Shown: in pieces, positions 1-64,000 of the stretch | Layout of the letters: every line of letters begins with the position of its first letter | Position numbering within the stretch: position 1 is the first letter of the stretch | From: Xanthocytophaga agilis | GTDB lineage: Bacteria > Bacteroidota > Bacteroidia > Cytophagales > 172606-1 | Assembly (NCBI RefSeq): GCF_030068605.1 | Contig: NZ_JASJOU010000001.1 | Span: 1,302,001-1,366,000, forward strand | Reading direction: 5' to 3' | DNA: 64,000 nucleotides | The notes under the pieces: model-generated | Databases searched by the model: none | Told to the model about the DNA's origin: nothing | The model's input: the letters and a program-made list of their open reading frames with translations, nothing else | Translations under genes and position numbers: made by a program

Positions 1-47
1 ACGAAAAATGGCTGGTTGCACCTCAGCAAAGTCCTGGAATTTATTAA
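1..47 (+). CDS. possible 3' end of an upstream gene (partial)
   Basis: Reading from base 3, the frame gives EKWLVAPQQSPGIY followed by a TAA stop at 45-47. The composition looks like the C-terminus of a small secreted or NTF2-like protein, but only 14 residues are visible. The two other forward frames also run on for some distance, so this is a weak call. No function can be assigned. Confidence 0.25.
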   Translation, partial: EKWLVAPQQSPGIY

Positions 48-168
48 TTTTTCCTCATCTCCTGTTCTCTTTCTCAGATAATTTTATCTGGAAAAGTTTA
101 CAGGATACATTCTGATATGATGTAATCCTTTAACTTGCAGCCAGAAAATATTCAGGATTTCATCGTTT

Positions 169-828
169 ATGAAAAAATATATACTCTGGCTATGGATACT
201 GGGCACAGCCTGTACCTCATCCCCTCAAACAACCGAAGATAACTCAACTACACAGGATACCATAGTCACAACAATAGACACAGTATCCTCAACACCGACA
301 GACTCAGAAACTGACAAAAGTCTGGGATATCGTGCTGAGCTGGACGGAGATTTTGATGGAGACGGCCAAAAAGAAAAGCTGCAGGAGCATTATGTAAGTC
401 GTACTACAGGACAGGAGCTAAGCAAAAAATATCCTGAAATCGAATTTGATAGCCTTGTTGGCCTTGTCATCAGCAGACATCCCAAAGTATATTTATCATC
501 TACCAATTCTGCAATCAAAGATCTATCTATTTCTGATCACGACCAATTATTTGGTATTACGCAACTGATCAATGAAGGTGATTTGAATGGAGATGGCACA
601 GATGAAATTTCCTACATTATTGACTATGCAGACTACTCCAACGTGAACCGATTCTATATCTATACATACAAAGATAGTGAGTGGAAAGAGATAGCGAACT
701 TTGAGATACGTGAATGGCAACTGGAAGATCAGAAACCATTGTTCACCAAAAATCCGGATGGTACCATTACAGCCAAAACATTTGATGAGGAGGCTAACGA
801 AGTAGAAAAAAAAATTCAGTTAAAATAG
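169..828 (+). CDS. lipoprotein with two Asp/Gly-rich repeat motifs
   Basis: The 219-residue product starts with a lipoprotein signal peptide (MKKYILWLWILGTAC, lipid-bearing Cys15), so it should be membrane anchored outside the cytoplasm. A Thr/Ser-rich linker follows, to about residue 50. Two Asp-rich segments, DGDFDGDGQKE (about 58-68) and GDLNGDGTDE (about 138-147), resemble the calcium-binding loops of FG-GAP/VCBS-type repeats. The rest has alternating hydrophobic beta-strand character. I do not recognise a named family, and the calcium idea is inference from the motif alone. It stands alone, 56 bases before murI. Confidence 0.75.
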   Translation: MKKYILWLWILGTACTSSPQTTEDNSTTQDTIVTTIDTVSSTPTDSETDKSLGYRAELDGDFDGDGQKEKLQEHYVSRTTGQELSKKYPEIEFDSLVGLVISRHPKVYLSSTNSAIKDLSISDHDQLFGITQLINEGDLNGDGTDEISYIIDYADYSNVNRFYIYTYKDSEWKEIANFEIREWQLEDQKPLFTKNPDGTITAKTFDEEANEVEKKIQLK

Positions 829-884
829 AGTTTAGGACAAATTAGAACACACTCGTAGTAATAGCGATTAAAATACCTCATACA

Positions 885-1694
885 TTGACAAACGAAAACC
901 CTATTGGCATTTTTGATTCAGGCATTGGTGGACTTACGGTAGCACAGGCTGTAACAAAAGCCCTGCCGCATGAATCCATCGTCTATTTTGGTGATACTGC
1001 CCACCTTCCATATGGAGATAAATCTGCAGCGGCTATCCAAGCATATTCTGTAAAAATTTGCGATGTATTGCTAAAGCAGAACTGTAAAATGATATTGATT
1101 GCCTGTAATTCTGCATCAGCTGCAGCATACGAATTAGTCAAAGAATATGTAGGCAGTAAAGCTAAAGTACTAAATGTAATTGATCCGGTTGTGCAATATG
1201 CAGGCCAGCAGTTTGCAGGTCAGACTATTGGTCTGATTGGGACTAAACAAACTGTTTTTTCAAAAGTATATGAGAAGAAGATCAAGGCATTGAAAAAGAA
1301 GGTAACTCTCAAGTCCCTGGCTACTCCTTTACTGGCTCCCATGATAGAAGAAGGTTTTTTCAATAACACCATTAGTTACAGTGTCATTGAAAAATATCTG
1401 CAGGATTCACACCTGAATGATATTCAGGCTCTGATACTAGGTTGTACCCATTATCCTCTTATAAAAAAAGAAATAGAGCAGTTTTACAAGAATAGTATAC
1501 AAATCATTGATACGTCAGAAATTGTAGCAGAAGCTGTAAAAGAATCTCTGCGTACAGAAAACTTACTATCTGCCAGTACAGCCAAAGCTACTCAGCATTT
1601 TTTTGTTTCAGATTACACCCAGTCTTTTGAAGCATCTACCCGAATCTTTTTCAATAAGAAAGTACACCTGGAACAATACAAGTTATGGGAGTAA
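885..1694 (+). CDS. murI: glutamate racemase MurI
   Basis: MurI interconverts L- and D-glutamate, supplying D-Glu for peptidoglycan in the cytoplasm. The family signature is clear: FDSGIGG at residues 10-16 with Asp11 and Ser12, and the two catalytic cysteines in ACNSA (Cys74) and LGCTHYP (Cys187). The length of 269 residues is normal. The start is a TTG codon at 885; it gives the standard MurI N-terminus (NPIGIFDSGIGG), and no ATG fits upstream in frame. No terminator is evident after it. Confidence 0.96.
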   Translation: MTNENPIGIFDSGIGGLTVAQAVTKALPHESIVYFGDTAHLPYGDKSAAAIQAYSVKICDVLLKQNCKMILIACNSASAAAYELVKEYVGSKAKVLNVIDPVVQYAGQQFAGQTIGLIGTKQTVFSKVYEKKIKALKKKVTLKSLATPLLAPMIEEGFFNNTISYSVIEKYLQDSHLNDIQALILGCTHYPLIKKEIEQFYKNSIQIIDTSEIVAEAVKESLRTENLLSASTAKATQHFFVSDYTQSFEASTRIFFNKKVHLEQYKLWE

Positions 1695-1770
1695 TATAGT
1701 AGGGTATCACACTCGGGTATCTTTGCATCCTTCAACAGGAATATAATACAACCTATAATCTTTCGATTAG

Positions 1771-1800
1771 TTGTGATTCCTTGTGAATGGTTTATTTTTG
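1771..1800 (+). promoter_or_regulatory. Bacteroidota-type promoter upstream of the LOG-family gene
   Basis: TTG at 1771-1773 and TATTTTTG at 1793-1800 are separated by 19 bases, matching the TTG / TAnnTTTG pattern of the primary Bacteroidota sigma factor. It lies 46 bases before the start codon at 1846. This is a pattern match only. Confidence 0.45.
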
Positions 1801-1845
1801 TATGTAATCAACAAACTATTTATCTACCTAAGATTCTAATTTAAC

Positions 1846-2427
1846 ATGCAAAGCATTTGTGTTTTTTGCGCCTCTGGCATAGGAAAAGACCCTCAGTATG
1901 CTCAAGCTGCTCAGCAACTCGGAAAACTTCTCGCAGCAGAAAATATCCGGCTTATTTATGGGGGCTCACAACGAGGTCTTATGGGAGAAGTAGCTAATGC
2001 AGTCTTGGCAAACGGAGGCAAAGCCACAGGTGTGCTTCCTGATTTTCTGGCAACTAAAGAAATAGCCCATACAAATTTGACAGAACTGATACGTGTCAAT
2101 ACTATGCATGACCGCAAAAGCCGCATGGCTGATCTCGCCGAAGGGTTTATTGCCATGCCAGGAGGATTTGGGACAATGGATGAACTTTGTGAAATTCTTA
2201 CCTGGGCACAGCTGGGTTTGCACAGAAAACCAATAGCCATCTGGAATATCAATGGATATTATGATGCATTGATCACACTTTTTGATCGCATGGCAGAAGA
2301 AGAACTACTGAAACCGATCAACCGACGTATGGTATTGGTAGATTCAGATCTGCCTGTACTTATTGAAAAAATGCGTACCTATCAGGCACCATCCCTTCCA
2401 CCCTGGCTTAGTGAAAGCCAGATATAG
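1846..2427 (+). CDS. LOG-family nucleoside 5'-monophosphate phosphoribohydrolase (TIGR00730 type)
   Basis: The protein belongs to the Rossmann-fold LOG family, whose members release a nucleobase (in plants a cytokinin) from nucleoside 5'-monophosphates. The signature PGGFGTMDE is at residues 105-113 and the upstream MHDRK segment at 87-91 carries the conserved Arg and Lys. YGGS (38-41) is the phosphate-binding loop. The 193-residue length is typical. Bacterial members may act on purine nucleotides in general; the true substrate here is unknown. The DinB gene follows closely and may be co-transcribed. Confidence 0.9.
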   Translation: MQSICVFCASGIGKDPQYAQAAQQLGKLLAAENIRLIYGGSQRGLMGEVANAVLANGGKATGVLPDFLATKEIAHTNLTELIRVNTMHDRKSRMADLAEGFIAMPGGFGTMDELCEILTWAQLGLHRKPIAIWNINGYYDALITLFDRMAEEELLKPINRRMVLVDSDLPVLIEKMRTYQAPSLPPWLSESQI

Positions 2428-2475
2428 TATTTCTGAATGTATTTTCCAGACAACAGAACCATACTGACCACCTGT

Positions 2476-3021
2476 ATGTATACTTTTTCTGAAATTAAGA
2501 TAGCTCTGTCAGAAAGTTTGGCCAAAATAGAACAGTTTATTCAGACCGTTTCTCCTGCAATCCTGCATGCGAAACCTACTGTCAAATGGAGCATAGCGGA
2601 AGAACTTTTTCATCTGATCAGTTCAGATATGGGTAGTGCACAAGCCTTCTGCCAGTCAGTAGCGACACTTCGTGAAACCAAACACAATCTCCGGAATTAC
2701 AATGAGATAATAACAGAATACAGAGAGAAATATGCAACTGGCGGTACAGTTATTCCAACACGTCTTATCCCCAATGAAGAAACACACAACAGGCAGCAGA
2801 TGCAGTTTCTGGATGATTTTAGCAAAGCAGCCAGTGCCTTACAACAAAGTCTGAGTACATGGACTGAAGATACACTGGATCTGTTTACAGTCTGGAAACA
2901 TCCACTGCTTGGACCTGTTACGGCCCGTGAAATGTTGTTTTTTACCATCTTTCACAACCGTCATCATCTAGCCTCTATGCAGGCTAAACAGACCTGTCTG
3001 GAAAACAATGCGAAAATGTAA
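2476..3021 (+). CDS. DinB-like four-helix protein
   Basis: The product (about 181 residues) has the helical layout of the DinB/YfiT superfamily, whose members use three histidines to bind a metal and often act as thiol-dependent transferases or hydrolases. The visible histidines are in the EELFHLI segment near the N-terminus and in the FHNRHHLASM segment near the C-terminus, matching the usual HxxxH-type arrangement. An earlier in-frame ATG at 2437 exists; I prefer 2476 because MYTFSEIKIAL is the usual family N-terminus. It lies 48 bases after the LOG-family gene. The function is unknown. Confidence 0.75.
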   Translation: MYTFSEIKIALSESLAKIEQFIQTVSPAILHAKPTVKWSIAEELFHLISSDMGSAQAFCQSVATLRETKHNLRNYNEIITEYREKYATGGTVIPTRLIPNEETHNRQQMQFLDDFSKAASALQQSLSTWTEDTLDLFTVWKHPLLGPVTAREMLFFTIFHNRHHLASMQAKQTCLENNAKM

Positions 3022-3040
3022 TTTTTTTGCAATTACATTT
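3014..3040 (+). terminator. AT-rich hairpin at the end of the DinB-like gene
   Basis: AAATGTAATT (3014-3023) and AATTACATTT (3031-3040) form a 10-bp stem with a 7-base loop that overlaps the stop codon. No T-run follows directly, so termination is only possible. Confidence 0.35.
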
Positions 3041-3079
3041 GTTCCCAATCAAAGCGGGCTTTTATTTCAAAAAAGATAC

Positions 3080-3087
3080 TATTTTTG
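3080..3087 (+). promoter_or_regulatory. -7 box upstream of lpdA
   Basis: TATTTTTG matches TAnnTTTG exactly and lies about 115 bases before the lpdA start. No good TTG element is found at the right distance upstream, so this is tentative. Confidence 0.3.
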
Positions 3088-3201
3088 GCCCGTCAATTTT
3101 AAAGGACTTCGGTTGCCCACCTGACAGGAACTATCTTTCAAAAAAAGCAACTCTGGTCAGCAATCAACCATTCAACTAATCAATCATTTAACATTAACAA
3201 A

Positions 3202-4593
3202 ATGGCACAATACGATCTTATTGTCATTGGTAGCGGTCCGGGAGGATATGTTGCAGCAATTCGCGCATCTCAACTCGGTATGAAGGTAGGTGTAGTAGAG
3301 AAAGCAGAGTTAGGTGGCATCTGTCTGAACTGGGGCTGCATCCCAACCAAAGCATTATTGAAAAGTGCACAAGTATTTGAATACATTCACCACGCCAAAG
3401 ATTACGGAATTGAAGTAAAAGATGCTAAAGCTGACTTTACAGGGATGGTAAAGCGTAGTAGAGAAGTAGCTTCAGGTATGAACAAGGGTGTGCAATTTCT
3501 GTTCCGTAAAAATAAAATAGATACGATTGTAGGTACAGGTAAAGTTCTTCCTGGTAAGAAAGTAGAAGTAACTGATGCAGATGGAAAGAAAGCTACTCAT
3601 GAAGCCAAACACATCATTATAGCTACAGGAGGACGCGCCAGAGAACTTCCTAATATTAAAATTGACAATGATAAGATCATAGGTTATCGTAAAGCCATGG
3701 TACTTGACAAACAACCTGCCTCAATGGTTGTAATTGGTTCTGGTGCTATTGGTGTTGAGTTTGCCTATTTCTATAACTCTATTGGTACCAAAGTAACCAT
3801 TGTTGAGTTCATGCCACGCATTGTACCTGTTGAGGATGAAGAGGTTTCCAAACAACTGGAACGCGAATACAAAAAACTGGGTATCGAAATTATGACCAAT
3901 GCATCTGTAGAGTCAGTAGATACCAAAGGACAAGGATGTAAAGTATCTGTGAAAACCCAGACTGGTAATGTAACTATCGATTGCGATATTGTATTGTCAG
4001 CTGTTGGAGTTACAGCCAATATCGAAAACATTGGTCTGGAAGAAGTAGGGATCAAAACAGACAAAGGCAAAATCGTTACAGATGAATACTATCGCACCAA
4101 TGTAGAAGGATACTACGCTATTGGTGACGTTCTTGCATCACAGGCTCTTGCACACGTTGCGTCTGCCGAAGGTATCATCTGCGTTGAGAAAATTGCCGGA
4201 CAACATCCACATCCATTGAACTACAATAACATTCCGGGCTGTACTTATTGCTCACCAGAAATCGCTTCTGTAGGATATACTGAGCAGAAAGCAAAAGAAG
4301 CTGGTTATGAAGTGAAAGTAGGTAAGTTTCCATTTACTGCTTCTGGTAAAGCAAAAGCCGCTGGCGCCAGCGAAGGTTTTGTAAAGGTGATCTTTGATGC
4401 CAAATATGGCGAATGGTTAGGTGCTCACCTGATCGGACATAATGTAACAGAAATGATTGCGGAAGTAGTAGTAGCCCGTAACCTGGAAACTACCGGACAC
4501 GAAATCATTAAATCTGTTCACCCTCACCCAACCATGTCAGAAGCGATCATGGAAGCAGCAGCAGCAGCTTATGGTGAGGTGATTCACATCTAA
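3202..4593 (+). CDS. lpdA: dihydrolipoyl dehydrogenase (E3)
   Basis: This flavoprotein reoxidises dihydrolipoamide with NAD+ for the pyruvate, 2-oxoglutarate or glycine-cleavage complexes. Seen directly are the FAD-binding GSGPGG motif (10-15), the redox-active pair in CLNWGC (Cys41, Cys46), the NAD-binding GSGAIGVEFA segment, the second FAD motif YAIGDV, and the C-terminal HPHPTMSE with catalytic His442 and Glu447. The length of 463 residues is standard. No E1 or E2 gene is adjacent, so it may serve several complexes from its own promoter. Confidence 0.97.
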   Translation: MAQYDLIVIGSGPGGYVAAIRASQLGMKVGVVEKAELGGICLNWGCIPTKALLKSAQVFEYIHHAKDYGIEVKDAKADFTGMVKRSREVASGMNKGVQFLFRKNKIDTIVGTGKVLPGKKVEVTDADGKKATHEAKHIIIATGGRARELPNIKIDNDKIIGYRKAMVLDKQPASMVVIGSGAIGVEFAYFYNSIGTKVTIVEFMPRIVPVEDEEVSKQLEREYKKLGIEIMTNASVESVDTKGQGCKVSVKTQTGNVTIDCDIVLSAVGVTANIENIGLEEVGIKTDKGKIVTDEYYRTNVEGYYAIGDVLASQALAHVASAEGIICVEKIAGQHPHPLNYNNIPGCTYCSPEIASVGYTEQKAKEAGYEVKVGKFPFTASGKAKAAGASEGFVKVIFDAKYGEWLGAHLIGHNVTEMIAEVVVARNLETTGHEIIKSVHPHPTMSEAIMEAAAAAYGEVIHI

Positions 4594-4612
4594 TCTTTTG
4601 AATCAACTAGAC

Positions 4613-4650
4613 AAAGAGGTAGCCTTACATAAGACTACCTCTTTTCTTGT
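4613..4650. terminator. bidirectional terminator between lpdA and the serine hydrolase gene
   Basis: AAAGAGGTAG (4613-4622) pairs with CTACCTCTTT (4635-4644), with inner CTTA/TAAG pairing and T- or A-rich flanks on both sides. It sits between two convergent genes. Confidence 0.75.
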
Positions 4651-4656
4651 ATAGAA

Positions 4657-5835
4657 TTATTGATTGGCAAGCATTATTTTCTGTAACTCCAACCAGAACT
4701 CATCATATACATCCTGAATCGGTGAATAAAAGAATGTTCCCTGGTTCATGCAAACAATCAGATAGGTTTGTTTATCTGGAAAGTAGTACATTTTTGCAGA
4801 AGCTCCACCTGCGGTTCCCCCATGTCCAAAGCCATCTCCATAGTCAGATTTCATATAGGTCAGTCCCAGACCATATTCGGGCCTATCCGGATCTTTACGG
4901 GTATGCACCCAGGCAGTCATTTGCATCAGAGATGATTCACTAACCAGCTTATTAGTAACTAATGCGTCCAGAAACAGATACATATCATATGGTGTTGCTA
5001 CAATGCCATCATCCCCACTATAGGTAGGCAATAAATGCTTCATTATAGAGGAAATATTTTCCAGTTTACCATCACCAAATCGGTCAAAGTACGAGTTTAC
5101 CAGGTTTCCCTGATTTAGTGTATGATAGTATGTCTGTTGCAAACCCAACGGTTCAAATACAATATCTCTATACAGACTCTCTAACGGCTTACCTGTTACT
5201 TTTTCAGCAATCAGAGCCAGTAGCAGAAAATTGGTATTGGAATAGGTATAGTCCGTCCCGGGTTCGAAATAAGGTTCTTTGGTATAAATATAGCCAAGGT
5301 ACTTGTCTGTCGAATATTTAGCCATAGGATTATTCAGAATATCCGTATTGTAGTTAATCTCACTGACATAGTCCCGGATTCCTGATGTATGGTTGAGTAA
5401 CTGGCGAACGGTTGCTTTGTCCCCATTGCCAATCTTCTTATAAATGTTGGTATCCAAATACTGACTTATTGGAGAATCCAGATCTATCTTTTGGGTTTCA
5501 ACCAGCTTCATTATCACGACAGCTGTATAGGTTTTGGCAATACTGGCCAAATAATGAATATGACAAGGCTGCATATCCTGATTTTCCTCAATACCAGCTT
5601 TACCAGAGGCTCCAATCCACAAACCATTGGATGTCTTTACCAATACAGAAAGTCCAGGCAACCCTTTCTGGGTATATATCTTCAGCAGGTTCAGAAGGGC
5701 TGCATTTTGTGGAAAGGATGTATTATCTGTTTCTATGGGTAAGGTACATTCAGATACAGGAACAATTTCAGCAGTTTTACAATTGCCCAAAAGAGCAAAC
5801 AGGCTGATGCAAATCAGCTTTTGTAGTGTTTTCAT
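4657..5835 (-). CDS. serine hydrolase lipoprotein, class C beta-lactamase fold
   Basis: The protein is a member of the beta-lactamase/penicillin-binding/esterase superfamily. A lipoprotein signal ends at Cys19 (LLGNC). The three active-site motifs are visible: S-x-x-K as SIAK (Ser98, Lys101), Y-x-N as YSN (198-200), and HGG (338-340) in place of KTG. The 392-residue length fits. The HGG version is common in D-aminopeptidase and esterase-like members, so peptidoglycan hydrolysis or ester cleavage is more likely than drug resistance. The substrate cannot be told from sequence. It is anchored outside the cytoplasm. Confidence 0.88.
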   Translation of the reverse strand: MKTLQKLICISLFALLGNCKTAEIVPVSECTLPIETDNTSFPQNAALLNLLKIYTQKGLPGLSVLVKTSNGLWIGASGKAGIEENQDMQPCHIHYLASIAKTYTAVVIMKLVETQKIDLDSPISQYLDTNIYKKIGNGDKATVRQLLNHTSGIRDYVSEINYNTDILNNPMAKYSTDKYLGYIYTKEPYFEPGTDYTYSNTNFLLLALIAEKVTGKPLESLYRDIVFEPLGLQQTYYHTLNQGNLVNSYFDRFGDGKLENISSIMKHLLPTYSGDDGIVATPYDMYLFLDALVTNKLVSESSLMQMTAWVHTRKDPDRPEYGLGLTYMKSDYGDGFGHGGTAGGASAKMYYFPDKQTYLIVCMNQGTFFYSPIQDVYDEFWLELQKIMLANQ

Positions 5836-5859
5836 AAATGTAGTTTGATAGAAAATAGT

Positions 5860-6462
5860 TTAGTTGATAGTAAACCGGGTACCTACTTGCCACAATAACT
5901 GAGGCAGACCGATCAGGTCTTTGCTATAGGGTAGCGTAATGAAAGGTTGATAGCGGGTATAAACAGAGAATGGATGGCTAGTCTTGCGTTGAAATTGATA
6001 CCCCAACCCCAATCCGAGGGACACCATCAGTGTAGGCTTCCCTGTATCTGTTACCTTTTTGTAGTGTCCGTCATCCTGTAAAGCATACACCGGAGAAGGA
6101 TGAAAAGTATGCATGTATCCCACACCCAGAGAAGTCTCCCCATAAATCCCTAATCCTGTCTGATATCGGTAGATACCTTCTGTACTTATGAAGAAAGATT
6201 TGTTATTATACCGATTATATACTGCGCCTAGAGCAATAGACTGAATAAACCGACCATGATTACCATACCAATGAGTAAACTCAAGACCAGCCTGTAAAGT
6301 GGGATGAAAGGTAAAATGAGAAATCTTTTGAAGTGGAACAGCTATAGAATGGTTGCCAGCAGATACAAAAAACTGAGTTCGGGAAGTCTGACCTTGCAGG
6401 GTATGCACACAGCACACCAGCATTGCCCCATACAGGAGCACGTTCATACGTTTTGTTTTCAT
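5860..6462 (-). CDS. putative outer membrane beta-barrel protein
   Basis: The 200-residue product begins with a Sec-type signal (MKTKRMNVLLYGAMLVCCVHTLQG). Its body is rich in alternating aromatic and polar residues, such as GLEFTHWYGNHG and GLGLGYQF, as in outer-membrane beta-barrels. An in-frame ATG further upstream (6507) would put 15 extra residues before the signal peptide, so 6462 is chosen. It lies 24 bases upstream of the serine hydrolase on the same strand and may be co-transcribed with it. The family is not recognised. Confidence 0.7.
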   Translation of the reverse strand: MKTKRMNVLLYGAMLVCCVHTLQGQTSRTQFFVSAGNHSIAVPLQKISHFTFHPTLQAGLEFTHWYGNHGRFIQSIALGAVYNRYNNKSFFISTEGIYRYQTGLGIYGETSLGVGYMHTFHPSPVYALQDDGHYKKVTDTGKPTLMVSLGLGLGYQFQRKTSHPFSVYTRYQPFITLPYSKDLIGLPQLLWQVGTRFTIN

Positions 6463-6552
6463 AGTTTGAGTTTCGTTGTAGATCCCCAAAAGTAGAAACC
6501 CTGTCAAAGCATCAAGTAGTAAAAATAGACTTTCTCGGCGAAATGTAGCATT

Positions 6553-7389
6553 TCAGGTGGTGAGATGTGGTACAGCAGCCTGTACCCATTTCTTAAAGGC
6601 AGGTGCTTTGGTCCGACTGATTGTAATCTGATCCGGCAAACCTCTGCTTTCTGTCAGTTGTACAATCAATTTTCCATTCTCAGCTTTTGTAATACCTGCA
6701 ACTAAATTCCGATTCAAAATTATCTGTCGGTTTGCCCTGAAAAATAATTCAGGACTGAGTAGTTCTTCCAGTTTATCCAATGAAGTATCCACAACATAAC
6801 GCTTGTCTTCTGTTTTTACAAAAACCGTTTCTTCTTCTACATAAAAACAAAGGATTGTTTTCAAATCCAGAAAGATCACTTGTTTTCCCAACTTTACCTC
6901 CAGTTTATCCATTACAGCCTTCGGTTCAGATTCTTCCTGACTTACAGGAATGTTGGTATTATTGGCAGATTGATAAAAATACAGGCTAATGTAAATACCA
7001 TTCAAGACCAGAACCCATATCAGAAAAATAAATACATCATGTGTGAAAAATTTCAATGGAATGGGTTTGTCTGTGGCGCTAAAATTTATGATAACCGTTA
7101 AGCTGATTATAGTCCCCAGAAAGGCAACAGCGGTCACACATCCCTGGATAATCAGTCGAAGACTTATATTAGAATGGTAGGGAAACTTCTGGTCTAGATA
7201 AAGAATGATTTTGCGAAATATAATAAGAGCCAGGTATCCTTCTGCGGTGTCAATCAGAAATGTCAGCAGAAAAAACGTATCCAGTTGTATGTTTTTGTAA
7301 GTGAGGTAATAGTTTATCAGGTTGGCAATTGGAACAACCCACATGAATAACCATTTATCATGGTAGGTAATTGTTGTTTGGGATGACAT
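6553..7389 (-). CDS. membrane-anchored LytTR DNA-binding regulator
   Basis: The 278-residue protein has four predicted membrane helices (about 10-30, 38-60, 80-105 and 120-142), a linker, then a LytTR domain (about 165-270) with the signature segments ILCFYVEEETVFVKT and LSPELFFRANRQIILN. LytTR domains bind DNA as dimers on direct repeats. No receiver domain is present, so signalling would have to come through the membrane part or a partner. No histidine kinase is next to it. It is transcribed divergently from ridA. Confidence 0.88.
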   Translation of the reverse strand: MSSQTTITYHDKWLFMWVVPIANLINYYLTYKNIQLDTFFLLTFLIDTAEGYLALIIFRKIILYLDQKFPYHSNISLRLIIQGCVTAVAFLGTIISLTVIINFSATDKPIPLKFFTHDVFIFLIWVLVLNGIYISLYFYQSANNTNIPVSQEESEPKAVMDKLEVKLGKQVIFLDLKTILCFYVEEETVFVKTEDKRYVVDTSLDKLEELLSPELFFRANRQIILNRNLVAGITKAENGKLIVQLTESRGLPDQITISRTKAPAFKKWVQAAVPHLTT

Positions 7390-7526
7390 TTCTGGCTGAG
7401 TGAAGATAGTGCATGCAAAAATAAAACGCTTTATGTGATCTGTACAGAATAATCGCCCGGAATACCATGTATTTTTTGTATGATTGCATTCCTGATTGTT
7501 TATACTCTATTAAATACAATACCCTT

Positions 7527-7910
7527 ATGACCAAAACCATCATTTTTTCTCCAGACGCACCAGCACCTATCGGCCCTTACAGCCAGGCCGTACAAGTAGA
7601 TAATACCATTTATGTTTCCGGACAGATTGCACTCGATCAGGCAACTGGTAAACTGATGACAGATGAAGGCATTGTCATTGAAACACATCAGGTAATGCGT
7701 AACATTCGGTTTATTCTACGCGAGGCCGGTGTAGACTTTGACAATGTGGTGAAAAGCACCATCTTCGTAAAAGACCTCGGCAACTTTGCAGCAATCAACG
7801 AAGTATATGGAAGTTACTTTGCAGAACTGCCTCCTGCACGGGAAACAGTAGAAGTAAGCCGTCTTCCCAAAGATGTAAACGTGGAAATCTCCTGCATTGC
7901 AATTCTATAA
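7527..7910 (+). CDS. ridA: RidA family enamine/imine deaminase
   Basis: RidA proteins hydrolyse reactive 2-aminoacrylate and related enamines released by PLP enzymes. The family features APAPIGPYSQAV, YVSGQIALD and the C-terminal PPARETVEVSRLPK with its substrate-binding Arg are present. The ATG at 7527 (MTKTIIFSPDAPAP) gives the standard 127-residue protein. An in-frame ATG at 7467 would add 20 unlikely residues. It is a single gene converging on alaS. Confidence 0.95.
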   Translation: MTKTIIFSPDAPAPIGPYSQAVQVDNTIYVSGQIALDQATGKLMTDEGIVIETHQVMRNIRFILREAGVDFDNVVKSTIFVKDLGNFAAINEVYGSYFAELPPARETVEVSRLPKDVNVEISCIAIL

Positions 7911-7926
7911 ATTGACTAGACTTTAT

Positions 7927-7971
7927 AAAAGTAAAGGTCCTTCTATTACAAATAGAAGGACCTTTACTTTT
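7927..7971. terminator. bidirectional terminator between ridA and alaS
   Basis: A perfect 21-bp stem (7927-7947 with 7951-7971) closes a 3-base loop, with A-rich and T-rich ends suited to termination in both directions between convergent genes. Confidence 0.88.
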
Positions 7972-7986
7972 ATTTCAACAAAAGGA

Positions 7987-10608
7987 CTACACTAACTGTT
8001 TTCCTTTTTCTACTACCCGATCCAGACCGCTCACATCTGAACCACCGGCAGTAGCAAAGAAAGGTTGGCCACCTCCTCCACCTTTGATCTCTTTCGCCAG
8101 TTCTTTGACAATATTACCAGCATGCAGACTCTTTTCTTTTACCAGTTCATCTGTTATCATTACAGCAATCTGAGGTTTTCCTTGAATGTCTGCAGCTAAT
8201 ACAATAAAGGATTGATCCATTTTAGCTTTCAGATCATAGGCAAGTTGTTTTAGTGCGTCAGCAGAAGGTACAGCTACTTTTTCTGAAACAACCTGTATAC
8301 CATTAACAGTTTGAGCTTTTTTCACTAATTCATCTTTCAGAGTCTGAAGTTGCTGATTTTCGTATACTTCTACTTGCTTTGTTAATTTTCCTTTTTCTTC
8401 CAGCAAATCTGCGATTGCTTTTTTAACATCTTTCGGATTTTTCAGCAGTTCCTTGATTTCTTTTAGCAATGTTGTCTGCTCATCCACATAGGTTTCAGCA
8501 GCATCAGCAGTGATAGCTTCGATACGACGTACACCAGCAGCAACCCCTGCTTCTGAGGTAATCTTAAACAAACCAATCTTACCGGTAGCAGATACATGGC
8601 ATCCACCACATAGCTCGCGGCTATAACTTGGATCGAAAGTAATCATACGAACGGTATCACCATATTTCTCACCAAACAACATCATAGCACCTGCTTTTCG
8701 TGCCTCTTCAATTGGCAGAGAACGATCTTCCTGTAAAGCAATGTTTTCACGAATCTTCTGATTTACGATATGTTCAATCTCTGCCAATTGTTCATCGGTT
8801 ACTTTCTCAAAATGTGAGAAGTCAAAACGTAGGTATTGCTCGTTTACCAATGACCCTTTTTGAGCTACGTGAGTACCTAATACTCTGCGCAAAGCAGCAT
8901 GCAATAAGTGTGTGGCGGAGTGATTGTTCTCTGTCAGATGACGTTTTGTATCGCTTACATATGCAATAACCGTTGCTTTAATATCAGCAGGTAGCTTGTC
9001 TACCACATGAATCACCAGATCATTCTCCTTTTTGGTATCAACTACCTTGATTTCCTCTCCATCAAAACTCATTACACCGGTATCACCCACCTGACCACCA
9101 CCTTCCGGGTAGAAAGGTGTTTTACTTAATACAATCTGGAACTGTTCTCCTTTTTTATCTTTGGTAATCCGATATTTCAGCACCTTTGAGTCATTAACAG
9201 ACAGTTCATCATAACCTACAAAGGTAACTTTAGGTGTATCATCTAACACAACCCAGTCTCCTACCTGTTTCTCTGCATCTGCCTTACTACGATTTTTCTG
9301 TTCAGCTAATGCCACTTTAAAGCCATTTTCATCTACGGAAATTCCTTTCTCTGACATTATCAACCTTGTTAAATCTGCAGGAAACCCATACGTATCATAT
9401 AATTCAAAAACTGTTCTTCCATCTAAAAAATCAGACTTAATTTCAACCGCTTCCAATCTTTCCAAACCGTCCTCCAAAGTTCTTAGGAAACTTTTCTCCT
9501 CTTCCAGAATAACCTTTTTTACAAATTCTTCCTGAGCCTTCAATTCAGGAAATACAGTAGCAAACTCATTTGCCAGTAAAGGAACTAACCGATGTAGGAA
9601 AGGCTCTTTTATCTCTAAAAACGAATAATAATACCGTACAGCACGGCGCAGAATACGGCGAATTACATACCCGGAACCATTGTTAGATGGTAATTGACCA
9701 TCTGCAATCGTAAAGGCAACGGCACGAATATGATCCACCACTACACGCATCGCAACGTCTGTCAAACTTTTGCGGTCATAACTACCCGTATATTTTTTAT
9801 TGGAATGCTGCTCAATAAACCGGATGAAAGGAGTAAACACATCTGTATCATAGGTATACTCTACTCCCTGCAATACCATACAAAGGCGCTCAAAGCCCAT
9901 ACCTGTATCTACATGTTTGGCAGGAAGAGTTACCAATGACTTATCTGCTTTCCGTTCAAACTGCATAAATACGTTGTTCCAGATCTCAATCACCTTCGGA
10001 TGATCTTTGTTCACCAATGTTTCACCAGGTACGATTGCCCGTTCAGCATCTGAACGTAAGTCTACGTGAATCTCACTACAAGGTCCACAAGGTCCCTGCT
10101 CTCCCATTTCCCAGAAGTTATCCTTTTTATTACCATACAGAATATGGTTTTCAGGCAGGTATTGTTTCCATAAATCCTTTGCTTCCTCATCTGAGGCTAA
10201 CCCTTCAGCAGTATCTCCTCCAAAAACGGTTGCATACAACCGATCTTTTGGTATTTTCAACACATCAGTCAACAACTCCCAAGACCAGGCAATGGCATCC
10301 TGCTTAAAGTAATCTCCAAATGACCAGTTTCCCAGCATCTCAAACATGGTATGGTGTGTTCCGTCAAAGCCCACATCTTCCAGGTCATTGTGTTTACCAC
10401 TTACCCGCAAACATTTCTGTGTATCTGCAATCCGTCTGGAAGGAGGAACTCCATTGCCCAGAAAGTAATCCTTAAACTGCACCATACCTGAGTTAGTAAA
10501 CATTAGGGTTGGGTCATTTTTAAGAACAAGCGGAGCAGAAGGAACAATCAAATGGCCTTTGGAACGAAAAAAATCTAAAAACTGCTGTCTGATCTCGTGC
10601 GACGTCAT
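7987..10608 (-). CDS. alaS: alanyl-tRNA synthetase
   Basis: AlaS charges tRNA-Ala in the cytoplasm. From the N-terminus come the class II catalytic core (EIRQQFLDFFRSKGH, GDYFKQDAI, GTHHTMFEMLGNWSFGD), the tRNA-recognition region, the editing domain with zinc ligands HSATH and CGGCH, and the C-terminal domain ending with the GGGGG-type segment. The start at 10608 (MTSHEIRQQF) gives the usual 873 residues; the longer frame from 10710 adds an atypical 34-residue leader. An inverted repeat lies upstream. Confidence 0.97.
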   Translation of the reverse strand: MTSHEIRQQFLDFFRSKGHLIVPSAPLVLKNDPTLMFTNSGMVQFKDYFLGNGVPPSRRIADTQKCLRVSGKHNDLEDVGFDGTHHTMFEMLGNWSFGDYFKQDAIAWSWELLTDVLKIPKDRLYATVFGGDTAEGLASDEEAKDLWKQYLPENHILYGNKKDNFWEMGEQGPCGPCSEIHVDLRSDAERAIVPGETLVNKDHPKVIEIWNNVFMQFERKADKSLVTLPAKHVDTGMGFERLCMVLQGVEYTYDTDVFTPFIRFIEQHSNKKYTGSYDRKSLTDVAMRVVVDHIRAVAFTIADGQLPSNNGSGYVIRRILRRAVRYYYSFLEIKEPFLHRLVPLLANEFATVFPELKAQEEFVKKVILEEEKSFLRTLEDGLERLEAVEIKSDFLDGRTVFELYDTYGFPADLTRLIMSEKGISVDENGFKVALAEQKNRSKADAEKQVGDWVVLDDTPKVTFVGYDELSVNDSKVLKYRITKDKKGEQFQIVLSKTPFYPEGGGQVGDTGVMSFDGEEIKVVDTKKENDLVIHVVDKLPADIKATVIAYVSDTKRHLTENNHSATHLLHAALRRVLGTHVAQKGSLVNEQYLRFDFSHFEKVTDEQLAEIEHIVNQKIRENIALQEDRSLPIEEARKAGAMMLFGEKYGDTVRMITFDPSYSRELCGGCHVSATGKIGLFKITSEAGVAAGVRRIEAITADAAETYVDEQTTLLKEIKELLKNPKDVKKAIADLLEEKGKLTKQVEVYENQQLQTLKDELVKKAQTVNGIQVVSEKVAVPSADALKQLAYDLKAKMDQSFIVLAADIQGKPQIAVMITDELVKEKSLHAGNIVKELAKEIKGGGGGQPFFATAGGSDVSGLDRVVEKGKQLV

Positions 10609-11117
10609 GTTATGAAATTTTATTAAACTATATACTATATAATAATACAACTCTACTCTTTTGCAGATGCTGATTTGCTCTATTGATGGTATATATGTAT
10701 AGATCAACACCTTATATCATCTGCAAAGTGATTCTTTTGCAAATATGCCAAATTCTTAAAGTAAAACTTACTTGATAATCAGGTTCACACAAAAATATAG
10801 TTACCGTATTTCTACTTAGTATGCTTACTTCTTCTTTCTTTCTACAGTAACCAACAAACAGACTAAAAAGGCAACTTATTGTTTATCAACTAATTGCACT
10901 TATAGAAAAAATTATAGAACTCTCTATTCCTTTCACACATGTAAGTTTGAAAAAAAAATCAACACTTTGCATTTTATAGAAACTTATTAAATTGCACAGC
11001 CTACCATAAAAAAAATTCCAGTTTAATGCTGCTGTATTTTTTATTCAAAATGTTTCACCCAGCTTATTTTAATGCATGACTGCACAAAATTAGTAGTTAA
11101 ACCCAATTTTTGAACGA
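10609..11117. other. intergenic region between divergent alaS and M23 peptidase genes
   Basis: This AT-rich stretch of about 500 bases must carry both promoters. A 10-bp inverted repeat (10660-10669 and 10718-10727) lies on the alaS side, and an exact TAnnTTTG box (TAAGTTTG, 10941-10948) lies on the M23 side without a matching upstream TTG. No RNA gene or ORF is convincing. Confidence 0.5.
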
Positions 11118-12095
11118 ATGGCCAGAATAAAGTACTACTATGACACGGAAACGTGTAAATATGAACGAGTTAAAGTTAAACCTTCCGATGTAGCCATTAA
11201 TATTTTAGGATTCGTTTCTGTGGCTTTCCTTTGTTCGTTGGCACTCATGCCATTATATAACTCGTATTTTCGTTCAGACCGTGAAGAAGCTCTTCAACGT
11301 GAGAATCAGGAATTGAAGTTGTATTATGAAGTGATGAATAAAGAATTACAAAAAACTACCCAGATGTTGAGTGCTCTCCGGGAACGTGACGACAACATCT
11401 ATCGGGTCATTTTCGAAGCCTCTCCTATTCCGGAATCTGTTCGTGAAGCAGGTGTTGGAGGTGTAGATCGTTACAAGGAAATCCTTGAGAAAGGATTAAA
11501 AAATGAAGAGTTGATTCTTTCAACCCGTCAGAAAATTGATAAGTTAAAGAAGAAAATGTATATCCAGACCAAGTCTTATGACGAAATTGTTACTCTGGTG
11601 AACAACAAAACCAAAATGCTTGCCTCTTTACCTGCTATTCAGCCAGTATCCAATAAAGAGCTTAAGCGCTTAGCCTCGGGTTTTGGAATGCGTATGCACC
11701 CTATCTACAAAGTAATGAAAATGCACACAGGTGTTGATTTTGCCTGTCAACGGGGCACTCCTATCTATGCTACCGGTGATGGCGTAATCAGTGTGGCCGT
11801 ACATAACAGTGGTGGATATGGTAATGAAGTACAGGTCAGCCATGGCTATGGATACATTACGTTGTATGCTCATATGGAACGATTTATTGTACATACAGGG
11901 CAACGTGTAAAACGCGGGCAGTTGATTGGATATGTGGGTAGTACAGGAACATCTGTATCTCCTCACCTTCACTATGAAGTATTACATAATGGACAGAAAG
12001 TAAATCCAATCCATTTCTTCTATAACGATCTCACTCCTATGGAGTACCAGAAATTGCTGGAACTGGCGTCTGTAGAAAATCAATCACTCTCGTAA
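11118..12095 (+). CDS. membrane-anchored M23 (LytM-type) peptidoglycan endopeptidase
   Basis: The 325-residue protein has a short cytoplasmic N-terminus, one membrane helix (about 28-48), a coiled coil (about 55-165) and a C-terminal M23 domain. The zinc ligands and catalytic residues are intact: His203 and Asp207 (HTGVD), His252 (YAHM) and His285 in SPHLHYE. It should therefore cut peptide cross-links in the wall, or act as an amidase activator of the NlpD/EnvC kind. From memory, the order alaS, M23, MerR recurs in Bacteroidota. A strong terminator follows. Confidence 0.93.
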   Translation: MARIKYYYDTETCKYERVKVKPSDVAINILGFVSVAFLCSLALMPLYNSYFRSDREEALQRENQELKLYYEVMNKELQKTTQMLSALRERDDNIYRVIFEASPIPESVREAGVGGVDRYKEILEKGLKNEELILSTRQKIDKLKKKMYIQTKSYDEIVTLVNNKTKMLASLPAIQPVSNKELKRLASGFGMRMHPIYKVMKMHTGVDFACQRGTPIYATGDGVISVAVHNSGGYGNEVQVSHGYGYITLYAHMERFIVHTGQRVKRGQLIGYVGSTGTSVSPHLHYEVLHNGQKVNPIHFFYNDLTPMEYQKLLELASVENQSLS

Positions 12096-12133
12096 ATTGT
12101 CAGGTTTAATATTCTGAAAAGATAGTATTTTGC

Positions 12134-12161
12134 AAGCGGAACTTAGGTTCCGCTTTTTTTT
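12134..12161 (+). terminator. terminator of the M23 peptidase gene
   Basis: AAGCGGAAC (12134-12142) pairs with GTTCCGCTT (12147-12155) around a TTAG loop, followed by a run of T. Confidence 0.88.
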
Positions 12162-12465
12162 ATGCCTAAGCTATCATACACCCAAACTTAAATTTTGATA
12201 TACAACCACCTACCCTGTGGTATAAAATCAGTTGTGTATGTACACAAAGCATCAAAACTTGCAAAATAGTTTGCATTAAATAGTTAAAAAAGCGGGAATG
12301 AAATTTAGGAATGAGACAAAACGAGTATAGATATACAAATGAGCCTAGATGTAGCCCAGATTTGTAGTTTCTTAAGAACGTTAATAAAACGCTATCTTTA
12401 CAGCTGGTTCAAAACAACTTCCATAGTTGATTATATAACCCAGGCTATTAACAATATAATTTTCT
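12162..12465. other. intergenic region upstream of the MerR-type gene
   Basis: About 300 bases after the M23 terminator. A weak -7-like box, TATCTTTA, lies at 12393-12400. Nothing else is recognisable. Confidence 0.3.
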
Positions 12466-12804
12466 ATGTCTGAAGAAATAAAGAAGATATACTACACCAT
12501 TAGTGAAGTTGCAGATAAATTCAATGTAACGGCATCGCTGTTACGCTTTTGGGAAAGTGAGTTCCCAATGTTAAAACCCAGGAAGAATAAAAAAGGAGAT
12601 CGCCGCTATACCGAGAAAGATATAGAAGTTGTGCAAAAGATATATCACCTTGTCAAAGAAAAGGGGTATACACTACAGGGAGCGAAAGAGATGATAAGAA
12701 GTAAAGCCAATCAGCCCCCTGACAAAGCAGCTATTATTGAATCTTTAGAAAATCTCAAGACTTTTCTTTCTCAACTGAAAGAAAGACTGGAGCAAAGCTC
12801 CTAA
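12466..12804 (+). CDS. MerR family transcriptional regulator
   Basis: The 112-residue protein carries a MerR-type winged helix-turn-helix (residues about 7-75: YTISEVADKFNVTASLLRFWE, then a wing and RRYTEKDIEVV). A short helical tail for dimerisation follows. There is no effector-binding domain or metal-binding cysteine set, so the signal it reads is unknown. This small form is common in Bacteroidota beside an M23 peptidase gene, suggesting a link to cell-envelope control. That link is inference from position only. Confidence 0.92.
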   Translation: MSEEIKKIYYTISEVADKFNVTASLLRFWESEFPMLKPRKNKKGDRRYTEKDIEVVQKIYHLVKEKGYTLQGAKEMIRSKANQPPDKAAIIESLENLKTFLSQLKERLEQSS

Positions 12805-12842
12805 GAGATCAACATGCAGCAGATATATAGCAGACAATACTA

Positions 12843-12858
12843 AATCCTGTACAGGATT
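12843..12858. terminator. palindrome between MerR and the coiled-coil gene
   Basis: AATCCTGTACAGGATT is a perfect 16-base palindrome between two convergent genes, flanked by AATAC and GTATT which extend the pairing. It probably acts as a weak bidirectional terminator. Confidence 0.4.
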
Positions 12859-12861
12859 GTA

Positions 12862-13149
12862 TTAGTTACTACGGTAGTTATAATGGCTTGAATATTGAAC
12901 TTTTAGTGCATCTTTTGCAATATAATCCTGCAACAATTCAGAAGCATGACGATTGTTGAACATATACAACATTTCCTGATAACCTAACTCACGACGAACG
13001 GAAGCTGTATATTTGCGATCCATTAAACGACAATATTCAAATAATTCACTGTTACGATCCAGTAACTCTTTTCTTTCACGTTCTAATTGTGCCAGGCGAG
13101 CTTCCAGAGAGGCTAATTGATCTTCCAAAGATTTGCGTTGGGCTTCCAT
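12862..13149 (-). CDS. small coiled-coil protein of unknown function
   Basis: The 95-residue product begins with a heptad-rich coiled coil (about 1-45: EAQRKSLEDQLASLEARLAQ, then more Glu/Arg/Leu), followed by a Tyr- and Met-containing segment and a polar tail. No signal peptide or known domain is seen. Its codon use and regular heptads argue that it is real. It may form a dimer or bind a larger partner, but no function can be given. Confidence 0.65.
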   Translation of the reverse strand: MEAQRKSLEDQLASLEARLAQLERERKELLDRNSELFEYCRLMDRKYTASVRRELGYQEMLYMFNNRHASELLQDYIAKDALKVQYSSHYNYRSN

Positions 13150-13643
13150 CGTAATATTGTTTTATAAGTGACTGGATGTTAGTTAATTCAAATTTTGTCT
13201 TTGATTTACTTTTCGAAAGGTCGCAATTTCTCTGATTCTTTATCTAACCAAAAGATAGGGAAGCGTACGTACGAAAGTTTTTATTCAGATTTCAACGAAA
13301 TCACTCATACAATCCTAACCAAACACCTACCTATCAACCACTTACCCATTTTTACATTTTTCACATTGCCAACAGACGATGTCATAAAAAGCATTTTTTT
13401 GATAAAAATCTGCTCTGCTATTCCATCTCAACTCGGTCTCATATAAAATCCTTTACTTCTGCAACCATAAACTGGTCATTTTGAAAGAGATTAGAAAGCC
13501 ATTAGGTCAATTTTCATGCCATTTTTCTGCTCTTTGCAGATACTATTTTATAAGAAAAAAATACAAATGTGAACATTTGCTTCTGTCATTATTATGGAGA
13601 AGATGTATCTTTCCGTGCCTTACAATAGATATGCCCTTCCATT
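13150..13643. other. intergenic region with no recognised gene
   Basis: About 490 AT-rich bases separate the coiled-coil gene from the glycosyltransferase gene. Short frames inside (13195-13446, 13481-13705) lack protein-like composition. A CGTACGTACG palindrome is visible near 13265. Promoters for both divergent genes are expected here but no strong match was found. Confidence 0.4.
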
Positions 13644-15227
13644 ATGCGTTTTTATTTACTTTTTCTTTTTCTATTTGCTATCCTGTTCATTTTTTTGTCG
13701 TTTGATGGGTATTATTTCTATGATGATACAACCTATGCCCACTATGCTTTCTATTTGTCTCAGGGTAAACTCGTACTAAACGAAGAAATATTCAGTCACA
13801 GACTGGGTATTATTATTCCAACAGCACTTGCTTATAAGCTTTCTGGTGTAAATGATATATCCACAGTATGGGTCTCAGTAGCCTGTACTCTTACCTGTCT
13901 ATATCTTATCTATTTTGTCTTTAAAAAATATGATTCGAAAGTTGCAATCTGGGCAATGGTTTTATTTGGGTTAGACTTCTATACCTTGTTCTTTTCCAAT
14001 AAGCTGTATCCGGATGTTTCGCTTACTTGTATGGCACTTCTGAGTGCAATTTGTTTGCACCAGCGAAATGATCAATGGGGCAAACCTCTCCTATTCTGTG
14101 TAGCTAATTTGTGGGGCTTTTTATGTAAAGAAACTATTGTATACCTGCTTCCTTTCTATTTACTTGTCTGTATATATGATTGGCGTCAAAAGCAACACCT
14201 CTTGTTCTGGCAAAGAGCTTTTATGATTGGCTCCATTCTGCTGGCAGGATATTTCGGCTTCTATTATCTATATACAGGTAATCCGTTGTATCGTTTTCAG
14301 ATCATTCAGGATGGTCATTATGTGGCTACCTATAATTACTTCCATAAACCAGCTTCGGCACTTATACCACGCCTCACCTACGAACCTGTTATTATGTTGA
14401 TTCATTCAGGAATGATTATTTGTATTGGTGCAGCATTACCTTTTTTGTTTCGCAGAAATTTTTGGAATTGGAGAATCTGGACTAATGAAATGTTTTGGAG
14501 TCGATTGGCATTCTGTGGATTATGTATGTTCTGGGGATTTACAACTAGCTTTAAATATTACAATCCCAATGCGCTGTTTCCACGAATGATTCTCTTTCTT
14601 ATTCCCTTTTTTGCCATTGCCTCTGCATTTGAGTTAAGCCGTCTTACCGCAAAAAAATCTTTTGTACTTGCGATGACCTTTCTTATTGTAGCAGGTATAG
14701 CCCGGTATACGGGTGTGCCCAATCAGGCACTTCACTATGGATTACTGGCTCTTGGATGGGGTTTCATAGGAGGTCTATATCAGTTTATACCATCTTCTTT
14801 TGTTTTGAACAAACAACTTTATACACCTTTGATAGCAGGTTTGTTGTTAGTACACCCTATTTATTCTATGCTAAAACCGTCTGAAACCGGATATACAGCA
14901 GAAAAACATCTTATCCAAAAGTATCTATCCCACCCTGTAACTTCAACGATGGTTTTTACAGATAATAAGCTCATGAATGGAGTTGACTTTTATTATCAGT
15001 TCAATCAACCAGCCTCTATTCATTTCTTACCATACGAACAACTTTTGGAACAACAAAAACAGCTTACTTCTTCTACCGAGGTCTTTGTATTAATCAACTC
15101 TTATTCTGTGGAATATTTCCGTCTGATAGGCACCCCTCCTCCTATATATATAGATTCACCACCTGTTTCATGGCAACTTGTTGCAAATGAAGGAGGCATC
15201 CGGTTATATAAAGTTCCTCTTATCTGA
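13644..15227 (+). CDS. GT-C fold membrane glycosyltransferase (family 39/ArnT-like)
   Basis: The 527-residue protein is strongly hydrophobic with about ten membrane helices. Near the first periplasmic loop it has the acidic pair of GT-C enzymes (Asp27 and Asp28, in YYFYDDTTYA), as in the PMT/ArnT families that move a sugar from a lipid-phosphate donor to an acceptor. A periplasmic C-terminal part follows residue 420. The acceptor could be protein, lipid or polysaccharide. It is a single gene ending in a terminator that also serves the opposite gene. Confidence 0.82.
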   Translation: MRFYLLFLFLFAILFIFLSFDGYYFYDDTTYAHYAFYLSQGKLVLNEEIFSHRLGIIIPTALAYKLSGVNDISTVWVSVACTLTCLYLIYFVFKKYDSKVAIWAMVLFGLDFYTLFFSNKLYPDVSLTCMALLSAICLHQRNDQWGKPLLFCVANLWGFLCKETIVYLLPFYLLVCIYDWRQKQHLLFWQRAFMIGSILLAGYFGFYYLYTGNPLYRFQIIQDGHYVATYNYFHKPASALIPRLTYEPVIMLIHSGMIICIGAALPFLFRRNFWNWRIWTNEMFWSRLAFCGLCMFWGFTTSFKYYNPNALFPRMILFLIPFFAIASAFELSRLTAKKSFVLAMTFLIVAGIARYTGVPNQALHYGLLALGWGFIGGLYQFIPSSFVLNKQLYTPLIAGLLLVHPIYSMLKPSETGYTAEKHLIQKYLSHPVTSTMVFTDNKLMNGVDFYYQFNQPASIHFLPYEQLLEQQKQLTSSTEVFVLINSYSVEYFRLIGTPPPIYIDSPPVSWQLVANEGGIRLYKVPLI

Positions 15228-15235
15228 AACAAAAA

Positions 15236-15260
15236 ACCTGTCAGATGACAGGTCTTTTTG
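15236..15260. terminator. terminator between the glycosyltransferase and nagB-like genes
   Basis: ACCTGTCA (15236-15243) and TGACAGGT (15246-15253) form a tight hairpin preceded by six A and followed by CTTTTT, so it can work in both directions between convergent genes. Confidence 0.8.
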
Positions 15261-15276
15261 TTTCGTTTTGGAGTAT

Positions 15277-17181
15277 TTAGAATTTCCATCTGACAAATGC
15301 TTCCATGGCTGCGTATTCGGCCAAACCGAGTTTGTTATACAACTCTGCGGTTTTGCGATTACGATCTTCAGCCCTTTGCCAAAATTCGCGTTCATCTGTT
15401 CCCTGAAATACAACTCCGTCCTTTTGAGACTGGTGCTTAAATATACCCAAGCGCTTCTTCATTACCTGATCCGGACTCATTGGTACAGCCATTTCAATCT
15501 GATCAATATCCCACTCAGCCCAGGCACCTTTGTATAACCATACCCAACAATCTTTCATAAAATCTTTGGCTTTCAAACGACGTAATGCTTCCATTACGGC
15601 ATCCAGACAAACTTTATGTGTACCATGCGGATCGGCTAAGTCTCCTGCTGCATATACCTGATGGGGTTTTACCTTGTCGATAAGGTCTGTCACAAGCTGA
15701 TAATCTTCTTCACCCAAAGGCTTTTTCTGGACAAGTCCTGTTTCGTAAAAAGGCATAGTCAGAAAATGTACATTTTCCATAGGGATACCAACAAAACGAC
15801 ATGTATTTTTCGCTTCACCCTTACGAATCAATCCCTTAATATAACGAACAGCATCTGTATCCTTTTCGCTATCTTTTTTGGTTCGCAAAAAGCGGGCAGC
15901 ATCTCTGAAGATTTTATCAGCCTGAGGACTGGTAATATTAAAACGATCATTAAAATCTACTACAAAGTCAGCAAATCGTAGAGCCTCATCATCTGCCACA
16001 GCAATATTACCAGATGTTTGGTAAGCTACATGTACTTCATGTCCCTGATCTACCAGACGCTGGAAGGTGCCACCCATAGAAATAATATCATCATCCGGAT
16101 GAGGACTAAATATCAGACATCGTTTCTTTACAGGATCAGCCCTTTCAGGACGATTGGTATCATCGGCATTTGGCTTTCCACCGGGCCATCCGGTAATAGT
16201 ATGTTGAAGCCAGTTAAACACATCAATATTCAAGTCATATGCCTGTCCGTGTTGTGCCAACAGATCACTGAGTCCATAATCATTATAGTCTTTATTGGTC
16301 AGTTTCAGAACGGGTTTCCCCAAAGTCAGTGCCAGATTCGCTACAGCCTTCTTAATCATCGCACGATCCCACACCACATCATCAATCAGCCAAGGTGCCT
16401 TACGGCTGGTTAGTTCAGATGCGGCAGACTCATCCAGTACTACAGACACGTTGTGATGTCCTTGTAGATAAGAAGCAGGAACCGATTCTACAACAGGTCC
16501 CTCTACTGCCTGTTTGATGATTCCAGCTTTATGTTCTCCCCAGGCAATCAATACCACTCGTTTAGCCTGTAATATGGGTAATACCCCCATTGTGATGGCT
16601 CTTCGTGGTACTTTTGACAACCCACCAAAGTCCATTGCAGCATCAACGCGTGTCGTCTGATCCAGTGTCATCAAACGGGTACGTGAATTTTCGTGTGATC
16701 CTGGTTCATTAAACCCAATATGGCCATTTCTTCCTATACCCAATAACTGAAAATCCAGTCCGCCATGCAACTCCATTTGCTTCTCATAATCCATACAGTA
16801 TTCCCGTATTTTTTCCATTGACAGAGTCCCGTCCGGAATGTGGTAATTTTGTACAGGAATATCCACATGATCAAATAAAAACTCTTTCATAAACCGAACA
16901 TAACTTTGCAAAGCATCCGGTTGCATGGGATAATATTCATCCAGATTGAAAGTAATTACATTCTGAAAGCTTAATCCCTCTTTTCTGTGTAGCCGAATTA
17001 GCTCGGCATAGACTTTTTTGGGAGATGATCCCGTTGCCAATCCCAGTACAGCTGGCTTACCTTCCTGTTGCTTTTGACGGATTAAAGCCGCAATTTCATT
17101 AGCTACAGCGGCAGAAGCTTCATCTGCCGTTCCATAAACACTGGTAGGAATTCGCTCATAACTCAATTGCTGCATAGACAA
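15277..17181 (-). CDS. nagB: NagB-like / PIG-L deacetylase-like fusion protein
   Basis: The 634-residue protein joins an N-terminal glucosamine-6-phosphate deaminase-type domain (about 10-260) to a C-terminal PIG-L/LmbE-like domain (about 353-630). In the first, LDEYY (Asp81) and GHIGFNEP (His154, Glu159) are present. The position matching the catalytic Asp141 of E. coli NagB is Asn152 (GIGRNGHIG). The second has the metal site HPDDD (361-365) and a later DPHGTHK segment. Such long NagB-like proteins occur in Bacteroidota and are usually annotated as deaminase. A joint deacetylase/deaminase role on amino-sugar phosphates is plausible but unproved. Confidence 0.85.
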   Translation of the reverse strand: MSMQQLSYERIPTSVYGTADEASAAVANEIAALIRQKQQEGKPAVLGLATGSSPKKVYAELIRLHRKEGLSFQNVITFNLDEYYPMQPDALQSYVRFMKEFLFDHVDIPVQNYHIPDGTLSMEKIREYCMDYEKQMELHGGLDFQLLGIGRNGHIGFNEPGSHENSRTRLMTLDQTTRVDAAMDFGGLSKVPRRAITMGVLPILQAKRVVLIAWGEHKAGIIKQAVEGPVVESVPASYLQGHHNVSVVLDESAASELTSRKAPWLIDDVVWDRAMIKKAVANLALTLGKPVLKLTNKDYNDYGLSDLLAQHGQAYDLNIDVFNWLQHTITGWPGGKPNADDTNRPERADPVKKRCLIFSPHPDDDIISMGGTFQRLVDQGHEVHVAYQTSGNIAVADDEALRFADFVVDFNDRFNITSPQADKIFRDAARFLRTKKDSEKDTDAVRYIKGLIRKGEAKNTCRFVGIPMENVHFLTMPFYETGLVQKKPLGEEDYQLVTDLIDKVKPHQVYAAGDLADPHGTHKVCLDAVMEALRRLKAKDFMKDCWVWLYKGAWAEWDIDQIEMAVPMSPDQVMKKRLGIFKHQSQKDGVVFQGTDEREFWQRAEDRNRKTAELYNKLGLAEYAAMEAFVRWKF

Positions 17182-17652
17182 ATAGTTGGTTATTCTGAAA
17201 AAAAAGACATGACACCTTGTACTCTAATGTATAAAAATATAATTTGCAGATAAATCACCGAAAAATAGTGTAATTTTTTAATCCTGGAAACTCAAAGATT
17301 CGTTATACTATTCTATTCTTTAATAAATTTAATATTTGTGTAAGACCCACTGTTTGAAGTAACCACTCCAAACCATTATAATTTAACAGTTAAATAGTTC
17401 AAAACTAACTGCTTATTGGTGCAGTAGCCAAAATAAAAATATTTATAAAAATTAGGACTTTTCTGTACAACTTTTTTACCATTCTTCCGTATAAAGGATA
17501 TGGTATGATTTTTTACTGAAAGTAGCATAGGAGAAATCTGTTTAATATGTTACTTTTTTTTATTAGGGGGTCAATTTTAATAAGATTTTCTACTGTTTTT
17601 CACATAACCTTGTATATCAACCGTTGTCACATTTTTTATTGCATTACTCTTT
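17182..17652. other. AT-rich intergenic region between divergent nagB-like and HsdS-like genes
   Basis: About 470 bases of low GC with several T- and A-runs and no convincing ORF or RNA gene. It should hold promoters for both sides, but no clear TTG/TAnnTTTG pair was found. Confidence 0.4.
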
Positions 17653-18228
17653 ATGATTATGAAATTACATGACATAGCTGACATCAAAACTGGTATAACT
17701 TTTCGAAATCGCTTGTTAGACAATCTGGATGGGGAAATAGAAGTTATACAAATGCGTGACATTAATGCTGACTTATCAATCTCAGGCCGTCTTGTTCGCA
17801 TTAGCAATGAACAGATCAAGGCAAAACATTTTTTGCAACCTGGTCAGCTGATTCTACTCGCAAAAGGAAAGTATACAAAAGCCTGCATGATTGAACCGTC
17901 AGAGAAAAAGAGAGTTATTTCTTCCGCATTTTTTTCCATCCGCATTAAGCCTACCCAAAAAGTTCTTCCCGAGTACCTGAGATGGTTTCTCAATCTTCCC
18001 CAAAGTGAAACCTATTTTCGTTCCAATGCATCAGGCACAAGTATGTTTTCACTTCCAATGAGTGTTCTGAAAAATCTGGATGTAGCAGTTCCTCCCATTG
18101 AAGTACAGGAAAAAATTGTACATCTTGTCAATGACCGGGAAAAAGAGAAGGCAACTTTAATGGCACTTGAGGAGAAAAAAGATTCATATCTGCAACAACT
18201 CATGTTACACGAAGTGTATAAAGACTAA
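17653..18228 (+). CDS. HsdS-like single target-recognition-domain protein
   Basis: The 191-residue protein resembles half of a type I restriction specificity subunit: one target-recognition domain (LHDIADIKTGITFRNRLL at the start, then SGTSMFSLPMSVLKNL and VPPIEVQEKIV) and one C-terminal helical spacer (about 155-185). Full HsdS has two of each at about 400 residues. Half-size S subunits can work as dimers. It is followed 47 bases later by an HsdM-like gene, and no nuclease gene (HsdR) is nearby. The order S then M is the reverse of the common one. An alternative start is Met3. Confidence 0.82.
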   Translation: MIMKLHDIADIKTGITFRNRLLDNLDGEIEVIQMRDINADLSISGRLVRISNEQIKAKHFLQPGQLILLAKGKYTKACMIEPSEKKRVISSAFFSIRIKPTQKVLPEYLRWFLNLPQSETYFRSNASGTSMFSLPMSVLKNLDVAVPPIEVQEKIVHLVNDREKEKATLMALEEKKDSYLQQLMLHEVYKD

Positions 18229-18275
18229 ATTGATAACAAATTCTAACTCCTTAAATCAGTAACCTTTCAACTCTC

Positions 18276-19730
18276 ATGGCTATGAACAAAGATTTCATTG
18301 TATCTCTCACGAAATACTACCGCAAATTCAGAGACAAGGACAAGAGTTCTGAGATCTTTGTGCACTTTCTGGCGGTATTGGCATTGAAGTTTATTCAGGA
18401 GACGCACGAAAAGCCTTATTTCAAAGATTTAAAGGCATCCACAATCAAATCTATTTTTTCTATCTGGAACAATCTGTCTCAGACCGGTACAGCCAGTCGT
18501 CTGGATAATATTATAGAGATATTACAGGAAGAAAACAGCGAGATATTCAGCAAACTTTTTCAATCTGTTTTTTTCAGAAAACTTTCATTTAGTGATACAG
18601 ATGTAGATCGTGATACCAAGTTGGTTCAATTACTAGAAGATCTGGAAGGAATCAGCTTTGGAAATACACTGAAAGCAGTAGAAGAAAATGGTTCTTCTGT
18701 AGGATATCTGATAGAAAAATTTACTGAAGAAAGCTTCCACAAAGAAGGCTTTCTGTATACACCACGTAGTATTGCCAATATGATGGCTCAAATGGCTAAT
18801 CTTGAGTCAGCTCATTCTGTATATGATCCAGCCGCAGGTATTGGTACCTTACTGGTGCAAGCAGCCAAAGTAGGTAAGTTAGCCGATACCAGCTTATTTG
18901 GACAGGATATTCAGAGTCCTTATGTTGAACTGGCTCGTTTCCACCTTTTCTTTAATGGCATATTTAATGCCTCTCTGGAAGTTGGTGACAGCTTATCAAA
19001 AACACGCTCCAGTAAACGTACATATGATTGTGTACTTACTCAGCCTCCATTCCGTGAAAAATTACTATTACCAGCTAACCCTCGTGATTTCCTACAACCG
19101 ATAAAACGGAGAAAACGGAATCTAAGCTTTGCAGCTGAAAATAATGTTACGGGGCCTGTACGTATGCGCAGACAAGCTGAGCATCTGGATTTTCTCACTC
19201 AGGCAATGGATTCTCTGAATGAAACCGGGAAAGCGATATTGATTGTCCCTCACGGCTTGTTGTTCAAAACGGGAGTAGCTTATCAGATTCGTCGCAAAAT
19301 GGTTAATAATAACCTAGTTGAAGCAGTAGTTGACCTTCCTCCACATGTGTTCTACAGCAGCAAAATCAATGCAGCCATTCTTGTCCTGAATAAGAATAAG
19401 ACGCATGATAATATACTGTTTATTGATGCATCATCCTTGTATGACTCTGATCGTAGAAGAAATAAGATACGCACCTCACACAGTAAGCAGGTAATGGATG
19501 CATTCCGCAAATTTGCGACACAAGAAGGACTATCCTATCGGGCTTCTCAGTCAGAAATAGAAAATGAGAGAAACAATTATAACCTGACAGCAAAACGCTA
19601 TGTTCAGGCACATGAAAGAATACCTGATGTCAACTTAAAAGAGTTAATGAACGAAATCGAATCACTGGAAAAAACACTTTCCAATATTCAGGATCGGATT
19701 AAAACAGAAATGGCATCTTTAGTAAAATAA
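18276..19730 (+). CDS. HsdM-like N6-adenine DNA methyltransferase, altered motif IV
   Basis: The 484-residue protein has the type I M-subunit layout: helical N-terminus (1-155), YTPRSIANMM (161-170), SAM-binding motif I DPAAGIG (184-190), motif IV, and the typical VPHGLLFKTGVAYQIRRK and LPPHVFYSSKINAAILVLNK segments, ending in a coiled coil. Motif IV, normally NPPF or NPPY, reads QPPF (Gln256-Phe259). Since the Asn (or Asp/Ser) binds the adenine amino group, activity is uncertain. It pairs with the upstream HsdS-like gene. No HsdR is present, so it is at most an orphan methylase or a DNA-binding module. Confidence 0.85.
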   Translation: MAMNKDFIVSLTKYYRKFRDKDKSSEIFVHFLAVLALKFIQETHEKPYFKDLKASTIKSIFSIWNNLSQTGTASRLDNIIEILQEENSEIFSKLFQSVFFRKLSFSDTDVDRDTKLVQLLEDLEGISFGNTLKAVEENGSSVGYLIEKFTEESFHKEGFLYTPRSIANMMAQMANLESAHSVYDPAAGIGTLLVQAAKVGKLADTSLFGQDIQSPYVELARFHLFFNGIFNASLEVGDSLSKTRSSKRTYDCVLTQPPFREKLLLPANPRDFLQPIKRRKRNLSFAAENNVTGPVRMRRQAEHLDFLTQAMDSLNETGKAILIVPHGLLFKTGVAYQIRRKMVNNNLVEAVVDLPPHVFYSSKINAAILVLNKNKTHDNILFIDASSLYDSDRRRNKIRTSHSKQVMDAFRKFATQEGLSYRASQSEIENERNNYNLTAKRYVQAHERIPDVNLKELMNEIESLEKTLSNIQDRIKTEMASLVK

Positions 19731-19733
19731 AAA

Positions 19734-19767
19734 AATAACAAAGCCCTTTTCCAAGGGCTTTGTTATT
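19734..19767. terminator. bidirectional terminator between the HsdM-like and PhoD-like genes
   Basis: A perfect 15-bp stem (19734-19748 with 19753-19767) closes a TTCC loop, between convergent genes. Confidence 0.88.
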
Positions 19768-19775
19768 TCTACGTT

Positions 19776-20810
19776 CTAGAAAGAAAAGCTTTCATTCAAA
19801 TACAACACATTTTCTTTTCCCCGTATCTGTATATTTACAGTAGGTTTAGGAGTTGTCCAGTCTATATTCATTATTCCAAAATTCAACTGATTTACCAGAG
19901 CACCCACACGATATTTATTGTCTTCACCTGTATTATTTGTAGAAGAATGTGTTAAACCACTCGATGTCACTTCCCAGATAGGATAAGGCATCCCTTCTGG
20001 CTGGTAACGGCTCACTTCACCAATATGACGGTCACCACTTAACAGAACAACTCCGGCAGGCTTGTTTTTTACCAGAAGATCAAAAAAACGTTTCCGGGCC
20101 TGAGGAAAATTTGCCCACTTTTCAAAACGTTGTTCTTCGGGAATAAACTGTACGCCACAAGCAATAATATGTATGGCAGCTTTGCTACCTGTTAATTCTT
20201 TTTCCAACCAGTTCCATTGTTCCTCTCCTAAAAAAGAACCTGTTTCATTGGCTATATACCAGCCATCTTCCCGGCGTAATTCTTCACGAAAATAGCGACC
20301 ATCCAATAAAATAATCTTTATCTGCTGCTTTCCAGATCCATATACATAAGAACCATATGCACCTTCATGTTTGCGACGCGAACTGGTAGCAGGCTCACCC
20401 AAAAAATCAAGCATCAATTGCTGGGATTCTGTTTTCTTTGGATAATTCATTCCGCCATCATTTACTCCATAATCATGATCATCCCATATACCAATAACAG
20501 GTACTGAGGCTGTTAACTTCTGATATCCAGGATTTTGTTTTTGCGCATCATATTTTTGCTTCAAAACACTCATATCTTCTGTATCTCCATATACATTATC
20601 ACCCAGCCACACCCAAAGCTGCGGTTTGTTTTCCAGAATAGGAGACCACAAAGGCTGAGGCAAATCATGTCTGCTACACGAGCCAAAAGCAATCCGGGAT
20701 AAGGAAGTGTTGGCAGATAGTATGTTGCTGTCCTGGTTGCTTGCAGGAACTTTGCATCCATAAAACACCAGCACAAAGCTCCATAGCACAAAGAAATAAA
20801 CCTTAATCAT
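19776..20810 (-). CDS. PhoD-like alkaline phosphatase/phosphodiesterase lipoprotein
   Basis: The 344-residue protein starts with a lipoprotein signal (Cys19 in FYGCK) and has metallophosphatase motifs of the PhoD type: GSCSRHD, WLGDNVYGD, WDDHDYG, LDGRYFRE and LSGDRHIGE. These coordinate metal ions for cleavage of phosphate esters outside the cytoplasm. The chosen ATG at 20810 gives a clean signal peptide; the longer frame from 20846 places 12 extra residues before it. The substrate is unknown. It is a single gene. Confidence 0.9.
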   Translation of the reverse strand: MIKVYFFVLWSFVLVFYGCKVPASNQDSNILSANTSLSRIAFGSCSRHDLPQPLWSPILENKPQLWVWLGDNVYGDTEDMSVLKQKYDAQKQNPGYQKLTASVPVIGIWDDHDYGVNDGGMNYPKKTESQQLMLDFLGEPATSSRRKHEGAYGSYVYGSGKQQIKIILLDGRYFREELRREDGWYIANETGSFLGEEQWNWLEKELTGSKAAIHIIACGVQFIPEEQRFEKWANFPQARKRFFDLLVKNKPAGVVLLSGDRHIGEVSRYQPEGMPYPIWEVTSSGLTHSSTNNTGEDNKYRVGALVNQLNFGIMNIDWTTPKPTVNIQIRGKENVLYLNESFSF

Positions 20811-21040
20811 ACATTTGTAAAGTGGTTTGTTGAGATAAAAATACACTATTTATGGTCATAAAGGAGTTGATCATCTTCTTATAGATAATTACCCATCAAG
20901 ATGCCACTATCTGCTACAAAAGTAAATGTAGTAAAACAGGTATACGATATAAAGTATATTACATTACTGTTATTTTCCTAAAAGAATTCCTCTGTATCCA
21001 CCTGTCTAACTATTTTAAAGCAAAATCAATGGAATATAAA

Positions 21041-21078
21041 AAACAAAGTCTGCTCCGTTTCAAAAGCAGACTTTGTTT
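21041..21078 (-). terminator. terminator of the 729-residue DUF3857 gene
   Basis: AAACAAAGTCTGCT (21041-21054) pairs perfectly with AGCAGACTTTGTTT (21065-21078), 19 bases beyond the stop codon of the minus-strand gene. The A-rich left flank reads as a T-rich tail on that strand. Confidence 0.82.
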
Positions 21079-21096
21079 GTGATTCACTACTATCTT

Positions 21097-23286
21097 TTAT
21101 GAACTCTGTATCTTTCTGATCAATATTTTTTGCTGTGTGAAATGATAGGCAGCCTCCAGAAAGGCAACCATATCGGGCCAGCTCGAAGCTTTTTCGTAAT
21201 TGTGTGTATAATATTTCTTTACAGAGATTGATAGTTTACCATCAGAGACAGAAGCAGAGCTTACAAAGCCACCTGCAGTATTCGTTACACTAGAATTAAA
21301 ATTCTCCAATCCTTTTACTTCATATCCTTTTGGAATAGCAACAGTAATAGTATACACAAAAGAACGAGCATAAGGCATATAGATATCGTCTTTACGATCC
21401 ATCTCTTCTTTTTGCAGGTCAATCTGCTGAGAAATCAGCTTTCCTGCATCCAATAAATAATTTGGGCCATTGTTTGTAAGTATTCCTTCCAATGTAAATT
21501 CATCCTGAAATTTCAGTTCTGGTTTGTCATCCCATGATCCGGTCTGCAATAACTCAAACTTATCATAAGAAGTCACTTTTGCACTGAAATCACGTTCTAC
21601 CTCTTTTTTCATCGTTTCCAGACGTTCCTTCTGATCCTGATCTTTTCGCTGGGCTACCTTAGCAGCATTGCTCTCACGCACTCGTTTGCTGACATCCTGC
21701 TTTTCGACAAGAATAATGCTATACTTTTCAGGCTTGCTATCATACAGATACTCATAAGATGTTACCAATGTCCGTATTTCTGCAAATCGGCACAATCCTT
21801 TTGAAAGAACAGATCTCTTAATATGTACTTTACCTTCCTGTTCCGGATCAATAGATACAAACAAATCCGTTTGTTCACGGTTTATCTCATTTGATGTCGC
21901 TGGAATTACTATTTTCTCAATAGTACGCTCACTTGCCTTTTTCAGCATATTAACCGAATAGGCAGTAGCACCTTCGAATAATGGATTTATTTCATTATAA
22001 TAAGAATACTCATTAAAATTGCTTATGAAAAAAGGTTTGGGAGTATTTATACGGATCATATAGCTAATATCGTCTCTTACAATCAGATCTTTAAGATCAC
22101 ATGCTTGACGGGAAGTAACAAGAATCAGATCATGATCCACTTTCTTTTTCTTCAAAGCATATGAAAAATCCAGCATAAGATTAGCATTGTTAATACCATA
22201 GTTCACTTTGCTGTTATACAACAACTCATCCTCCATTCTGGCAGCATGGGTGCGTTGTCTCAAATAATAATAAGCCTCACGACTTAATGTTTCTGCATCT
22301 TTCTCTTTTCGGTTATTACGACTCCAGAAAGAGTTTATAGCAGCACTCCATGGATAATATTTTTTCTTCAATGTTGATATCATGTTTATATATCCCAATA
22401 CTTTTTCAGAAGAAATATTGGAATACACTTCCTCCCTGTCACCTACAAAAAATTCTTCCCAGCCTGATTTACGGCTTTGAATATAGTAGGCTCGGAAGTT
22501 CACACTTGGCACTGAGCGATTTGTATAAAACCAATGCTGATCGCTATTGACTTTCTCACGATTCTCATCTAGTAGTGAATACACCTCATTGTCTTTAAAT
22601 TCCAGATTGCGTTTTAATTCAGGTGCACCATTCATGGATTTGGCACTTATATGACACTTACGCATTACATTTATATCCAGCCGTTGCTTTACTATTGGAT
22701 ATTTTCCAGCAAGTGAATATAATACACGTCCAAAGGAATCCCAGGCAGTCGTTTTCTCAAGGCAATAATAATAATCAATAATATCACCTGGCTCCAGATC
22801 AGGAACAGCAATCTTATTGTATTGCTCTTTTTCATATCCTTGCTTGGCTTCCATTACTACAGATTCTTTCATATCAATATCTTTTATGGTACCATTGGAC
22901 TTAATCACTTTGATACCTACATATACTGATAAAGAAGCTATTGTAGTCACACCAGACATTTCCCGTCTACTGGCAGGAAAAGAAAGCTCAGAATATTCTT
23001 TTACAGCCGCCGCATCCTGAAGTTTGATACGTTGCCTGCTATATACATTTTCATATAAGGCAATAATAAAGACTTCTTTCTTAACCTGATATTCCATGCT
23101 TCGGCATAGAATGACAGCAGACTCATTTTTCCATTTGTCAGGTACTTCTGTACTTTTAAATCCCGGGTCAGACAATGCCCACATTTTCTCCTTTATCTGG
23201 CGTATTTTATCCTGTGTTTGTCCCCACGAGGTAAAGCTGCACACTAAACACAAAGTCCCAATGATAAACTGTTGAATTTTAAACAT
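21097..23286 (-). CDS. DUF3857 protein with degenerate transglutaminase-like domain
   Basis: The 729-residue secreted protein (signal peptide to about residue 22, ending SWG) has the layout of DUF3857 proteins: an N-terminal beta domain (about 50-270), a transglutaminase-like middle (about 330-470) and a C-terminal beta region. In the middle, the segment equivalent to YGDCKG of its neighbour reads NYGINNA (362-368), so the catalytic Cys is lost. It is likely a non-enzymatic relative of the gene just upstream (30-base gap, same strand, probably one operon). Such proteins are common in Bacteroidota. Their role is unknown. Confidence 0.82.
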   Translation of the reverse strand: MFKIQQFIIGTLCLVCSFTSWGQTQDKIRQIKEKMWALSDPGFKSTEVPDKWKNESAVILCRSMEYQVKKEVFIIALYENVYSRQRIKLQDAAAVKEYSELSFPASRREMSGVTTIASLSVYVGIKVIKSNGTIKDIDMKESVVMEAKQGYEKEQYNKIAVPDLEPGDIIDYYYCLEKTTAWDSFGRVLYSLAGKYPIVKQRLDINVMRKCHISAKSMNGAPELKRNLEFKDNEVYSLLDENREKVNSDQHWFYTNRSVPSVNFRAYYIQSRKSGWEEFFVGDREEVYSNISSEKVLGYINMISTLKKKYYPWSAAINSFWSRNNRKEKDAETLSREAYYYLRQRTHAARMEDELLYNSKVNYGINNANLMLDFSYALKKKKVDHDLILVTSRQACDLKDLIVRDDISYMIRINTPKPFFISNFNEYSYYNEINPLFEGATAYSVNMLKKASERTIEKIVIPATSNEINREQTDLFVSIDPEQEGKVHIKRSVLSKGLCRFAEIRTLVTSYEYLYDSKPEKYSIILVEKQDVSKRVRESNAAKVAQRKDQDQKERLETMKKEVERDFSAKVTSYDKFELLQTGSWDDKPELKFQDEFTLEGILTNNGPNYLLDAGKLISQQIDLQKEEMDRKDDIYMPYARSFVYTITVAIPKGYEVKGLENFNSSVTNTAGGFVSSASVSDGKLSISVKKYYTHNYEKASSWPDMVAFLEAAYHFTQQKILIRKIQSS

Positions 23287-23316
23287 AATGTATAAAGTAG
23301 GTAGAATATAAACGAA

Positions 23317-25242
23317 TTATAACTTTGTAAACACAATCTTGTCATTGTATACTTTCTTTAACTCCTTCACAGAATCATTCCAGGCTGTAAAATCCTGTTT
23401 CCGAATAATTCCTTTATCTATAGAAAGCTCTTTTTCATAGTAAATCTCTCCGTCTTTTTCCAGGAAACGAAGTTTAAAAGAGAAGGCACCATGTTTTTTA
23501 TCCAGACTAGTAGGTAAATGTGTAAGCTTATATCCGGCAGGAATCTGAAAGCGAACAACAGAAGATCGTAACACTTTCTCATCAAACGAAACTTCACTGA
23601 CACGTTCAGGCTTGATGATAAAGTCAGCATACAGCTGATCAAGATCAAGATTAACATACAACTCATTATCAAAGGAAGAAACCTGATTACGGACTACGAA
23701 ATCATATGTCACCTTTAGTGGAGTTTCGCGAATAGTCAGGTTACTATGATCAAGCTTCTGAATAGTGATATTCTTATCACCTTGTGACATTACTTTTTCC
23801 AGAGTGGTAGATTTTTGTGAAGAAGAAGATTCATGCAATAGATTCTGGATGCCAGTTTTCATTTCGCCATTGAACTCTGTTACACAATTACCAATCAGGC
23901 TTGTTCCATCCATTCGTATCACCTGCTGTGTTTTTACCAGATTTCGGTCTTTGCTAAATTCAGGTACTCTCTCCAACAAATATTTGTCTCCGTTTTCGAT
24001 CAGAACCTGACGTCCCTGAATGCGTTCCGCATTATCCTGAAAAGCAATAAACTTTTCTGTTGCATCCAGAAAGTACTTTTTATCTTGCCATAACAGAGTA
24101 CAAATCATATGATTGTCAACTGCCATAGTAGGTAAAGAATAATCATAAGCAATTTTATTGGTTCCAATCCATGTCAGACGAGCGTCATAACCAGCAATTT
24201 GCAGCATAGCTTTGGTCAGATTAGCCATTCCTTTACAATCACCATATTTATTCTGGAACACCTGCTGGGCTGTTTCGGGCTTAAAACCTGCAATTCCATC
24301 TTCAAAGGCGATATACCGTATATTATCCTGAACCCAGTAATAGATAGCCTTTATCTTTTCCTCATCTGTTGTCTTGCCAGCAATCAACTGTTTGACAGTT
24401 GATTCTATAGGCTTGGTATCATTCTGAACCTGATGAACCAAACTTGCATACCATTTATACAGGTCTTCTACCGAACCTATCAAAGGAACCTGTTTACTAT
24501 TGTCTAAAAAACTTTTGGAAAGTACCAGAATGTGCGGATAAGTAAAGGAATTTCCTCTGTCAAACCTCTCGTGTTTCATCTCGTCCAGATTTTCAGCAGT
24601 AAATTCATAGACAGTAGCTTTGCTCTTTGTATCTTCTGTTTTTTTCCGCTGAATAGTATATCCGGCAAAATTCATTTCTTTCAGCTCAACAGTAAGCCAT
24701 TCCGGAATGATAAATCTGATTTTCCTTACATGGACAGGATATGTCTCATTAAAATAGACACTGGTAAAATATTTTAGATCATTGTAACGCTTCTGAATAG
24801 TAAGGTTTTGAATTTGTCCCAGATAGGAAAACTTCAGAGGGTATTTACAAACTTTAGCATCTGAGTAAAAAATATTATCAATTTCAAAGTTTCCGCAAAT
24901 AGGATTTAAGGGAACTCTCTTTTTGTTTTCATTTGAAGCAACAGACTGTATAATGCTGGATTCATTGTCATATCCTTTGAACTTGCTTATTTCAGTCGTA
25001 AGTCGTAAGGACATATATTGCAAATCCTCGTTTTCGATCAAATAAGGAGTATGCGTTTTAGTATCCAGACGAAACTCAAAGGAAACTTCAGAGTTCAGTA
25101 AAATAACTGGACTTTTTTCATAGAGCTTCTGATATTGTTTTGCCATTTCTTCATTTCCGTTCTGAGCAATAATCAGAAGATAACAAAAGAAGCCAAATAC
25201 AGAAAGCCACACTTTTCTTTTGTGTGCAGACAGTAATCCCAT
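23317..25242 (-). CDS. DUF3857/transglutaminase-like exported protein
   Basis: The 641-residue product has an N-terminal signal segment (about 8-26), a DUF3857-type domain (about 45-260), a transglutaminase-like core and a C-terminal DUF3858-type beta domain. The papain-like triad is complete: Cys336 in KYGDCKGMA, His378 in DNHMIC and Asp393 in FLDAT. It may therefore cleave or cross-link peptides in the periplasm or at the outer membrane, but no substrate is known. It is the first gene of a pair with its degenerate relative downstream. Confidence 0.87.
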   Translation of the reverse strand: MGLLSAHKRKVWLSVFGFFCYLLIIAQNGNEEMAKQYQKLYEKSPVILLNSEVSFEFRLDTKTHTPYLIENEDLQYMSLRLTTEISKFKGYDNESSIIQSVASNENKKRVPLNPICGNFEIDNIFYSDAKVCKYPLKFSYLGQIQNLTIQKRYNDLKYFTSVYFNETYPVHVRKIRFIIPEWLTVELKEMNFAGYTIQRKKTEDTKSKATVYEFTAENLDEMKHERFDRGNSFTYPHILVLSKSFLDNSKQVPLIGSVEDLYKWYASLVHQVQNDTKPIESTVKQLIAGKTTDEEKIKAIYYWVQDNIRYIAFEDGIAGFKPETAQQVFQNKYGDCKGMANLTKAMLQIAGYDARLTWIGTNKIAYDYSLPTMAVDNHMICTLLWQDKKYFLDATEKFIAFQDNAERIQGRQVLIENGDKYLLERVPEFSKDRNLVKTQQVIRMDGTSLIGNCVTEFNGEMKTGIQNLLHESSSSQKSTTLEKVMSQGDKNITIQKLDHSNLTIRETPLKVTYDFVVRNQVSSFDNELYVNLDLDQLYADFIIKPERVSEVSFDEKVLRSSVVRFQIPAGYKLTHLPTSLDKKHGAFSFKLRFLEKDGEIYYEKELSIDKGIIRKQDFTAWNDSVKELKKVYNDKIVFTKL

Positions 25243-25699
25243 ACTATGCGTGAGAAGATTAAAATTATTTTTTCATCAAATTAGATATTTTTTCAGATGT
25301 AGCTTTGGGGAGGAATTTTTACTTTGTACAGAGGAAGTAAGAAACTGTAGAAGGTTGAACAAAATAGATTGCAGAAAAGTGAAATATGTATAATTTGAAC
25401 ATCTTCAGATCTACTACATACATTTAACTTACCAAATGCATTATTGTTACAGATATAAAAAAGCCTATTGTTTTACAGATACTATTCTAAGGCATACAAA
25501 TGGTAAAAGCAGGTATACAGATGTTGGAACAATGTCTGTGTACAAAAGAAGATAGCTTATTTTAAACTATATTTCTGGTAACAAACAACACCATATAGCC
25601 AAGGACATGGCAACATCCATTACCTATAGTGGTATAGATCAGTTATGAAAAGTCACAAGCCTTCAAATACTGGCTGACAGGAAGAGAACTTTAAATCAC
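25243..25699. other. intergenic region upstream of the DUF3857 pair
   Basis: About 455 AT-rich bases lie between two genes on the same strand: the start of the DUF3857 operon and the end of the lipoprotein gene. I see no ORF, RNA gene or strong hairpin. Confidence 0.35.
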
Positions 25700-26374
25700 T
25701 TACTTTTCCAGAAAGGATCGCTTAAAATCAAGTGTATCCAACTCTACACCATTCACTTTCATACTAGCTATCTCAATGGCATTAGTAGTTCCATTATGAT
25801 ACAATCTGGTAAATTTAAGTTTGGGTATATTATCCTGTTCCCTATTAAGCAGTTCAATATCAGGAGAGGGCATTCTGAAAAGTTCTTTCAGATTAGAGAT
25901 CAATAACTTATTATTTTCTCTTGTATATAAAGCGTGTATATTGTAATCAATAACAGATTCAGATGTCTTATTTCTAATACGATTATACAGAAACACTTTG
26001 GAATTTAGCGGACCAGCTGGCGCGTTAAGAAGTAGCACATACAAATCATGTAGAGTATCTATGCTGGCGCATATAGTACCCACATACACATCTGCTGGCG
26101 TAAAATATATTTGACTGGAATCTCCTCCAAAGTCAAAATAATAGTTGACGACAATATCTGTTACTTTAGTTTTCACCACATCAGGCAAATCACGGGATAT
26201 ATCTGATTGTAGATTTACCTTTGATAATATAATAGGGAAGTGTGTCTCAACACTGCAAAGTCTTGGCAAAGTCAAGGTTGTTTGTACAGGTGAATTAGGA
26301 TGTGTTTCAGAATGTTGACAACTAATCCATAATACAGCACTTATCAGCAAGCTAATATGACACTGTACCTTCAT
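25700..26374 (-). CDS. lipoprotein of unknown function, coupled to the aquaporin gene
   Basis: The 224-residue product begins with a lipoprotein signal (LWISC, Cys19). The remainder is a mix of beta strands, with no family I recognise. Its ATG overlaps the TGA of the upstream aquaglyceroporin gene by four bases (26371-26374), a sign of translational coupling. It might be an accessory to the channel, but position is the only evidence. Confidence 0.7.
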   Translation of the reverse strand: MKVQCHISLLISAVLWISCQHSETHPNSPVQTTLTLPRLCSVETHFPIILSKVNLQSDISRDLPDVVKTKVTDIVVNYYFDFGGDSSQIYFTPADVYVGTICASIDTLHDLYVLLLNAPAGPLNSKVFLYNRIRNKTSESVIDYNIHALYTRENNKLLISNLKELFRMPSPDIELLNREQDNIPKLKFTRLYHNGTTNAIEIASMKVNGVELDTLDFKRSFLEK

Positions 26375-27162
26375 CTTTCCTTTATGTAGGCCAGTACTAT
26401 TACGATAAGTGTCACTGTCGCAGAAACACCTAACCAGATAGAAAACATATCAGCAAACACAGCTTTATATAGATGTACACCTAATACTCCTCCTATCAAC
26501 GGTCCTACCACAGGAATCCAGGCATATCCCCAATCAGAGTTTCCTTTGCCTGCAATAGGTAATAAAAAATGCATGAGTCGTGGTCCAAAATCCCGAACAG
26601 GGTTGATTGCATAGCCAGTAGTTCCTCCCAGTGAAAGTCCAATAGCTACCACCAGGAAGCCTATAATTAAGGGATTGATACCATCTGCAAACTTATTGGC
26701 TCCAATAGCCATCAAGCCTATCATTAATACCATGGTTCCTATAATCTCACTTAGCAGATTGCTGAATGGTTTACGAATAGCAGGTCCTGTAGCAAATACA
26801 GCCAACTTAAGACCGGGATTATCTGTATGAGGCCAATGAGGCAGATAATGCAGCCAAACGACAACAGCCCCCAACATAGCTCCAATCAACTGACCAAGTA
26901 AGTATATAGGTACATCTTTCCAGGCAAACTGTCCACTGGATGCCAAACTTATCGTCACAGCAGGATTGAGGTGGGCACCACTTATCTGTCCTGCCAGGTA
27001 TACGCCAAAAGCAACTGCAAACCCCCATGCAAACGAAATTACCAACCATCCACTGTTTTCTGCTTTGGAATCTTTGAGCAATACACCTGCCACTACACCT
27101 CCACCTAAAATAATCAGTAACATAGTACCTGTTAATTCGGCAAGAAAAGGGGTCATAAACAA
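26371..27162 (-). CDS. MIP family aquaglyceroporin (GlpF-like)
   Basis: The 263-residue protein has six membrane helices and two half-helices of the major intrinsic protein family. The first signature is HLNPAV (Asn66-Ala68). The second, usually NPARD in glycerol facilitators, is NPVRD (187-191), keeping the Arg of the selectivity filter and the Asp typical of glycerol channels but with Val for Ala. It should pass glycerol or water across the inner membrane. No glycerol kinase gene is nearby. Either Met1 or Met3 could be the start. Confidence 0.92.
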   Translation of the reverse strand: MFMTPFLAELTGTMLLIILGGGVVAGVLLKDSKAENSGWLVISFAWGFAVAFGVYLAGQISGAHLNPAVTISLASSGQFAWKDVPIYLLGQLIGAMLGAVVVWLHYLPHWPHTDNPGLKLAVFATGPAIRKPFSNLLSEIIGTMVLMIGLMAIGANKFADGINPLIIGFLVVAIGLSLGGTTGYAINPVRDFGPRLMHFLLPIAGKGNSDWGYAWIPVVGPLIGGVLGVHLYKAVFADMFSIWLGVSATVTLIVIVLAYIKER

Positions 27163-27278
27163 TTGGCTTTAAGATGGGATATATTCTGCCAAAAGATATT
27201 ACTTTTCCCAAACAGATTCACAAGTGCACAATAAAAATTTCACAATTCTTACACCGAATTATGCTAATTATATGTAGA

Positions 27279-28826
27279 TCAACGCAAACTCTCATATAAA
27301 TGCTTGATCTTATCAATCTGCAGATCCAACTCATCCAATGTGGCTAATGCTTCCTTCAGATTCATTTCTACCAAATCTGCCAGTTCAGACTCTACAAATA
27401 AATTTGTACATAAATGCTGCATAGCAACAGGACGATGCTCATCCACATATACTTTCTGGTCTGTGATATATTTTCGTAACTGATAGGTACGATCATCCCA
27501 GTATTTCTGTACCAGTGTATGTGGCTTTTTATAGAGGAATTCTTTCTTCTCTACCTTATCTGTTAGTATTGGAAACGTATACAAACGTGCATTGGCATTA
27601 ATAATAAGGCCATTTGCCAGTTCTGCACTTTTACGAGCCTTGACACGATTTACAAGGTTGCCATTTTTATCATACAGATTCAATGGAGACTCCTCTCCTA
27701 CTAACATCCGGTCAAAATCACTACGCTTGATGCGGTTACCATCAAAAGTTTGTTCTGTATTCAGCAACTCATAATACTCCCGTTCAATGGCTTTAGGTAC
27801 TTCTATTAAAACTACATTGGGAATGCGGGTTTCTTTCATCACCTCTTCTTCCAGCTCACGTATCTCTTTACGTAACGGATGGATCTCCAGTGCCATTGAA
27901 TACCCATGTTTGCGAATAGTTTCTGCAACGATTTCACGTACTATTTCCAGTTGTTCGGGTTTACTCCATAGTATATGTGGCATTAGAAAACAGTCCATCA
28001 GATCGACCTCAACCCGTTCATTCAGGAAGGCAGATGTTCTCAACAAACGAACCAGCTTTTTCCAGCGACGATCAAAAATATGGAATGGAGCTTCCGGATG
28101 GTCAGCATCATATTGTTCAAGCTGATACTTTACCATCTGAATCACATTCAATACTTCTGCTGGTACTTGTACCTCATTGATAGCCATATCCCATTCCTGT
28201 AACTCTGCCTCTCCTATTTTCAGATCTGAGGGTATAGTATCCTGATAGATATCGCTGGTGTCTACAATCATATCCACAAAACTTCCAGCTTTGCGTATCT
28301 CCCGAATCATATACCGAACCAGAAATCTATCCCAAAGCGCATTCAGGTTTTCTTCAACAGGCAATTCATTGGAAGCAGATACAATGGCTTTAATATTTAC
28401 CTTAACCTCCTGTTCGCCATTGCGATAAACTCTTTCATTTAATACAGTCAGCAAAGCATTCTGTATGGCAGGTCCAGCTTTCCATATTTCGTCCAGAAAC
28501 ACCACATTGGCACCAGGCAGGTATTTTTCTGTCAGCCGTTCGTAGCGGTCTTCTTCTTTTAGTTTTTTAATAGATACTGGTCCGAAAATCTCATCAGGTG
28601 TACTGAAACGATTCATCAGATATTCAAAGGATCGGCCATCCCGAAAGGCAAATTTTAGCTTACGGGCAATCAGGCTCTTTGCCACTCCCGGAGGTCCCAG
28701 CAAAAAAACACTTTCTCCTGCCAATGCAGCTAGCAACGATAACTGAATGGCTTCTTCTTTCTCATATACTCCTTTTCGAAGTTGCTCTAAGATTAAACGA
28801 ATACGTTCTTTTCTATTCATACACAA
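27279..28826 (-). CDS. ravA: MoxR-type AAA+ ATPase, RavA-like
   Basis: The 515-residue protein has a AAA+ module with Walker A GPPGVAKS (44-51), Walker B VVFLDEIW (108-115) and a sensor SASNELP, followed by the long C-terminal helical and insertion region seen in RavA (about 498 residues in E. coli). MoxR ATPases work as chaperones, usually with a von Willebrand A-domain partner (ViaA for RavA). No such gene lies next to it here. The start could be Met1 or Met3 (MNRKERIRL, 28820). Confidence 0.87.
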   Translation of the reverse strand: MCMNRKERIRLILEQLRKGVYEKEEAIQLSLLAALAGESVFLLGPPGVAKSLIARKLKFAFRDGRSFEYLMNRFSTPDEIFGPVSIKKLKEEDRYERLTEKYLPGANVVFLDEIWKAGPAIQNALLTVLNERVYRNGEQEVKVNIKAIVSASNELPVEENLNALWDRFLVRYMIREIRKAGSFVDMIVDTSDIYQDTIPSDLKIGEAELQEWDMAINEVQVPAEVLNVIQMVKYQLEQYDADHPEAPFHIFDRRWKKLVRLLRTSAFLNERVEVDLMDCFLMPHILWSKPEQLEIVREIVAETIRKHGYSMALEIHPLRKEIRELEEEVMKETRIPNVVLIEVPKAIEREYYELLNTEQTFDGNRIKRSDFDRMLVGEESPLNLYDKNGNLVNRVKARKSAELANGLIINANARLYTFPILTDKVEKKEFLYKKPHTLVQKYWDDRTYQLRKYITDQKVYVDEHRPVAMQHLCTNLFVESELADLVEMNLKEALATLDELDLQIDKIKHLYESLR

Positions 28827-28906
28827 TATAATTATCTTATGCTACCTATTTCCCAATTCCCAACCCGCCAATAATGTTCCAGCAGCTACCACCTTATAAA
28901 TAAAAA

Positions 28907-28930
28907 AACCTGAGTTTTGTTTCTCAGGTT
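28907..28930 (-). terminator. terminator of lepB
   Basis: AACCTGAG (28907-28914) pairs with CTCAGGTT (28923-28930); on the minus strand it is followed by a T-run (the A-run at 28902-28908). It is 31 bases beyond the lepB stop. Confidence 0.78.
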
Positions 28931-28960
28931 CGTTCATTTTCTTTTATTCAATGGCTATTT

Positions 28961-30103
28961 TTATTTGATACTACTAAAAAGACGCTTCCAACGTACTTTG
29001 TCTCCGATACTCATCCAACTTTCATTTGGATCGATAGACAACCATACCAGCACTGCTTTACCTACCACATGATCTTCCGGAACAAAGCCCCAGTATCTGG
29101 AATCTACAGAGTTGTGACGGTTATCACCCATCATCCAGTAGTAATTCTGATTGAAAGTATATTCTGTAATAGGTTTTCCATCCAGAACAATTTTGCCATT
29201 TTCCTCTTTTACATCATCGTTGTGATCATAATATAGAATAATATCTTTATATAAAGCGAGGTTTTTAGGTTCCAGCGTTACTTTTTGTCCTTTTTTAGGA
29301 ACGCGGATAGGACCATAGTTATCCAGACTTGATTTAAACAAGGTATCACGCGGGAAAAGTACATTATCTTCACTATGCAAAACAGGTGATACTAACTTTA
29401 TGAAGTCCAGTTTTTTCAATTCTTCAGCTGTAGCAGGCGAAAAATTCGCTTCAAAGCCACCCTGTATAAACGTAAACTCACTTGGACTTGTGCTAATGTT
29501 ATATTTTTTGAAGAAACGATCATCCAGTGACTGGGTAGTCATTACAGTATAATGAAACTGCATGTTAGGAGGATTCTGTACAGGTTGTCCGTTTATATAT
29601 ACCTGACGATCTTTGATTTCCATCTCATCACCAGCAATAGCCAGACACCGTTTGATATAGTTGGTACGCAGATCAATAGGATATCCTTTAGGCACATTCA
29701 AAATATTCTGGTATCTCTCATAAGTACCAGGATGCTCTAATGGAACGTTAAATACCACTACATCATTATTTTTAATGCTGGAAAAACCAGGCAAACGAGT
29801 CTGAGGCATCTGAATCCAGTCTACATAGGAAGGAATACTGCTTCCCCAAAAAGTCTGGTGTGTTAACGGAAACTGAATCAGTGTTTTAGGAGTGCGGGCA
29901 CCATAGTGTAGTTTACTTACAAACAGGAAATCACCTGTCAGCAAGGAACTTTCCATAGAAGAAGTCGGAATAGTATATGGCTGAATAATAAGCCAGTGCA
30001 CTGCCGACGCCACAACGATAGCAAATACAATCGATTCAATCCACTCACGGGTAGCACTTTTCGGCTTTTTTGTTTCCGTAGAATCTTTAGTTACTGTTGT
30101 CAT
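28961..30103 (-). CDS. lepB: signal peptidase I
   Basis: LepB removes signal peptides from exported proteins at the inner membrane. One membrane helix (about 24-40) is followed by the catalytic Ser49 in PTSSMESSL, the general base Lys151 in YIKRCLAIAGDE, and the GDNRHNSVDSRYWG box near the C-terminus. The 380-residue length exceeds the E. coli enzyme, as is usual in Bacteroidota, because of a long insert between the Ser and Lys boxes and one after it. The ATG at 30103 (MTTVTKDSTE) is preferred to an upstream ATG at 30163. Confidence 0.95.
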   Translation of the reverse strand: MTTVTKDSTETKKPKSATREWIESIVFAIVVASAVHWLIIQPYTIPTSSMESSLLTGDFLFVSKLHYGARTPKTLIQFPLTHQTFWGSSIPSYVDWIQMPQTRLPGFSSIKNNDVVVFNVPLEHPGTYERYQNILNVPKGYPIDLRTNYIKRCLAIAGDEMEIKDRQVYINGQPVQNPPNMQFHYTVMTTQSLDDRFFKKYNISTSPSEFTFIQGGFEANFSPATAEELKKLDFIKLVSPVLHSEDNVLFPRDTLFKSSLDNYGPIRVPKKGQKVTLEPKNLALYKDIILYYDHNDDVKEENGKIVLDGKPITEYTFNQNYYWMMGDNRHNSVDSRYWGFVPEDHVVGKAVLVWLSIDPNESWMSIGDKVRWKRLFSSIK

Positions 30104-30269
30104 GTATAAATAAAATGAGCAAATGAAGAAATGTGCACAAGAGCAATAACTCCAGGAACACAACTATTTCACAAATTAACTCAAAAAAAAGATAATTATT
30201 TTACCAGCCATCACAAAACATTTCAAACAGAATATTTCAGCTGTGAAAGGCTGTATTTCGATGTAAAAA

Positions 30270-30297
30270 TATAGTCAGCATTGGAGTGCTGACTATA
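30270..30297 (-). terminator. terminator of fabG
   Basis: TATAGTCAGCA (30270-30280) pairs with TGCTGACTATA (30287-30297) and is followed on the minus strand by ATTTTTAC. It lies 55 bases past the fabG stop. Confidence 0.82.
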
Positions 30298-30351
30298 CCA
30301 TAGTAACAAAATATAAAGGGCTTTTATACTTACTATCTTATCCCGAATAGA

Positions 30352-31092
30352 CTAGGTAAGCATACCACCATCTACCTGTAATACCTGTCCTGTGATGTAT
30401 TTACTCATATCAGAACCCAGAAAAACAGCGGAATCTGCTACTTCTTCCGCAGCACCACCCCGTTTTAAGGGAATATTATTTAACCACTCTTCTTTATTGC
30501 CCAGTTCATGTGTCATCTCTGTTTCAATAAAACCAGGTGCAATGGCATTACTTCGAATACTACGTGATCCTAATTCCAATGCAACGGATTTGGTAAAACC
30601 AATAATACCTGCTTTAGAAGCAGCATAATTAGCTTGACCGGCATTACCCCGAATCCCAACTACAGAAGTCAGATTGATAATGGAACCACTTTTTTGTTTC
30701 ATAAACGGACGAGTAGCAGCCTTTGTCAAGTTAAATACCGACTTTAGGTTTACCCGAATTACATTATCCCACTGCTCTTCTGACATACGCATCAGCAGAC
30801 CATCCTGTGTAATACCTGCATTATTTACCAAAATGTCCAATGTGCCAAAATCTGCCAGTACACTGTTGATTAATTCTTCAGCTGCTTTGTAGTCAGAGGC
30901 ATCTGAACGATATCCTTTGGCTTTGATACCCAGGGCTTCCAGTTCTGTTTCCAGTGCTTGTCCCTTTTCTACACTGGAAAGATAGGTAAATGCAACATTA
31001 GCACCTTCCTGTGCATAACGTAATGCAATGGCACGTCCTATCCCCTTGGACGCTCCGGTAATCAAAGCAGTTTTTCCTTGAAGTAAGTTCAT
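30352..31092 (-). CDS. fabG: 3-oxoacyl-[acyl-carrier-protein] reductase
   Basis: This SDR enzyme reduces 3-oxoacyl-ACP with NADPH in fatty acid elongation. The cofactor motif TGASKGIG (12-19), the NNAG segment (90-93) and the catalytic set Ser143, Tyr156 and Lys160 (YAASK) are all present in a standard 246-residue protein. The C-terminal ITGQVLQVDGGM is typical for FabG. No other fab or acpP gene is adjacent, so assignment to FabG rather than another SDR rests on overall similarity. Confidence 0.92.
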   Translation of the reverse strand: MNLLQGKTALITGASKGIGRAIALRYAQEGANVAFTYLSSVEKGQALETELEALGIKAKGYRSDASDYKAAEELINSVLADFGTLDILVNNAGITQDGLLMRMSEEQWDNVIRVNLKSVFNLTKAATRPFMKQKSGSIINLTSVVGIRGNAGQANYAASKAGIIGFTKSVALELGSRSIRSNAIAPGFIETEMTHELGNKEEWLNNIPLKRGGAAEEVADSAVFLGSDMSKYITGQVLQVDGGMLT

Positions 31093-31193
31093 GGAGTTTG
31101 TTTAAAATGAAAACGAAACAAGTCAAATGTTTCGCAAAGTAATATCTTTTTATGAAACAATCTGTAAGCGAGGAAAAAGTATACGGTTCAAAA

Positions 31194-31230
31194 ACAAAGA
31201 GGGTAACAGATGATCTGTTACCCTCTTTGT
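31194..31230 (-). terminator. terminator of the secreted PIG-L gene
   Basis: A perfect 18-bp inverted repeat (31194-31211 with 31213-31230) with a single central base, including GAGGGTAACAGAT. It lies 22 bases beyond the stop codon. Confidence 0.82.
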
Positions 31231-31252
31231 AATTTAGTATGTCACTAATTTA

Positions 31253-33772
31253 TCACTTTACACTTCCATTTACGGGAGCCAGCAAGTTAGCAAACAGGCG
31301 ATATGCCCCTGGTACGCCTCCCGGAAGCTGGCGAAAAAACGCATAGCCAGTATAAATAAATCGTCCCTTTCCGTAATTAGCAACCAACAATCCTCCATCC
31401 TGAGGCTTTTCACCCGGGTCAGCACAGGAAAGCAATACTTCATAGCGGCTATCCCATTTCTGAGCGAAATACAGACCTCGTTCCTGTATCCAACCTTCAA
31501 AATCTTTAGCTGTAATTTTATTCGGAGTATTCAGCAATGGGTGCTGTGGTTTCAAAAATGTGACAGTAGCTTCTTCTACAGTCACGCGGTCACGAGAAAG
31601 TTCAAACGGATATGGACCTATCTCATCTGTTACCACTCCCCTGTTCACAATATATTGTACCAGAACAACTCCACCATTTTCCACATATTGCATTAACTTA
31701 GGCTGATAATACTTCAACCGTTCTTCTGTGTTAAAGGCTCTTACTCCTAATACGATAGCATCAAATCGCTGCCATTCGGTTACATCCGCATTCAGTTCAT
31801 TTGAGGTCAGCATAGTTACTGAATATCCCATCTGACGCAAGGCAGCTGGTACATCATCTCCTGCACCCATCAGGTAAGCAATATTCTTTCCAGCAGTCCG
31901 TACATCCAGACGTATTACCTTAGCCTGAGCAACCGGAAATAATGTTTGTACTGGGATATGTTCATAATCTATCGTTCTAAGGCCCAAGGAAATTTCTTGC
32001 CCATCTGCTAATTTAGCAACAGCTTTGAGTGTACCTTCTGAAGCATTGGCAGGAGGTGTAATTACAAACGAAACTTTTTGCTCTGCCTCTGCTTTTGCCA
32101 AATCAAAAGACAGCTTTTCAGGAGACACTTTCCAGCCTTTGGGAACTTCCAGACGTAACTCCCCTTTCACAGCTCCTGCTCCAGCCTTCAATAAGACTCC
32201 CAGTGTTTTTGCTTCTGTAGCTGGAAACACCATCGATTTTTCATCCAGGTTAATCATCACAGCTGGGCGAACTTCAAATGGGCGATACAATTCTCCTTGT
32301 ACAGGATCAACCCATTTATAACTAATAGGCCTGTTCAATGTAAAGTCAATTCCCTGAATCTGAAAATGAAAGGCAGCTGTTAGCTGTGGTGTAGCCTCTG
32401 GCTTCCCGATCAGTAACTGATCATTAACTGTATACATTCCCTTAGCAGGTGGATTGGCAAGCCAGTAAGGTTGTGTGTATTGAATTTCTTTGGGTATAGT
32501 TAGTGAAATAGGTAGATTCAATGCTTCATTATTCTTTAACTCTTTTCCGATAGTTGAATCTTTAGGTGTGTTTAGTAACTGAACCGATTTCCAAAGTACA
32601 GGCACATCAGACCGCTTTACTACATTGGCATAGAACCGAAGCGATTGTCCGGGAGTACCAGCATAGGACACTGTATTTCCTTCATAACTTAGTCCTGTAC
32701 AGGCAACAATAATTTCTGTTAACTCTTTTTTCTTTTGTTGCACATAATATTCCTGTTGTGGTAACTTCTCCATAACACGGTATGCCTCCAATAAGGAAGA
32801 GACACTCGCTGCAGGATTTTCTGCATTAAAGGTCTGGTAAGCCTTCTGCAACAAAGCAGCAACTGTTTCACTTCCTTGTACCCGCTTCCAGCTTAGATCA
32901 ATGCCATCAAAGATATCTGATTGAGCCTGATCACCCAGCTTGTGTTGCAGATAATCATTACGCTGACCACGGCTACGAGCCGATCCAAAGCCCTGGCTTT
33001 TGTGCATACTGCGGCTTTCACCTGCAATCTCAGTGTACGACTTGCCAAGCAGGTTATTGTAATTACCCAGTGGAGCCATTACATAGTTACCACCCGGAGG
33101 AGGATCATTGGTAAAGTTGGGAGTAAAAGCATTCCAGACAAGCCGTTTTACCTGCCAGGGCTGTACATATTTCAACTGTTCAGGATACCTCTTGGGATCT
33201 GCGGCAGCTACAAAAGCTTCTTCTGCTAAAACAGCTGAGGCACTATGGTGTCCATGTCCGGCCTGCGCTGTTGGAGGAAAACGGGTAATAATTACATCAG
33301 GCTTCAGGTTACGAATTACCCATACCACATCTGCCAATACTTTTTCCTTATCCCAGATTTGCAATGCTTCTTCTGTTGATTTGGAAAATCCAAAATCATT
33401 ACCTCGTGTAAAATACTGTTCAGCTCCATCTACACGTCGTGCCTGGAGTAATTCCTGTGTACGAATAAGTCCGATCAGTTCACTTTGTTCCGAACCTATC
33501 AGGTTTTGTCCGCCATCTCCACGAGTAATAGCCAAATAGGAAGTACGTACCAGCCGATCTTTTGCCAGCCAGGCCAGCATAGCGGTATTTTCATCGTCCG
33601 GGTGAGCAGCCATATACAGGGCACTACCTAGAATATTCATTTTCTTTAATGCCAGTTTTATTTCTCCAGCAGGGTAATACTTAGGAGGTTGCGCTAAACC
33701 GATGAGTGAAATAAAAAGGAATAAACCCAGAAAAACTCTTGAAGAAAGAGTATAAGTGGTGGATTGATACAT
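31253..33772 (-). CDS. large secreted PIG-L (LmbE-like) deacetylase
   Basis: The 839-residue protein has a signal peptide (to about residue 28), then a PIG-L domain with the metal-binding AAHPDDEN (His57, Asp59, Asp60), GDGGQN, and a later GHGHHSAS. The second half is a beta-rich region (about 400-620), then a ThuA/GATase-like domain (VLGVRAFNTEERL, NGGVVLVQY). Members remove acetyl groups from N-acetyl sugars or related amides. This multi-domain form is common in Bacteroidota, and its substrate is unknown. It should act in the periplasm. Confidence 0.87.
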   Translation of the reverse strand: MYQSTTYTLSSRVFLGLFLFISLIGLAQPPKYYPAGEIKLALKKMNILGSALYMAAHPDDENTAMLAWLAKDRLVRTSYLAITRGDGGQNLIGSEQSELIGLIRTQELLQARRVDGAEQYFTRGNDFGFSKSTEEALQIWDKEKVLADVVWVIRNLKPDVIITRFPPTAQAGHGHHSASAVLAEEAFVAAADPKRYPEQLKYVQPWQVKRLVWNAFTPNFTNDPPPGGNYVMAPLGNYNNLLGKSYTEIAGESRSMHKSQGFGSARSRGQRNDYLQHKLGDQAQSDIFDGIDLSWKRVQGSETVAALLQKAYQTFNAENPAASVSSLLEAYRVMEKLPQQEYYVQQKKKELTEIIVACTGLSYEGNTVSYAGTPGQSLRFYANVVKRSDVPVLWKSVQLLNTPKDSTIGKELKNNEALNLPISLTIPKEIQYTQPYWLANPPAKGMYTVNDQLLIGKPEATPQLTAAFHFQIQGIDFTLNRPISYKWVDPVQGELYRPFEVRPAVMINLDEKSMVFPATEAKTLGVLLKAGAGAVKGELRLEVPKGWKVSPEKLSFDLAKAEAEQKVSFVITPPANASEGTLKAVAKLADGQEISLGLRTIDYEHIPVQTLFPVAQAKVIRLDVRTAGKNIAYLMGAGDDVPAALRQMGYSVTMLTSNELNADVTEWQRFDAIVLGVRAFNTEERLKYYQPKLMQYVENGGVVLVQYIVNRGVVTDEIGPYPFELSRDRVTVEEATVTFLKPQHPLLNTPNKITAKDFEGWIQERGLYFAQKWDSRYEVLLSCADPGEKPQDGGLLVANYGKGRFIYTGYAFFRQLPGGVPGAYRLFANLLAPVNGSVK

Positions 33773-34181
33773 AGAAAAAATCAGGTGGAATACAGTACAA
33801 TTTTACGAAGATAAGCTGGTTTTCACAAAAAAGCCCTGTTGTTTTCAGGCAGCTCAGGCAAATGTAGTACCCAAAAGCTTGTGTCACCCTTTAACAACAA
33901 TGCGTAGGAGATAGTTCTAGCTTCAAATAGGGTATACTCTGACTGATATGTGCATTCAGAACTGAAAAAGGAAAATAGACTAAATGAAAAACAAAATTTG
34001 TACAGGCTGGCAAATAGAACTCTGATCTAACTTTGATCTTTCTTTTTCAAAAAATAAGTGGTAAAAGTAAAAAACCTTGTTTTCTTTTGAAAAATCTGCT
34101 TTTTTAGCCAAACATAACCTATTCACAATCAGTTATGCAATACAATCAAACTTAACCTAAATTTTTAAACTTTTATCGCTT
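33773..34181. other. intergenic region upstream of mscL
   Basis: About 410 AT-rich bases between divergent genes. An exact TAnnTTTG box, TAACTTTG, lies at 34028-34035, about 145 bases before mscL, but no TTG stands at the right spacing. Nothing else was recognised. Confidence 0.4.
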
Positions 34182-34628
34182 ATGGGTTTTATATCTGAAT
34201 TTAGAGAATTTGCACTAAAAGGTAATGTAGTCGATCTGGCCGTAGGGGTTATCATTGGCGGAGCCTTTGGAAAAATTATCGATTCTGTTGTAAAAGATAT
34301 GATTATGCCAGTTGTCGGCATATTTGGTAGTGTAGATTTTAGCAACCTATATTTTCCACTTTCAAGTGATGTGCAGGCAGCAATTGACAAAGCAGGAGGA
34401 AAATTAGGCCTGGAAGAAGCCCGCAAAGTAGGTCCTGTACTTGCGTATGGTAGCTTTATCACTGTAGCTATTAACTTTGTTATCCTGGCTATGATTATTT
34501 TCCTGATGGTAAAAGCTATTAACAGCCTAAAACGCAAACATGAGGATCTACCACCCCCACCAGCACCTCCAACCAAAGAAGAAGTATTGCTTACTGAGAT
34601 CCGTGATCTGTTAAAAGCAGGCAGATAA
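34182..34628 (+). CDS. mscL: large-conductance mechanosensitive channel MscL
   Basis: MscL opens under high membrane tension to release solutes during osmotic downshock. The N-terminal amphipathic helix and first membrane helix ([20 protein letters not shown], then [17 protein letters not shown]) match the family closely; the second helix is at about 84-106 and a charged, Pro-rich C-terminal helix follows. The 148-residue length is normal. It is transcribed alone. A second, MscS-type channel is 5 kb downstream. Confidence 0.96.
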
Positions 34629-34655
34629 ACACATATATTATAATATAGTGGTAGA

Positions 34656-34693
34656 AAAAGAAAAAGCGCAACTTCCATTGCGCTTTTTCTTTT
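34656..34693. terminator. bidirectional terminator between mscL and the cytochrome c gene
   Basis: A perfect 16-bp stem (34656-34671 with 34678-34693) with a 6-base loop and A-/T-rich ends lies between convergent genes. Confidence 0.88.
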
Positions 34694-34712
34694 ATTGGTA
34701 TAAATCTATCCT

Positions 34713-35090
34713 TTAGCTTTTCTTCTTAGGAGCCGCGGCAGGTTTGTTCAATGAGTTAATCCATCCGGCAATTTTCAGAGCATCTGCTTTAGGAACCTGT
34801 GTCATAGGAGCCATTGGAGGATATCCTGGCCAGTTGCCTGGTTGTGGTTTATAAATCAGTTCAACAATTTTATCGTTTGTATATTTCTTTTTTGCCACAT
34901 CTACATACGCAGGACCTACCAGTCTTGCATCGGCTTTATGGCAAGCCAGACAAGTATATTTTTGGAGAAGATCATTGATTTCTTTAGGAGGCTGCACGGC
35001 AGTTTGAGCAAAGCTGCTATTTACCCACGCGGTTACAACAAACAAAGCAACAGAAGCAAACAAAATTCTGTAATTACGAGTGTTCATCAT
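34713..35090 (-). CDS. single-heme c-type cytochrome, exported
   Basis: The 125-residue protein has a signal peptide (ending SSFAQ, about residue 29) and one heme-attachment motif CLACH (Cys47, Cys50, His51). A likely distal Met is in PPMAPM (Met93 or Met96), as in class I cytochromes of the c551 type. It should carry electrons in the periplasm. Its redox partner is not evident, since the neighbours are unrelated. A C-terminal Lys/Pro tail ends the protein. Confidence 0.9.
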   Translation of the reverse strand: MMNTRNYRILFASVALFVVTAWVNSSFAQTAVQPPKEINDLLQKYTCLACHKADARLVGPAYVDVAKKKYTNDKIVELIYKPQPGNWPGYPPMAPMTQVPKADALKIAGWINSLNKPAAAPKKKS

Positions 35091-35434
35091 TCTACTATGT
35101 GATAAGGTTTATAATTAATAAAAGAAAATTTCTATCAAAAGCCAAGGCAAAGCTAAATCAATTTTTGGTATTAAGCTGGAAAATCTTCCCAAATCTTTTA
35201 TACATTTACCAGAGCAGATCATACTCAGCCAAATAGAATAATATATAGGCAGGCTTGTATTTACCGCTTATGGAATTGCATTTTGAGTTCCAAAAAACGT
35301 GCCACAAATTTGCTGCAAATTTGTATTATTGTATACAGAAATGTGAATCGCAGAGACCAGCCTTGCATATTATTCCTATAAGAGACTTAGCTCTATCCAT
35401 ACTTAACAAACTAACCAACCTATTATTTCTCACT
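35091..35434. other. intergenic region upstream of the M1 peptidase gene
   Basis: About 340 bases between divergent genes. The reading frame of the peptidase extends back through it to 35255, but that part lacks protein-like character and precedes the signal peptide. No clear promoter pair was found. Confidence 0.35.
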
Positions 35435-37765
35435 ATGAAGAGATTTACTATCTTTTGCCTCGCTCTGGGGTGTATTACCGGGTTATATGCCCAAACCAAA
35501 GAGATTGACCCGGCCTATTCCAAATTTGAACAACTGGGAACGGCTCTGCCTACCCCCAACAATTATCGTAGTGCATCTGGTGCTCCGGGACCACAGTATT
35601 GGCAACAACGAGCAGATTATGATATCAAAGCCGAACTGGATGATAATAACCACCGTATTACTGGTGCTGAGACTATCACCTATTACAATAACTCTCCAGA
35701 CGAATTAGGCTATCTATGGTTACAACTCGATCAGAATCTGTTTGACAAAGAATCCAATACGCTCAAAACCCAGACAGGTACTTTGAACAATAGTGTTTCA
35801 TTCAATGCCATGAGTTTTGTAACCCGTAGTCAGTTTGATGGAGGGTTTAAAATTACAGCCGTGAAAGACAAAAGCGGAAATAATCTGACTCACATCATCA
35901 ACAAAACGATGATGCGTGTTAACCTGCCTCAGCCATTGCGTCCGGGACAAAAGTTTATATTCTCAGTAGAATGGAATTATAATATTAACGATATGCAGAA
36001 GATCAGAGGCCGTAGCGGATACGAATACTTCCCGGCTGATGACAACTGTACCTATACCATTGCCCAGTGGTTTCCTCGTATGGCTGTATATGATGACGTA
36101 TGGGGTTGGCAGCACAAACAATTCCTGGGACAAGGAGAGTTTGCACTGACATTTGGTAATTATAAAGTTGCTCTAACCGTACCGGATGATCATATTGTAG
36201 GGGCAACAGGGAATCTGATGAATGAAAAGCAAGTACTTACGTCTACACAAATTCAACGATTGAAAGAAGCGGAAACAGCAAAAAATCCGGTAGTAATTGT
36301 AAATCAGCAGGAAGCTACGGAAGCAGAGAAGAAAAAGTCTACAGGAAAGAAAACCTGGATCTTCCAGGCTGAAAATGTACGTGACTTTGCGTGGTGCAGT
36401 TCCCGTCGTTATATCTGGGATGCCAAACTATGTGATGTAGAGGGAGCCAAAGTATGGGCGATGAGTTATTACCCCAAAGAGGGGAATCCATTATGGGGAC
36501 AATATTCTACCCGCGCTGTAGAACATACCCTGAAAAGCTACTCAAAACGTACGGTTGCTTATCCGTATCCCAAAGCAATCTCTGTACACTGGATTGGCAA
36601 TGGTGGCGGTATGGAATACCCTATGATCTGTTTCAATGGAGGTCGCCCGGAAGCAGACGGAACATATTCTGCTCAGACAAAATATGGAATGATTGGCGTA
36701 ATTATCCATGAAGTAGGTCATAACTTCTTCCCAATGATTGTAAACTCTGACGAACGTCAGTGGAGCTGGATGGACGAAGGATTGAACAGCTTCTGTCAGT
36801 ACCTTGCTGAACAGGAATGGGAACGAGGTTATCCATCCTGGAACGGTGAGCCTTATCAGATTGTAAGTTATATGCGTAGCAGCAAGGAAACACTGGTTCC
36901 TATTATGACCAACTCTGAACAAGTCCTGCAGTTTGGACCGAACGCTTATGACAAACCAGCTACTGCATTGAATATCCTGCGAGAGACAGTTATAGGCCGT
37001 GAGTTATTTGACATTGCATTTAAGGAATATGCTACCCGCTGGGCCTTTAAACATCCGCATCCAGCCGACTTCTTCCGTAGTATGGAAGATGCAACAGGTG
37101 TAGATCTGGATTGGTTCTGGAGAGGCTGGTTCTATGGTATCGACCCAGTAGAGGTATCACTGGAAGATGTGAACTATTATAAGATTAATTCACAGAATCC
37201 GGATGTAGAAAAACCATTGGCCAAAGCAGATGCAGATAGCAAGCCGAAAACCATCAGTCAGCAACGTAATGCTGAACAAATCAAAAAAACGCTGGTAGAT
37301 GACAATCCTGAGTTAAACGATTTCTACAACAGTTATAATCCTTATCAGATTACCCCAGAAGACAAAGCTCAGTTTGATTCATATTATAAGAACCTGACTC
37401 CGGAAGAGAAAAAACTGATAGAGTCCGGATTGCATTTCTATACATTGAAACTGAAAAACAATGGCGGTCTGATCAGTCCGGTTATTGTTAAAATGGAATT
37501 TGAAGATGGTACTGAAAAGATAGAAACGTATCCAGCTGAAATCTGGAGACTAAACTCGAAGGAAATCAGCAAAGTAATCTTTACTGACAAGCCTGTAAAG
37601 CAGTTTACACTGGACCCTTATCTGCAAACAGCAGACATTGATACTGAAAACAATTATTTCCCAAGAAAACCGGAAGCAAGTCGTTTTCAATTGTTCAAAC
37701 AACAGAGTAACCGTCCTAAGAATCCTATGCAACAAGCACAGAAAGCTTCCGGACAACAGAAATAA
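35435..37765 (+). CDS. M1 family zinc metallopeptidase, exported
   Basis: The 776-residue protein begins with a signal peptide (MKRFTIFCLALGCITGLYAQ). It has the gluzincin motif HEVGH (425-429) with the third zinc ligand Glu448 in DEGLN, 18 residues after the second His, and the substrate-binding GGGMEYP segment upstream in place of GAMEN. M1 enzymes remove N-terminal residues from peptides. The C-terminal 130 residues are Lys/Asn/Gln-rich. The ATG at 35435 is chosen for its signal peptide. Confidence 0.92.
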   Translation: MKRFTIFCLALGCITGLYAQTKEIDPAYSKFEQLGTALPTPNNYRSASGAPGPQYWQQRADYDIKAELDDNNHRITGAETITYYNNSPDELGYLWLQLDQNLFDKESNTLKTQTGTLNNSVSFNAMSFVTRSQFDGGFKITAVKDKSGNNLTHIINKTMMRVNLPQPLRPGQKFIFSVEWNYNINDMQKIRGRSGYEYFPADDNCTYTIAQWFPRMAVYDDVWGWQHKQFLGQGEFALTFGNYKVALTVPDDHIVGATGNLMNEKQVLTSTQIQRLKEAETAKNPVVIVNQQEATEAEKKKSTGKKTWIFQAENVRDFAWCSSRRYIWDAKLCDVEGAKVWAMSYYPKEGNPLWGQYSTRAVEHTLKSYSKRTVAYPYPKAISVHWIGNGGGMEYPMICFNGGRPEADGTYSAQTKYGMIGVIIHEVGHNFFPMIVNSDERQWSWMDEGLNSFCQYLAEQEWERGYPSWNGEPYQIVSYMRSSKETLVPIMTNSEQVLQFGPNAYDKPATALNILRETVIGRELFDIAFKEYATRWAFKHPHPADFFRSMEDATGVDLDWFWRGWFYGIDPVEVSLEDVNYYKINSQNPDVEKPLAKADADSKPKTISQQRNAEQIKKTLVDDNPELNDFYNSYNPYQITPEDKAQFDSYYKNLTPEEKKLIESGLHFYTLKLKNNGGLISPVIVKMEFEDGTEKIETYPAEIWRLNSKEISKVIFTDKPVKQFTLDPYLQTADIDTENNYFPRKPEASRFQLFKQQSNRPKNPMQQAQKASGQQK

Positions 37766-37782
37766 CACACATTTCAACATGA

Positions 37783-38165
37783 GTCATCCCGAATGTTGGA
37801 TATGAGTAAAATCCAAGCCTATACTTTCAAAAATTGTGTAGGCTTGGGTTAGTTTTTGAGAAATATTTCTTTCTGCGTTTGTTTATAGTTTAGAACATTT
37901 CCCTTCTTATCGCCCTGTCACTTTTTTGCTTGCCCAAAATAGGGGCACCAAATGAGAATTTGGTGAGCCAGATTTGTGTGTTAGCAAAAAAGGGCACCTT
38001 TTCCCGATCCTTCCGCCCGCAAGGCCAAGAGCCAACCTCGCGGGAAAAGGAAGCCCTACGCACCTACACCACCATCCACGATTGAAAACAACACAACTCT
38101 CTTTGTAACATCTTTGTATTGCTCTATATGTCAGTCAAATTCTTTTCCTCAAAATTCGGGATGAC
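37783..38165. repeat. structured intergenic element bounded by inverted repeats
   Basis: GTCATCCCGAAT at 37783-37794 and its exact complement ATTCGGGATGAC at 38154-38165 bound 383 bases. Inside are perfect inverted pairs: CTTTTTTGCT/AGCAAAAAAG (37921-37930, 37983-37992), CACCAAAT/ATTTGGTG with a GAGA loop (37946-37965) and CCTTTTCCCG/CGGGAAAAGG (37997-38006, 38041-38050). A stretch from about 38003 to 38082 is visibly richer in GC than its surroundings. There is no ORF. It resembles a non-coding dispersed repeat or miniature mobile element; copy number cannot be judged from one window. Confidence 0.6.
37813..37855 (+). terminator. probable terminator of the M1 peptidase gene
   Basis: CCAAGCCTA (37813-37821) pairs with TAGGCTTGG (37839-37847), followed by GTTAGTTTTT. 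It lies inside the left end of the inverted-repeat element. Confidence 0.6.
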
Positions 38166-38193
38166 TAATGCTTTTATATAACTACCTGAATCC

Positions 38194-39105
38194 TTAAAAA
38201 TCTTCTTCGATCAGTTCTTTATTGACAATTGCCCCAGCCTTCGTACCAGCCCCTACAGCATTGGCAACTGAACGAAAACCTGTGGTTGCGTCACCTGCTG
38301 CATACACACCTGCTACTGACGTTTGTTGAAAATCATTTACCTGAATAAATCCCATATCTGACAACTCACACCCCAGTGTCTGAGGCAAAGAACAATGTTG
38401 TTCAAATGGAGCACGGGCAAACAATGCTGTCAGTGCATGGCTACTGCCATCTTTAAATAATAAGTTTTGTAATCTTCCCTGTTGGTGCTCCAGCTTATGT
38501 ATTTCTTTTTCTATAATGGAGATACCATGTGCGGTTAACTTACTATGTTGCTCTGTGGTTAATGTAGATGGGCCATTGGTAAAAAGTGTCAGATTTTTTG
38601 TCCAGTTTAAAATCAGCTTCACAAATTCATATCCATCATTTCCATTACTTAAAATCCCTAGGGGCTGATTAGCCACTTCATATCCATGACAATAAGGGCA
38701 ATGCAATACAGAAATTCCCCAACATTCAGCAAAGCCATCGATAGGCAACATATTGTCACGTAGACCTGTAGCAAAGATCAGTTTTCGGGAGGTGTAGGTA
38801 TCTCCACTTTCTGTCTGTATCCGAAAGCCAGTTTCTGTTTTCTCCGCTGCAATAGCATTAGCCCTTAGTAGTTGTACAGTATCATAGGCTAATACCTGTT
38901 CTCTGGCCTTTTGAGCAATGGCAGCAGGTGTTTGTCCATCTTGAGTCAGAAAATTATGGGAATGTGGTGTTTGTTGGTTACAAGGCTTTCCGCTATCTAA
39001 AATAAGAACATTCCGTAATGAGCGTCCTAATGCCATAGCAGCAGCTAATCCAGCATAACTTCCTCCTACAATCAGTACATCAAAAGGGTTGTTGTGTGTT
39101 GTCAT
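38194..39105 (-). CDS. thioredoxin-reductase-like FAD/NAD(P) oxidoreductase
   Basis: The 303-residue flavoprotein has the FAD motif GGSYAGL (14-20), the redox pair CPYC (Cys136, Cys139) and the C-terminal VYAAGDAT segment. The second nucleotide-binding motif, normally GxGxxA/G, reads GILSNGNDG, unlike classic TrxB, so the electron donor may differ. It may serve a thioredoxin or a small-molecule disulfide. An ATG eight codons earlier (39129) is also possible. It is a single gene. Confidence 0.88.
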   Translation of the reverse strand: MTTHNNPFDVLIVGGSYAGLAAAMALGRSLRNVLILDSGKPCNQQTPHSHNFLTQDGQTPAAIAQKAREQVLAYDTVQLLRANAIAAEKTETGFRIQTESGDTYTSRKLIFATGLRDNMLPIDGFAECWGISVLHCPYCHGYEVANQPLGILSNGNDGYEFVKLILNWTKNLTLFTNGPSTLTTEQHSKLTAHGISIIEKEIHKLEHQQGRLQNLLFKDGSSHALTALFARAPFEQHCSLPQTLGCELSDMGFIQVNDFQQTSVAGVYAAGDATTGFRSVANAVGAGTKAGAIVNKELIEEDF

Positions 39106-39316
39106 TGTATCTGTGGTTAAAGTCAACAATAGACAAATGCAACACTATTGCAAATAAAACAAGTTCCTGTATGTCGAATTAATTTCATATTCGAGAAGTT
39201 GTCTTCCCTCTGATGCAAAAAAATAATTAGGAGCGAATCACCCAATTGATTTTTTCGTATACTCGTATAGCCCAAAATAGCATCGCGCAAAACAACCCAT
39301 TGGTATAAAAATATAT

Positions 39317-40213
39317 ATGAAAGATGAAATCATTAAGCTGCTGGAGTTTAGTATTCTGAAAGTCAAAGGGTTCAATCTCACTGTATTCGACCTGCTGGCT
39401 GTTATATCCATCATTTTTGTCAGTCGCTGGCTGGTTTGGATTTTAAACAAAATACTCAAGCGGCGTTTCTTCAACCGATTGGGTATTGATGAAGGGCGCC
39501 AGTTCACCTTTAAGTTACTGGTAAAGTATTTTATCTATCTGATTTCGATTCTGGTCGCTTTTCAGTTTTTGGGTATAGACTTGTCTCTTATCCTGGCAGG
39601 TTCGGCAGCCTTGTTGGTAGGTGTGGGACTTGGTTTGCAACAAACTTTCAATGATCTGATTTCTGGATTAATTCTGTTGTTTGAAGGCAATGTACATGTG
39701 GGCGATGTAATCGAAATCAACAATCTGATTGGCAGAGTTGTATCTATAGGCATCCGTACCTCAAAAGTAGAAACCCGGGATGCGATTACCATCATTGTCC
39801 CCAATTCAAAGTTTATTGTAGACAATGTCATAAACTGGAGCAATAACCGTACATTAGTGCGATTCTCCGTAAATGTCAGAGCCTCTTATGAAACCGATCC
39901 GGAAACTGTAAAGAAAGTGTTATTGGATGTAGTCAAAATCCATAGTGAATTCGTTGCAGAAAAACCAGCCCCTTTTGTGCGTTTACAAAACTTTAGTGAA
40001 TATGCGATTGAATACCATCTGATGTTCTGGACCTACAATGTATGGCGTATTGAAAACAACAAAAGCATGATACGGTTTACCATTTATCGGTTATTCAAAG
40101 AAAATGGAATCAGCATGCCCTTCCCTCAGCGGGAGATTACCATCAAAGAAACTTCCATACATACTTCTCTGGACAATTATCAAAAGGATCTGGATGGAAA
40201 TGCCCGCGACTAG
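39317..40213 (+). CDS. small-conductance mechanosensitive channel, MscS family
   Basis: The 298-residue protein has membrane helices at about 20-40, 65-85 and 92-112. The pore-lining helix and beta domain follow, with the MscS signature GVGLGLQQTFNDLISGLILLFEG and a VxxIGIRTSKVETRD segment. It should open in response to membrane tension and protect against osmotic shock. A C-terminal cytoplasmic alpha/beta domain completes the protein. It is a single gene, divergent from the flavoprotein. Confidence 0.93.
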   Translation: MKDEIIKLLEFSILKVKGFNLTVFDLLAVISIIFVSRWLVWILNKILKRRFFNRLGIDEGRQFTFKLLVKYFIYLISILVAFQFLGIDLSLILAGSAALLVGVGLGLQQTFNDLISGLILLFEGNVHVGDVIEINNLIGRVVSIGIRTSKVETRDAITIIVPNSKFIVDNVINWSNNRTLVRFSVNVRASYETDPETVKKVLLDVVKIHSEFVAEKPAPFVRLQNFSEYAIEYHLMFWTYNVWRIENNKSMIRFTIYRLFKENGISMPFPQREITIKETSIHTSLDNYQKDLDGNARD

Positions 40214-40997
40214 TCCTACCTGATTTTCAATCCTGTTTGATAACAGCCTCCCAGTACGATTTATTATATAAAACTATTGTATTCCAATAGAAAATATACT
40301 CAGTCTATCAGAATCTCAACACTGTCTAACACTATATAAACTATTCACTTTCAGTATATTTTCTCCAGACATATTTCGTTTTTTCACTTTCAAAGTAACA
40401 AAAATTATTTTTCCAAAACTTTCCCGGACCTTAATACCTTTTTTCAGCGCTTTGACTCCTCTACTACCCTGTCTAAAGTGGGGTACAATTTGTAAGATTC
40501 CACTAAAATCCGTATTCCATTCTGTTACTTTCTCTTAATACGCAACCACTCTTGCGAACAAAACAGTAGTGCACAATGCCATTTTCTGCCTTGCATTCTG
40601 CATTATTTTCATATCTAACCTGCACAATTTGAAAGAATTAAGGCATAGACCATTCTCATATGGTAAGTAATCTTACTTACAACTCTTTCTACTAATCGGC
40701 AAAATCGAGAGAACCCACATCCATGTATATAAATGTCCGGAATTGAAAAGAATCTATAGTTAACATCTGCTTAACTTAGCACTGTAAATAAATTCATAGT
40801 ACAGAACTGAAGACCGAAAACAGATTCTTTACCCAACAACAACAACAAAACTTCGTCAACCAACACCCAAATTAAATCTTCGGTCTCAGAGTTAAACAGG
40901 TGAATTTATGCAGAGCCGCCGACTGCTTTTTTCATAATATGATAATTGCAGGATTTAGAACGCAGAATTAAGGTTATACATTTAATGTTATTGTTGC
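40214..40997. promoter_or_regulatory. 784-base upstream region of the tandem-AAA gene
   Basis: This is the longest gene-free stretch of the window. It has an 18-base palindrome GTAAGTAATCTTACTTAC (40663-40680) and a long-range pair of AGACCGAA (40811-40818) with TTCGGTCT (40879-40886), which a one-base bulge extends to 11 pairs. A (CAA)5 run (40834-40848) lies between its arms. No ORF is convincing. The layout suggests a long regulated leader for the ATPase gene, but this is inference. Confidence 0.4.
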
Positions 40998-43619
40998 TTG
41001 GAAAACAGATACAAACTTAAGGATCTCAAAACATACGCTTCGACAGAAAGTTTTGAGGGTGACACAAAGAAGTACCGTACGGTATTCGAAAATCAGGAGA
41101 CTACCTATCTGTATGTGGAATTATCAGTTTACAACAAATTATTTGATGAAGCTGACTGGAAAGCAACACTCACTTTTCAATGTTTCTCTATAAGTGAAAC
41201 AGATCACCGCACTCCTTTATGCAATTTAACGGTAGAAAGAAGTGTCAGCAAAGAAGAAAACATTGTTGTAGCACGACATAGCTGGGGTCTGGCAGAACCA
41301 GGAGCATTCTGGAAAAAAGGAACATATGAATGGGAAGCCTATATTGATGGTGTACAGGTAGCTACCAAAAGGTTTCATATAGAAGAAGCAGGGCAGGTAT
41401 GTGAGGAACTAAATCCTTACTTCATGGTTGATTCCATTCGTTTGTATGAAGGCAATTATGAAGGTGTAGCCAAGGATGATCGCGTGTATGTCACTCAATT
41501 TCAAAGTGCTGAGACACGCTATATCTTTGTAGAGTTTAGCTTCATTAACCTTCAGTTGGATCCATGGCAGTGTGAAATTTTCTTCAATTTCTACAACAAT
41601 ACAGGTCAGTTAAAAGGCAGTGTTCCGTATCTGAAGAAAATCGAAAGCAGTTCGCAAAACGAAGACTGTCTGGTTACAATTACTACAGGGTGGGGATCTT
41701 CCGAAAAACGCACCTGGTACAACGATAAATATTCACTGGAAATCGTGTTCATGGATACTCCCATTGCTTTACTTCCATTTGAAGTAGGTGATGAGTGGGT
41801 GAAGGGAATACCACAGGTATATCAGGGAAGCGGACACGTATTGACTATGAAACAACAGCCTCTCTTACAGGAATCCAAATCCGAAGAAGAACTGGCTGAC
41901 ATCATGAAGTCACTTTATGGACTGGTAGGTCTGGATGATATCAAAACCAAAATCAACGACTACACAGCCTATCTGAAATTCCTGAAACTTCGTCAGGAAC
42001 AAGGATACCAGGAAAACTATAATCTGAGTTTGCATACCGTATTTACAGGTAATCCAGGTACAGGGAAAACGACTGTAGCACAAATGATGGGCCGCATCTA
42101 TCATTCTATGGGATTGCTGTCAAAAGGAACCGTACTGGAAGTAGGTCGTGCCGAACTGGTGGGTAAATACATTGGACAAACAGCACCTAAGGTAAAAGAG
42201 GTAATTGAGAAAGCCAGAGGAGGTATTCTGTTCATCGACGAAGCCTATTCACTGGTTCGCAGCGAAAACGATGAGCAAGACTTTGGACGCGAAGTTGTAG
42301 AGATTCTGATTAAGGAAATGTCTGATGGCCCTGGTGATCTGGCAATTGTAGTGGCAGGTTATCCGCAGCAAATGCAGATATTCCTGGATTCTAATCCTGG
42401 ATTACGTTCCCGCTTTAATCTGTACTATCACTTTCCTGACTATTTACCTCAGGAATTGTTACAGATCGCAGATCAGAAAGCAGCACAGAAAAATATTGGA
42501 TTTGATGAGAAGGCGCGTGAGTTTTTGTATGAGAAAGTTACAGAAGCTTACCGTGGACGTGACAAATCGTTCGGCAATGCCCGTCTGATTAGTTCATGGG
42601 TGGAAGAGATGAAAATGAACATGGGTCTACGTATTGTTCGCTCTGGAGACTTCTCCACACTGACGCCTGAACAATGGCAAACGATTATGGTAGACGATGT
42701 GAAGGTAATGTTCAAAAATAAAAAAGGTGAACTACCAGATATTCAGGTTGACGAAGAATTGCTGGAACAGGCAATGATGGAACTGGATTCACTGATCGGA
42801 CTGGACTCTGTGAAAACAGAACTTCAGGAGCTGGTACAACTAGTTAAATTCTATCGTGAATCTGGTAAAGAAGTATTGAATAAATTCTCCCTGCATACAG
42901 TATTTACAGGTAACCCAGGTACAGGAAAAACAACTGTAGCCCGACTGGTAGCTAAAATCTGGAAGGCTTTGGGCTTACTGGAACGCGGACATCTGGTAGA
43001 ATGCGACCGTCAGTCACTGGTAGCAGGTTATATCGGACAAACAGCCATTAAGACTAATCAGTTGATTGAAAAGGCAATCGGTGGCGTGCTGTTTATTGAT
43101 GAAGCCTATACACTGACTACAGGAGGAGAAAATGATTTCGGAAAAGAGGTAATTGAAACGCTACTGAAACAAATGGAAGACCGTCGTGGAGAGTTTGCAG
43201 TGATCGTAGCAGGCTATCCTCAGCAGATGGAACACTTCCTGGAAGCGAACCCTGGTCTGAAATCACGTTTTGACAAGTCGCTACAGTTCAATGATTTGTC
43301 TGGTGAAGAACTCTACTGGGTAGCAACGTATATGTTGCACCACGAAGGACTGATACCTGATGCAACGGCAGCAGCTTACTTGCGCAAGTATCTGATTGAG
43401 CTTCACGAACAACGGGATAAGTACTTTGGCAATGCCCGTGCCGTTCGCAAGATTATTCAGACTGCCGTGAAAAAGCAGCACCTGCGTATGGCTTCTCTGG
43501 AAAAGAATATTCGTACAGAAGAAGTATCTAAAACGTTAACAATTGAAGATCTGGCCCATATTACCCAAAGCCAGGAAACAACTACCAAATCGGTGATTGG
43601 TTTTCGGCCAGGTAAATAA
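40998..43619 (+). CDS. tandem-AAA CbxX/CfqX-type ATPase with duplicated N-terminal domain
   Basis: The 873-residue protein has two N-terminal beta-rich repeats (about 3-130 and 135-270; both start with a Tyr/Phe-containing strand and hold a Trp-Gly segment, HSWG and TGWG), a linker, and two AAA modules. Module 1 has Walker A GNPGTGKT (351-358) and Walker B ILFIDEA (410-416); module 2 has them at 638-645 and 697-703. Both also have VVAGYPQQM-type and NPGL-SRF segments of the CbxX/CfqX (SpoVK, EccA, rubisco activase) family. The start is a TTG at 40998. Both ATPase sites look active. The target is unknown. Confidence 0.85.
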   Translation: MENRYKLKDLKTYASTESFEGDTKKYRTVFENQETTYLYVELSVYNKLFDEADWKATLTFQCFSISETDHRTPLCNLTVERSVSKEENIVVARHSWGLAEPGAFWKKGTYEWEAYIDGVQVATKRFHIEEAGQVCEELNPYFMVDSIRLYEGNYEGVAKDDRVYVTQFQSAETRYIFVEFSFINLQLDPWQCEIFFNFYNNTGQLKGSVPYLKKIESSSQNEDCLVTITTGWGSSEKRTWYNDKYSLEIVFMDTPIALLPFEVGDEWVKGIPQVYQGSGHVLTMKQQPLLQESKSEEELADIMKSLYGLVGLDDIKTKINDYTAYLKFLKLRQEQGYQENYNLSLHTVFTGNPGTGKTTVAQMMGRIYHSMGLLSKGTVLEVGRAELVGKYIGQTAPKVKEVIEKARGGILFIDEAYSLVRSENDEQDFGREVVEILIKEMSDGPGDLAIVVAGYPQQMQIFLDSNPGLRSRFNLYYHFPDYLPQELLQIADQKAAQKNIGFDEKAREFLYEKVTEAYRGRDKSFGNARLISSWVEEMKMNMGLRIVRSGDFSTLTPEQWQTIMVDDVKVMFKNKKGELPDIQVDEELLEQAMMELDSLIGLDSVKTELQELVQLVKFYRESGKEVLNKFSLHTVFTGNPGTGKTTVARLVAKIWKALGLLERGHLVECDRQSLVAGYIGQTAIKTNQLIEKAIGGVLFIDEAYTLTTGGENDFGKEVIETLLKQMEDRRGEFAVIVAGYPQQMEHFLEANPGLKSRFDKSLQFNDLSGEELYWVATYMLHHEGLIPDATAAAYLRKYLIELHEQRDKYFGNARAVRKIIQTAVKKQHLRMASLEKNIRTEEVSKTLTIEDLAHITQSQETTTKSVIGFRPGK

Positions 43620-43690
43620 TAATCAGCTATAGTTACTCTGTTAGCTGAAATATAACAGGAGTAATTGTAGATATTGGATGAGAGTTTTAT

Positions 43691-43726
43691 AACCAGAGTT
43701 TACGTTTGTAAGCTCTGGTTTTTCTT
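43691..43726 (+). terminator. terminator of the tandem-AAA gene
   Basis: AACCAGAGTTTAC and GTAAGCTCTGGTT pair over 13 positions with one wobble and a GTTT loop (43691-43720), followed by TTTCTTTTT. A second, imperfect hairpin lies before it near 43632-43668. Confidence 0.7.
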
Positions 43727-43873
43727 TTTGTGGATTGTTATAGTAAAAGTGGCTTTCCCAACTCTTTTCAACCAGTCATCATGTTTCCAAAATTTATGGG
43801 AATCTGATTTTGTTTCCATATCTTTTTATACTTTACACATGAGAGCAGGTCAACGAAACCAATATATAAACAA

Positions 43874-44452
43874 GTGAATGCCCTAAGAGAACATATCCGT
43901 TCATTATTTAAACTGAATGAAGAGGAAGCTTCTGTATTTCTTGCTGAGTTTATCAGAAAAGATCTGCAGAAAGATGATGTGTTTATTGCAGAAGGAGAAA
44001 TCTGCAAGAAGGTGGGACTGATAGAGACAGGATTGATGGTATGCACTTATCACAAAAACGGAAATGAGATTATAGACGAGTTTGCATTTGAAAATGGATT
44101 TGTCACCAATTATTATAGCTTTCTGACAGGTACTCCCTCTGAGAAAACCATCCGATGCATTGAGGATACTACAGTTTATGTGATTAGCCGGCAAAGTCTG
44201 GAGAAGGTAAGCAGACACTATGCATTCATTGAACGAATGGCAGGAATAATGAATGAGAGATTGTTTCTCAGAACTCACGACAGAGTCAAATCCATGTTGC
44301 TGGATACCGCCACAGAACGTTATCAGAAACTGGTAGCGCAAAGAAAAGACATGGTACAACGCATTCCTCAGTACATGCTTGCTTCCTATCTGCATGTAAA
44401 ACCTGAAACACTAAGCCGGATCAGAAAAAAGTTAGCTAAAAAGATTAATTGA
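43874..44452 (+). CDS. Crp/Fnr family transcriptional regulator
   Basis: The 192-residue protein has an N-terminal cyclic-nucleotide-binding-type beta barrel (about 20-120, FIAEGEICKKVGLIETGLM) and a C-terminal helix-turn-helix (about 145-190, QYMLASYLHVKPETLSRIRKK). The ligand is unknown; the phosphate-binding RxS signature of Crp is not evident. The start is GTG at 43874, since no in-frame ATG precedes it. A DinB-like gene follows, a pairing I often associate with this subfamily in Bacteroidota. Confidence 0.9.
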   Translation: MNALREHIRSLFKLNEEEASVFLAEFIRKDLQKDDVFIAEGEICKKVGLIETGLMVCTYHKNGNEIIDEFAFENGFVTNYYSFLTGTPSEKTIRCIEDTTVYVISRQSLEKVSRHYAFIERMAGIMNERLFLRTHDRVKSMLLDTATERYQKLVAQRKDMVQRIPQYMLASYLHVKPETLSRIRKKLAKKIN

Positions 44453-44472
44453 TCCAAGTCAATTAATCTTTT
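44439..44472 (+). terminator. terminator overlapping the Crp/Fnr gene stop
   Basis: AAAAGATTAATTGA (44439-44452) pairs perfectly with TCAATTAATCTTTT (44459-44472); the stem includes the stop codon itself. Confidence 0.65.
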
Positions 44473-44529
44473 CATACAGGACACTTCCTTTGTCAGAAAT
44501 CAATGGTGAATTTAAAATAACAATCCTGT

Positions 44530-45048
44530 ATGCGTCAAATTGAGATACTAACAAAGCAAACTGCCAATACGTATGAATGGGTAAATAAACTTATCTATTC
44601 TATTCCCTATAAGCAGTGGGAGAACACCCCTGCTATCATCGAATCCAATATTAGCTGGCAAGTGGGTCATTTACTGGTTAGCTTCTACTATCATTCCATT
44701 ATGGTTATCGTAGGAAATCAGAAAGATGTCCTACAATCCATACCCTTAAAAGAATATAGTAGTCTTTACACAGATGCTTCACCTGCCAGTTCATTGGCAA
44801 AAGTAAATCCGGAGGTTTTGCATAAACATGTATTGTTCATACAGCAGAAATCTTTACAGATTCTTGAATCCCTGTCAGATATGGATCTGCAAAAAAATCT
44901 TGAACCTACCCCCTACCCTCATCCTATTGCCAAAAATACATTGGAAGCTATTGAATGGAATATCCATCACACCATGTATCACTGTGGACAGATAGGTATT
45001 ATAAGACGGGTTATTGACAAAAGGTTTGATTTTGGATTAAGAGGATAG
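44530..45048 (+). CDS. DinB-like protein
   Basis: The 172-residue helical protein has the DinB-superfamily metal-site histidines: one in the NISWQVGHLLVSFYYH segment (about 37-56) and a pair in WNIHHTMYHCGQIG (about 140-153), matching the HxxxH-type C-terminal motif. Members are often thiol-linked transferases or hydrolases, here of unknown substrate. It starts 77 bases after the Crp/Fnr gene, with a terminator-like hairpin between them, so co-transcription is uncertain. It is only distantly similar to the DinB-like protein at 2476. Confidence 0.85.
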   Translation: MRQIEILTKQTANTYEWVNKLIYSIPYKQWENTPAIIESNISWQVGHLLVSFYYHSIMVIVGNQKDVLQSIPLKEYSSLYTDASPASSLAKVNPEVLHKHVLFIQQKSLQILESLSDMDLQKNLEPTPYPHPIAKNTLEAIEWNIHHTMYHCGQIGIIRRVIDKRFDFGLRG

Positions 45049-45126
45049 AAGCAATATGCCATTGAAGATTATCTCATGTCTAAAGTTTCAGCAGCGACCA
45101 TTCTTTGCACGCAACATACTCAAAAC

Positions 45127-45966
45127 TCATAGGTTGTTAAAGAAGAGATTCATATATCCAGCTACCAGTTGAGGCCATTGATGCTGTGGGCCATGACCAG
45201 AATCATTCAGAATGATGTGCTGCATCGATGGCGCATTACGTAGCAATGGAAACCAGTTCTCCACAGCGAAGCTGATATCATGGTCGCCAGAAATAACCAG
45301 TACAGGTATTTCCAACGTTTTATATTGCCCTCTCAGATTTAGTTTATCTTCTTTGCTCATGGCAGAGCCACCAAAATAACGCTGAAATTTTTCAGATGTA
45401 GCAGGTATCTTGTTACGGTCAAGGCGTTGAGCAATTCTCTCATGTGAAGCTTTTGCTGCTGCCCGGCTTTTTTCAGATAATGGTTCAAAAAATAATACAT
45501 ATTCATCCTCCAGATCATTCACAGGTTTCAATGCATGTTCAAAAAATAGTTTGTCAAAAGGAACTTCATTGTTACCTACCGGATTAGTACCAATTAAAAC
45601 CACTTTCTGAACACTTTCTTTGTGGAGAAACAGAGCCGTCTGCGCTACAAGCCCACCATAGGACCAACCAGCAACATGAAAGACCTTAATACCCAATATA
45701 TCCATCAACTGTACTCCTATCTCTGCGACAAGGTTGATATCAGTAGGCAACTCGCCACTGGACTCTCCTATTCCTGGATAATCAAAAATAACAATCGTAT
45801 TGTGTTCAGCCAACGAATCAAGAAACAAAGGGTCCCAGGTATCCAGCACACCTCTGAATCTGTTATAAAGAAGTAAAGGAGTGCCCTTGCCAAAGGTTCG
45901 ATAGGCAATTTTAATTCCATTGATTCCGGCAAATTGTGTTTCGGCTGTTAACGCTGTTTTTTTCAT
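45127..45966 (-). CDS. alpha/beta hydrolase
   Basis: The 279-residue protein has the alpha/beta hydrolase fold with the nucleophile elbow GWSYGG (Ser102), a likely Asp in VISGDHDISF and a His in DSGHGPQHQWP. It lacks a signal peptide. It is similar in length and layout to the next gene upstream (both start with a GI-x-AYR-FG strand), so the two look like an old duplication. The substrate is unknown; an esterase or lactonase role is possible. Confidence 0.88.
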   Translation of the reverse strand: MKKTALTAETQFAGINGIKIAYRTFGKGTPLLLYNRFRGVLDTWDPLFLDSLAEHNTIVIFDYPGIGESSGELPTDINLVAEIGVQLMDILGIKVFHVAGWSYGGLVAQTALFLHKESVQKVVLIGTNPVGNNEVPFDKLFFEHALKPVNDLEDEYVLFFEPLSEKSRAAAKASHERIAQRLDRNKIPATSEKFQRYFGGSAMSKEDKLNLRGQYKTLEIPVLVISGDHDISFAVENWFPLLRNAPSMQHIILNDSGHGPQHQWPQLVAGYMNLFFNNL

Positions 45967-46052
45967 TGTTTTCTATTTTAACTGGTACTATCTGCACTGG
46001 TTTTCGCCCACATACTATACTCATAAGCAGGCTAAATATTTGTTTACTCAGA

Positions 46053-46892
46053 TTAATTATTCAGGAAGAAATTAGCACTGTTAACAAACTGGTCAGGATA
46101 CTGATAAAAAGAACCATGTGCAGAATCCGGATAGTAAGTAAGTATTGCGTCTGGTAATTGCTTGAACAATGTATAGGAGTTGTCACTATCCATCATTTCA
46201 TCGTTACTCCCCTGTATGATAAGCACAGGTTGGGTAATTTGTGAAAGATCTATTGTGACTGGATCTGTTCCCCAGGCTGTAATTGCTTTAAGTTGCGCCA
46301 ACACAGCTTGTTGACTAGCTTCACGATCCCGATCTTCGGTACGGGCAAATAAGCGTTGTAAGGTGGCCATTCCCTTCGCCCTACTTAGTTCTGTTGGAGT
46401 GAAAAAGATAAACAGAAATCTTTCTGCTGGTTGCAACTGCATGGCTCTTTGGATGAGTTGAGGAAAGGAATGCAGTACTTTCACTCCTTGTGGTGCAGAG
46501 CCTACTATGATAATTTTTCGCACCAGATCAGGACGCACAAAAGCCAGTTGCTGAGCAATGAATCCACCCAGGGAAAATCCGAGTATATCAAAGTGCTGAA
46601 TGTTCAGTTTCTCAATAAAGGCAATGGCATCCTGAGTCATCGCTGCCACATTGTCGGGTGTTACGCCTTCTGTATTACCTACACCTATATTATCAAAAAT
46701 GATTACTTCGCGTTCCTGAGCCAGTCCATTCATACTAATTGGGTCCCAATTGTCCAACGTACCAGTAAAGTGCTGAAATCCAATAACCGGAACACCAGAA
46801 GCATTACCAAAACGACGATACGCATACTGTATGCCATTCACTTCAAGGTATTGAGTAAGAGCTTTTGAGAAAAAATCAATTGGGGCTGACAT
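46053..46892 (-). CDS. alpha/beta hydrolase (relative of the neighbour)
   Basis: The 279-residue cytoplasmic protein has the elbow GFSLGG (Ser107), an acidic residue in IIQGSNDEMMDS and the His in DSAHGSFYQYP. The segment HFTGTLDNWDP matches RFRGVLDTWDP of the downstream hydrolase, supporting common descent. It lies 86 bases upstream of that gene and 42 bases downstream of the 243-residue protein, so the three probably form one operon opposite an AraC regulator. Confidence 0.88.
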   Translation of the reverse strand: MSAPIDFFSKALTQYLEVNGIQYAYRRFGNASGVPVIGFQHFTGTLDNWDPISMNGLAQEREVIIFDNIGVGNTEGVTPDNVAAMTQDAIAFIEKLNIQHFDILGFSLGGFIAQQLAFVRPDLVRKIIIVGSAPQGVKVLHSFPQLIQRAMQLQPAERFLFIFFTPTELSRAKGMATLQRLFARTEDRDREASQQAVLAQLKAITAWGTDPVTIDLSQITQPVLIIQGSNDEMMDSDNSYTLFKQLPDAILTYYPDSAHGSFYQYPDQFVNSANFFLNN

Positions 46893-46934
46893 AGTTTTAA
46901 ATTTTAAATAGAGAGAAAAGTTTTAGGTAAAAGG

Positions 46935-47666
46935 TTATTGGAAGTGAACATCGAGCACATCAATAGACACCAAAACAGGTTCGGTTTGGTAGCTATTATC
47001 TGCATCATTCAGGATGTAGATCCTTCTTTTTGTACCGGTTTTGATACCTGAAAATTCTTTATAATCTTCAATGATCTGTGTAGCTGAGGAACCTCCCAGC
47101 ACTCTTGGCCAGTAGTCATGACGTTTCAAATATCCTTCTTCAGAGAAATAATAAACCTGCCTTCTACTATGTGTGGCAATGCTATCTGGATAGATCACTT
47201 CAAGTCTTCTCCAGGTTTCACCATCTGCCGACCATGGCTCAATCTCGTTGAGTTGAATGCCAGGCTGTAAAAAGTTAAAGGGAGTAGTAAGATAATTCCA
47301 GGTTGCGTAGCTACTGAAATATACCAGTTGCAATCGGTTCCATGGAGTTTCAATCTGATGTCCTTTAAAAGAATCCAAAGGATTAATCAATTCATCTGCA
47401 ACATTGCCGTCTGTATCAATCAATGCCACACGTTCAGGTGTAAATTCAGATTTGAATCCCTCTTTGAATATGGGTTGCCAACTTGCCTGCTGTTCATGCA
47501 GCTGTCCGGTAAAGTGTACATCACTCAATACCCCTTCCTGTCCTTTTATACTCCATGTAACACCCCCTATCTGAACATGCGCTTTCAGAGTTTGGTATGT
47601 ATTCCATTTGTCAGTGCCACCATGTAGTTTCAGTACTTTGGTAAGCAATTCGTTTGTATTTGCCAT
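46935..47666 (-). CDS. conserved protein of unknown function, probable first gene of the hydrolase operon
   Basis: The 243-residue product has no signal peptide and is rich in beta strands and tryptophan, with segments such as GGVTWSIKG, TPFNFLQPGI and IEPWSADGETWRRLEVIYPD. The layout recalls the LolA/LppX-like half-barrel used to bind lipophilic molecules, but this is a weak resemblance. It starts the minus-strand group that continues with the two hydrolases. An exact -7 box (TACTTTTG on the minus strand, 47713-47720) precedes it. Confidence 0.7.
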   Translation of the reverse strand: MANTNELLTKVLKLHGGTDKWNTYQTLKAHVQIGGVTWSIKGQEGVLSDVHFTGQLHEQQASWQPIFKEGFKSEFTPERVALIDTDGNVADELINPLDSFKGHQIETPWNRLQLVYFSSYATWNYLTTPFNFLQPGIQLNEIEPWSADGETWRRLEVIYPDSIATHSRRQVYYFSEEGYLKRHDYWPRVLGGSSATQIIEDYKEFSGIKTGTKRRIYILNDADNSYQTEPVLVSIDVLDVHFQ

Positions 47667-47712
47667 GTTAATCTGTCTTTAGTATGTGTAATAGTTGATT
47701 GGTTTGACAATA

Positions 47713-47720
47713 CAAAAGTA
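47713..47720 (-). promoter_or_regulatory. -7 box upstream of the hydrolase operon
   Basis: On the minus strand the bases read TACTTTTG, an exact match to TAnnTTTG, 47 bases before the start codon at 47666. No TTG lies at the expected distance; the neighbouring AraC protein might replace it as activator (inference). Confidence 0.35.
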
Positions 47721-47886
47721 GAGCAGAAAACCTGGCTGGAATTGCTCATTTGAGCGGAAGAATAGCACAGAAATACGAGAAACCTGTCAACTCAGGGAGT
47801 TAGTCTCTGAGGTACATTCTTGTTTCAGAAAGCAGGAAATAGTGAGATATACCTTATATTGCTCCCAAACAGAATGGAATAAAACA

Positions 47887-48795
47887 ATGGAAAAAATAAG
47901 CCACTACAAATCTATATCAGAGCTACATCATAAAAGTGGGTTTTCGCCTCCTAAACATCCACTCATAAGTTTAATGACCTGTAAGGAACTCATGAGTTAT
48001 TCTGTTGGGGATGGCCGGTTTACAGGTGATTTTTTTATGATAGCACTCAAGAAGATCAAAGAAGGTTACCTGCTCTATGGAAAAACAAAATACGATCATG
48101 CCAACGGCTCAATGGTATTTGTAAAACCCAGACAAATCATTGAAGCCAGCAATGTTCAATTTGCCGAAAAAGGGTTTCTTATATTCTTTCATGAAGACTA
48201 TCTGAATGGCCACCTATTGTACGAACAGATAAAAAAGTATGGGTATTTTGAGTATGAGATTAATGAGGCTTTGCACTTGTCACCCAGTGAGGAAAGTACC
48301 ATATGGGAACTGTATTATAAAATACGTGCAGAATATGAAAGCGAACAGGACGAATTAACCCGCGAAATTATCCTTTCCCACATCAATTCTATATTAAAAT
48401 ACTCAGAGCGGTTCTATAAACGGCAGTTCATTAACCGAAGCAACAATATTTCAGGTACTACTGTAAGAAAATTTAATGAAGTACTGGCTCATTACTTTGA
48501 GAATGACCTTCACGAACGACAAGGATTACCTACTGTAAATTATCTGGCAGGAGAGTTGTACCTTTCGACCCGTTATCTGAGTGATGTTCTCAAGCAGGAA
48601 ACAGGTAAGACAGCGTTAGACCATATTCATCTTTATCTTATTAAAGAAGCCAAAAACCAGTTACTGGGCACCAATAACCATATTGCAGGTATAGCTTATG
48701 ATCTTGGATTTGAAAGTCCTTCCTATTTTACAAGATTATTTAAAAAAGTAGTCGGCTGTACTCCTGTTCAGTACAAGGAACAACATAAAATTTGA
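47887..48795 (+). CDS. AraC family transcriptional regulator
   Basis: The 302-residue protein has an N-terminal cupin-like region and a C-terminal AraC-type pair of helix-turn-helices (about 205-300: LPTVNYLAGELYLSTRYLSD, then IAGIAYDLGFESPSYFTRLF and the family end GCTPVQYK). It is transcribed away from the hydrolase operon, with about 220 bases between start codons, so it likely controls that operon. An in-frame ATG 15 codons earlier (47842) is less likely. The inducer is unknown. Confidence 0.92.
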   Translation: MEKISHYKSISELHHKSGFSPPKHPLISLMTCKELMSYSVGDGRFTGDFFMIALKKIKEGYLLYGKTKYDHANGSMVFVKPRQIIEASNVQFAEKGFLIFFHEDYLNGHLLYEQIKKYGYFEYEINEALHLSPSEESTIWELYYKIRAEYESEQDELTREIILSHINSILKYSERFYKRQFINRSNNISGTTVRKFNEVLAHYFENDLHERQGLPTVNYLAGELYLSTRYLSDVLKQETGKTALDHIHLYLIKEAKNQLLGTNNHIAGIAYDLGFESPSYFTRLFKKVVGCTPVQYKEQHKI

Positions 48796-49002
48796 TTTTG
48801 GAGCACTCTCCTTAATAACAAGCCAAAGAGGTATAACTTATTTTTAAAACTTAGACTTCAACAGCATCCATTCTCAAAACAGTCTCATAGGCACAAAAAC
48901 ATTCATTAAAAAACACAATAATCACCTTAAAATAGCCAAAAAACCGAAGCCGAAAATTTGTATATTTAAACACGTAAATGTTACATCAAAAGTAATTTAA
49001 CT

Positions 49003-49743
49003 ATGAAACGCCACATTACAACAAAAGATGCAATCCGCAAATACAGAGCTGAATATTATCGTCTGAGAAAGCAGGAAGCCCGTCTAAATCATGAGCTGTT
49101 CCGGATGAAAAACCGCATCAAGCAACTAGCTGAAGCTGAGAAACAATCTATTGCCAACCATGCACTTCTTACGGATTTACTTGCCCGAACTGAACAACAA
49201 ATAGCAGAGCTAGAAGCCCAACCTGCCTCTAAACAAAGAGATAAACAACTCAAAAAAGCGGAAAAAGAGTTGAAGGATGTTCGTGTCAAATACAAACGTA
49301 GTGATCTTCACCTAGCAGTCATTGACAGAAAGAAAGACAAGGACAATGCAGCTAAGTATATCCTCAAAGAAGCCAAACGGGATGACGTAACAGTTCGTAT
49401 TCAGGCTGCTTATGAGGCATGGCAAAAATTTGAACAGATTCAGCAACAGGAAAATGCTGACTTTGAAGCTTTTACTATACAATATCAGAATCAGAAAACA
49501 GCTATAGCTGAGCAGTTACAAACTTCTCCTGTTATCAGTTCTTGCGGTCAGCCATTACCACAACTTGTTGTAGCAGTTCAAAATACCAGGCCGAATAACA
49601 CTGCATATTTCCATTCACGTTTGCAATCGTATACATCAGCTATTCATTCTGAGGAAGATTATTTATTGTTCAGGCAAGCCATGAGCGATTGTACACTTCA
49701 AAATAGGAAGTCTGACTATACATTGTTGAGCGGTATTAGTTAA
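49003..49743 (+). CDS. charged coiled-coil protein of unknown function
   Basis: The 246-residue product is Lys/Glu/Gln/Ala-rich and mostly helical, with heptad patterns at about 15-100 (EARLNHELFRMKNRIKQLAE) and 120-170. It has no signal peptide, membrane helix or known domain. The last 70 residues are less charged and include two Cys. It may be a structural or DNA-associated protein. It is convergent with the next lipoprotein gene, 14 bases away. Confidence 0.65.
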   Translation: MKRHITTKDAIRKYRAEYYRLRKQEARLNHELFRMKNRIKQLAEAEKQSIANHALLTDLLARTEQQIAELEAQPASKQRDKQLKKAEKELKDVRVKYKRSDLHLAVIDRKKDKDNAAKYILKEAKRDDVTVRIQAAYEAWQKFEQIQQQENADFEAFTIQYQNQKTAIAEQLQTSPVISSCGQPLPQLVVAVQNTRPNNTAYFHSRLQSYTSAIHSEEDYLLFRQAMSDCTLQNRKSDYTLLSGIS

Positions 49744-49756
49744 AAGTAGTTTACAC

Positions 49757-50740
49757 TTATTGGCGCTGGTATTGTTTCATCTGGCTCCATTCGCCTGTAG
49801 AACCTGCATTAGGATCAACAGAAGGATCGTCTGTACCCAGTATTACACCCTGTTTGTCTATCCAGTAATATTTATAGGTAGTAGGCAACTCAACAGGAGT
49901 ATTGTTGTTGTAAGGATTGGTATAGGATTGTACTCCACCTATGTTTTCACGAAATTCAATGTTCTGCTTATCAATAGAGGCATGGCGTTCATCTGTCACT
50001 TGTTGCCAGTTTTTTTGCGACCACTCACGATACTGACGGGCAGCTTCTGCATAGGCAGTAGAATTTTGTAAATTCTGCTGCATAATACCTCTCATCCCAA
50101 ACGCAGCTCCATCCGTAGCAGAAATCTGTTCTGCAACCAAAGGTAACCAGGAAGAATATCCATCCCACTGACTCGCATCAGCTAGTGCGGCGGTCATAGC
50201 CATTACACACAGATCGTACGAAGGTGCAATATGGCATTTGACAATCCCCTTGCAGGGAGCACCTTGTATTGAATACGATACATCATACTGATAGGCAGAT
50301 TGGAATCCTTTTACAGGAGTAGCCTGTTGTGGTTCGCTGATCTGAAGATTTTCAGGATTGATAGCCATCAGCTTTTCATAAATAAACTGAGCAGGCGGGT
50401 AATTATTTGGCAATCCAGTATTGCCAACCATCAGTGTAAGCGCTTTTTTATCAGGTGCCATAAGAGTAAGCGCAAACTGTCCATTCTCTCCCAGTTGCCA
50501 GCCCTCTGGTAAAGCATACGAAAAGAACCGTCCCTGACCAATACTTAGTTCACTGGCTTTATGTGTTTCATTAGGTTCGTCTTCTGCATTACCACTCGCC
50601 TCTATCGGCCTTACAATGAACATATTAGGCGGAACCTGCTCCTCGGATAACTCTGTAGTTGTATCATTAGCAGAGGTAGAAGAACAACCAAACAACAAGA
50701 CGCAAGCAATACCTGACAGAAGACATTGAAAAGAAGTCAT
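49757..50740 (-). CDS. lipoprotein of unknown function
   Basis: The 327-residue product starts with a lipoprotein signal (VLLFGC, Cys19) followed by a Thr/Ser/Asn-rich linker. The body has a compact alpha/beta region (about 70-220, SIGQGRFFSYALPEGWQLGE) and a C-terminal part with Trp/Tyr/Gln-rich text (SQKNWQQVTDERH, PTTYKYYWIDKQG) that recalls surface lipoproteins. No named family is recognised. It is divergent from the DUF3500 operon. Confidence 0.72.
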   Translation of the reverse strand: MTSFQCLLSGIACVLLFGCSSTSANDTTTELSEEQVPPNMFIVRPIEASGNAEDEPNETHKASELSIGQGRFFSYALPEGWQLGENGQFALTLMAPDKKALTLMVGNTGLPNNYPPAQFIYEKLMAINPENLQISEPQQATPVKGFQSAYQYDVSYSIQGAPCKGIVKCHIAPSYDLCVMAMTAALADASQWDGYSSWLPLVAEQISATDGAAFGMRGIMQQNLQNSTAYAEAARQYREWSQKNWQQVTDERHASIDKQNIEFRENIGGVQSYTNPYNNNTPVELPTTYKYYWIDKQGVILGTDDPSVDPNAGSTGEWSQMKQYQRQ

Positions 50741-51193
50741 TATTGTATTTGATAAAAGATAAGGGATGAAACAGGATTCATACTATTCACTCAGCTTGTT
50801 TATAAAGCAGTTGAGAGGGAAGGCTTTCTGGCTCAGAAGATTGGTAGGGCCCGATTGTATTAAATCAGTCTGGCAACTTTTCTAAAGTACGGAGTTAATC
50901 GTATCAAAATCAAGTAAACGTAAAGAATTATTGGGATTCTGATCTTTTTCTGGTCATTCATCGAGACATGTACAGGATTCACCGAGACATCGGACTTTGA
51001 CATAGTATATACCCCTCTATAACCTGTCCTACCTGCAAAATAGCTACTAGTATTCTCCTTGTAAACCATAGTATTTGATTGATACAAACCTACACATTGC
51101 ATATTGGCTTATTCGCAAAGCCTTACTCAGTGACCGAACCACTACCCTTTACGCTTACATACTTTTTATTGTTTTACGCTAATCGTTATTCCT
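50741..51193. promoter_or_regulatory. intergenic region with a 21-base-spaced direct repeat
   Basis: About 450 bases between divergent lipoprotein genes. ATTCAYCGAGACAT occurs twice (50956-50969 and 50977-50990), offset by exactly 21 bases, i.e. two helical turns. A frame on the minus strand (50860-51102) crosses it but lacks convincing coding character. The repeat could be a regulator binding site. Confidence 0.35.
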
Positions 51194-52876
51194 ATGATTG
51201 GAAAGAAAAATGTTTTGTCTTTTTTGTTTGGCTTAAGTATTCTTTTTGTTGTTTCCTGTAAGACTGACACCGAAACATCCACTACAGCGAGTATAAGTGG
51301 AATAACTTGTAGCTCAGCTACTTTCTCTGGAACGCCTGTACTCAACACAGCTTTTTCAGGTACTGCAACGGTTCCTTATAGTGGTGGTAATAGCCTGTCT
51401 TATACTGCCGGAGAAGCCATTGCTTCCACAGGTGTCACTGGTTTAACAGCCACCTTACAGGCAGGAACATTGAGTGAAGGTTCAGGAAGTTTTACCTATA
51501 CCATTACAGGCACCCCAACATCTTCTGGTACAGCCTCATTTGAAATCTCATTTGGAGAGCAATCCTGTACCCTAAACTTGCCAGTAGCCTCTGCAGCCGC
51601 GTCTGTTTCTGCCTTAACCTGTAGTTCTGCTATTTTCTCCACAACTACAGCTATCAGTGGAAGTTCCTATACCGGTACAGCAACAGTTCCCTATACAGGT
51701 GGAAATAGTGTAGCCTATGCAGCTGGAGACGCCATTGCCTCGACAGGTGTAACAGGGTTGACTGCCACCTTACAAGCTGGAATGTTGAGCAGCTCAGGTA
51801 ACCTTGTGTATACCATTGCGGGTACACCGGCTTCTTCCGGAACGGCTTCCTTTGCCATTGCCTTTGGTGGACAGTCCTGTTCACTATCGCTGTCGGTAGG
51901 TGCAGGTACTACCAGCAGTTGTGATTCTGAATCAGGGGTTGCGAAAATTGTATGTCTGGCAGAGGCATTTAAAGCAACACTCAGTTCTTCACAAATCTCA
52001 ACTCTTCAGTTAGACTATACCTTCACCAATGCCAAGAAGTGGTCTAACTTACCTGCCGGGATGTCTGCCAGAAATGGCATCAAACTAGGTAGCCTGAGTT
52101 CAACCCAATTGGCAGTTGCCAAAGCACTGATCAAAGAGATGACAGGCACCGTGGCCAATGAAGGCTATGATGAAGTGCAACAAGTATGGCTGGCAGATGA
52201 TTACCTGTATGCTAATGGAGGAGGCAGTGACTATGGTTCAGGCAACTATTACATTGCATTCCTGGGAACTCCATCCATGACAGGTACATTCGAAATTCTG
52301 GAAACAGGTCACCACAAAACTGTAGCTAATACCTATGTAAATGGAGTTCTGGTAGGTGCTACGCCCCACTTTGAGGCCGTTGAACCGATCTCCTGGACTT
52401 CCAGCGGCACTACCTACGCCCCTATTAGTCAGGAACGGGATACCTTTGTGAGCTTCCTGAACAGTCTAAGCAGTACACAACTCAGTTCTGCCAAGTCCAG
52501 CTCAACCTTCAGTGACCTGGTACTTGTTCCAGGCAAAGAATGGCAGTTCCCATCAACCCGCTCTGGTATGCAGTGCAGTGGTTTAAGTTCCAGTCAGAAA
52601 AGTGCCTTGCTGGAAGTTATCAAAACCTACACCAATGATATTGATGAAACAGATGCAGCAGCCTTCCTAACGTTGTATACCAATGAACTGGATGATACCT
52701 ATGTCCTGTATAGTGGAACCACTGCCATGACCACCAAGTTTGACTACTTCCGTATTGATGGGCCTCATGTATGGATTGAGTTTGTGGTAGCCGGCGGAGT
52801 TATATTCCAGAACCAGACGCACATTCACTCCATCTGGCGGGATCGGTCTACAGATTATGCGGGAACGAAAAATTAA
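51194..52876 (+). CDS. DUF3500 lipoprotein with two N-terminal repeats
   Basis: The 560-residue protein begins with a lipoprotein signal (LFVVSC, Cys22). Two Ser/Thr/Gly-rich repeats of about 97 residues follow (33-131 and 138-235), each beginning with a TCSSA segment and containing IASTGVTGLTATLQAG, and each with two Cys that could form a disulfide. The C-terminal 310 residues (about 246-560) match the DUF3500 type: LDYTFTNAKKWSNLP, LAVAKALIKEMTG, GTFEILETGHHKT and HVWIEFVVAGG. It is followed 18 bases later by a HupE-like gene. The function is unknown; a surface-exposed enzyme or binding protein is likely. Confidence 0.83.
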   Translation: MIGKKNVLSFLFGLSILFVVSCKTDTETSTTASISGITCSSATFSGTPVLNTAFSGTATVPYSGGNSLSYTAGEAIASTGVTGLTATLQAGTLSEGSGSFTYTITGTPTSSGTASFEISFGEQSCTLNLPVASAAASVSALTCSSAIFSTTTAISGSSYTGTATVPYTGGNSVAYAAGDAIASTGVTGLTATLQAGMLSSSGNLVYTIAGTPASSGTASFAIAFGGQSCSLSLSVGAGTTSSCDSESGVAKIVCLAEAFKATLSSSQISTLQLDYTFTNAKKWSNLPAGMSARNGIKLGSLSSTQLAVAKALIKEMTGTVANEGYDEVQQVWLADDYLYANGGGSDYGSGNYYIAFLGTPSMTGTFEILETGHHKTVANTYVNGVLVGATPHFEAVEPISWTSSGTTYAPISQERDTFVSFLNSLSSTQLSSAKSSSTFSDLVLVPGKEWQFPSTRSGMQCSGLSSSQKSALLEVIKTYTNDIDETDAAAFLTLYTNELDDTYVLYSGTTAMTTKFDYFRIDGPHVWIEFVVAGGVIFQNQTHIHSIWRDRSTDYAGTKN

Positions 52877-52894
52877 TCCCAAGATAGACTTATT

Positions 52895-54196
52895 ATGAAA
52901 ATCAAAAACACACAATGGTTGCTTCTGCTAATCGGTATCCTCGGATATGGATGGGCAGAAGCCCATTCTCTACCGGATTGCAAAGCACAACTGCTTGTGC
53001 AGTCCGAACAAGTAGTGATCAAATTCCGGTCGCCTTATGAAATACTGGAACTAGCCTCTAAAGCAAAAATAGACCTCAGCTCACAAGAATCGGTAGAAGC
53101 TCTAAAACGGTACTTAGTACAACATACCCACATCAGTGACTCACTTCACAGCAAATGGACTATTACAGCAAGTACTATCACGACTGGACAAACGACAGAT
53201 CCCAATATTGGAACGTATCCGGAAATTATAGCGGAGTTGTATCTCAAACCTGATAATAGCAATAGCTTACATAGTTTTGTGCTGCATAGCGACTGGGTAA
53301 TTCATCAGATTCCTACTCAGTCCATTCTGGTTTCTGTTGAGCAGGACTGGGCTAACGGTATTATTGAAAACAGTGGGCAGCAACTCGGCATGATAGCCTG
53401 GGATATTCCTTCTGGCAAGATACTACCTCTTCAAATACAACTGGAACAAGGAAGCTGGATAAAAGGATTTGTATCTATGTTGAAACTGGGTATGACTCAT
53501 ATTCAGGAAGGCACAGACCATATTCTATTTGTTGTAGTACTACTATTGCCCTGTATGTTGGTTCCTATAGGTAAACGTTGGAGCAGCTACCGTGGACTGA
53601 AATCAAGTTTGTTAGAAATTTTAAGCCTTGTAACAGCATTTACTGTTGGACATTCACTCACTCTACTGCTTGGTGCTCTGGAATGGGTTCAGTTGCCGTC
53701 TCAACCTGTTGAAGTATTGATTGCAGTATCCATTCTGGTATCTGCTGTACATGCTATCTTCCCTATATTTTCAGGAAAAGAAAAATACATTGCTATAGGC
53801 TTTGGGTTGATTCATGGACTAGCATTCTCATCTATATTAGCAGATCTGACAGTGTCTACTCCTATCCTTCTTGTAAGTATTCTGGGCTTTAATCTGGGGA
53901 TTGAGCTAATGCAACTCCTACTGATTGCAGGAATTATTCCCTGGCTGTTAGTATTGAGTCAGACCCGAATCTATTTCTGTATACGATTAACAGGAGCAAT
54001 ACTGTCTTCGATAGCTGCCATAGGCTGGATTATGGAACGTGTATCAGGACAGGGAAACGCGATTACCTCTGTAGTAAACCAACTCCCAGACTTTGCTCTG
54101 CCCATCATTATTGGGTTGGCATTAGTGGCTGTTATCGCTTTTCTGATACAACGTTTGTCATTCATAAGCAGACAATTTTATACAAAAAGTACTTAA
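52895..54196 (+). CDS. HupE/UreJ-like membrane protein
   Basis: The 433-residue protein has a signal peptide (to about residue 24), an extracytoplasmic domain (25-185) and about seven membrane helices (about 195-430). The conserved metal-site-like residues of the HupE/UreJ family are present in GMTHIQEGTDHILF (His202, Asp208, His209), GHSLTLLLG and GLIHGLAFS. The family is linked to nickel or cobalt supply for hydrogenase and urease, but no such enzyme is nearby. It follows the DUF3500 gene with an 18-base gap, almost certainly one operon. Confidence 0.87.
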   Translation: MKIKNTQWLLLLIGILGYGWAEAHSLPDCKAQLLVQSEQVVIKFRSPYEILELASKAKIDLSSQESVEALKRYLVQHTHISDSLHSKWTITASTITTGQTTDPNIGTYPEIIAELYLKPDNSNSLHSFVLHSDWVIHQIPTQSILVSVEQDWANGIIENSGQQLGMIAWDIPSGKILPLQIQLEQGSWIKGFVSMLKLGMTHIQEGTDHILFVVVLLLPCMLVPIGKRWSSYRGLKSSLLEILSLVTAFTVGHSLTLLLGALEWVQLPSQPVEVLIAVSILVSAVHAIFPIFSGKEKYIAIGFGLIHGLAFSSILADLTVSTPILLVSILGFNLGIELMQLLLIAGIIPWLLVLSQTRIYFCIRLTGAILSSIAAIGWIMERVSGQGNAITSVVNQLPDFALPIIIGLALVAVIAFLIQRLSFISRQFYTKST

Positions 54197-54401
54197 TCTT
54201 AACTGGAATCCAACGATTAATAAAGATGGTAAACTTGTCAGTAAAAGAGGTTAGAATGATAGATTGGTTCAAATACTATATACTTAAAGGAACGATGTTT
54301 CTGAACAATTGTTAACTACAAAAGATACAAATTCAGAAAATGATAGTTAGTTTCGTAAAGAAATTATTGAAAAACCAATTTTTCAACCTAAAACAAGTAC
54401 A

Positions 54402-55643
54402 ATGCTTAAACCCATTATACTGGCAAGCACATTACTTGCCCTAGCCTCGTGTGGACACAATGCAGCAGAAAGTGTGAAAACACCACAAGAAGATAGCACG
54501 AAAACCGATAGTGTAGTTGCTCCGGTGGAAACCAAAGCTCCCAACACAGACTATAAACCAGCCTTTACAGGTCAGACCCGTATAGAAGGCCGGGTAACCA
54601 GAACTCCTTATGAAGGAAAGGTTTTGAGTAGTGATCTTAAGAATCCCTGGGGGATAACTACTCTTCCGGATGGAAGATTCCTGATCACTGAAAAAGCTGG
54701 AACGATGCGTATCGCAACCAGTGCAGGTGTAGTGAGTCAGCCTATTACCGGACTTCCCAAGGTTAATCCTGATGGACAAGGCGGATTGCTTGGAGTTAGG
54801 GTCGATCCGGACTTTGCGCAGAACCGAATGGTTTACTGGGTCTTTTCAGAACCTCTTCCGGAAGGCAATCTAACAGCTGTAGCAAAAGGCAAATTATCTG
54901 CCGATGAAACAAAAATAGAAGGTGCTACAGTTATTTATCGTGCTACACCTGCCTATAAAGGAACCTTGCACTATGGTGGCAGAATTCTGTTTGACAAAGA
55001 CAATAACATAGTAATCAGTACAGGTGAACGTTCAGATCTGCAAACCCGACCTCAGGCACAACAACTGAATTCGGGATTGGGTAAGATTATCCGAATAACC
55101 AAAGAAGGAAAACCTGTGACTGGCAATCCATTTGCGAGTACAGCGGGAGCCCGTCCGGAACTTTATTCGTATGGACACCGCAATGTACAGGGTCTGGCAT
55201 TTCATCCAGAAACCGGTGACTTATGGGAAACAGAATTTGGTCCGAGAGGTGGTGATGAAGTTAACCGGGTTGAGGCGGGTAAAAACTATGGCTGGCCTAC
55301 TATTACCTATGGTATTGAATACAGCGGCTCTAAGATAGGTGATGCTATTCAACAGAAAGAAGGTTTGGAACAACCTGTCTATTACTGGGACCCGGTAGTT
55401 TCGCCAAGTGGTATTACTTTCTATAGTGGCACAGCCATTCCCGAATGGAAAAATAATCTTTTCATCAGTGCGCTTAGTGGAATGCACATTGTCAGACTGG
55501 TCATTGAAAACAATAAGGTAGTGGGCGAAGAAAGACTATTGGCAGATCAGAATCAGCGTTTCCGTGATATTATGGAAGGAAAAGATGGCGCACTCTATGC
55601 AGTTACAGATCAGGGAAGACTGTATCAGATTGCCAAGAAGTAA
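54402..55643 (+). CDS. PQQ-dependent aldose sugar dehydrogenase-like lipoprotein
   Basis: The 413-residue protein has a lipoprotein signal (LALASC, Cys17) and the six-bladed propeller of the soluble glucose dehydrogenase/YliI family: NPWGITTLPDGRFLITEKAG, GQGGLLGVRVDPDF, HYGGRILFDKDNNI, YGHRNVQGLAF and PRGGDEVN. These supply the His and Asp residues for PQQ and calcium. It would oxidise aldoses in the periplasm. No PQQ synthesis genes are visible in this window. The gene ends with a strong terminator. Confidence 0.9.
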   Translation: MLKPIILASTLLALASCGHNAAESVKTPQEDSTKTDSVVAPVETKAPNTDYKPAFTGQTRIEGRVTRTPYEGKVLSSDLKNPWGITTLPDGRFLITEKAGTMRIATSAGVVSQPITGLPKVNPDGQGGLLGVRVDPDFAQNRMVYWVFSEPLPEGNLTAVAKGKLSADETKIEGATVIYRATPAYKGTLHYGGRILFDKDNNIVISTGERSDLQTRPQAQQLNSGLGKIIRITKEGKPVTGNPFASTAGARPELYSYGHRNVQGLAFHPETGDLWETEFGPRGGDEVNRVEAGKNYGWPTITYGIEYSGSKIGDAIQQKEGLEQPVYYWDPVVSPSGITFYSGTAIPEWKNNLFISALSGMHIVRLVIENNKVVGEERLLADQNQRFRDIMEGKDGALYAVTDQGRLYQIAKK

Positions 55644-55676
55644 GTAAGAACACAAAATTAACAACTATAGATTTAC

Positions 55677-55733
55677 AAAAAAGCCTGTTAAAGAAAGATT
55701 ACCTATCAGGTATGTTCTTTAACAGGCTTTTTT
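55677..55733 (+). terminator. terminator of the sugar dehydrogenase gene
   Basis: A perfect 19-bp stem (55677-55695 with 55715-55733) ending in TTTTTT. Its 19-base loop contains a small ACCT/AGGT hairpin. Confidence 0.88.
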
Positions 55734-56000
55734 CGATAAAAGATCTTCTATATTTAAGAAAAACCAAGAAACACATATCCAATTACCTGCATATAACAAC
55801 AAATCCACCATTTCTGCATTCATCCCATTAAACACCTGTACTATCTAGTAATCTCTTTATCAGGCTCGCTACTGATTTATTCTCCTTTTACAGGAATCAA
55901 CTGTATGGGAAATCCTACATCTGTAATTCCTGCAGCATACTTCCATTAAAACGAAACAGGTAAGCATCTATCTTCGCATCGTATAAATTTTTGTAAACCT
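55734..56000. other. intergenic region upstream of the His-rich lipoprotein gene
   Basis: About 270 bases after the terminator. A -7-like box TATCTTCG lies about 30 bases before the next start. Nothing else is recognisable. Confidence 0.3.
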
Positions 56001-56573
56001 ATGCTTCAAAAACAGATTTTTACATTGGCAGTGTTGTGCCTATCGGTATGGGGAATGACCGCCTGCCGAACCAGTAAAGAAGAACAAGCAATTAAAACCA
56101 TTGATGACTTTTTCGGATCTATTGAAGATAATGATTTCGAGAAAGCGAAAGAAATGTCTACAGAAGACAGTAAGCCCATACTGGTTCAAGTAGAAAAAGA
56201 GGCCAAAGATTATCGCAAAGATGTGAAGCCTGAAAAGGTAGAAGTAGAAGTACTGGATAAGAAAATAGTAGATGATAAGGAAGCATTGGTGACTGTAAAC
56301 ATCAAAGTAGGTCCTAGAGTCAAAAAAGAAAAAATAAAGCTGGTACTGGTTAACGAAAAATGGCTTATTGTAGTAAAAAAGCCTCAGGTACAGGTAGTAC
56401 GGTATGTTGTGTTTTATGATCAGTATGATGTGATTGTACTGCCTAAAATTCGCATCATCAAACCAACTATTGTTATTGAGGAAGATGATGATCATCATCA
56501 TCATCACCACAAACACAAGCATAAACACCACCCACATGGTCATGCATATGGACATGACAAACATCATCATTAA
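56001..56573 (+). CDS. lipoprotein with His-rich metal-binding-like tail
   Basis: The 190-residue protein starts with a lipoprotein signal (WGMTAC, Cys22). Residues 28-125 resemble the NTF2-like DUF4878 fold (IKTIDDFFGSIEDNDFEKAK, then VTVNIKVG, KEKIKLVLVNEKWLI). The tail after about residue 160 is an acidic cluster followed by about 30 residues rich in His and Lys, probably able to bind zinc, nickel or copper. The tail is coded partly by CAT/CAC repeats (about 56491-56570), which could change length by slippage. The role is unknown; metal storage or buffering at the envelope is one idea. Confidence 0.75.
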   Translation: MLQKQIFTLAVLCLSVWGMTACRTSKEEQAIKTIDDFFGSIEDNDFEKAKEMSTEDSKPILVQVEKEAKDYRKDVKPEKVEVEVLDKKIVDDKEALVTVNIKVGPRVKKEKIKLVLVNEKWLIVVKKPQVQVVRYVVFYDQYDVIVLPKIRIIKPTIVIEEDDDHHHHHHKHKHKHHPHGHAYGHDKHHH

Positions 56574-56651
56574 ATCAATCCAACCAATGGGTAGATAGGA
56601 GAAAAAAAGTATATTCGCCTGATCAAACAAGGTATACTTATACAAGATGCT

Positions 56652-56939
56652 ATGATATATCAGGAATTTATATCTTCTCTTTCTACTTCAGAACCGCCAT
56701 CAGAATTAAATGATGCATTGAAAGCACTTTGGTATGATGGTAAAGAAGATTGGGAAACAGCCCATAACATTGCACAGATCAACAATAGTCCCACTAACTG
56801 CTGGATACATGCTTACCTGCATCGGAAAGAAGGTGATTCCTGGAATGCCCAGTATTGGTATACACGTGCTGGAAAAAAAATGCCTCAGGTATCGTTGAAA
56901 GAAGAATGGGAACAGATTGTAAAGGAACTACTTTCATAA
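56652..56939 (+). CDS. conserved small protein of unknown function
   Basis: The 95-residue product has a conserved-looking Trp-rich sequence (ALWYDGKEDWETAHNIAQ, CWIHAYLHRKEGD, NAQYWYTRAGK) and the helical layout of TPR-like proteins. I recall similar short proteins in many bacteria annotated only as hypothetical. It has no signal peptide. It lies 78 bases downstream of the His-rich lipoprotein gene, on the same strand, and ends at a strong bidirectional terminator. Confidence 0.75.
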   Translation: MIYQEFISSLSTSEPPSELNDALKALWYDGKEDWETAHNIAQINNSPTNCWIHAYLHRKEGDSWNAQYWYTRAGKKMPQVSLKEEWEQIVKELLS

Positions 56940-56979
56940 AATCAAAAGCCGAATGAAATTTCATTCGGCTTTTGATTTT
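56938..56979. terminator. bidirectional terminator between the small gene and ribBA
   Basis: A perfect 42-base palindrome with no spacer: 56938-56958 is the complement of 56959-56979. Its left arm begins within the TAA stop of the plus-strand gene, and it ends 10 bases from the ribBA stop. Confidence 0.88.
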
Positions 56980-56988
56980 ATTGATGAC

Positions 56989-58239
56989 TTATAATGAAAG
57001 ACCATTTTGCAGGATCTCGTGTCCCATTTTATCCCGTTTCGTTTCCAGGTATCTTTCATTGTGTGGGTTTGGTTCAATCTCAATAGGGACTCTTTCTACG
57101 ATTTCCAAACCATATCCAATCAGAGCAGCCCGTTTTTTAGGGTTGTTGGAGATCAGACGGATTTTTGTAATCCCCAGATCTCGCAAAATCTGAGCCCCTA
57201 CACCATAGTCGCGTTCATCCATTTTGAAGCCTAGTTCCAGATTGGCTTGTACTGTATCCCGACCTGATTCCTGAAGTTTATAAGCCTTCAGTTTATTCAG
57301 TAATCCAATTCCTCTCCCCTCCTGATTCATATACAATACGACTCCTTTTCCTTCTTTTTCCACCATAGCCATAGCTCTGTGCAACTGACCACCACAATCA
57401 CATCGGCACGACCCAAAGATATCTCCTGTCACACAAGATGAATGCACACGCACCAGTACAGGTTCATCTTTTTCCCAATGTCCTTTTACCAATGCCATAT
57501 GCAAGTCTCCGGTATTTTCCTGACGATAGGCAATCAGATCGAAATGACCATAATCGGTAGGCATATCTACTCCAATCTCCCGCTTAATCAGGCTTTCCTT
57601 TGCCAGTCGATATTCGATCAGATCTTTAATGGAAACCAGCTTCAATTTAAACTTATCAGCCATTATACGAAGCTGAGGCAAACGGGCCATAGTACCATCT
57701 TCATTCAGGATCTCAATCAACACACCTGCAGGCTGTAATCCTGCCAGGCGGGCAAAATCCACGGCGGCTTCTGTATGTCCGGATCTACGCAGTACTCCAC
57801 CAGGCATAGCTCTCAACGGAAAGATATGCCCCGGACGTCCCAGTTCTTCAGGTTTAATGGTTGGATCAACCAAAGCCTGAATAGTTTTGGCACGGTCACT
57901 GGCAGATATCCCTGTAGTACAACCATGTCCCAGTAAATCAACTGAAACTGTAAATGGAGTGCTATGCACGGCTGTATTACGTCCAACCATCATTTCCAGC
58001 CCCAGTTCCGTACAACGTTCCTGGGTCAGAGGCGCACACATCAAACCACGAGCCTCCTTAATCATAAAGTTTACAATCTCTGGCGTTATCTTTTCAGCTG
58101 CACAAATCAAATCTCCTTCATTTTCCCGATCTTCATCATCCACAACGATAATGACCTCTCCTCTTCTGATGGCTTCAATAGCTTCTTCGATGGTATCTAG
58201 TTGTATATCACCGTTTGCTGATGTGGGTATAGTATTCAT
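56989..58239 (-). CDS. ribBA: bifunctional DHBP synthase / GTP cyclohydrolase II (riboflavin synthesis)
   Basis: The 416-residue enzyme starts both branches of riboflavin synthesis. Residues about 1-205 are the 3,4-dihydroxy-2-butanone 4-phosphate synthase domain ([32 protein letters not shown]). Residues about 215-405 are the GTP cyclohydrolase II domain with zinc cysteines in [16 protein letters not shown] and the QEGRGIGL segment. The length is standard. A -7-like box is present upstream, but no FMN riboswitch is obvious in the leader. ribE is on the other strand about 3.4 kb away. Confidence 0.97.
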
Positions 58240-58608
58240 TAGACTAAAAATTATGTAAATAACTTGGGTATATTCAAATGCTTTTCATGTTTTCTCTCAC
58301 AATGAAACCGGACTAATGCAACAAAGGTACAAGAAACCTTCTATATCTGATCTTTGGAACTTAGAACTAATCAGGTACACTTCATTGTACAAATGACAGG
58401 TTCGTGTAAGATTGACGTTTTCTATATCATTCAACATCCGGATAAATTAGTAAAGTTCACTACAGATCCGATTTTCTAACTAACAACCAGGTAAGTGGCA
58501 CTGATTCACTAAAAGTGTTGGCTTTATATGCATATATTAAACAATGATTATATCCTGTTAATGACTGGAAAGCTTTTTGAATTAATGGCCGTGTTTTTCA
58601 GATACTTC
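58240..58608. other. intergenic region upstream of ribBA
   Basis: About 370 bases between ribBA and the end of pabB. The minus strand has an exact -7 box TACCTTTG (58322-58329), about 83 bases before the ribBA start, with no TTG at the usual distance. An FMN riboswitch was looked for and not found by eye. Confidence 0.35.
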
Positions 58609-59925
58609 TTATCTGGCAGTAAGTACTGTATACATAGCTTGTGCCTTTAACAAACACTCTGCATACTCCTGTTCGGGTATCGCATCATAGGTAATTGCAC
58701 TCCCTACAGAGAAAGATAAATAGTGTTGTGTTGCATCATATTGGATGCTTCGGATCACCACATTGAAATCAAAATCACCTTCAGGTGTAAAATACCCTAC
58801 TGCTCCAGAGTATAGCCCCCGTCTCAGATCCTCATACTTATCAATTAACTCCATTGCTTTTATCTTAGGGGCTCCTGTCATACTACCCATAGGGAAGGCA
58901 TTCCGAATGGCCTCTATAGTATCCATTTCCGGACGAATTTCTGCCACTACAGTTGAAATCATCTGGTGTAAGGCTGCAAATGTATAGATTCCAAACATTT
59001 CCTCTACTACTACTGATCCTGAACGTGCACTTCGAGCCAGGTCATTACGCACTAGATCAACAATCATCATATTTTCAGCACGTTCTTTTATACTCGAATG
59101 TAGCAATCCTTTTAATACAATATCTTCTTCCAACGAAGCCCCTCTTTTGATTGTCCCTTTGATAGGCATAGAGATAAGCTGAGTCTCTTTTTTCTTTAAA
59201 AACCGCTCAGGAGAAGCACATAGCAGATAGTGTGTATCTATTTTGCCATATACAGAAAAAGGCATAGGAGAAAGTGTATTGAGTGCCAGATAGGCTTGCA
59301 AAGGTTGCAAGACTGCATTCTGAGAAAAAAATTCCATACAGTAATTAATCTCATATACATCTCCATCCAGAATATGTTCTTTGAGTTGGTCTACTGTATA
59401 CAGGTACTTTTCCTTTGAGGTCCGCTGCTGAATATCCCCTTTAAAATTCAATCCGGAATTTTGAGCTATCGGAGTAGACAAAATAGTTTGTAAAATTTGG
59501 TCAGGGTTACCAAATGAAGCTATCGTAATAGTGTCATCCTCAAAGAAAATTAGTATATCAGGAATATAAAAAAATGCATCAGGCAGAGTGAAAGGATTTG
59601 AATTATGACTTTGCAGTTCTTCTATCTCATTCTTAAGATCGTATCCCCAGTAACCGATTATCCAGTCCTTTTTTCCAGCTTGCAGATACTCTTCCAGATC
59701 ATCAAAAACTTGTCCTTTTTGTAATGGTATTCTCTCTTTTGCACCCAAAACAAGCATGTTCCGGTATCCACCATGTGGATACTGGCTACCAAGTTGATTA
59801 TCTGTAAAATAGTGAAAACAATCCTGTGACTCTGCCCATGTTAATGCCTGCGTACAAAATTGTTGCAATGAATAAAATCCCGTAATATCCTTAATAGAAT
59901 ATGTCTGGTACACTCTGGTTTCCAT
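58609..59925 (-). CDS. pabB: aminodeoxychorismate synthase component I-like
   Basis: PabB-type enzymes convert chorismate to aminodeoxychorismate for folate. The C-terminal chorismate-binding domain is complete, with PIKGTIKRG (the Lys in place of the Ala of TrpE marks the PabB type), ENMMIVDLVRNDL, PMGSMTGAPK and GAVGYFTPEGD. The N-terminal half is less conserved. The 438-residue length is typical. No amidotransferase (PabA/TrpG) or lyase gene is adjacent. A -7 box lies directly before the start codon. Confidence 0.92.
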   Translation of the reverse strand: METRVYQTYSIKDITGFYSLQQFCTQALTWAESQDCFHYFTDNQLGSQYPHGGYRNMLVLGAKERIPLQKGQVFDDLEEYLQAGKKDWIIGYWGYDLKNEIEELQSHNSNPFTLPDAFFYIPDILIFFEDDTITIASFGNPDQILQTILSTPIAQNSGLNFKGDIQQRTSKEKYLYTVDQLKEHILDGDVYEINYCMEFFSQNAVLQPLQAYLALNTLSPMPFSVYGKIDTHYLLCASPERFLKKKETQLISMPIKGTIKRGASLEEDIVLKGLLHSSIKERAENMMIVDLVRNDLARSARSGSVVVEEMFGIYTFAALHQMISTVVAEIRPEMDTIEAIRNAFPMGSMTGAPKIKAMELIDKYEDLRRGLYSGAVGYFTPEGDFDFNVVIRSIQYDATQHYLSFSVGSAITYDAIPEQEYAECLLKAQAMYTVLTAR

Positions 59926-59929
59926 CTGA

Positions 59930-59937
59930 CAAAGATA
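59930..59937 (-). promoter_or_regulatory. -7 box directly before the pabB start codon
   Basis: On the minus strand TATCTTTG ends four bases before ATG (59925), an exact TAnnTTTG match. Transcription would start at or next to the ATG, giving a leaderless mRNA. A TTG lies 16 bases upstream of the box, slightly closer than usual. Confidence 0.4.
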
Positions 59938-60405
59938 GAAGGAAAAGCAACGTCAATATCTATTATTGTTAGAGAGATTGTATTTTAACTTGCCTTAGAG
60001 ACTGTCTAAAATTATTCTTAAAGGCTGCAAAAGCAGATTTTAATACAGGATATATAAGAACTAAAAATACATGTGCTGTGCCTTCGTCATTTTCCGGCGA
60101 GTAGCTTTTGCTATGTTGTGATTGCTTTACAGATAAATAACTTGGCTCGCTACAAAATTTATCTTTTTCGCTTCTCTACTAATAATTTAGACCACCTCTT
60201 AAATAGAACTCAACCAAGAATGGTTACCCCTGCTAAAAGTTCAGACACTATCTTTCTCTTTTATGGGAAATCCTGACACTCAATTCTACTATTCTACACA
60301 GGACATTATCTGAAATACCTTGGCAGAGATACTGGATTTTACTTTTTTTTGGATACTATTTTGTTGTAAACTTGCAGCAAATTCTGACCCGACCTTTACG
60401 ATTAC
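59938..60405. other. intergenic region between divergent pabB and hisB
   Basis: About 470 bases. A frame at 60073-60276 looks non-coding. A -7-like box TAAACTTG lies at 60367-60374, about 32 bases before hisB. No RNA gene or his leader peptide was recognised. Confidence 0.4.
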
Positions 60406-61515
60406 ATGAAAAAAATACTTTTCCTTGACCGTGATGGCACTATTATCGTAGAGCCACTTCCCGACCGCCAGATTGATTCTCTCGAAAAACTTGAGTTTAT
60501 CCCCAAAGCAATCAGCAACCTGCGCAAGATTGCTGAAGAAACAGATTATATACTCGTTATGGTGACCAATCAGGATGGCTTAGGAACAGCTTCTTTTCCA
60601 GAAGATACATTCTGGCCTGCCCATAACAAAATGTTGCAAACATTGGCTGGTGAAAATATCCATTTTACTGCCATTCATATAGATCGTAGTTTTGATCATG
60701 AAAACCTGCCTACCCGTAAGCCTGGTATTGGTATGCTCACAGAATACCTCACAGGTGAGTACGATCTAGCTAATTCCTATGTAATTGGAGATCGTCCGAC
60801 AGATGTAAAACTTGCTCACAACCTGGGTACTAAAGCTATCTTTTTTGGTACAGACACCCAGTTCCAGACCGACTCTATTGTAGAGTTAAGTACAGACAAC
60901 TGGGATGAAATCTATAAATTATTGCGATTACCGGCTCGTAAAGCAGAAATTACCCGTAATACCAAAGAAACTCAGATCTCCATCAGCCTGAATCTGGATG
61001 GTACAGGTAAAAGTGATATGCATACAGGAATCGGGTTCTTTGATCATATGCTGGATCAGCTAGCTAAACATTCAGGAGCAGATTTATCTATCCACGTAGC
61101 AGGTGATTTACATATTGATGAACATCATACCATTGAAGATACGGCACTGGCACTTGGTGAAGCATACCTAAAAGCATTGGGAGATAAACGTGGCACAAAT
61201 CGTTATGGATTCTTGTTACCCATGGATGAAGCTCTGGCTCAAGTAGGAATAGACTTTTCCGGACGTCCCTGGCTGGTATGGGACGCAGACTTTAAACGGG
61301 AGAAGATCGGAGAAATGCCAACAGAGATGTTTTTTCACTTCTTTAAGTCTTTCTCAGATACAGCCAAATGTAATCTGAATATTAAAGTAGAAGGGGACAA
61401 CGAACATCATAAGATTGAAGCCATTTTCAAAGCATTCGCCAAATCCATTAAAATGGCAGTAGCCAGAGACATAAAGAACCTGGAAATTCTGCCTAGTACA
61501 AAAGGAGTATTATAA
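60406..61515 (+). CDS. hisB: bifunctional histidinol-phosphatase / imidazoleglycerol-phosphate dehydratase
   Basis: The 369-residue enzyme carries two steps of histidine synthesis. The N-terminal HAD phosphatase (1-165) has FLDRDGTI with Asp8 and Asp10, a TNQDGLG motif and a [10 protein letters not shown] segment. The C-terminal dehydratase (about 178-369) has the metal ligands in [26 protein letters not shown] and the later [12 protein letters not shown]. No other his gene is in the window. Confidence 0.97.
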
Positions 61516-61627
61516 CTTTTGCAGGAAAAGGAGCTTTTCCATGTAAAGTATACAGCATTTCACTTTTTTAAGTAAATTAAGCGGCAAATATACGCCTTGC
61601 GACTTATAGATAATCAACATAAAGCAT

Positions 61628-62221
61628 ATGTTTACAGGAATTATTGAAGCAATGGCAGAAGTATCTGAAAGCAGACAAGAAGGAAGTAACATTACTTTTG
61701 TTATGCGTTCACATCTGGCTTCAGAATTGAAAATAGATCAAAGCCTATCACACAATGGAGTTTGCCTTACAGTAACTCAGGTCTGGGATGAGCATTATAC
61801 AGTAACCGCTATTCAGGAAACACTGGATAAAACTAATCTTGGTCAGTGGAAGCCCGGAACTAAAGTAAATCTTGAACGCTGTATGCCAATGAATGGGCGT
61901 TTTGACGGTCACATTGTGCAGGGCCATGTAGATCAAACGGCTACGTGTACTAATGTACAGTCAATGGATGGAAGTTGGCTGTTTGATTTTCAGTATGATG
62001 CACAAACAGGTAATATCACTGTAGAAAAAGGATCTGTTTGTGTCAATGGGGTAAGTCTCACTGTAGTGAATTCTCAGGACGATAGCTTTCAGGTAGCCAT
62101 TATTCCGTATACTTATGAACACACCAACTTTCATGATTTAAAAAAAGGTGATCTGGTAAATCTTGAATTTGATGTCATTGGTAAGTATTTAGCGAAAATT
62201 ATACAAAGGTCTTATCGATAA
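61628..62221 (+). CDS. ribE: riboflavin synthase alpha chain
   Basis: The 197-residue enzyme joins two lumazine molecules to make riboflavin. It begins MFTGIIEAMAEV, the family N-terminus, and consists of two lumazine-binding barrels (about 1-95 and 96-190) with the repeated motifs HNGVCLTVTQ and VNGVSLTVVN, plus GHIVQGHVD at the domain border. The length is typical. It lies 112 bases after hisB; a small GGAAAAG/CTTTTCC hairpin between them may or may not end transcription. Confidence 0.96.
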   Translation: MFTGIIEAMAEVSESRQEGSNITFVMRSHLASELKIDQSLSHNGVCLTVTQVWDEHYTVTAIQETLDKTNLGQWKPGTKVNLERCMPMNGRFDGHIVQGHVDQTATCTNVQSMDGSWLFDFQYDAQTGNITVEKGSVCVNGVSLTVVNSQDDSFQVAIIPYTYEHTNFHDLKKGDLVNLEFDVIGKYLAKIIQRSYR

Positions 62222-62298
62222 AACTGTTAAATTTATAAAAAATTTACCTTATTCGCTGCCGAGTAAGAATCGGATTATCAAGCAGATACAGTATCTAA

Positions 62299-62330
62299 TT
62301 TGTGTAACTCAAAGTTTTGATGTAAACTTG
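62299..62330 (+). promoter_or_regulatory. promoter candidate for the LytTR response regulator
   Basis: TTTG (62299-62302), 20 bases, then TAAACTTG (62323-62330), one mismatch from TAnnTTTG, about 135 bases before the gene. The same -7 octamer precedes hisB. Confidence 0.4.
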
Positions 62331-62464
62331 AGACATAGCATTCTACTGGCAGGTTAATTATCCTATTTTATCTGTGTTATCAGCATGGCGTTTTTCTACT
62401 GTATTGAAAAACATAAAACTGATAGAAAGAAATTTACCCAACTGTGGAAGAAAAACATAATTCT

Positions 62465-63151
62465 ATGAATTGTATTATCGTGGATGACGATGAAATGTCC
62501 AGAGCTATAGTCAAGCATTTCGTCGAACAAACTCAGTTTCTTAACCTGGTGGGCATCTGTACAGATGCCATTCAGGCTGCCAATACCCTTCAATCAACAG
62601 CTGTAGATCTTATTTTCCTGGATGTAGAGATGCCAGAGATGACAGGAATGGAATTGGTAAAATCATTGACATCTAAACCTCAGGTAGTTATCATTTCTTC
62701 CCGCGCTGATTACGCAGTTGAAGCATTCGAGTATAGCATTGCCGATTATCTTGTAAAGCCTATCAGTTATGCCCGCTTTCTCAAAGCAGTGGAAAAGGTA
62801 AGAGACTCATTTGATTCTCAGCCTGGTAACAATGGACAGTCACAGGATTTGTATATTAAAACAGATGCTAAGATTGTTAAAATAACCTTGAAAGAGTTAC
62901 TATATGTAGAGGCTTTGGCAGATTATGTAATATTACATACAGCTACTGCACGCTATATTGTACACTCTACCATGAAAGGAATTGAAAAAAAGCTATCGGA
63001 TGGATCATTTGTACGGATCCACCGTTCCTATATTATCAACACAGAAAAGATTGAGTCTATTGAAGATCTGTCTGTTGTGATTAATAAAAAATATATTCCC
63101 ATTGGGGCATCCTATAAAGACACATTCCTGAAGCGTTTAAATATTCTCTAA
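62465..63151 (+). CDS. LytTR family response regulator
   Basis: The 228-residue protein has a receiver domain (1-120) with the acidic pocket DDDE (about 7-10), the phosphorylated Asp in LIFLDVEMPEM, and the conserved Lys in DYLVKPISYARF. It ends with a LytTR DNA-binding domain (about 130-228, YVEALADYVILHT, SFVRIHRSYIINTEKIE). Its histidine kinase is not adjacent. The ATG at 62465 is preferred to a GTG at 62444, because MNCIIVDDDE is the usual receiver start. Confidence 0.93.
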   Translation: MNCIIVDDDEMSRAIVKHFVEQTQFLNLVGICTDAIQAANTLQSTAVDLIFLDVEMPEMTGMELVKSLTSKPQVVIISSRADYAVEAFEYSIADYLVKPISYARFLKAVEKVRDSFDSQPGNNGQSQDLYIKTDAKIVKITLKELLYVEALADYVILHTATARYIVHSTMKGIEKKLSDGSFVRIHRSYIINTEKIESIEDLSVVINKKYIPIGASYKDTFLKRLNIL

Positions 63152-63155
63152 AACG

Positions 63156-63183
63156 AAAATAGCCTTTGTGAGAAGGCTATTTT
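63156..63183. terminator. bidirectional terminator between the response regulator and PAP2 genes
   Basis: AAAATAGCCTT (63156-63166) pairs with AAGGCTATTTT (63173-63183) around a six-base loop, followed by T-rich DNA, between convergent genes. Confidence 0.85.
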
Positions 63184-63188
63184 TATTT

Positions 63189-63839
63189 CTACCGAGTTGT
63201 ACCGGGTAATGCATATCGCTTTGAAATCTGTCCATGGATTAACCACAGAAACACACCACATATAATACCAATACATGCTCCTGCCAGAATATCCAGCGGA
63301 TAGTGAACCCCCACATAGATACGGCTATAAGCAACCAATCCGGCCCATGGAAATAACCAAATAAAGTAAGACAACCGTGATCGTACAAACAGGAAAAGGC
63401 TGGTAGCGAGCGCAAAGGTGGTAGAAGCATGAGAAGAGGCAAATCCAAACCGACCTCCACATCCTCGCAATACATATACGTTCTTCTGAATCTCTACTAC
63501 ATGACACGGACGTAGCCGTCCTATATAAGGTTTTATCATACCGGAAGTTACATAATCAGCCAGCCCAACGGCAAGCACTGCAGCCACAAGCATCCATACA
63601 CCATTCAACTTATATGTACGAACTACCAGAAATACAAGCAGTAGATAAAGAGGTATCCAAAAATAGGAGTCTGTAATCCAATACATGATGGGATCCAACC
63701 ATGGCGCATGATATTGATTCAACTCCAGAAATAATCTGGTATCCCAGGCTTTTAGTTCTTCAATCAAAGAAATAAATAATTTATTGATACTCCTATACTG
63801 AGAGTAATATTGATTATCCAACACTACTCTCAAACACAT
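63189..63839 (-). CDS. PAP2 family membrane phosphatase
   Basis: The 216-residue protein has about six membrane helices and the three PAP2 motifs: KPYIGRLRP, SSHAS (for PSGH) and SRIYVGVHYPLD. Family members remove phosphate from lipid pyrophosphates such as undecaprenyl diphosphate, or from phosphatidic acid. The reading frame starts at 63839, but a TTG at 63767 would give the usual start (IEELKAWDTRLFLELN). It lies 10 bases downstream of hemF. Confidence 0.9.
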   Translation of the reverse strand: MCLRVVLDNQYYSQYRSINKLFISLIEELKAWDTRLFLELNQYHAPWLDPIMYWITDSYFWIPLYLLLVFLVVRTYKLNGVWMLVAAVLAVGLADYVTSGMIKPYIGRLRPCHVVEIQKNVYVLRGCGGRFGFASSHASTTFALATSLFLFVRSRLSYFIWLFPWAGLVAYSRIYVGVHYPLDILAGACIGIICGVFLWLIHGQISKRYALPGTTR

Positions 63840-63849
63840 TTTATTATCC

Positions 63850-64000
63850 TTAGTTAGCCCACTCTATGCCCTTCTTGAGTAAAGCCAATGTTTGTGCTTC
63901 TCTACTTTCTGGCTGCACCTGATAGTTATAATGCCATTCAGCCACAGGAGGTAAACTCATCAGAATAGATTCTGTACGTCCATCTGTATCCAACCCAAAC
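63850..64000 (-). CDS. hemF: coproporphyrinogen III oxidase, aerobic (3' end only)
   Basis: The minus strand at the window edge encodes 49 residues ending at a TAA (63850-63852). They include [18 protein letters not shown] and WHYNYQ, which match the conserved C-terminus of oxygen-dependent HemF, the enzyme that makes protoporphyrinogen IX for heme. The rest of the gene lies beyond 64000. Its stop is 10 bases before the PAP2 start on the same strand. Confidence 0.88.

Follow-up and report, generated by a model that had tools for sequence, protein, structure and literature searches.

What do specificity (S) and modification (M) subunits of the Type I kind do when no nuclease gene accompanies them and glutamine stands where the catalytic motif IV of the M subunit should carry asparagine? 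Two adjoining genes of Xanthocytophaga agilis raise this question. They lie in a stretch of 64,000 nucleotides of the 9.77 Mb genome (1302001–1366000 on contig 1), which is called the window throughout and from whose first letter all coordinates are counted. An earlier, sequence-only reading had proposed that the pair may bind DNA and S-adenosylmethionine (SAM) with methylation lost or altered, as a regulator or a defence element, and had called for an alignment of homologues at motif IV and a search for conserved neighbours. The features concerned are listed here, parent-type systems being the related short-S operons described below.

17451..17652, + strand: leader 5′ of the S gene (comparison with the sister species)
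17653..18228, + strand: short (half-length) HsdS-like subunit (ORF, Pfam, predicted model, fold match)
18276..19730, + strand: HsdM-like subunit with QPPF replacing NPPF at motif IV (ORF, Pfam, alignment, fold match)
18825..18854, + strand: SAM-binding motif I, DPAAGIGTLL, kept; codons 184–193 of M (alignment)
19041..19052, + strand: motif IV, QPPF, codons 256–259 of M; parent-type systems have Asn at 256 (alignment)
19053..19190, + strand: loop after motif IV, replaced; codons 260–305 of M (alignment, model)
19731..19770, no strand assigned: stem-loop with T-tail between the convergent M and PhoD-like genes (terminator search)

The open reading frames agree exactly with the half-length S followed by HsdM that had been proposed for 17653–19730. 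S is a protein of 191 aa with a single Methylase_S match (Pfam, residues 2–164); its predicted model (mean pLDDT 91.4) comprises one target recognition domain (TRD), at about residues 1–147, and a C-terminal end formed by one long helix (149–189). M has 484 aa and an N6_Mtase match (Pfam, E 1.3e-60), and its predicted model has a mean pLDDT of 84.6, with residues 280–301 and 447–451 below 50. The best fold matches for the M model are the M subunits of Type I enzymes and PacII (3lkd_B, Z 34.0; 7vru_A, Z 33.0), while the S model matches Esub1 first (Z 21.1) and then the S subunits of PacII and Type I enzymes. The M protein has the N6_Mtase/HsdM fold of a Type I M subunit; S possesses one TRD where a Type I S subunit has two, and HsdR accompanies the pair in none of the eight genomes of the family. 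The pair is flanked at its 5′ side by a divergent NagB/PIG-L-type gene and at its 3′ side by a convergent PhoD-like gene, with no nuclease gene beside it among the ORFs and Pfam matches of the window flanks and no Rfam match within 17000–20000. The stem-loop at 19731..19770 was reported for the − strand, its stem being an inverted repeat, and is a probable terminator. With one TRD, no adjoining R and the asparagine gone, the pair fails as a complete Type I system; it is a derivative variant of that known kind.

Orthologues were sought in the GTDB family of the window genome, presumably Rhodocytophagaceae (Cytophagales) from the NCBI placement of the genus Xanthocytophaga, which was sampled with eight genomes of different species in three genera, the window genome included. 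An M orthologue is present in all eight; a search of a 291-genome sample of the order returned nine proteins passing E 1e-50, namely these eight and one relative of 32% identity. S lies directly 5′ of M in every family genome, at a gap of 2–373 bases and in several genomic contexts, and no other Methylase_S or HSDR_N match adjoins the pair in any of the eight. Fixed in the clade (8/8 genomes) with the endonuclease not adjoining, the pair is a clade-conserved orphan module. Three of the eight genomes are 72%–75% complete or more than 5% contaminated (completeness 72% for G007 and 75% for G002; contamination 7% for G003), and the M frame of G002 ends slightly early, at 467 aa. The S and M trees each need only one change per genus, the comparison being one of these two trees with the genera, and genus g2 has a support of 88/84, unstarred, in the M tree.

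From genus to genus the flanks of the pair vary. All three genomes that represent the genus of the window have the divergent NagB/PIG-L-type gene, as does G005, of another genus. In the window an aquaporin-type gene (MIP) lies on the opposite strand, 6.6 kb 3′ of M; G006 has it in a like position, and in the three g2 genomes it is close to the 3′ side of M. The search for conserved neighbours came back empty: no gene is common to all eight loci in the stretches compared, that of G007 being only 5 kb.

The eight orthologues score 350–371 bits against the S profile; outside the family no score exceeds 116 bits among the genomes sampled from the order and the class, or 134 bits among those from the phylum; genomes over the S thresholds numbered, own family included, 23 of 291 in the order and 20 of 395 in the class, and 23 of 395 in the phylum sample. 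The nearest relatives found for both genes are operons of the form "short S – M – (accessory) – long S – R" in Bacteroidota and proteobacteria, here termed parent-type. In the first outside set of 15 loci (14 plus L023), a short S of 182–219 aa precedes M, which has 507–526 aa in the 14 loci with a whole M; the profile picked up a longer S further downstream in 11 of the 15, and six of the 14 stretches with a whole M contain a downstream frame of 993–1076 aa on the same strand, which is R by position. R is annotated as such in four plasmid operons, all with the order S, M, S, R, and in Staphylococcus nepalensis, with the order R, S, M, S. Identity to the window proteins is 25%–33% for the parent-type short S (15 aligned) and 25%–29% for M (14 aligned). 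Parent-type operons are like the pair in having S then M at the 5′ end; they differ in keeping the asparagine, in possessing, wherever the sequence extends far enough to show it, a long S and R, and in a short S that is less conserved than M.

A dedicated short S before M recurs across the phylum (L023, L064–L077, L156–L171), and the phylum short S proteins have a higher mean identity (46%, 15 rows) than the long S proteins (33%, 11 rows). The genes between M and the long S differ, encoding for example a Bro-N protein (L023, 10200–11060) or a Fic protein (L071, 5434–6828). On Enterobacter and Proteus plasmids (L173, 2492–8338; L172, 1135–6967), the short-S operon adjoins Tn7-like transposition genes, a possible route of spread. 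Family f103, in which S matches piled up in the phylum search, was considered as a second clade with a conserved S but belongs to the parent type: all ten M genes readable in the 11 loci inspected keep the asparagine. Fourteen match genomes of the phylum sample belong to a single genus of this family, g321.

Motif IV of the window M reads DCVLTQPPF, the glutamine being Q256, and the QPPF noted earlier in place of NPPF is not peculiar to this genome. QPPF is found in four orthologues (window, G006, G007, and G002), HPPF in three (G005, G001, and G003), and HPPY in one (G004); Gln or His thus occupies, in 8/8, the position that is Asn, Asp or Ser in the (D/N/S)PP(Y/F/W) of active amino-methyltransferases. 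The absence of Asn from the orthologues of all eight genomes, each of a different species, excludes chance or sequencing error. The alignment of homologues draws the same line, from Asn to Gln/His across the orthologous group: Asn stands in all 56 other HsdM genes read, with repeats removed, these being mostly the best matches to the S and M profiles rather than a random HsdM sample, with about 100 further class-level matches outside the count. The 56 are made up of the first outside loci with a whole M (14/14), the readable loci among 16 from the phylum search (14/14, two of them NPPL), the class-level loci outside the window genome (29/29, nine of which repeat the first outside set), five plasmid M genes, S. 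nepalensis (NPPY), G001 contig 8, and contig 17 of the window genome. In the midpoint-rooted M tree, the earliest branch is that of the two genus g3 genomes, which carry His (support 88/76); this would fit, tentatively given the rooting and the long branches, an asparagine lost before the genera split and a later exchange of His and Gln.

The remainder of M has been kept in part and remodelled in part. Residues D184, P185, A186, G188, G190, and L193 of the SAM-binding motif I are invariant in 8/8, as are the two prolines of motif IV, which are followed by F in seven orthologues and Y in one. Columns were counted as parent-invariant if 13 or more of the 14 parent-type M proteins share one residue there; of these 238, all eight orthologues keep the residue in 41, some of them in 93, and none in 104; in 23 of these 104 lost columns, one new residue is invariant across the eight. 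The new invariant residues include H155, F159, and L160, adjoining the T-P of motif X, and further K331, D353, S361, K363, N365, R393, and R395. The parent-type loop after motif IV (SLDKWG ... RG.PPKSKGD.A) is replaced in all eight orthologues.

Several of these features would suit a methyltransferase that is still active, with Gln or His taking over the role of Asn or with a pocket that methylates another base or nucleic acid—an orphan epigenetic enzyme established throughout the family and comparable with CamA, the orphan adenine methyltransferase of Clostridioides difficile. Motif I and the prolines of motif IV are intact, and H155, K331, D353, S361, K363, N365, R393, and R395 look like retooling rather than loss. 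Clade-wide orphan methyltransferases do exist, and CamA is like the pair in being clade-wide and without an endonuclease; both the S and M models match CamA chains in the fold search. CamA, however, is a single active chain, whereas the pair consists of two subunits with an altered motif IV. Replacement of the loop after motif IV argues against activity, and so does the interchange of Gln and His within the group, which would be odd for a catalytic residue. Three published mutants bear on the point, none of them a change of Asn to Gln or His; Y465 of DnmA is its motif-IV tyrosine. RM.BpuSI N406A has its methylation abolished and its SAM binding also lost (PMC3817140), M.PtoI N360A-W363A is severely compromised (PMC10050889), and DnmA Y465A has lost methylation and still binds DNA (PMC7261158). 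The motif of characterised enzymes is given as (D/N/S)PPY (PMC7261158) or NPPY/F/W (PMC10050889), none of which admits the residues found here. The chief competitor of the reading preferred below is thus an enzyme that stays active with altered chemistry, although this is unlikely.

The closest architecture described is the hsdRSMS type of staphylococci, S. xylosus among them (Schiffer et al. 2023, PMC10030836). Its hsdS_short, of 191 aa, lies directly before hsdM like the window S, a likeness of size and place that the earlier reading had not noted. Its authors regard it as a gene in its own right and not a truncated long S, and it stays conserved between strains whose methylation motifs differ; proper methylation needs hsdS_short and hsdS_long together, and attempts to place a plasmid-borne hsdS_short in E. 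coli proved toxic (PMC10030836). Target recognition by hsdS_short is considered unlikely by those authors and a stabilising role is suggested, which argues that a short S does not simply read sequence and has a more structural part. All eight family genomes have a short S, of about 190 aa, immediately 5′ of M; unlike the pair, hsdRSMS has a long two-TRD S and R in the same operon and is a complete active system, with NPPY in the M of S. nepalensis, whose plasmid appears in a table of that paper (PMC10030836). The short S of S. nepalensis is only distantly like that of the window (hhalign E 8e-6, probability 84%; 18% identity), and hence the same architecture is claimed here, and not close kinship.

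Two further proteins resemble the window S. Esub1 (PDB 8vsq and 8vsr, Z 21.1 and 20.3) is likewise a stand-alone half-length S, but with an identity of just 16%; it is complexed with Prx, the streptococcal phage protein paratox, and a literature search for Esub1 returned no paper among its top results. Half-HsdS methyltransferases (PMC6158711) show that two copies of a half HsdS can together make a functional specificity unit; unlike the pair, these are active enzymes obtained by engineering a full-length S. Neither an HsdM with Gln or His at motif IV nor this pair was found described among the top-listed titles and abstract openings of a literature search, most subscription journals lying outside its coverage.

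The requirement of hsdRSMS for its short S in correct methylation (PMC10030836) also raises the prospect of an action in trans, in which M and the short S join or poison resident or incoming short-S Type I complexes as a helper, decoy or immunity factor. Other Type I genes do occur in some family genomes, that of the window included (contig 17, with NPPF in M), and HSDR_N matches are found in 6/8, each on another contig or more than 70 kb from the pair; those of G006 are confined to frames 369 and 149 aa long, and G003 and G007 have none. The earlier description of the pair as being without a nuclease is accordingly right for the locus but does not extend to the whole genome, where HSDR_N matches stand on other contigs. 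Despite these matches, the short S is the sole Methylase_S match in G006 and G003, which makes an action in trans less likely, and mixed assembly is doubtful for an M that has lost 104 parent-invariant columns; the idea is improbable overall. The contig 17 locus of the window genome (L025, 9194–10626) is a second Type I locus whose M gene, NPPF at motif IV, is divided between two frames that overlap, so that the locus may be either broken or a misreading.

Conservation of the two subunits is inverted with respect to the parent type. S identity exceeds M identity in all 28 pairs of the eight orthologues (means 65.6% and 45.3%) and in none of the 91 pairs from 14 parent-type systems (means 45.4% and 72.1%), and in parent-type operons the long S varies even more (mean identity 33.3%, n = 11). 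Invariant in the eight orthologues are 79 of 191 positions in S and 93 columns over the 484 residues of M. The frozen S suggests a fixed DNA target. In the comparison of the window with its sister species G006, dN/dS comes to 0.034 in S and 0.025 in M; between G001 and G003, both of g2, it is 0.13 and 0.29, the remaining pairs tried being saturated. Such ratios point to strong purifying selection on the pair. A decaying restriction-system remnant of no present function, which the missing long S and R, the changed motif IV, and the diverged M might evoke, is strongly disfavoured and very improbable, since the frames are open in 8/8 genomes of three genera (even the 467-aa M of G002) and dN/dS of about 0.03 against the sister species, with 79 of 191 S positions invariant, shows that the pair is not decaying.

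The leader at 17451..17652 is 97%–100% identical to that of the sister species and the S and M coding windows are 81%–95% identical; dS against the sister species is raised in both genes (S 0.56, M 0.82; nine neighbours 0.07–0.42). A raised dS beside a near-identical leader may possibly reflect recombination with a more distant lineage.

A defence role, the other function proposed earlier, found no support: PADLOC matched one of ten neighbouring window proteins, a small protein at 12466–12804 with a weak mad1 match (34.7 bits) that lies 5 kb upstream of the pair with other genes between, the pair is present in 8/8 genomes, and S is frozen rather than variable. Membership of the MADS system was rejected, the NCBIfam equivalogs for MAD2 and MAD5 scoring 46.3 bits (cut-off 720) and 30.7 bits (cut-off 400); PADLOC placed the generic Type I subunits first on the pair and the mad2/mad5 matches lower. 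A currently mobile gene was likewise rejected on searches of viral, phage, and plasmid sequences. A scan of viral contigs with two short peptide patterns found no relatives of S, two phage records gave partial, weak S matches, and the plasmid S matches reach at most 35% among the rows listed (30 of 77 records). In the five plasmid regions inspected, four of them annotated S-M-S-R operons and one unannotated, every M keeps the asparagine.

The pair is best explained, with a probability of about 0.5, as an exapted M/short-S complex that binds DNA without methylating it and is likely regulatory. A Type I "short S – M – long S – R" operon would have lost its long S and R, probably before the genera of the family split, with the short S and M staying. 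Two short S subunits would be joined through their helices, each carrying one M, and the resulting symmetric M2(short S)2 complex would bind a fixed, short bipartite DNA site. With the adenine-polarising Asn gone from M and new invariant residues standing where old ones were, the complex would most likely bind DNA, perhaps together with SAM, and not methylate it. Its effect, regulatory or architectural, would then come from occupying its site, possibly in response to SAM. The earlier suggestion of a DNA- and SAM-binding pair with lost or altered methylation is partly supported, in that it fits the Q/H motif IV, the kept SAM motif, and the purifying selection.

Some observations speak against the preferred reading of a non-methylating complex. 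No binding site, regulated gene or neighbour common to the eight loci was found; counts of bipartite and palindromic motifs in the 380-base stretches upstream of the pair in the eight genomes, made for a self-regulation site, yielded only A/T runs. M retains both the SAM motif and, in motif IV, the PP-aromatic, as expected of an active enzyme. M diverges faster than S, which could reflect relaxed constraint on M between species. The loss of SAM binding in the published Asn-to-Ala mutant (PMC3817140) calls for caution, as SAM binding may be lost here too. The sample is just eight genomes, three of them incomplete or contaminated to the extent given above.

Restriction-modification genes are normally gained and lost, and their specificity parts diversify. 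The pair of this family displays the opposite pattern, being conserved with its S frozen. This may tentatively be ascribed to a single exaptation in the ancestor of Rhodocytophagaceae that gave rise to a sequence-specific regulator, fixed and made of two subunits. It would be a pseudo-methyltransferase, one by which DNA, and perhaps the SAM level, is read and DNA is not marked. Possibly, and with the same reserve for the two taken together, this pseudo-methyltransferase has D353, K363, N365, R393, and R395 placed around the Gln/His of motif IV. The evolutionary pattern is clear and unusual, and the function proposed for the pair is putative. The pair would thus provide a defined case of how a DNA methyltransferase complex turns into a non-enzymatic regulator, and a case for asking what the short S of hsdRSMS, itself poorly understood, does alone.
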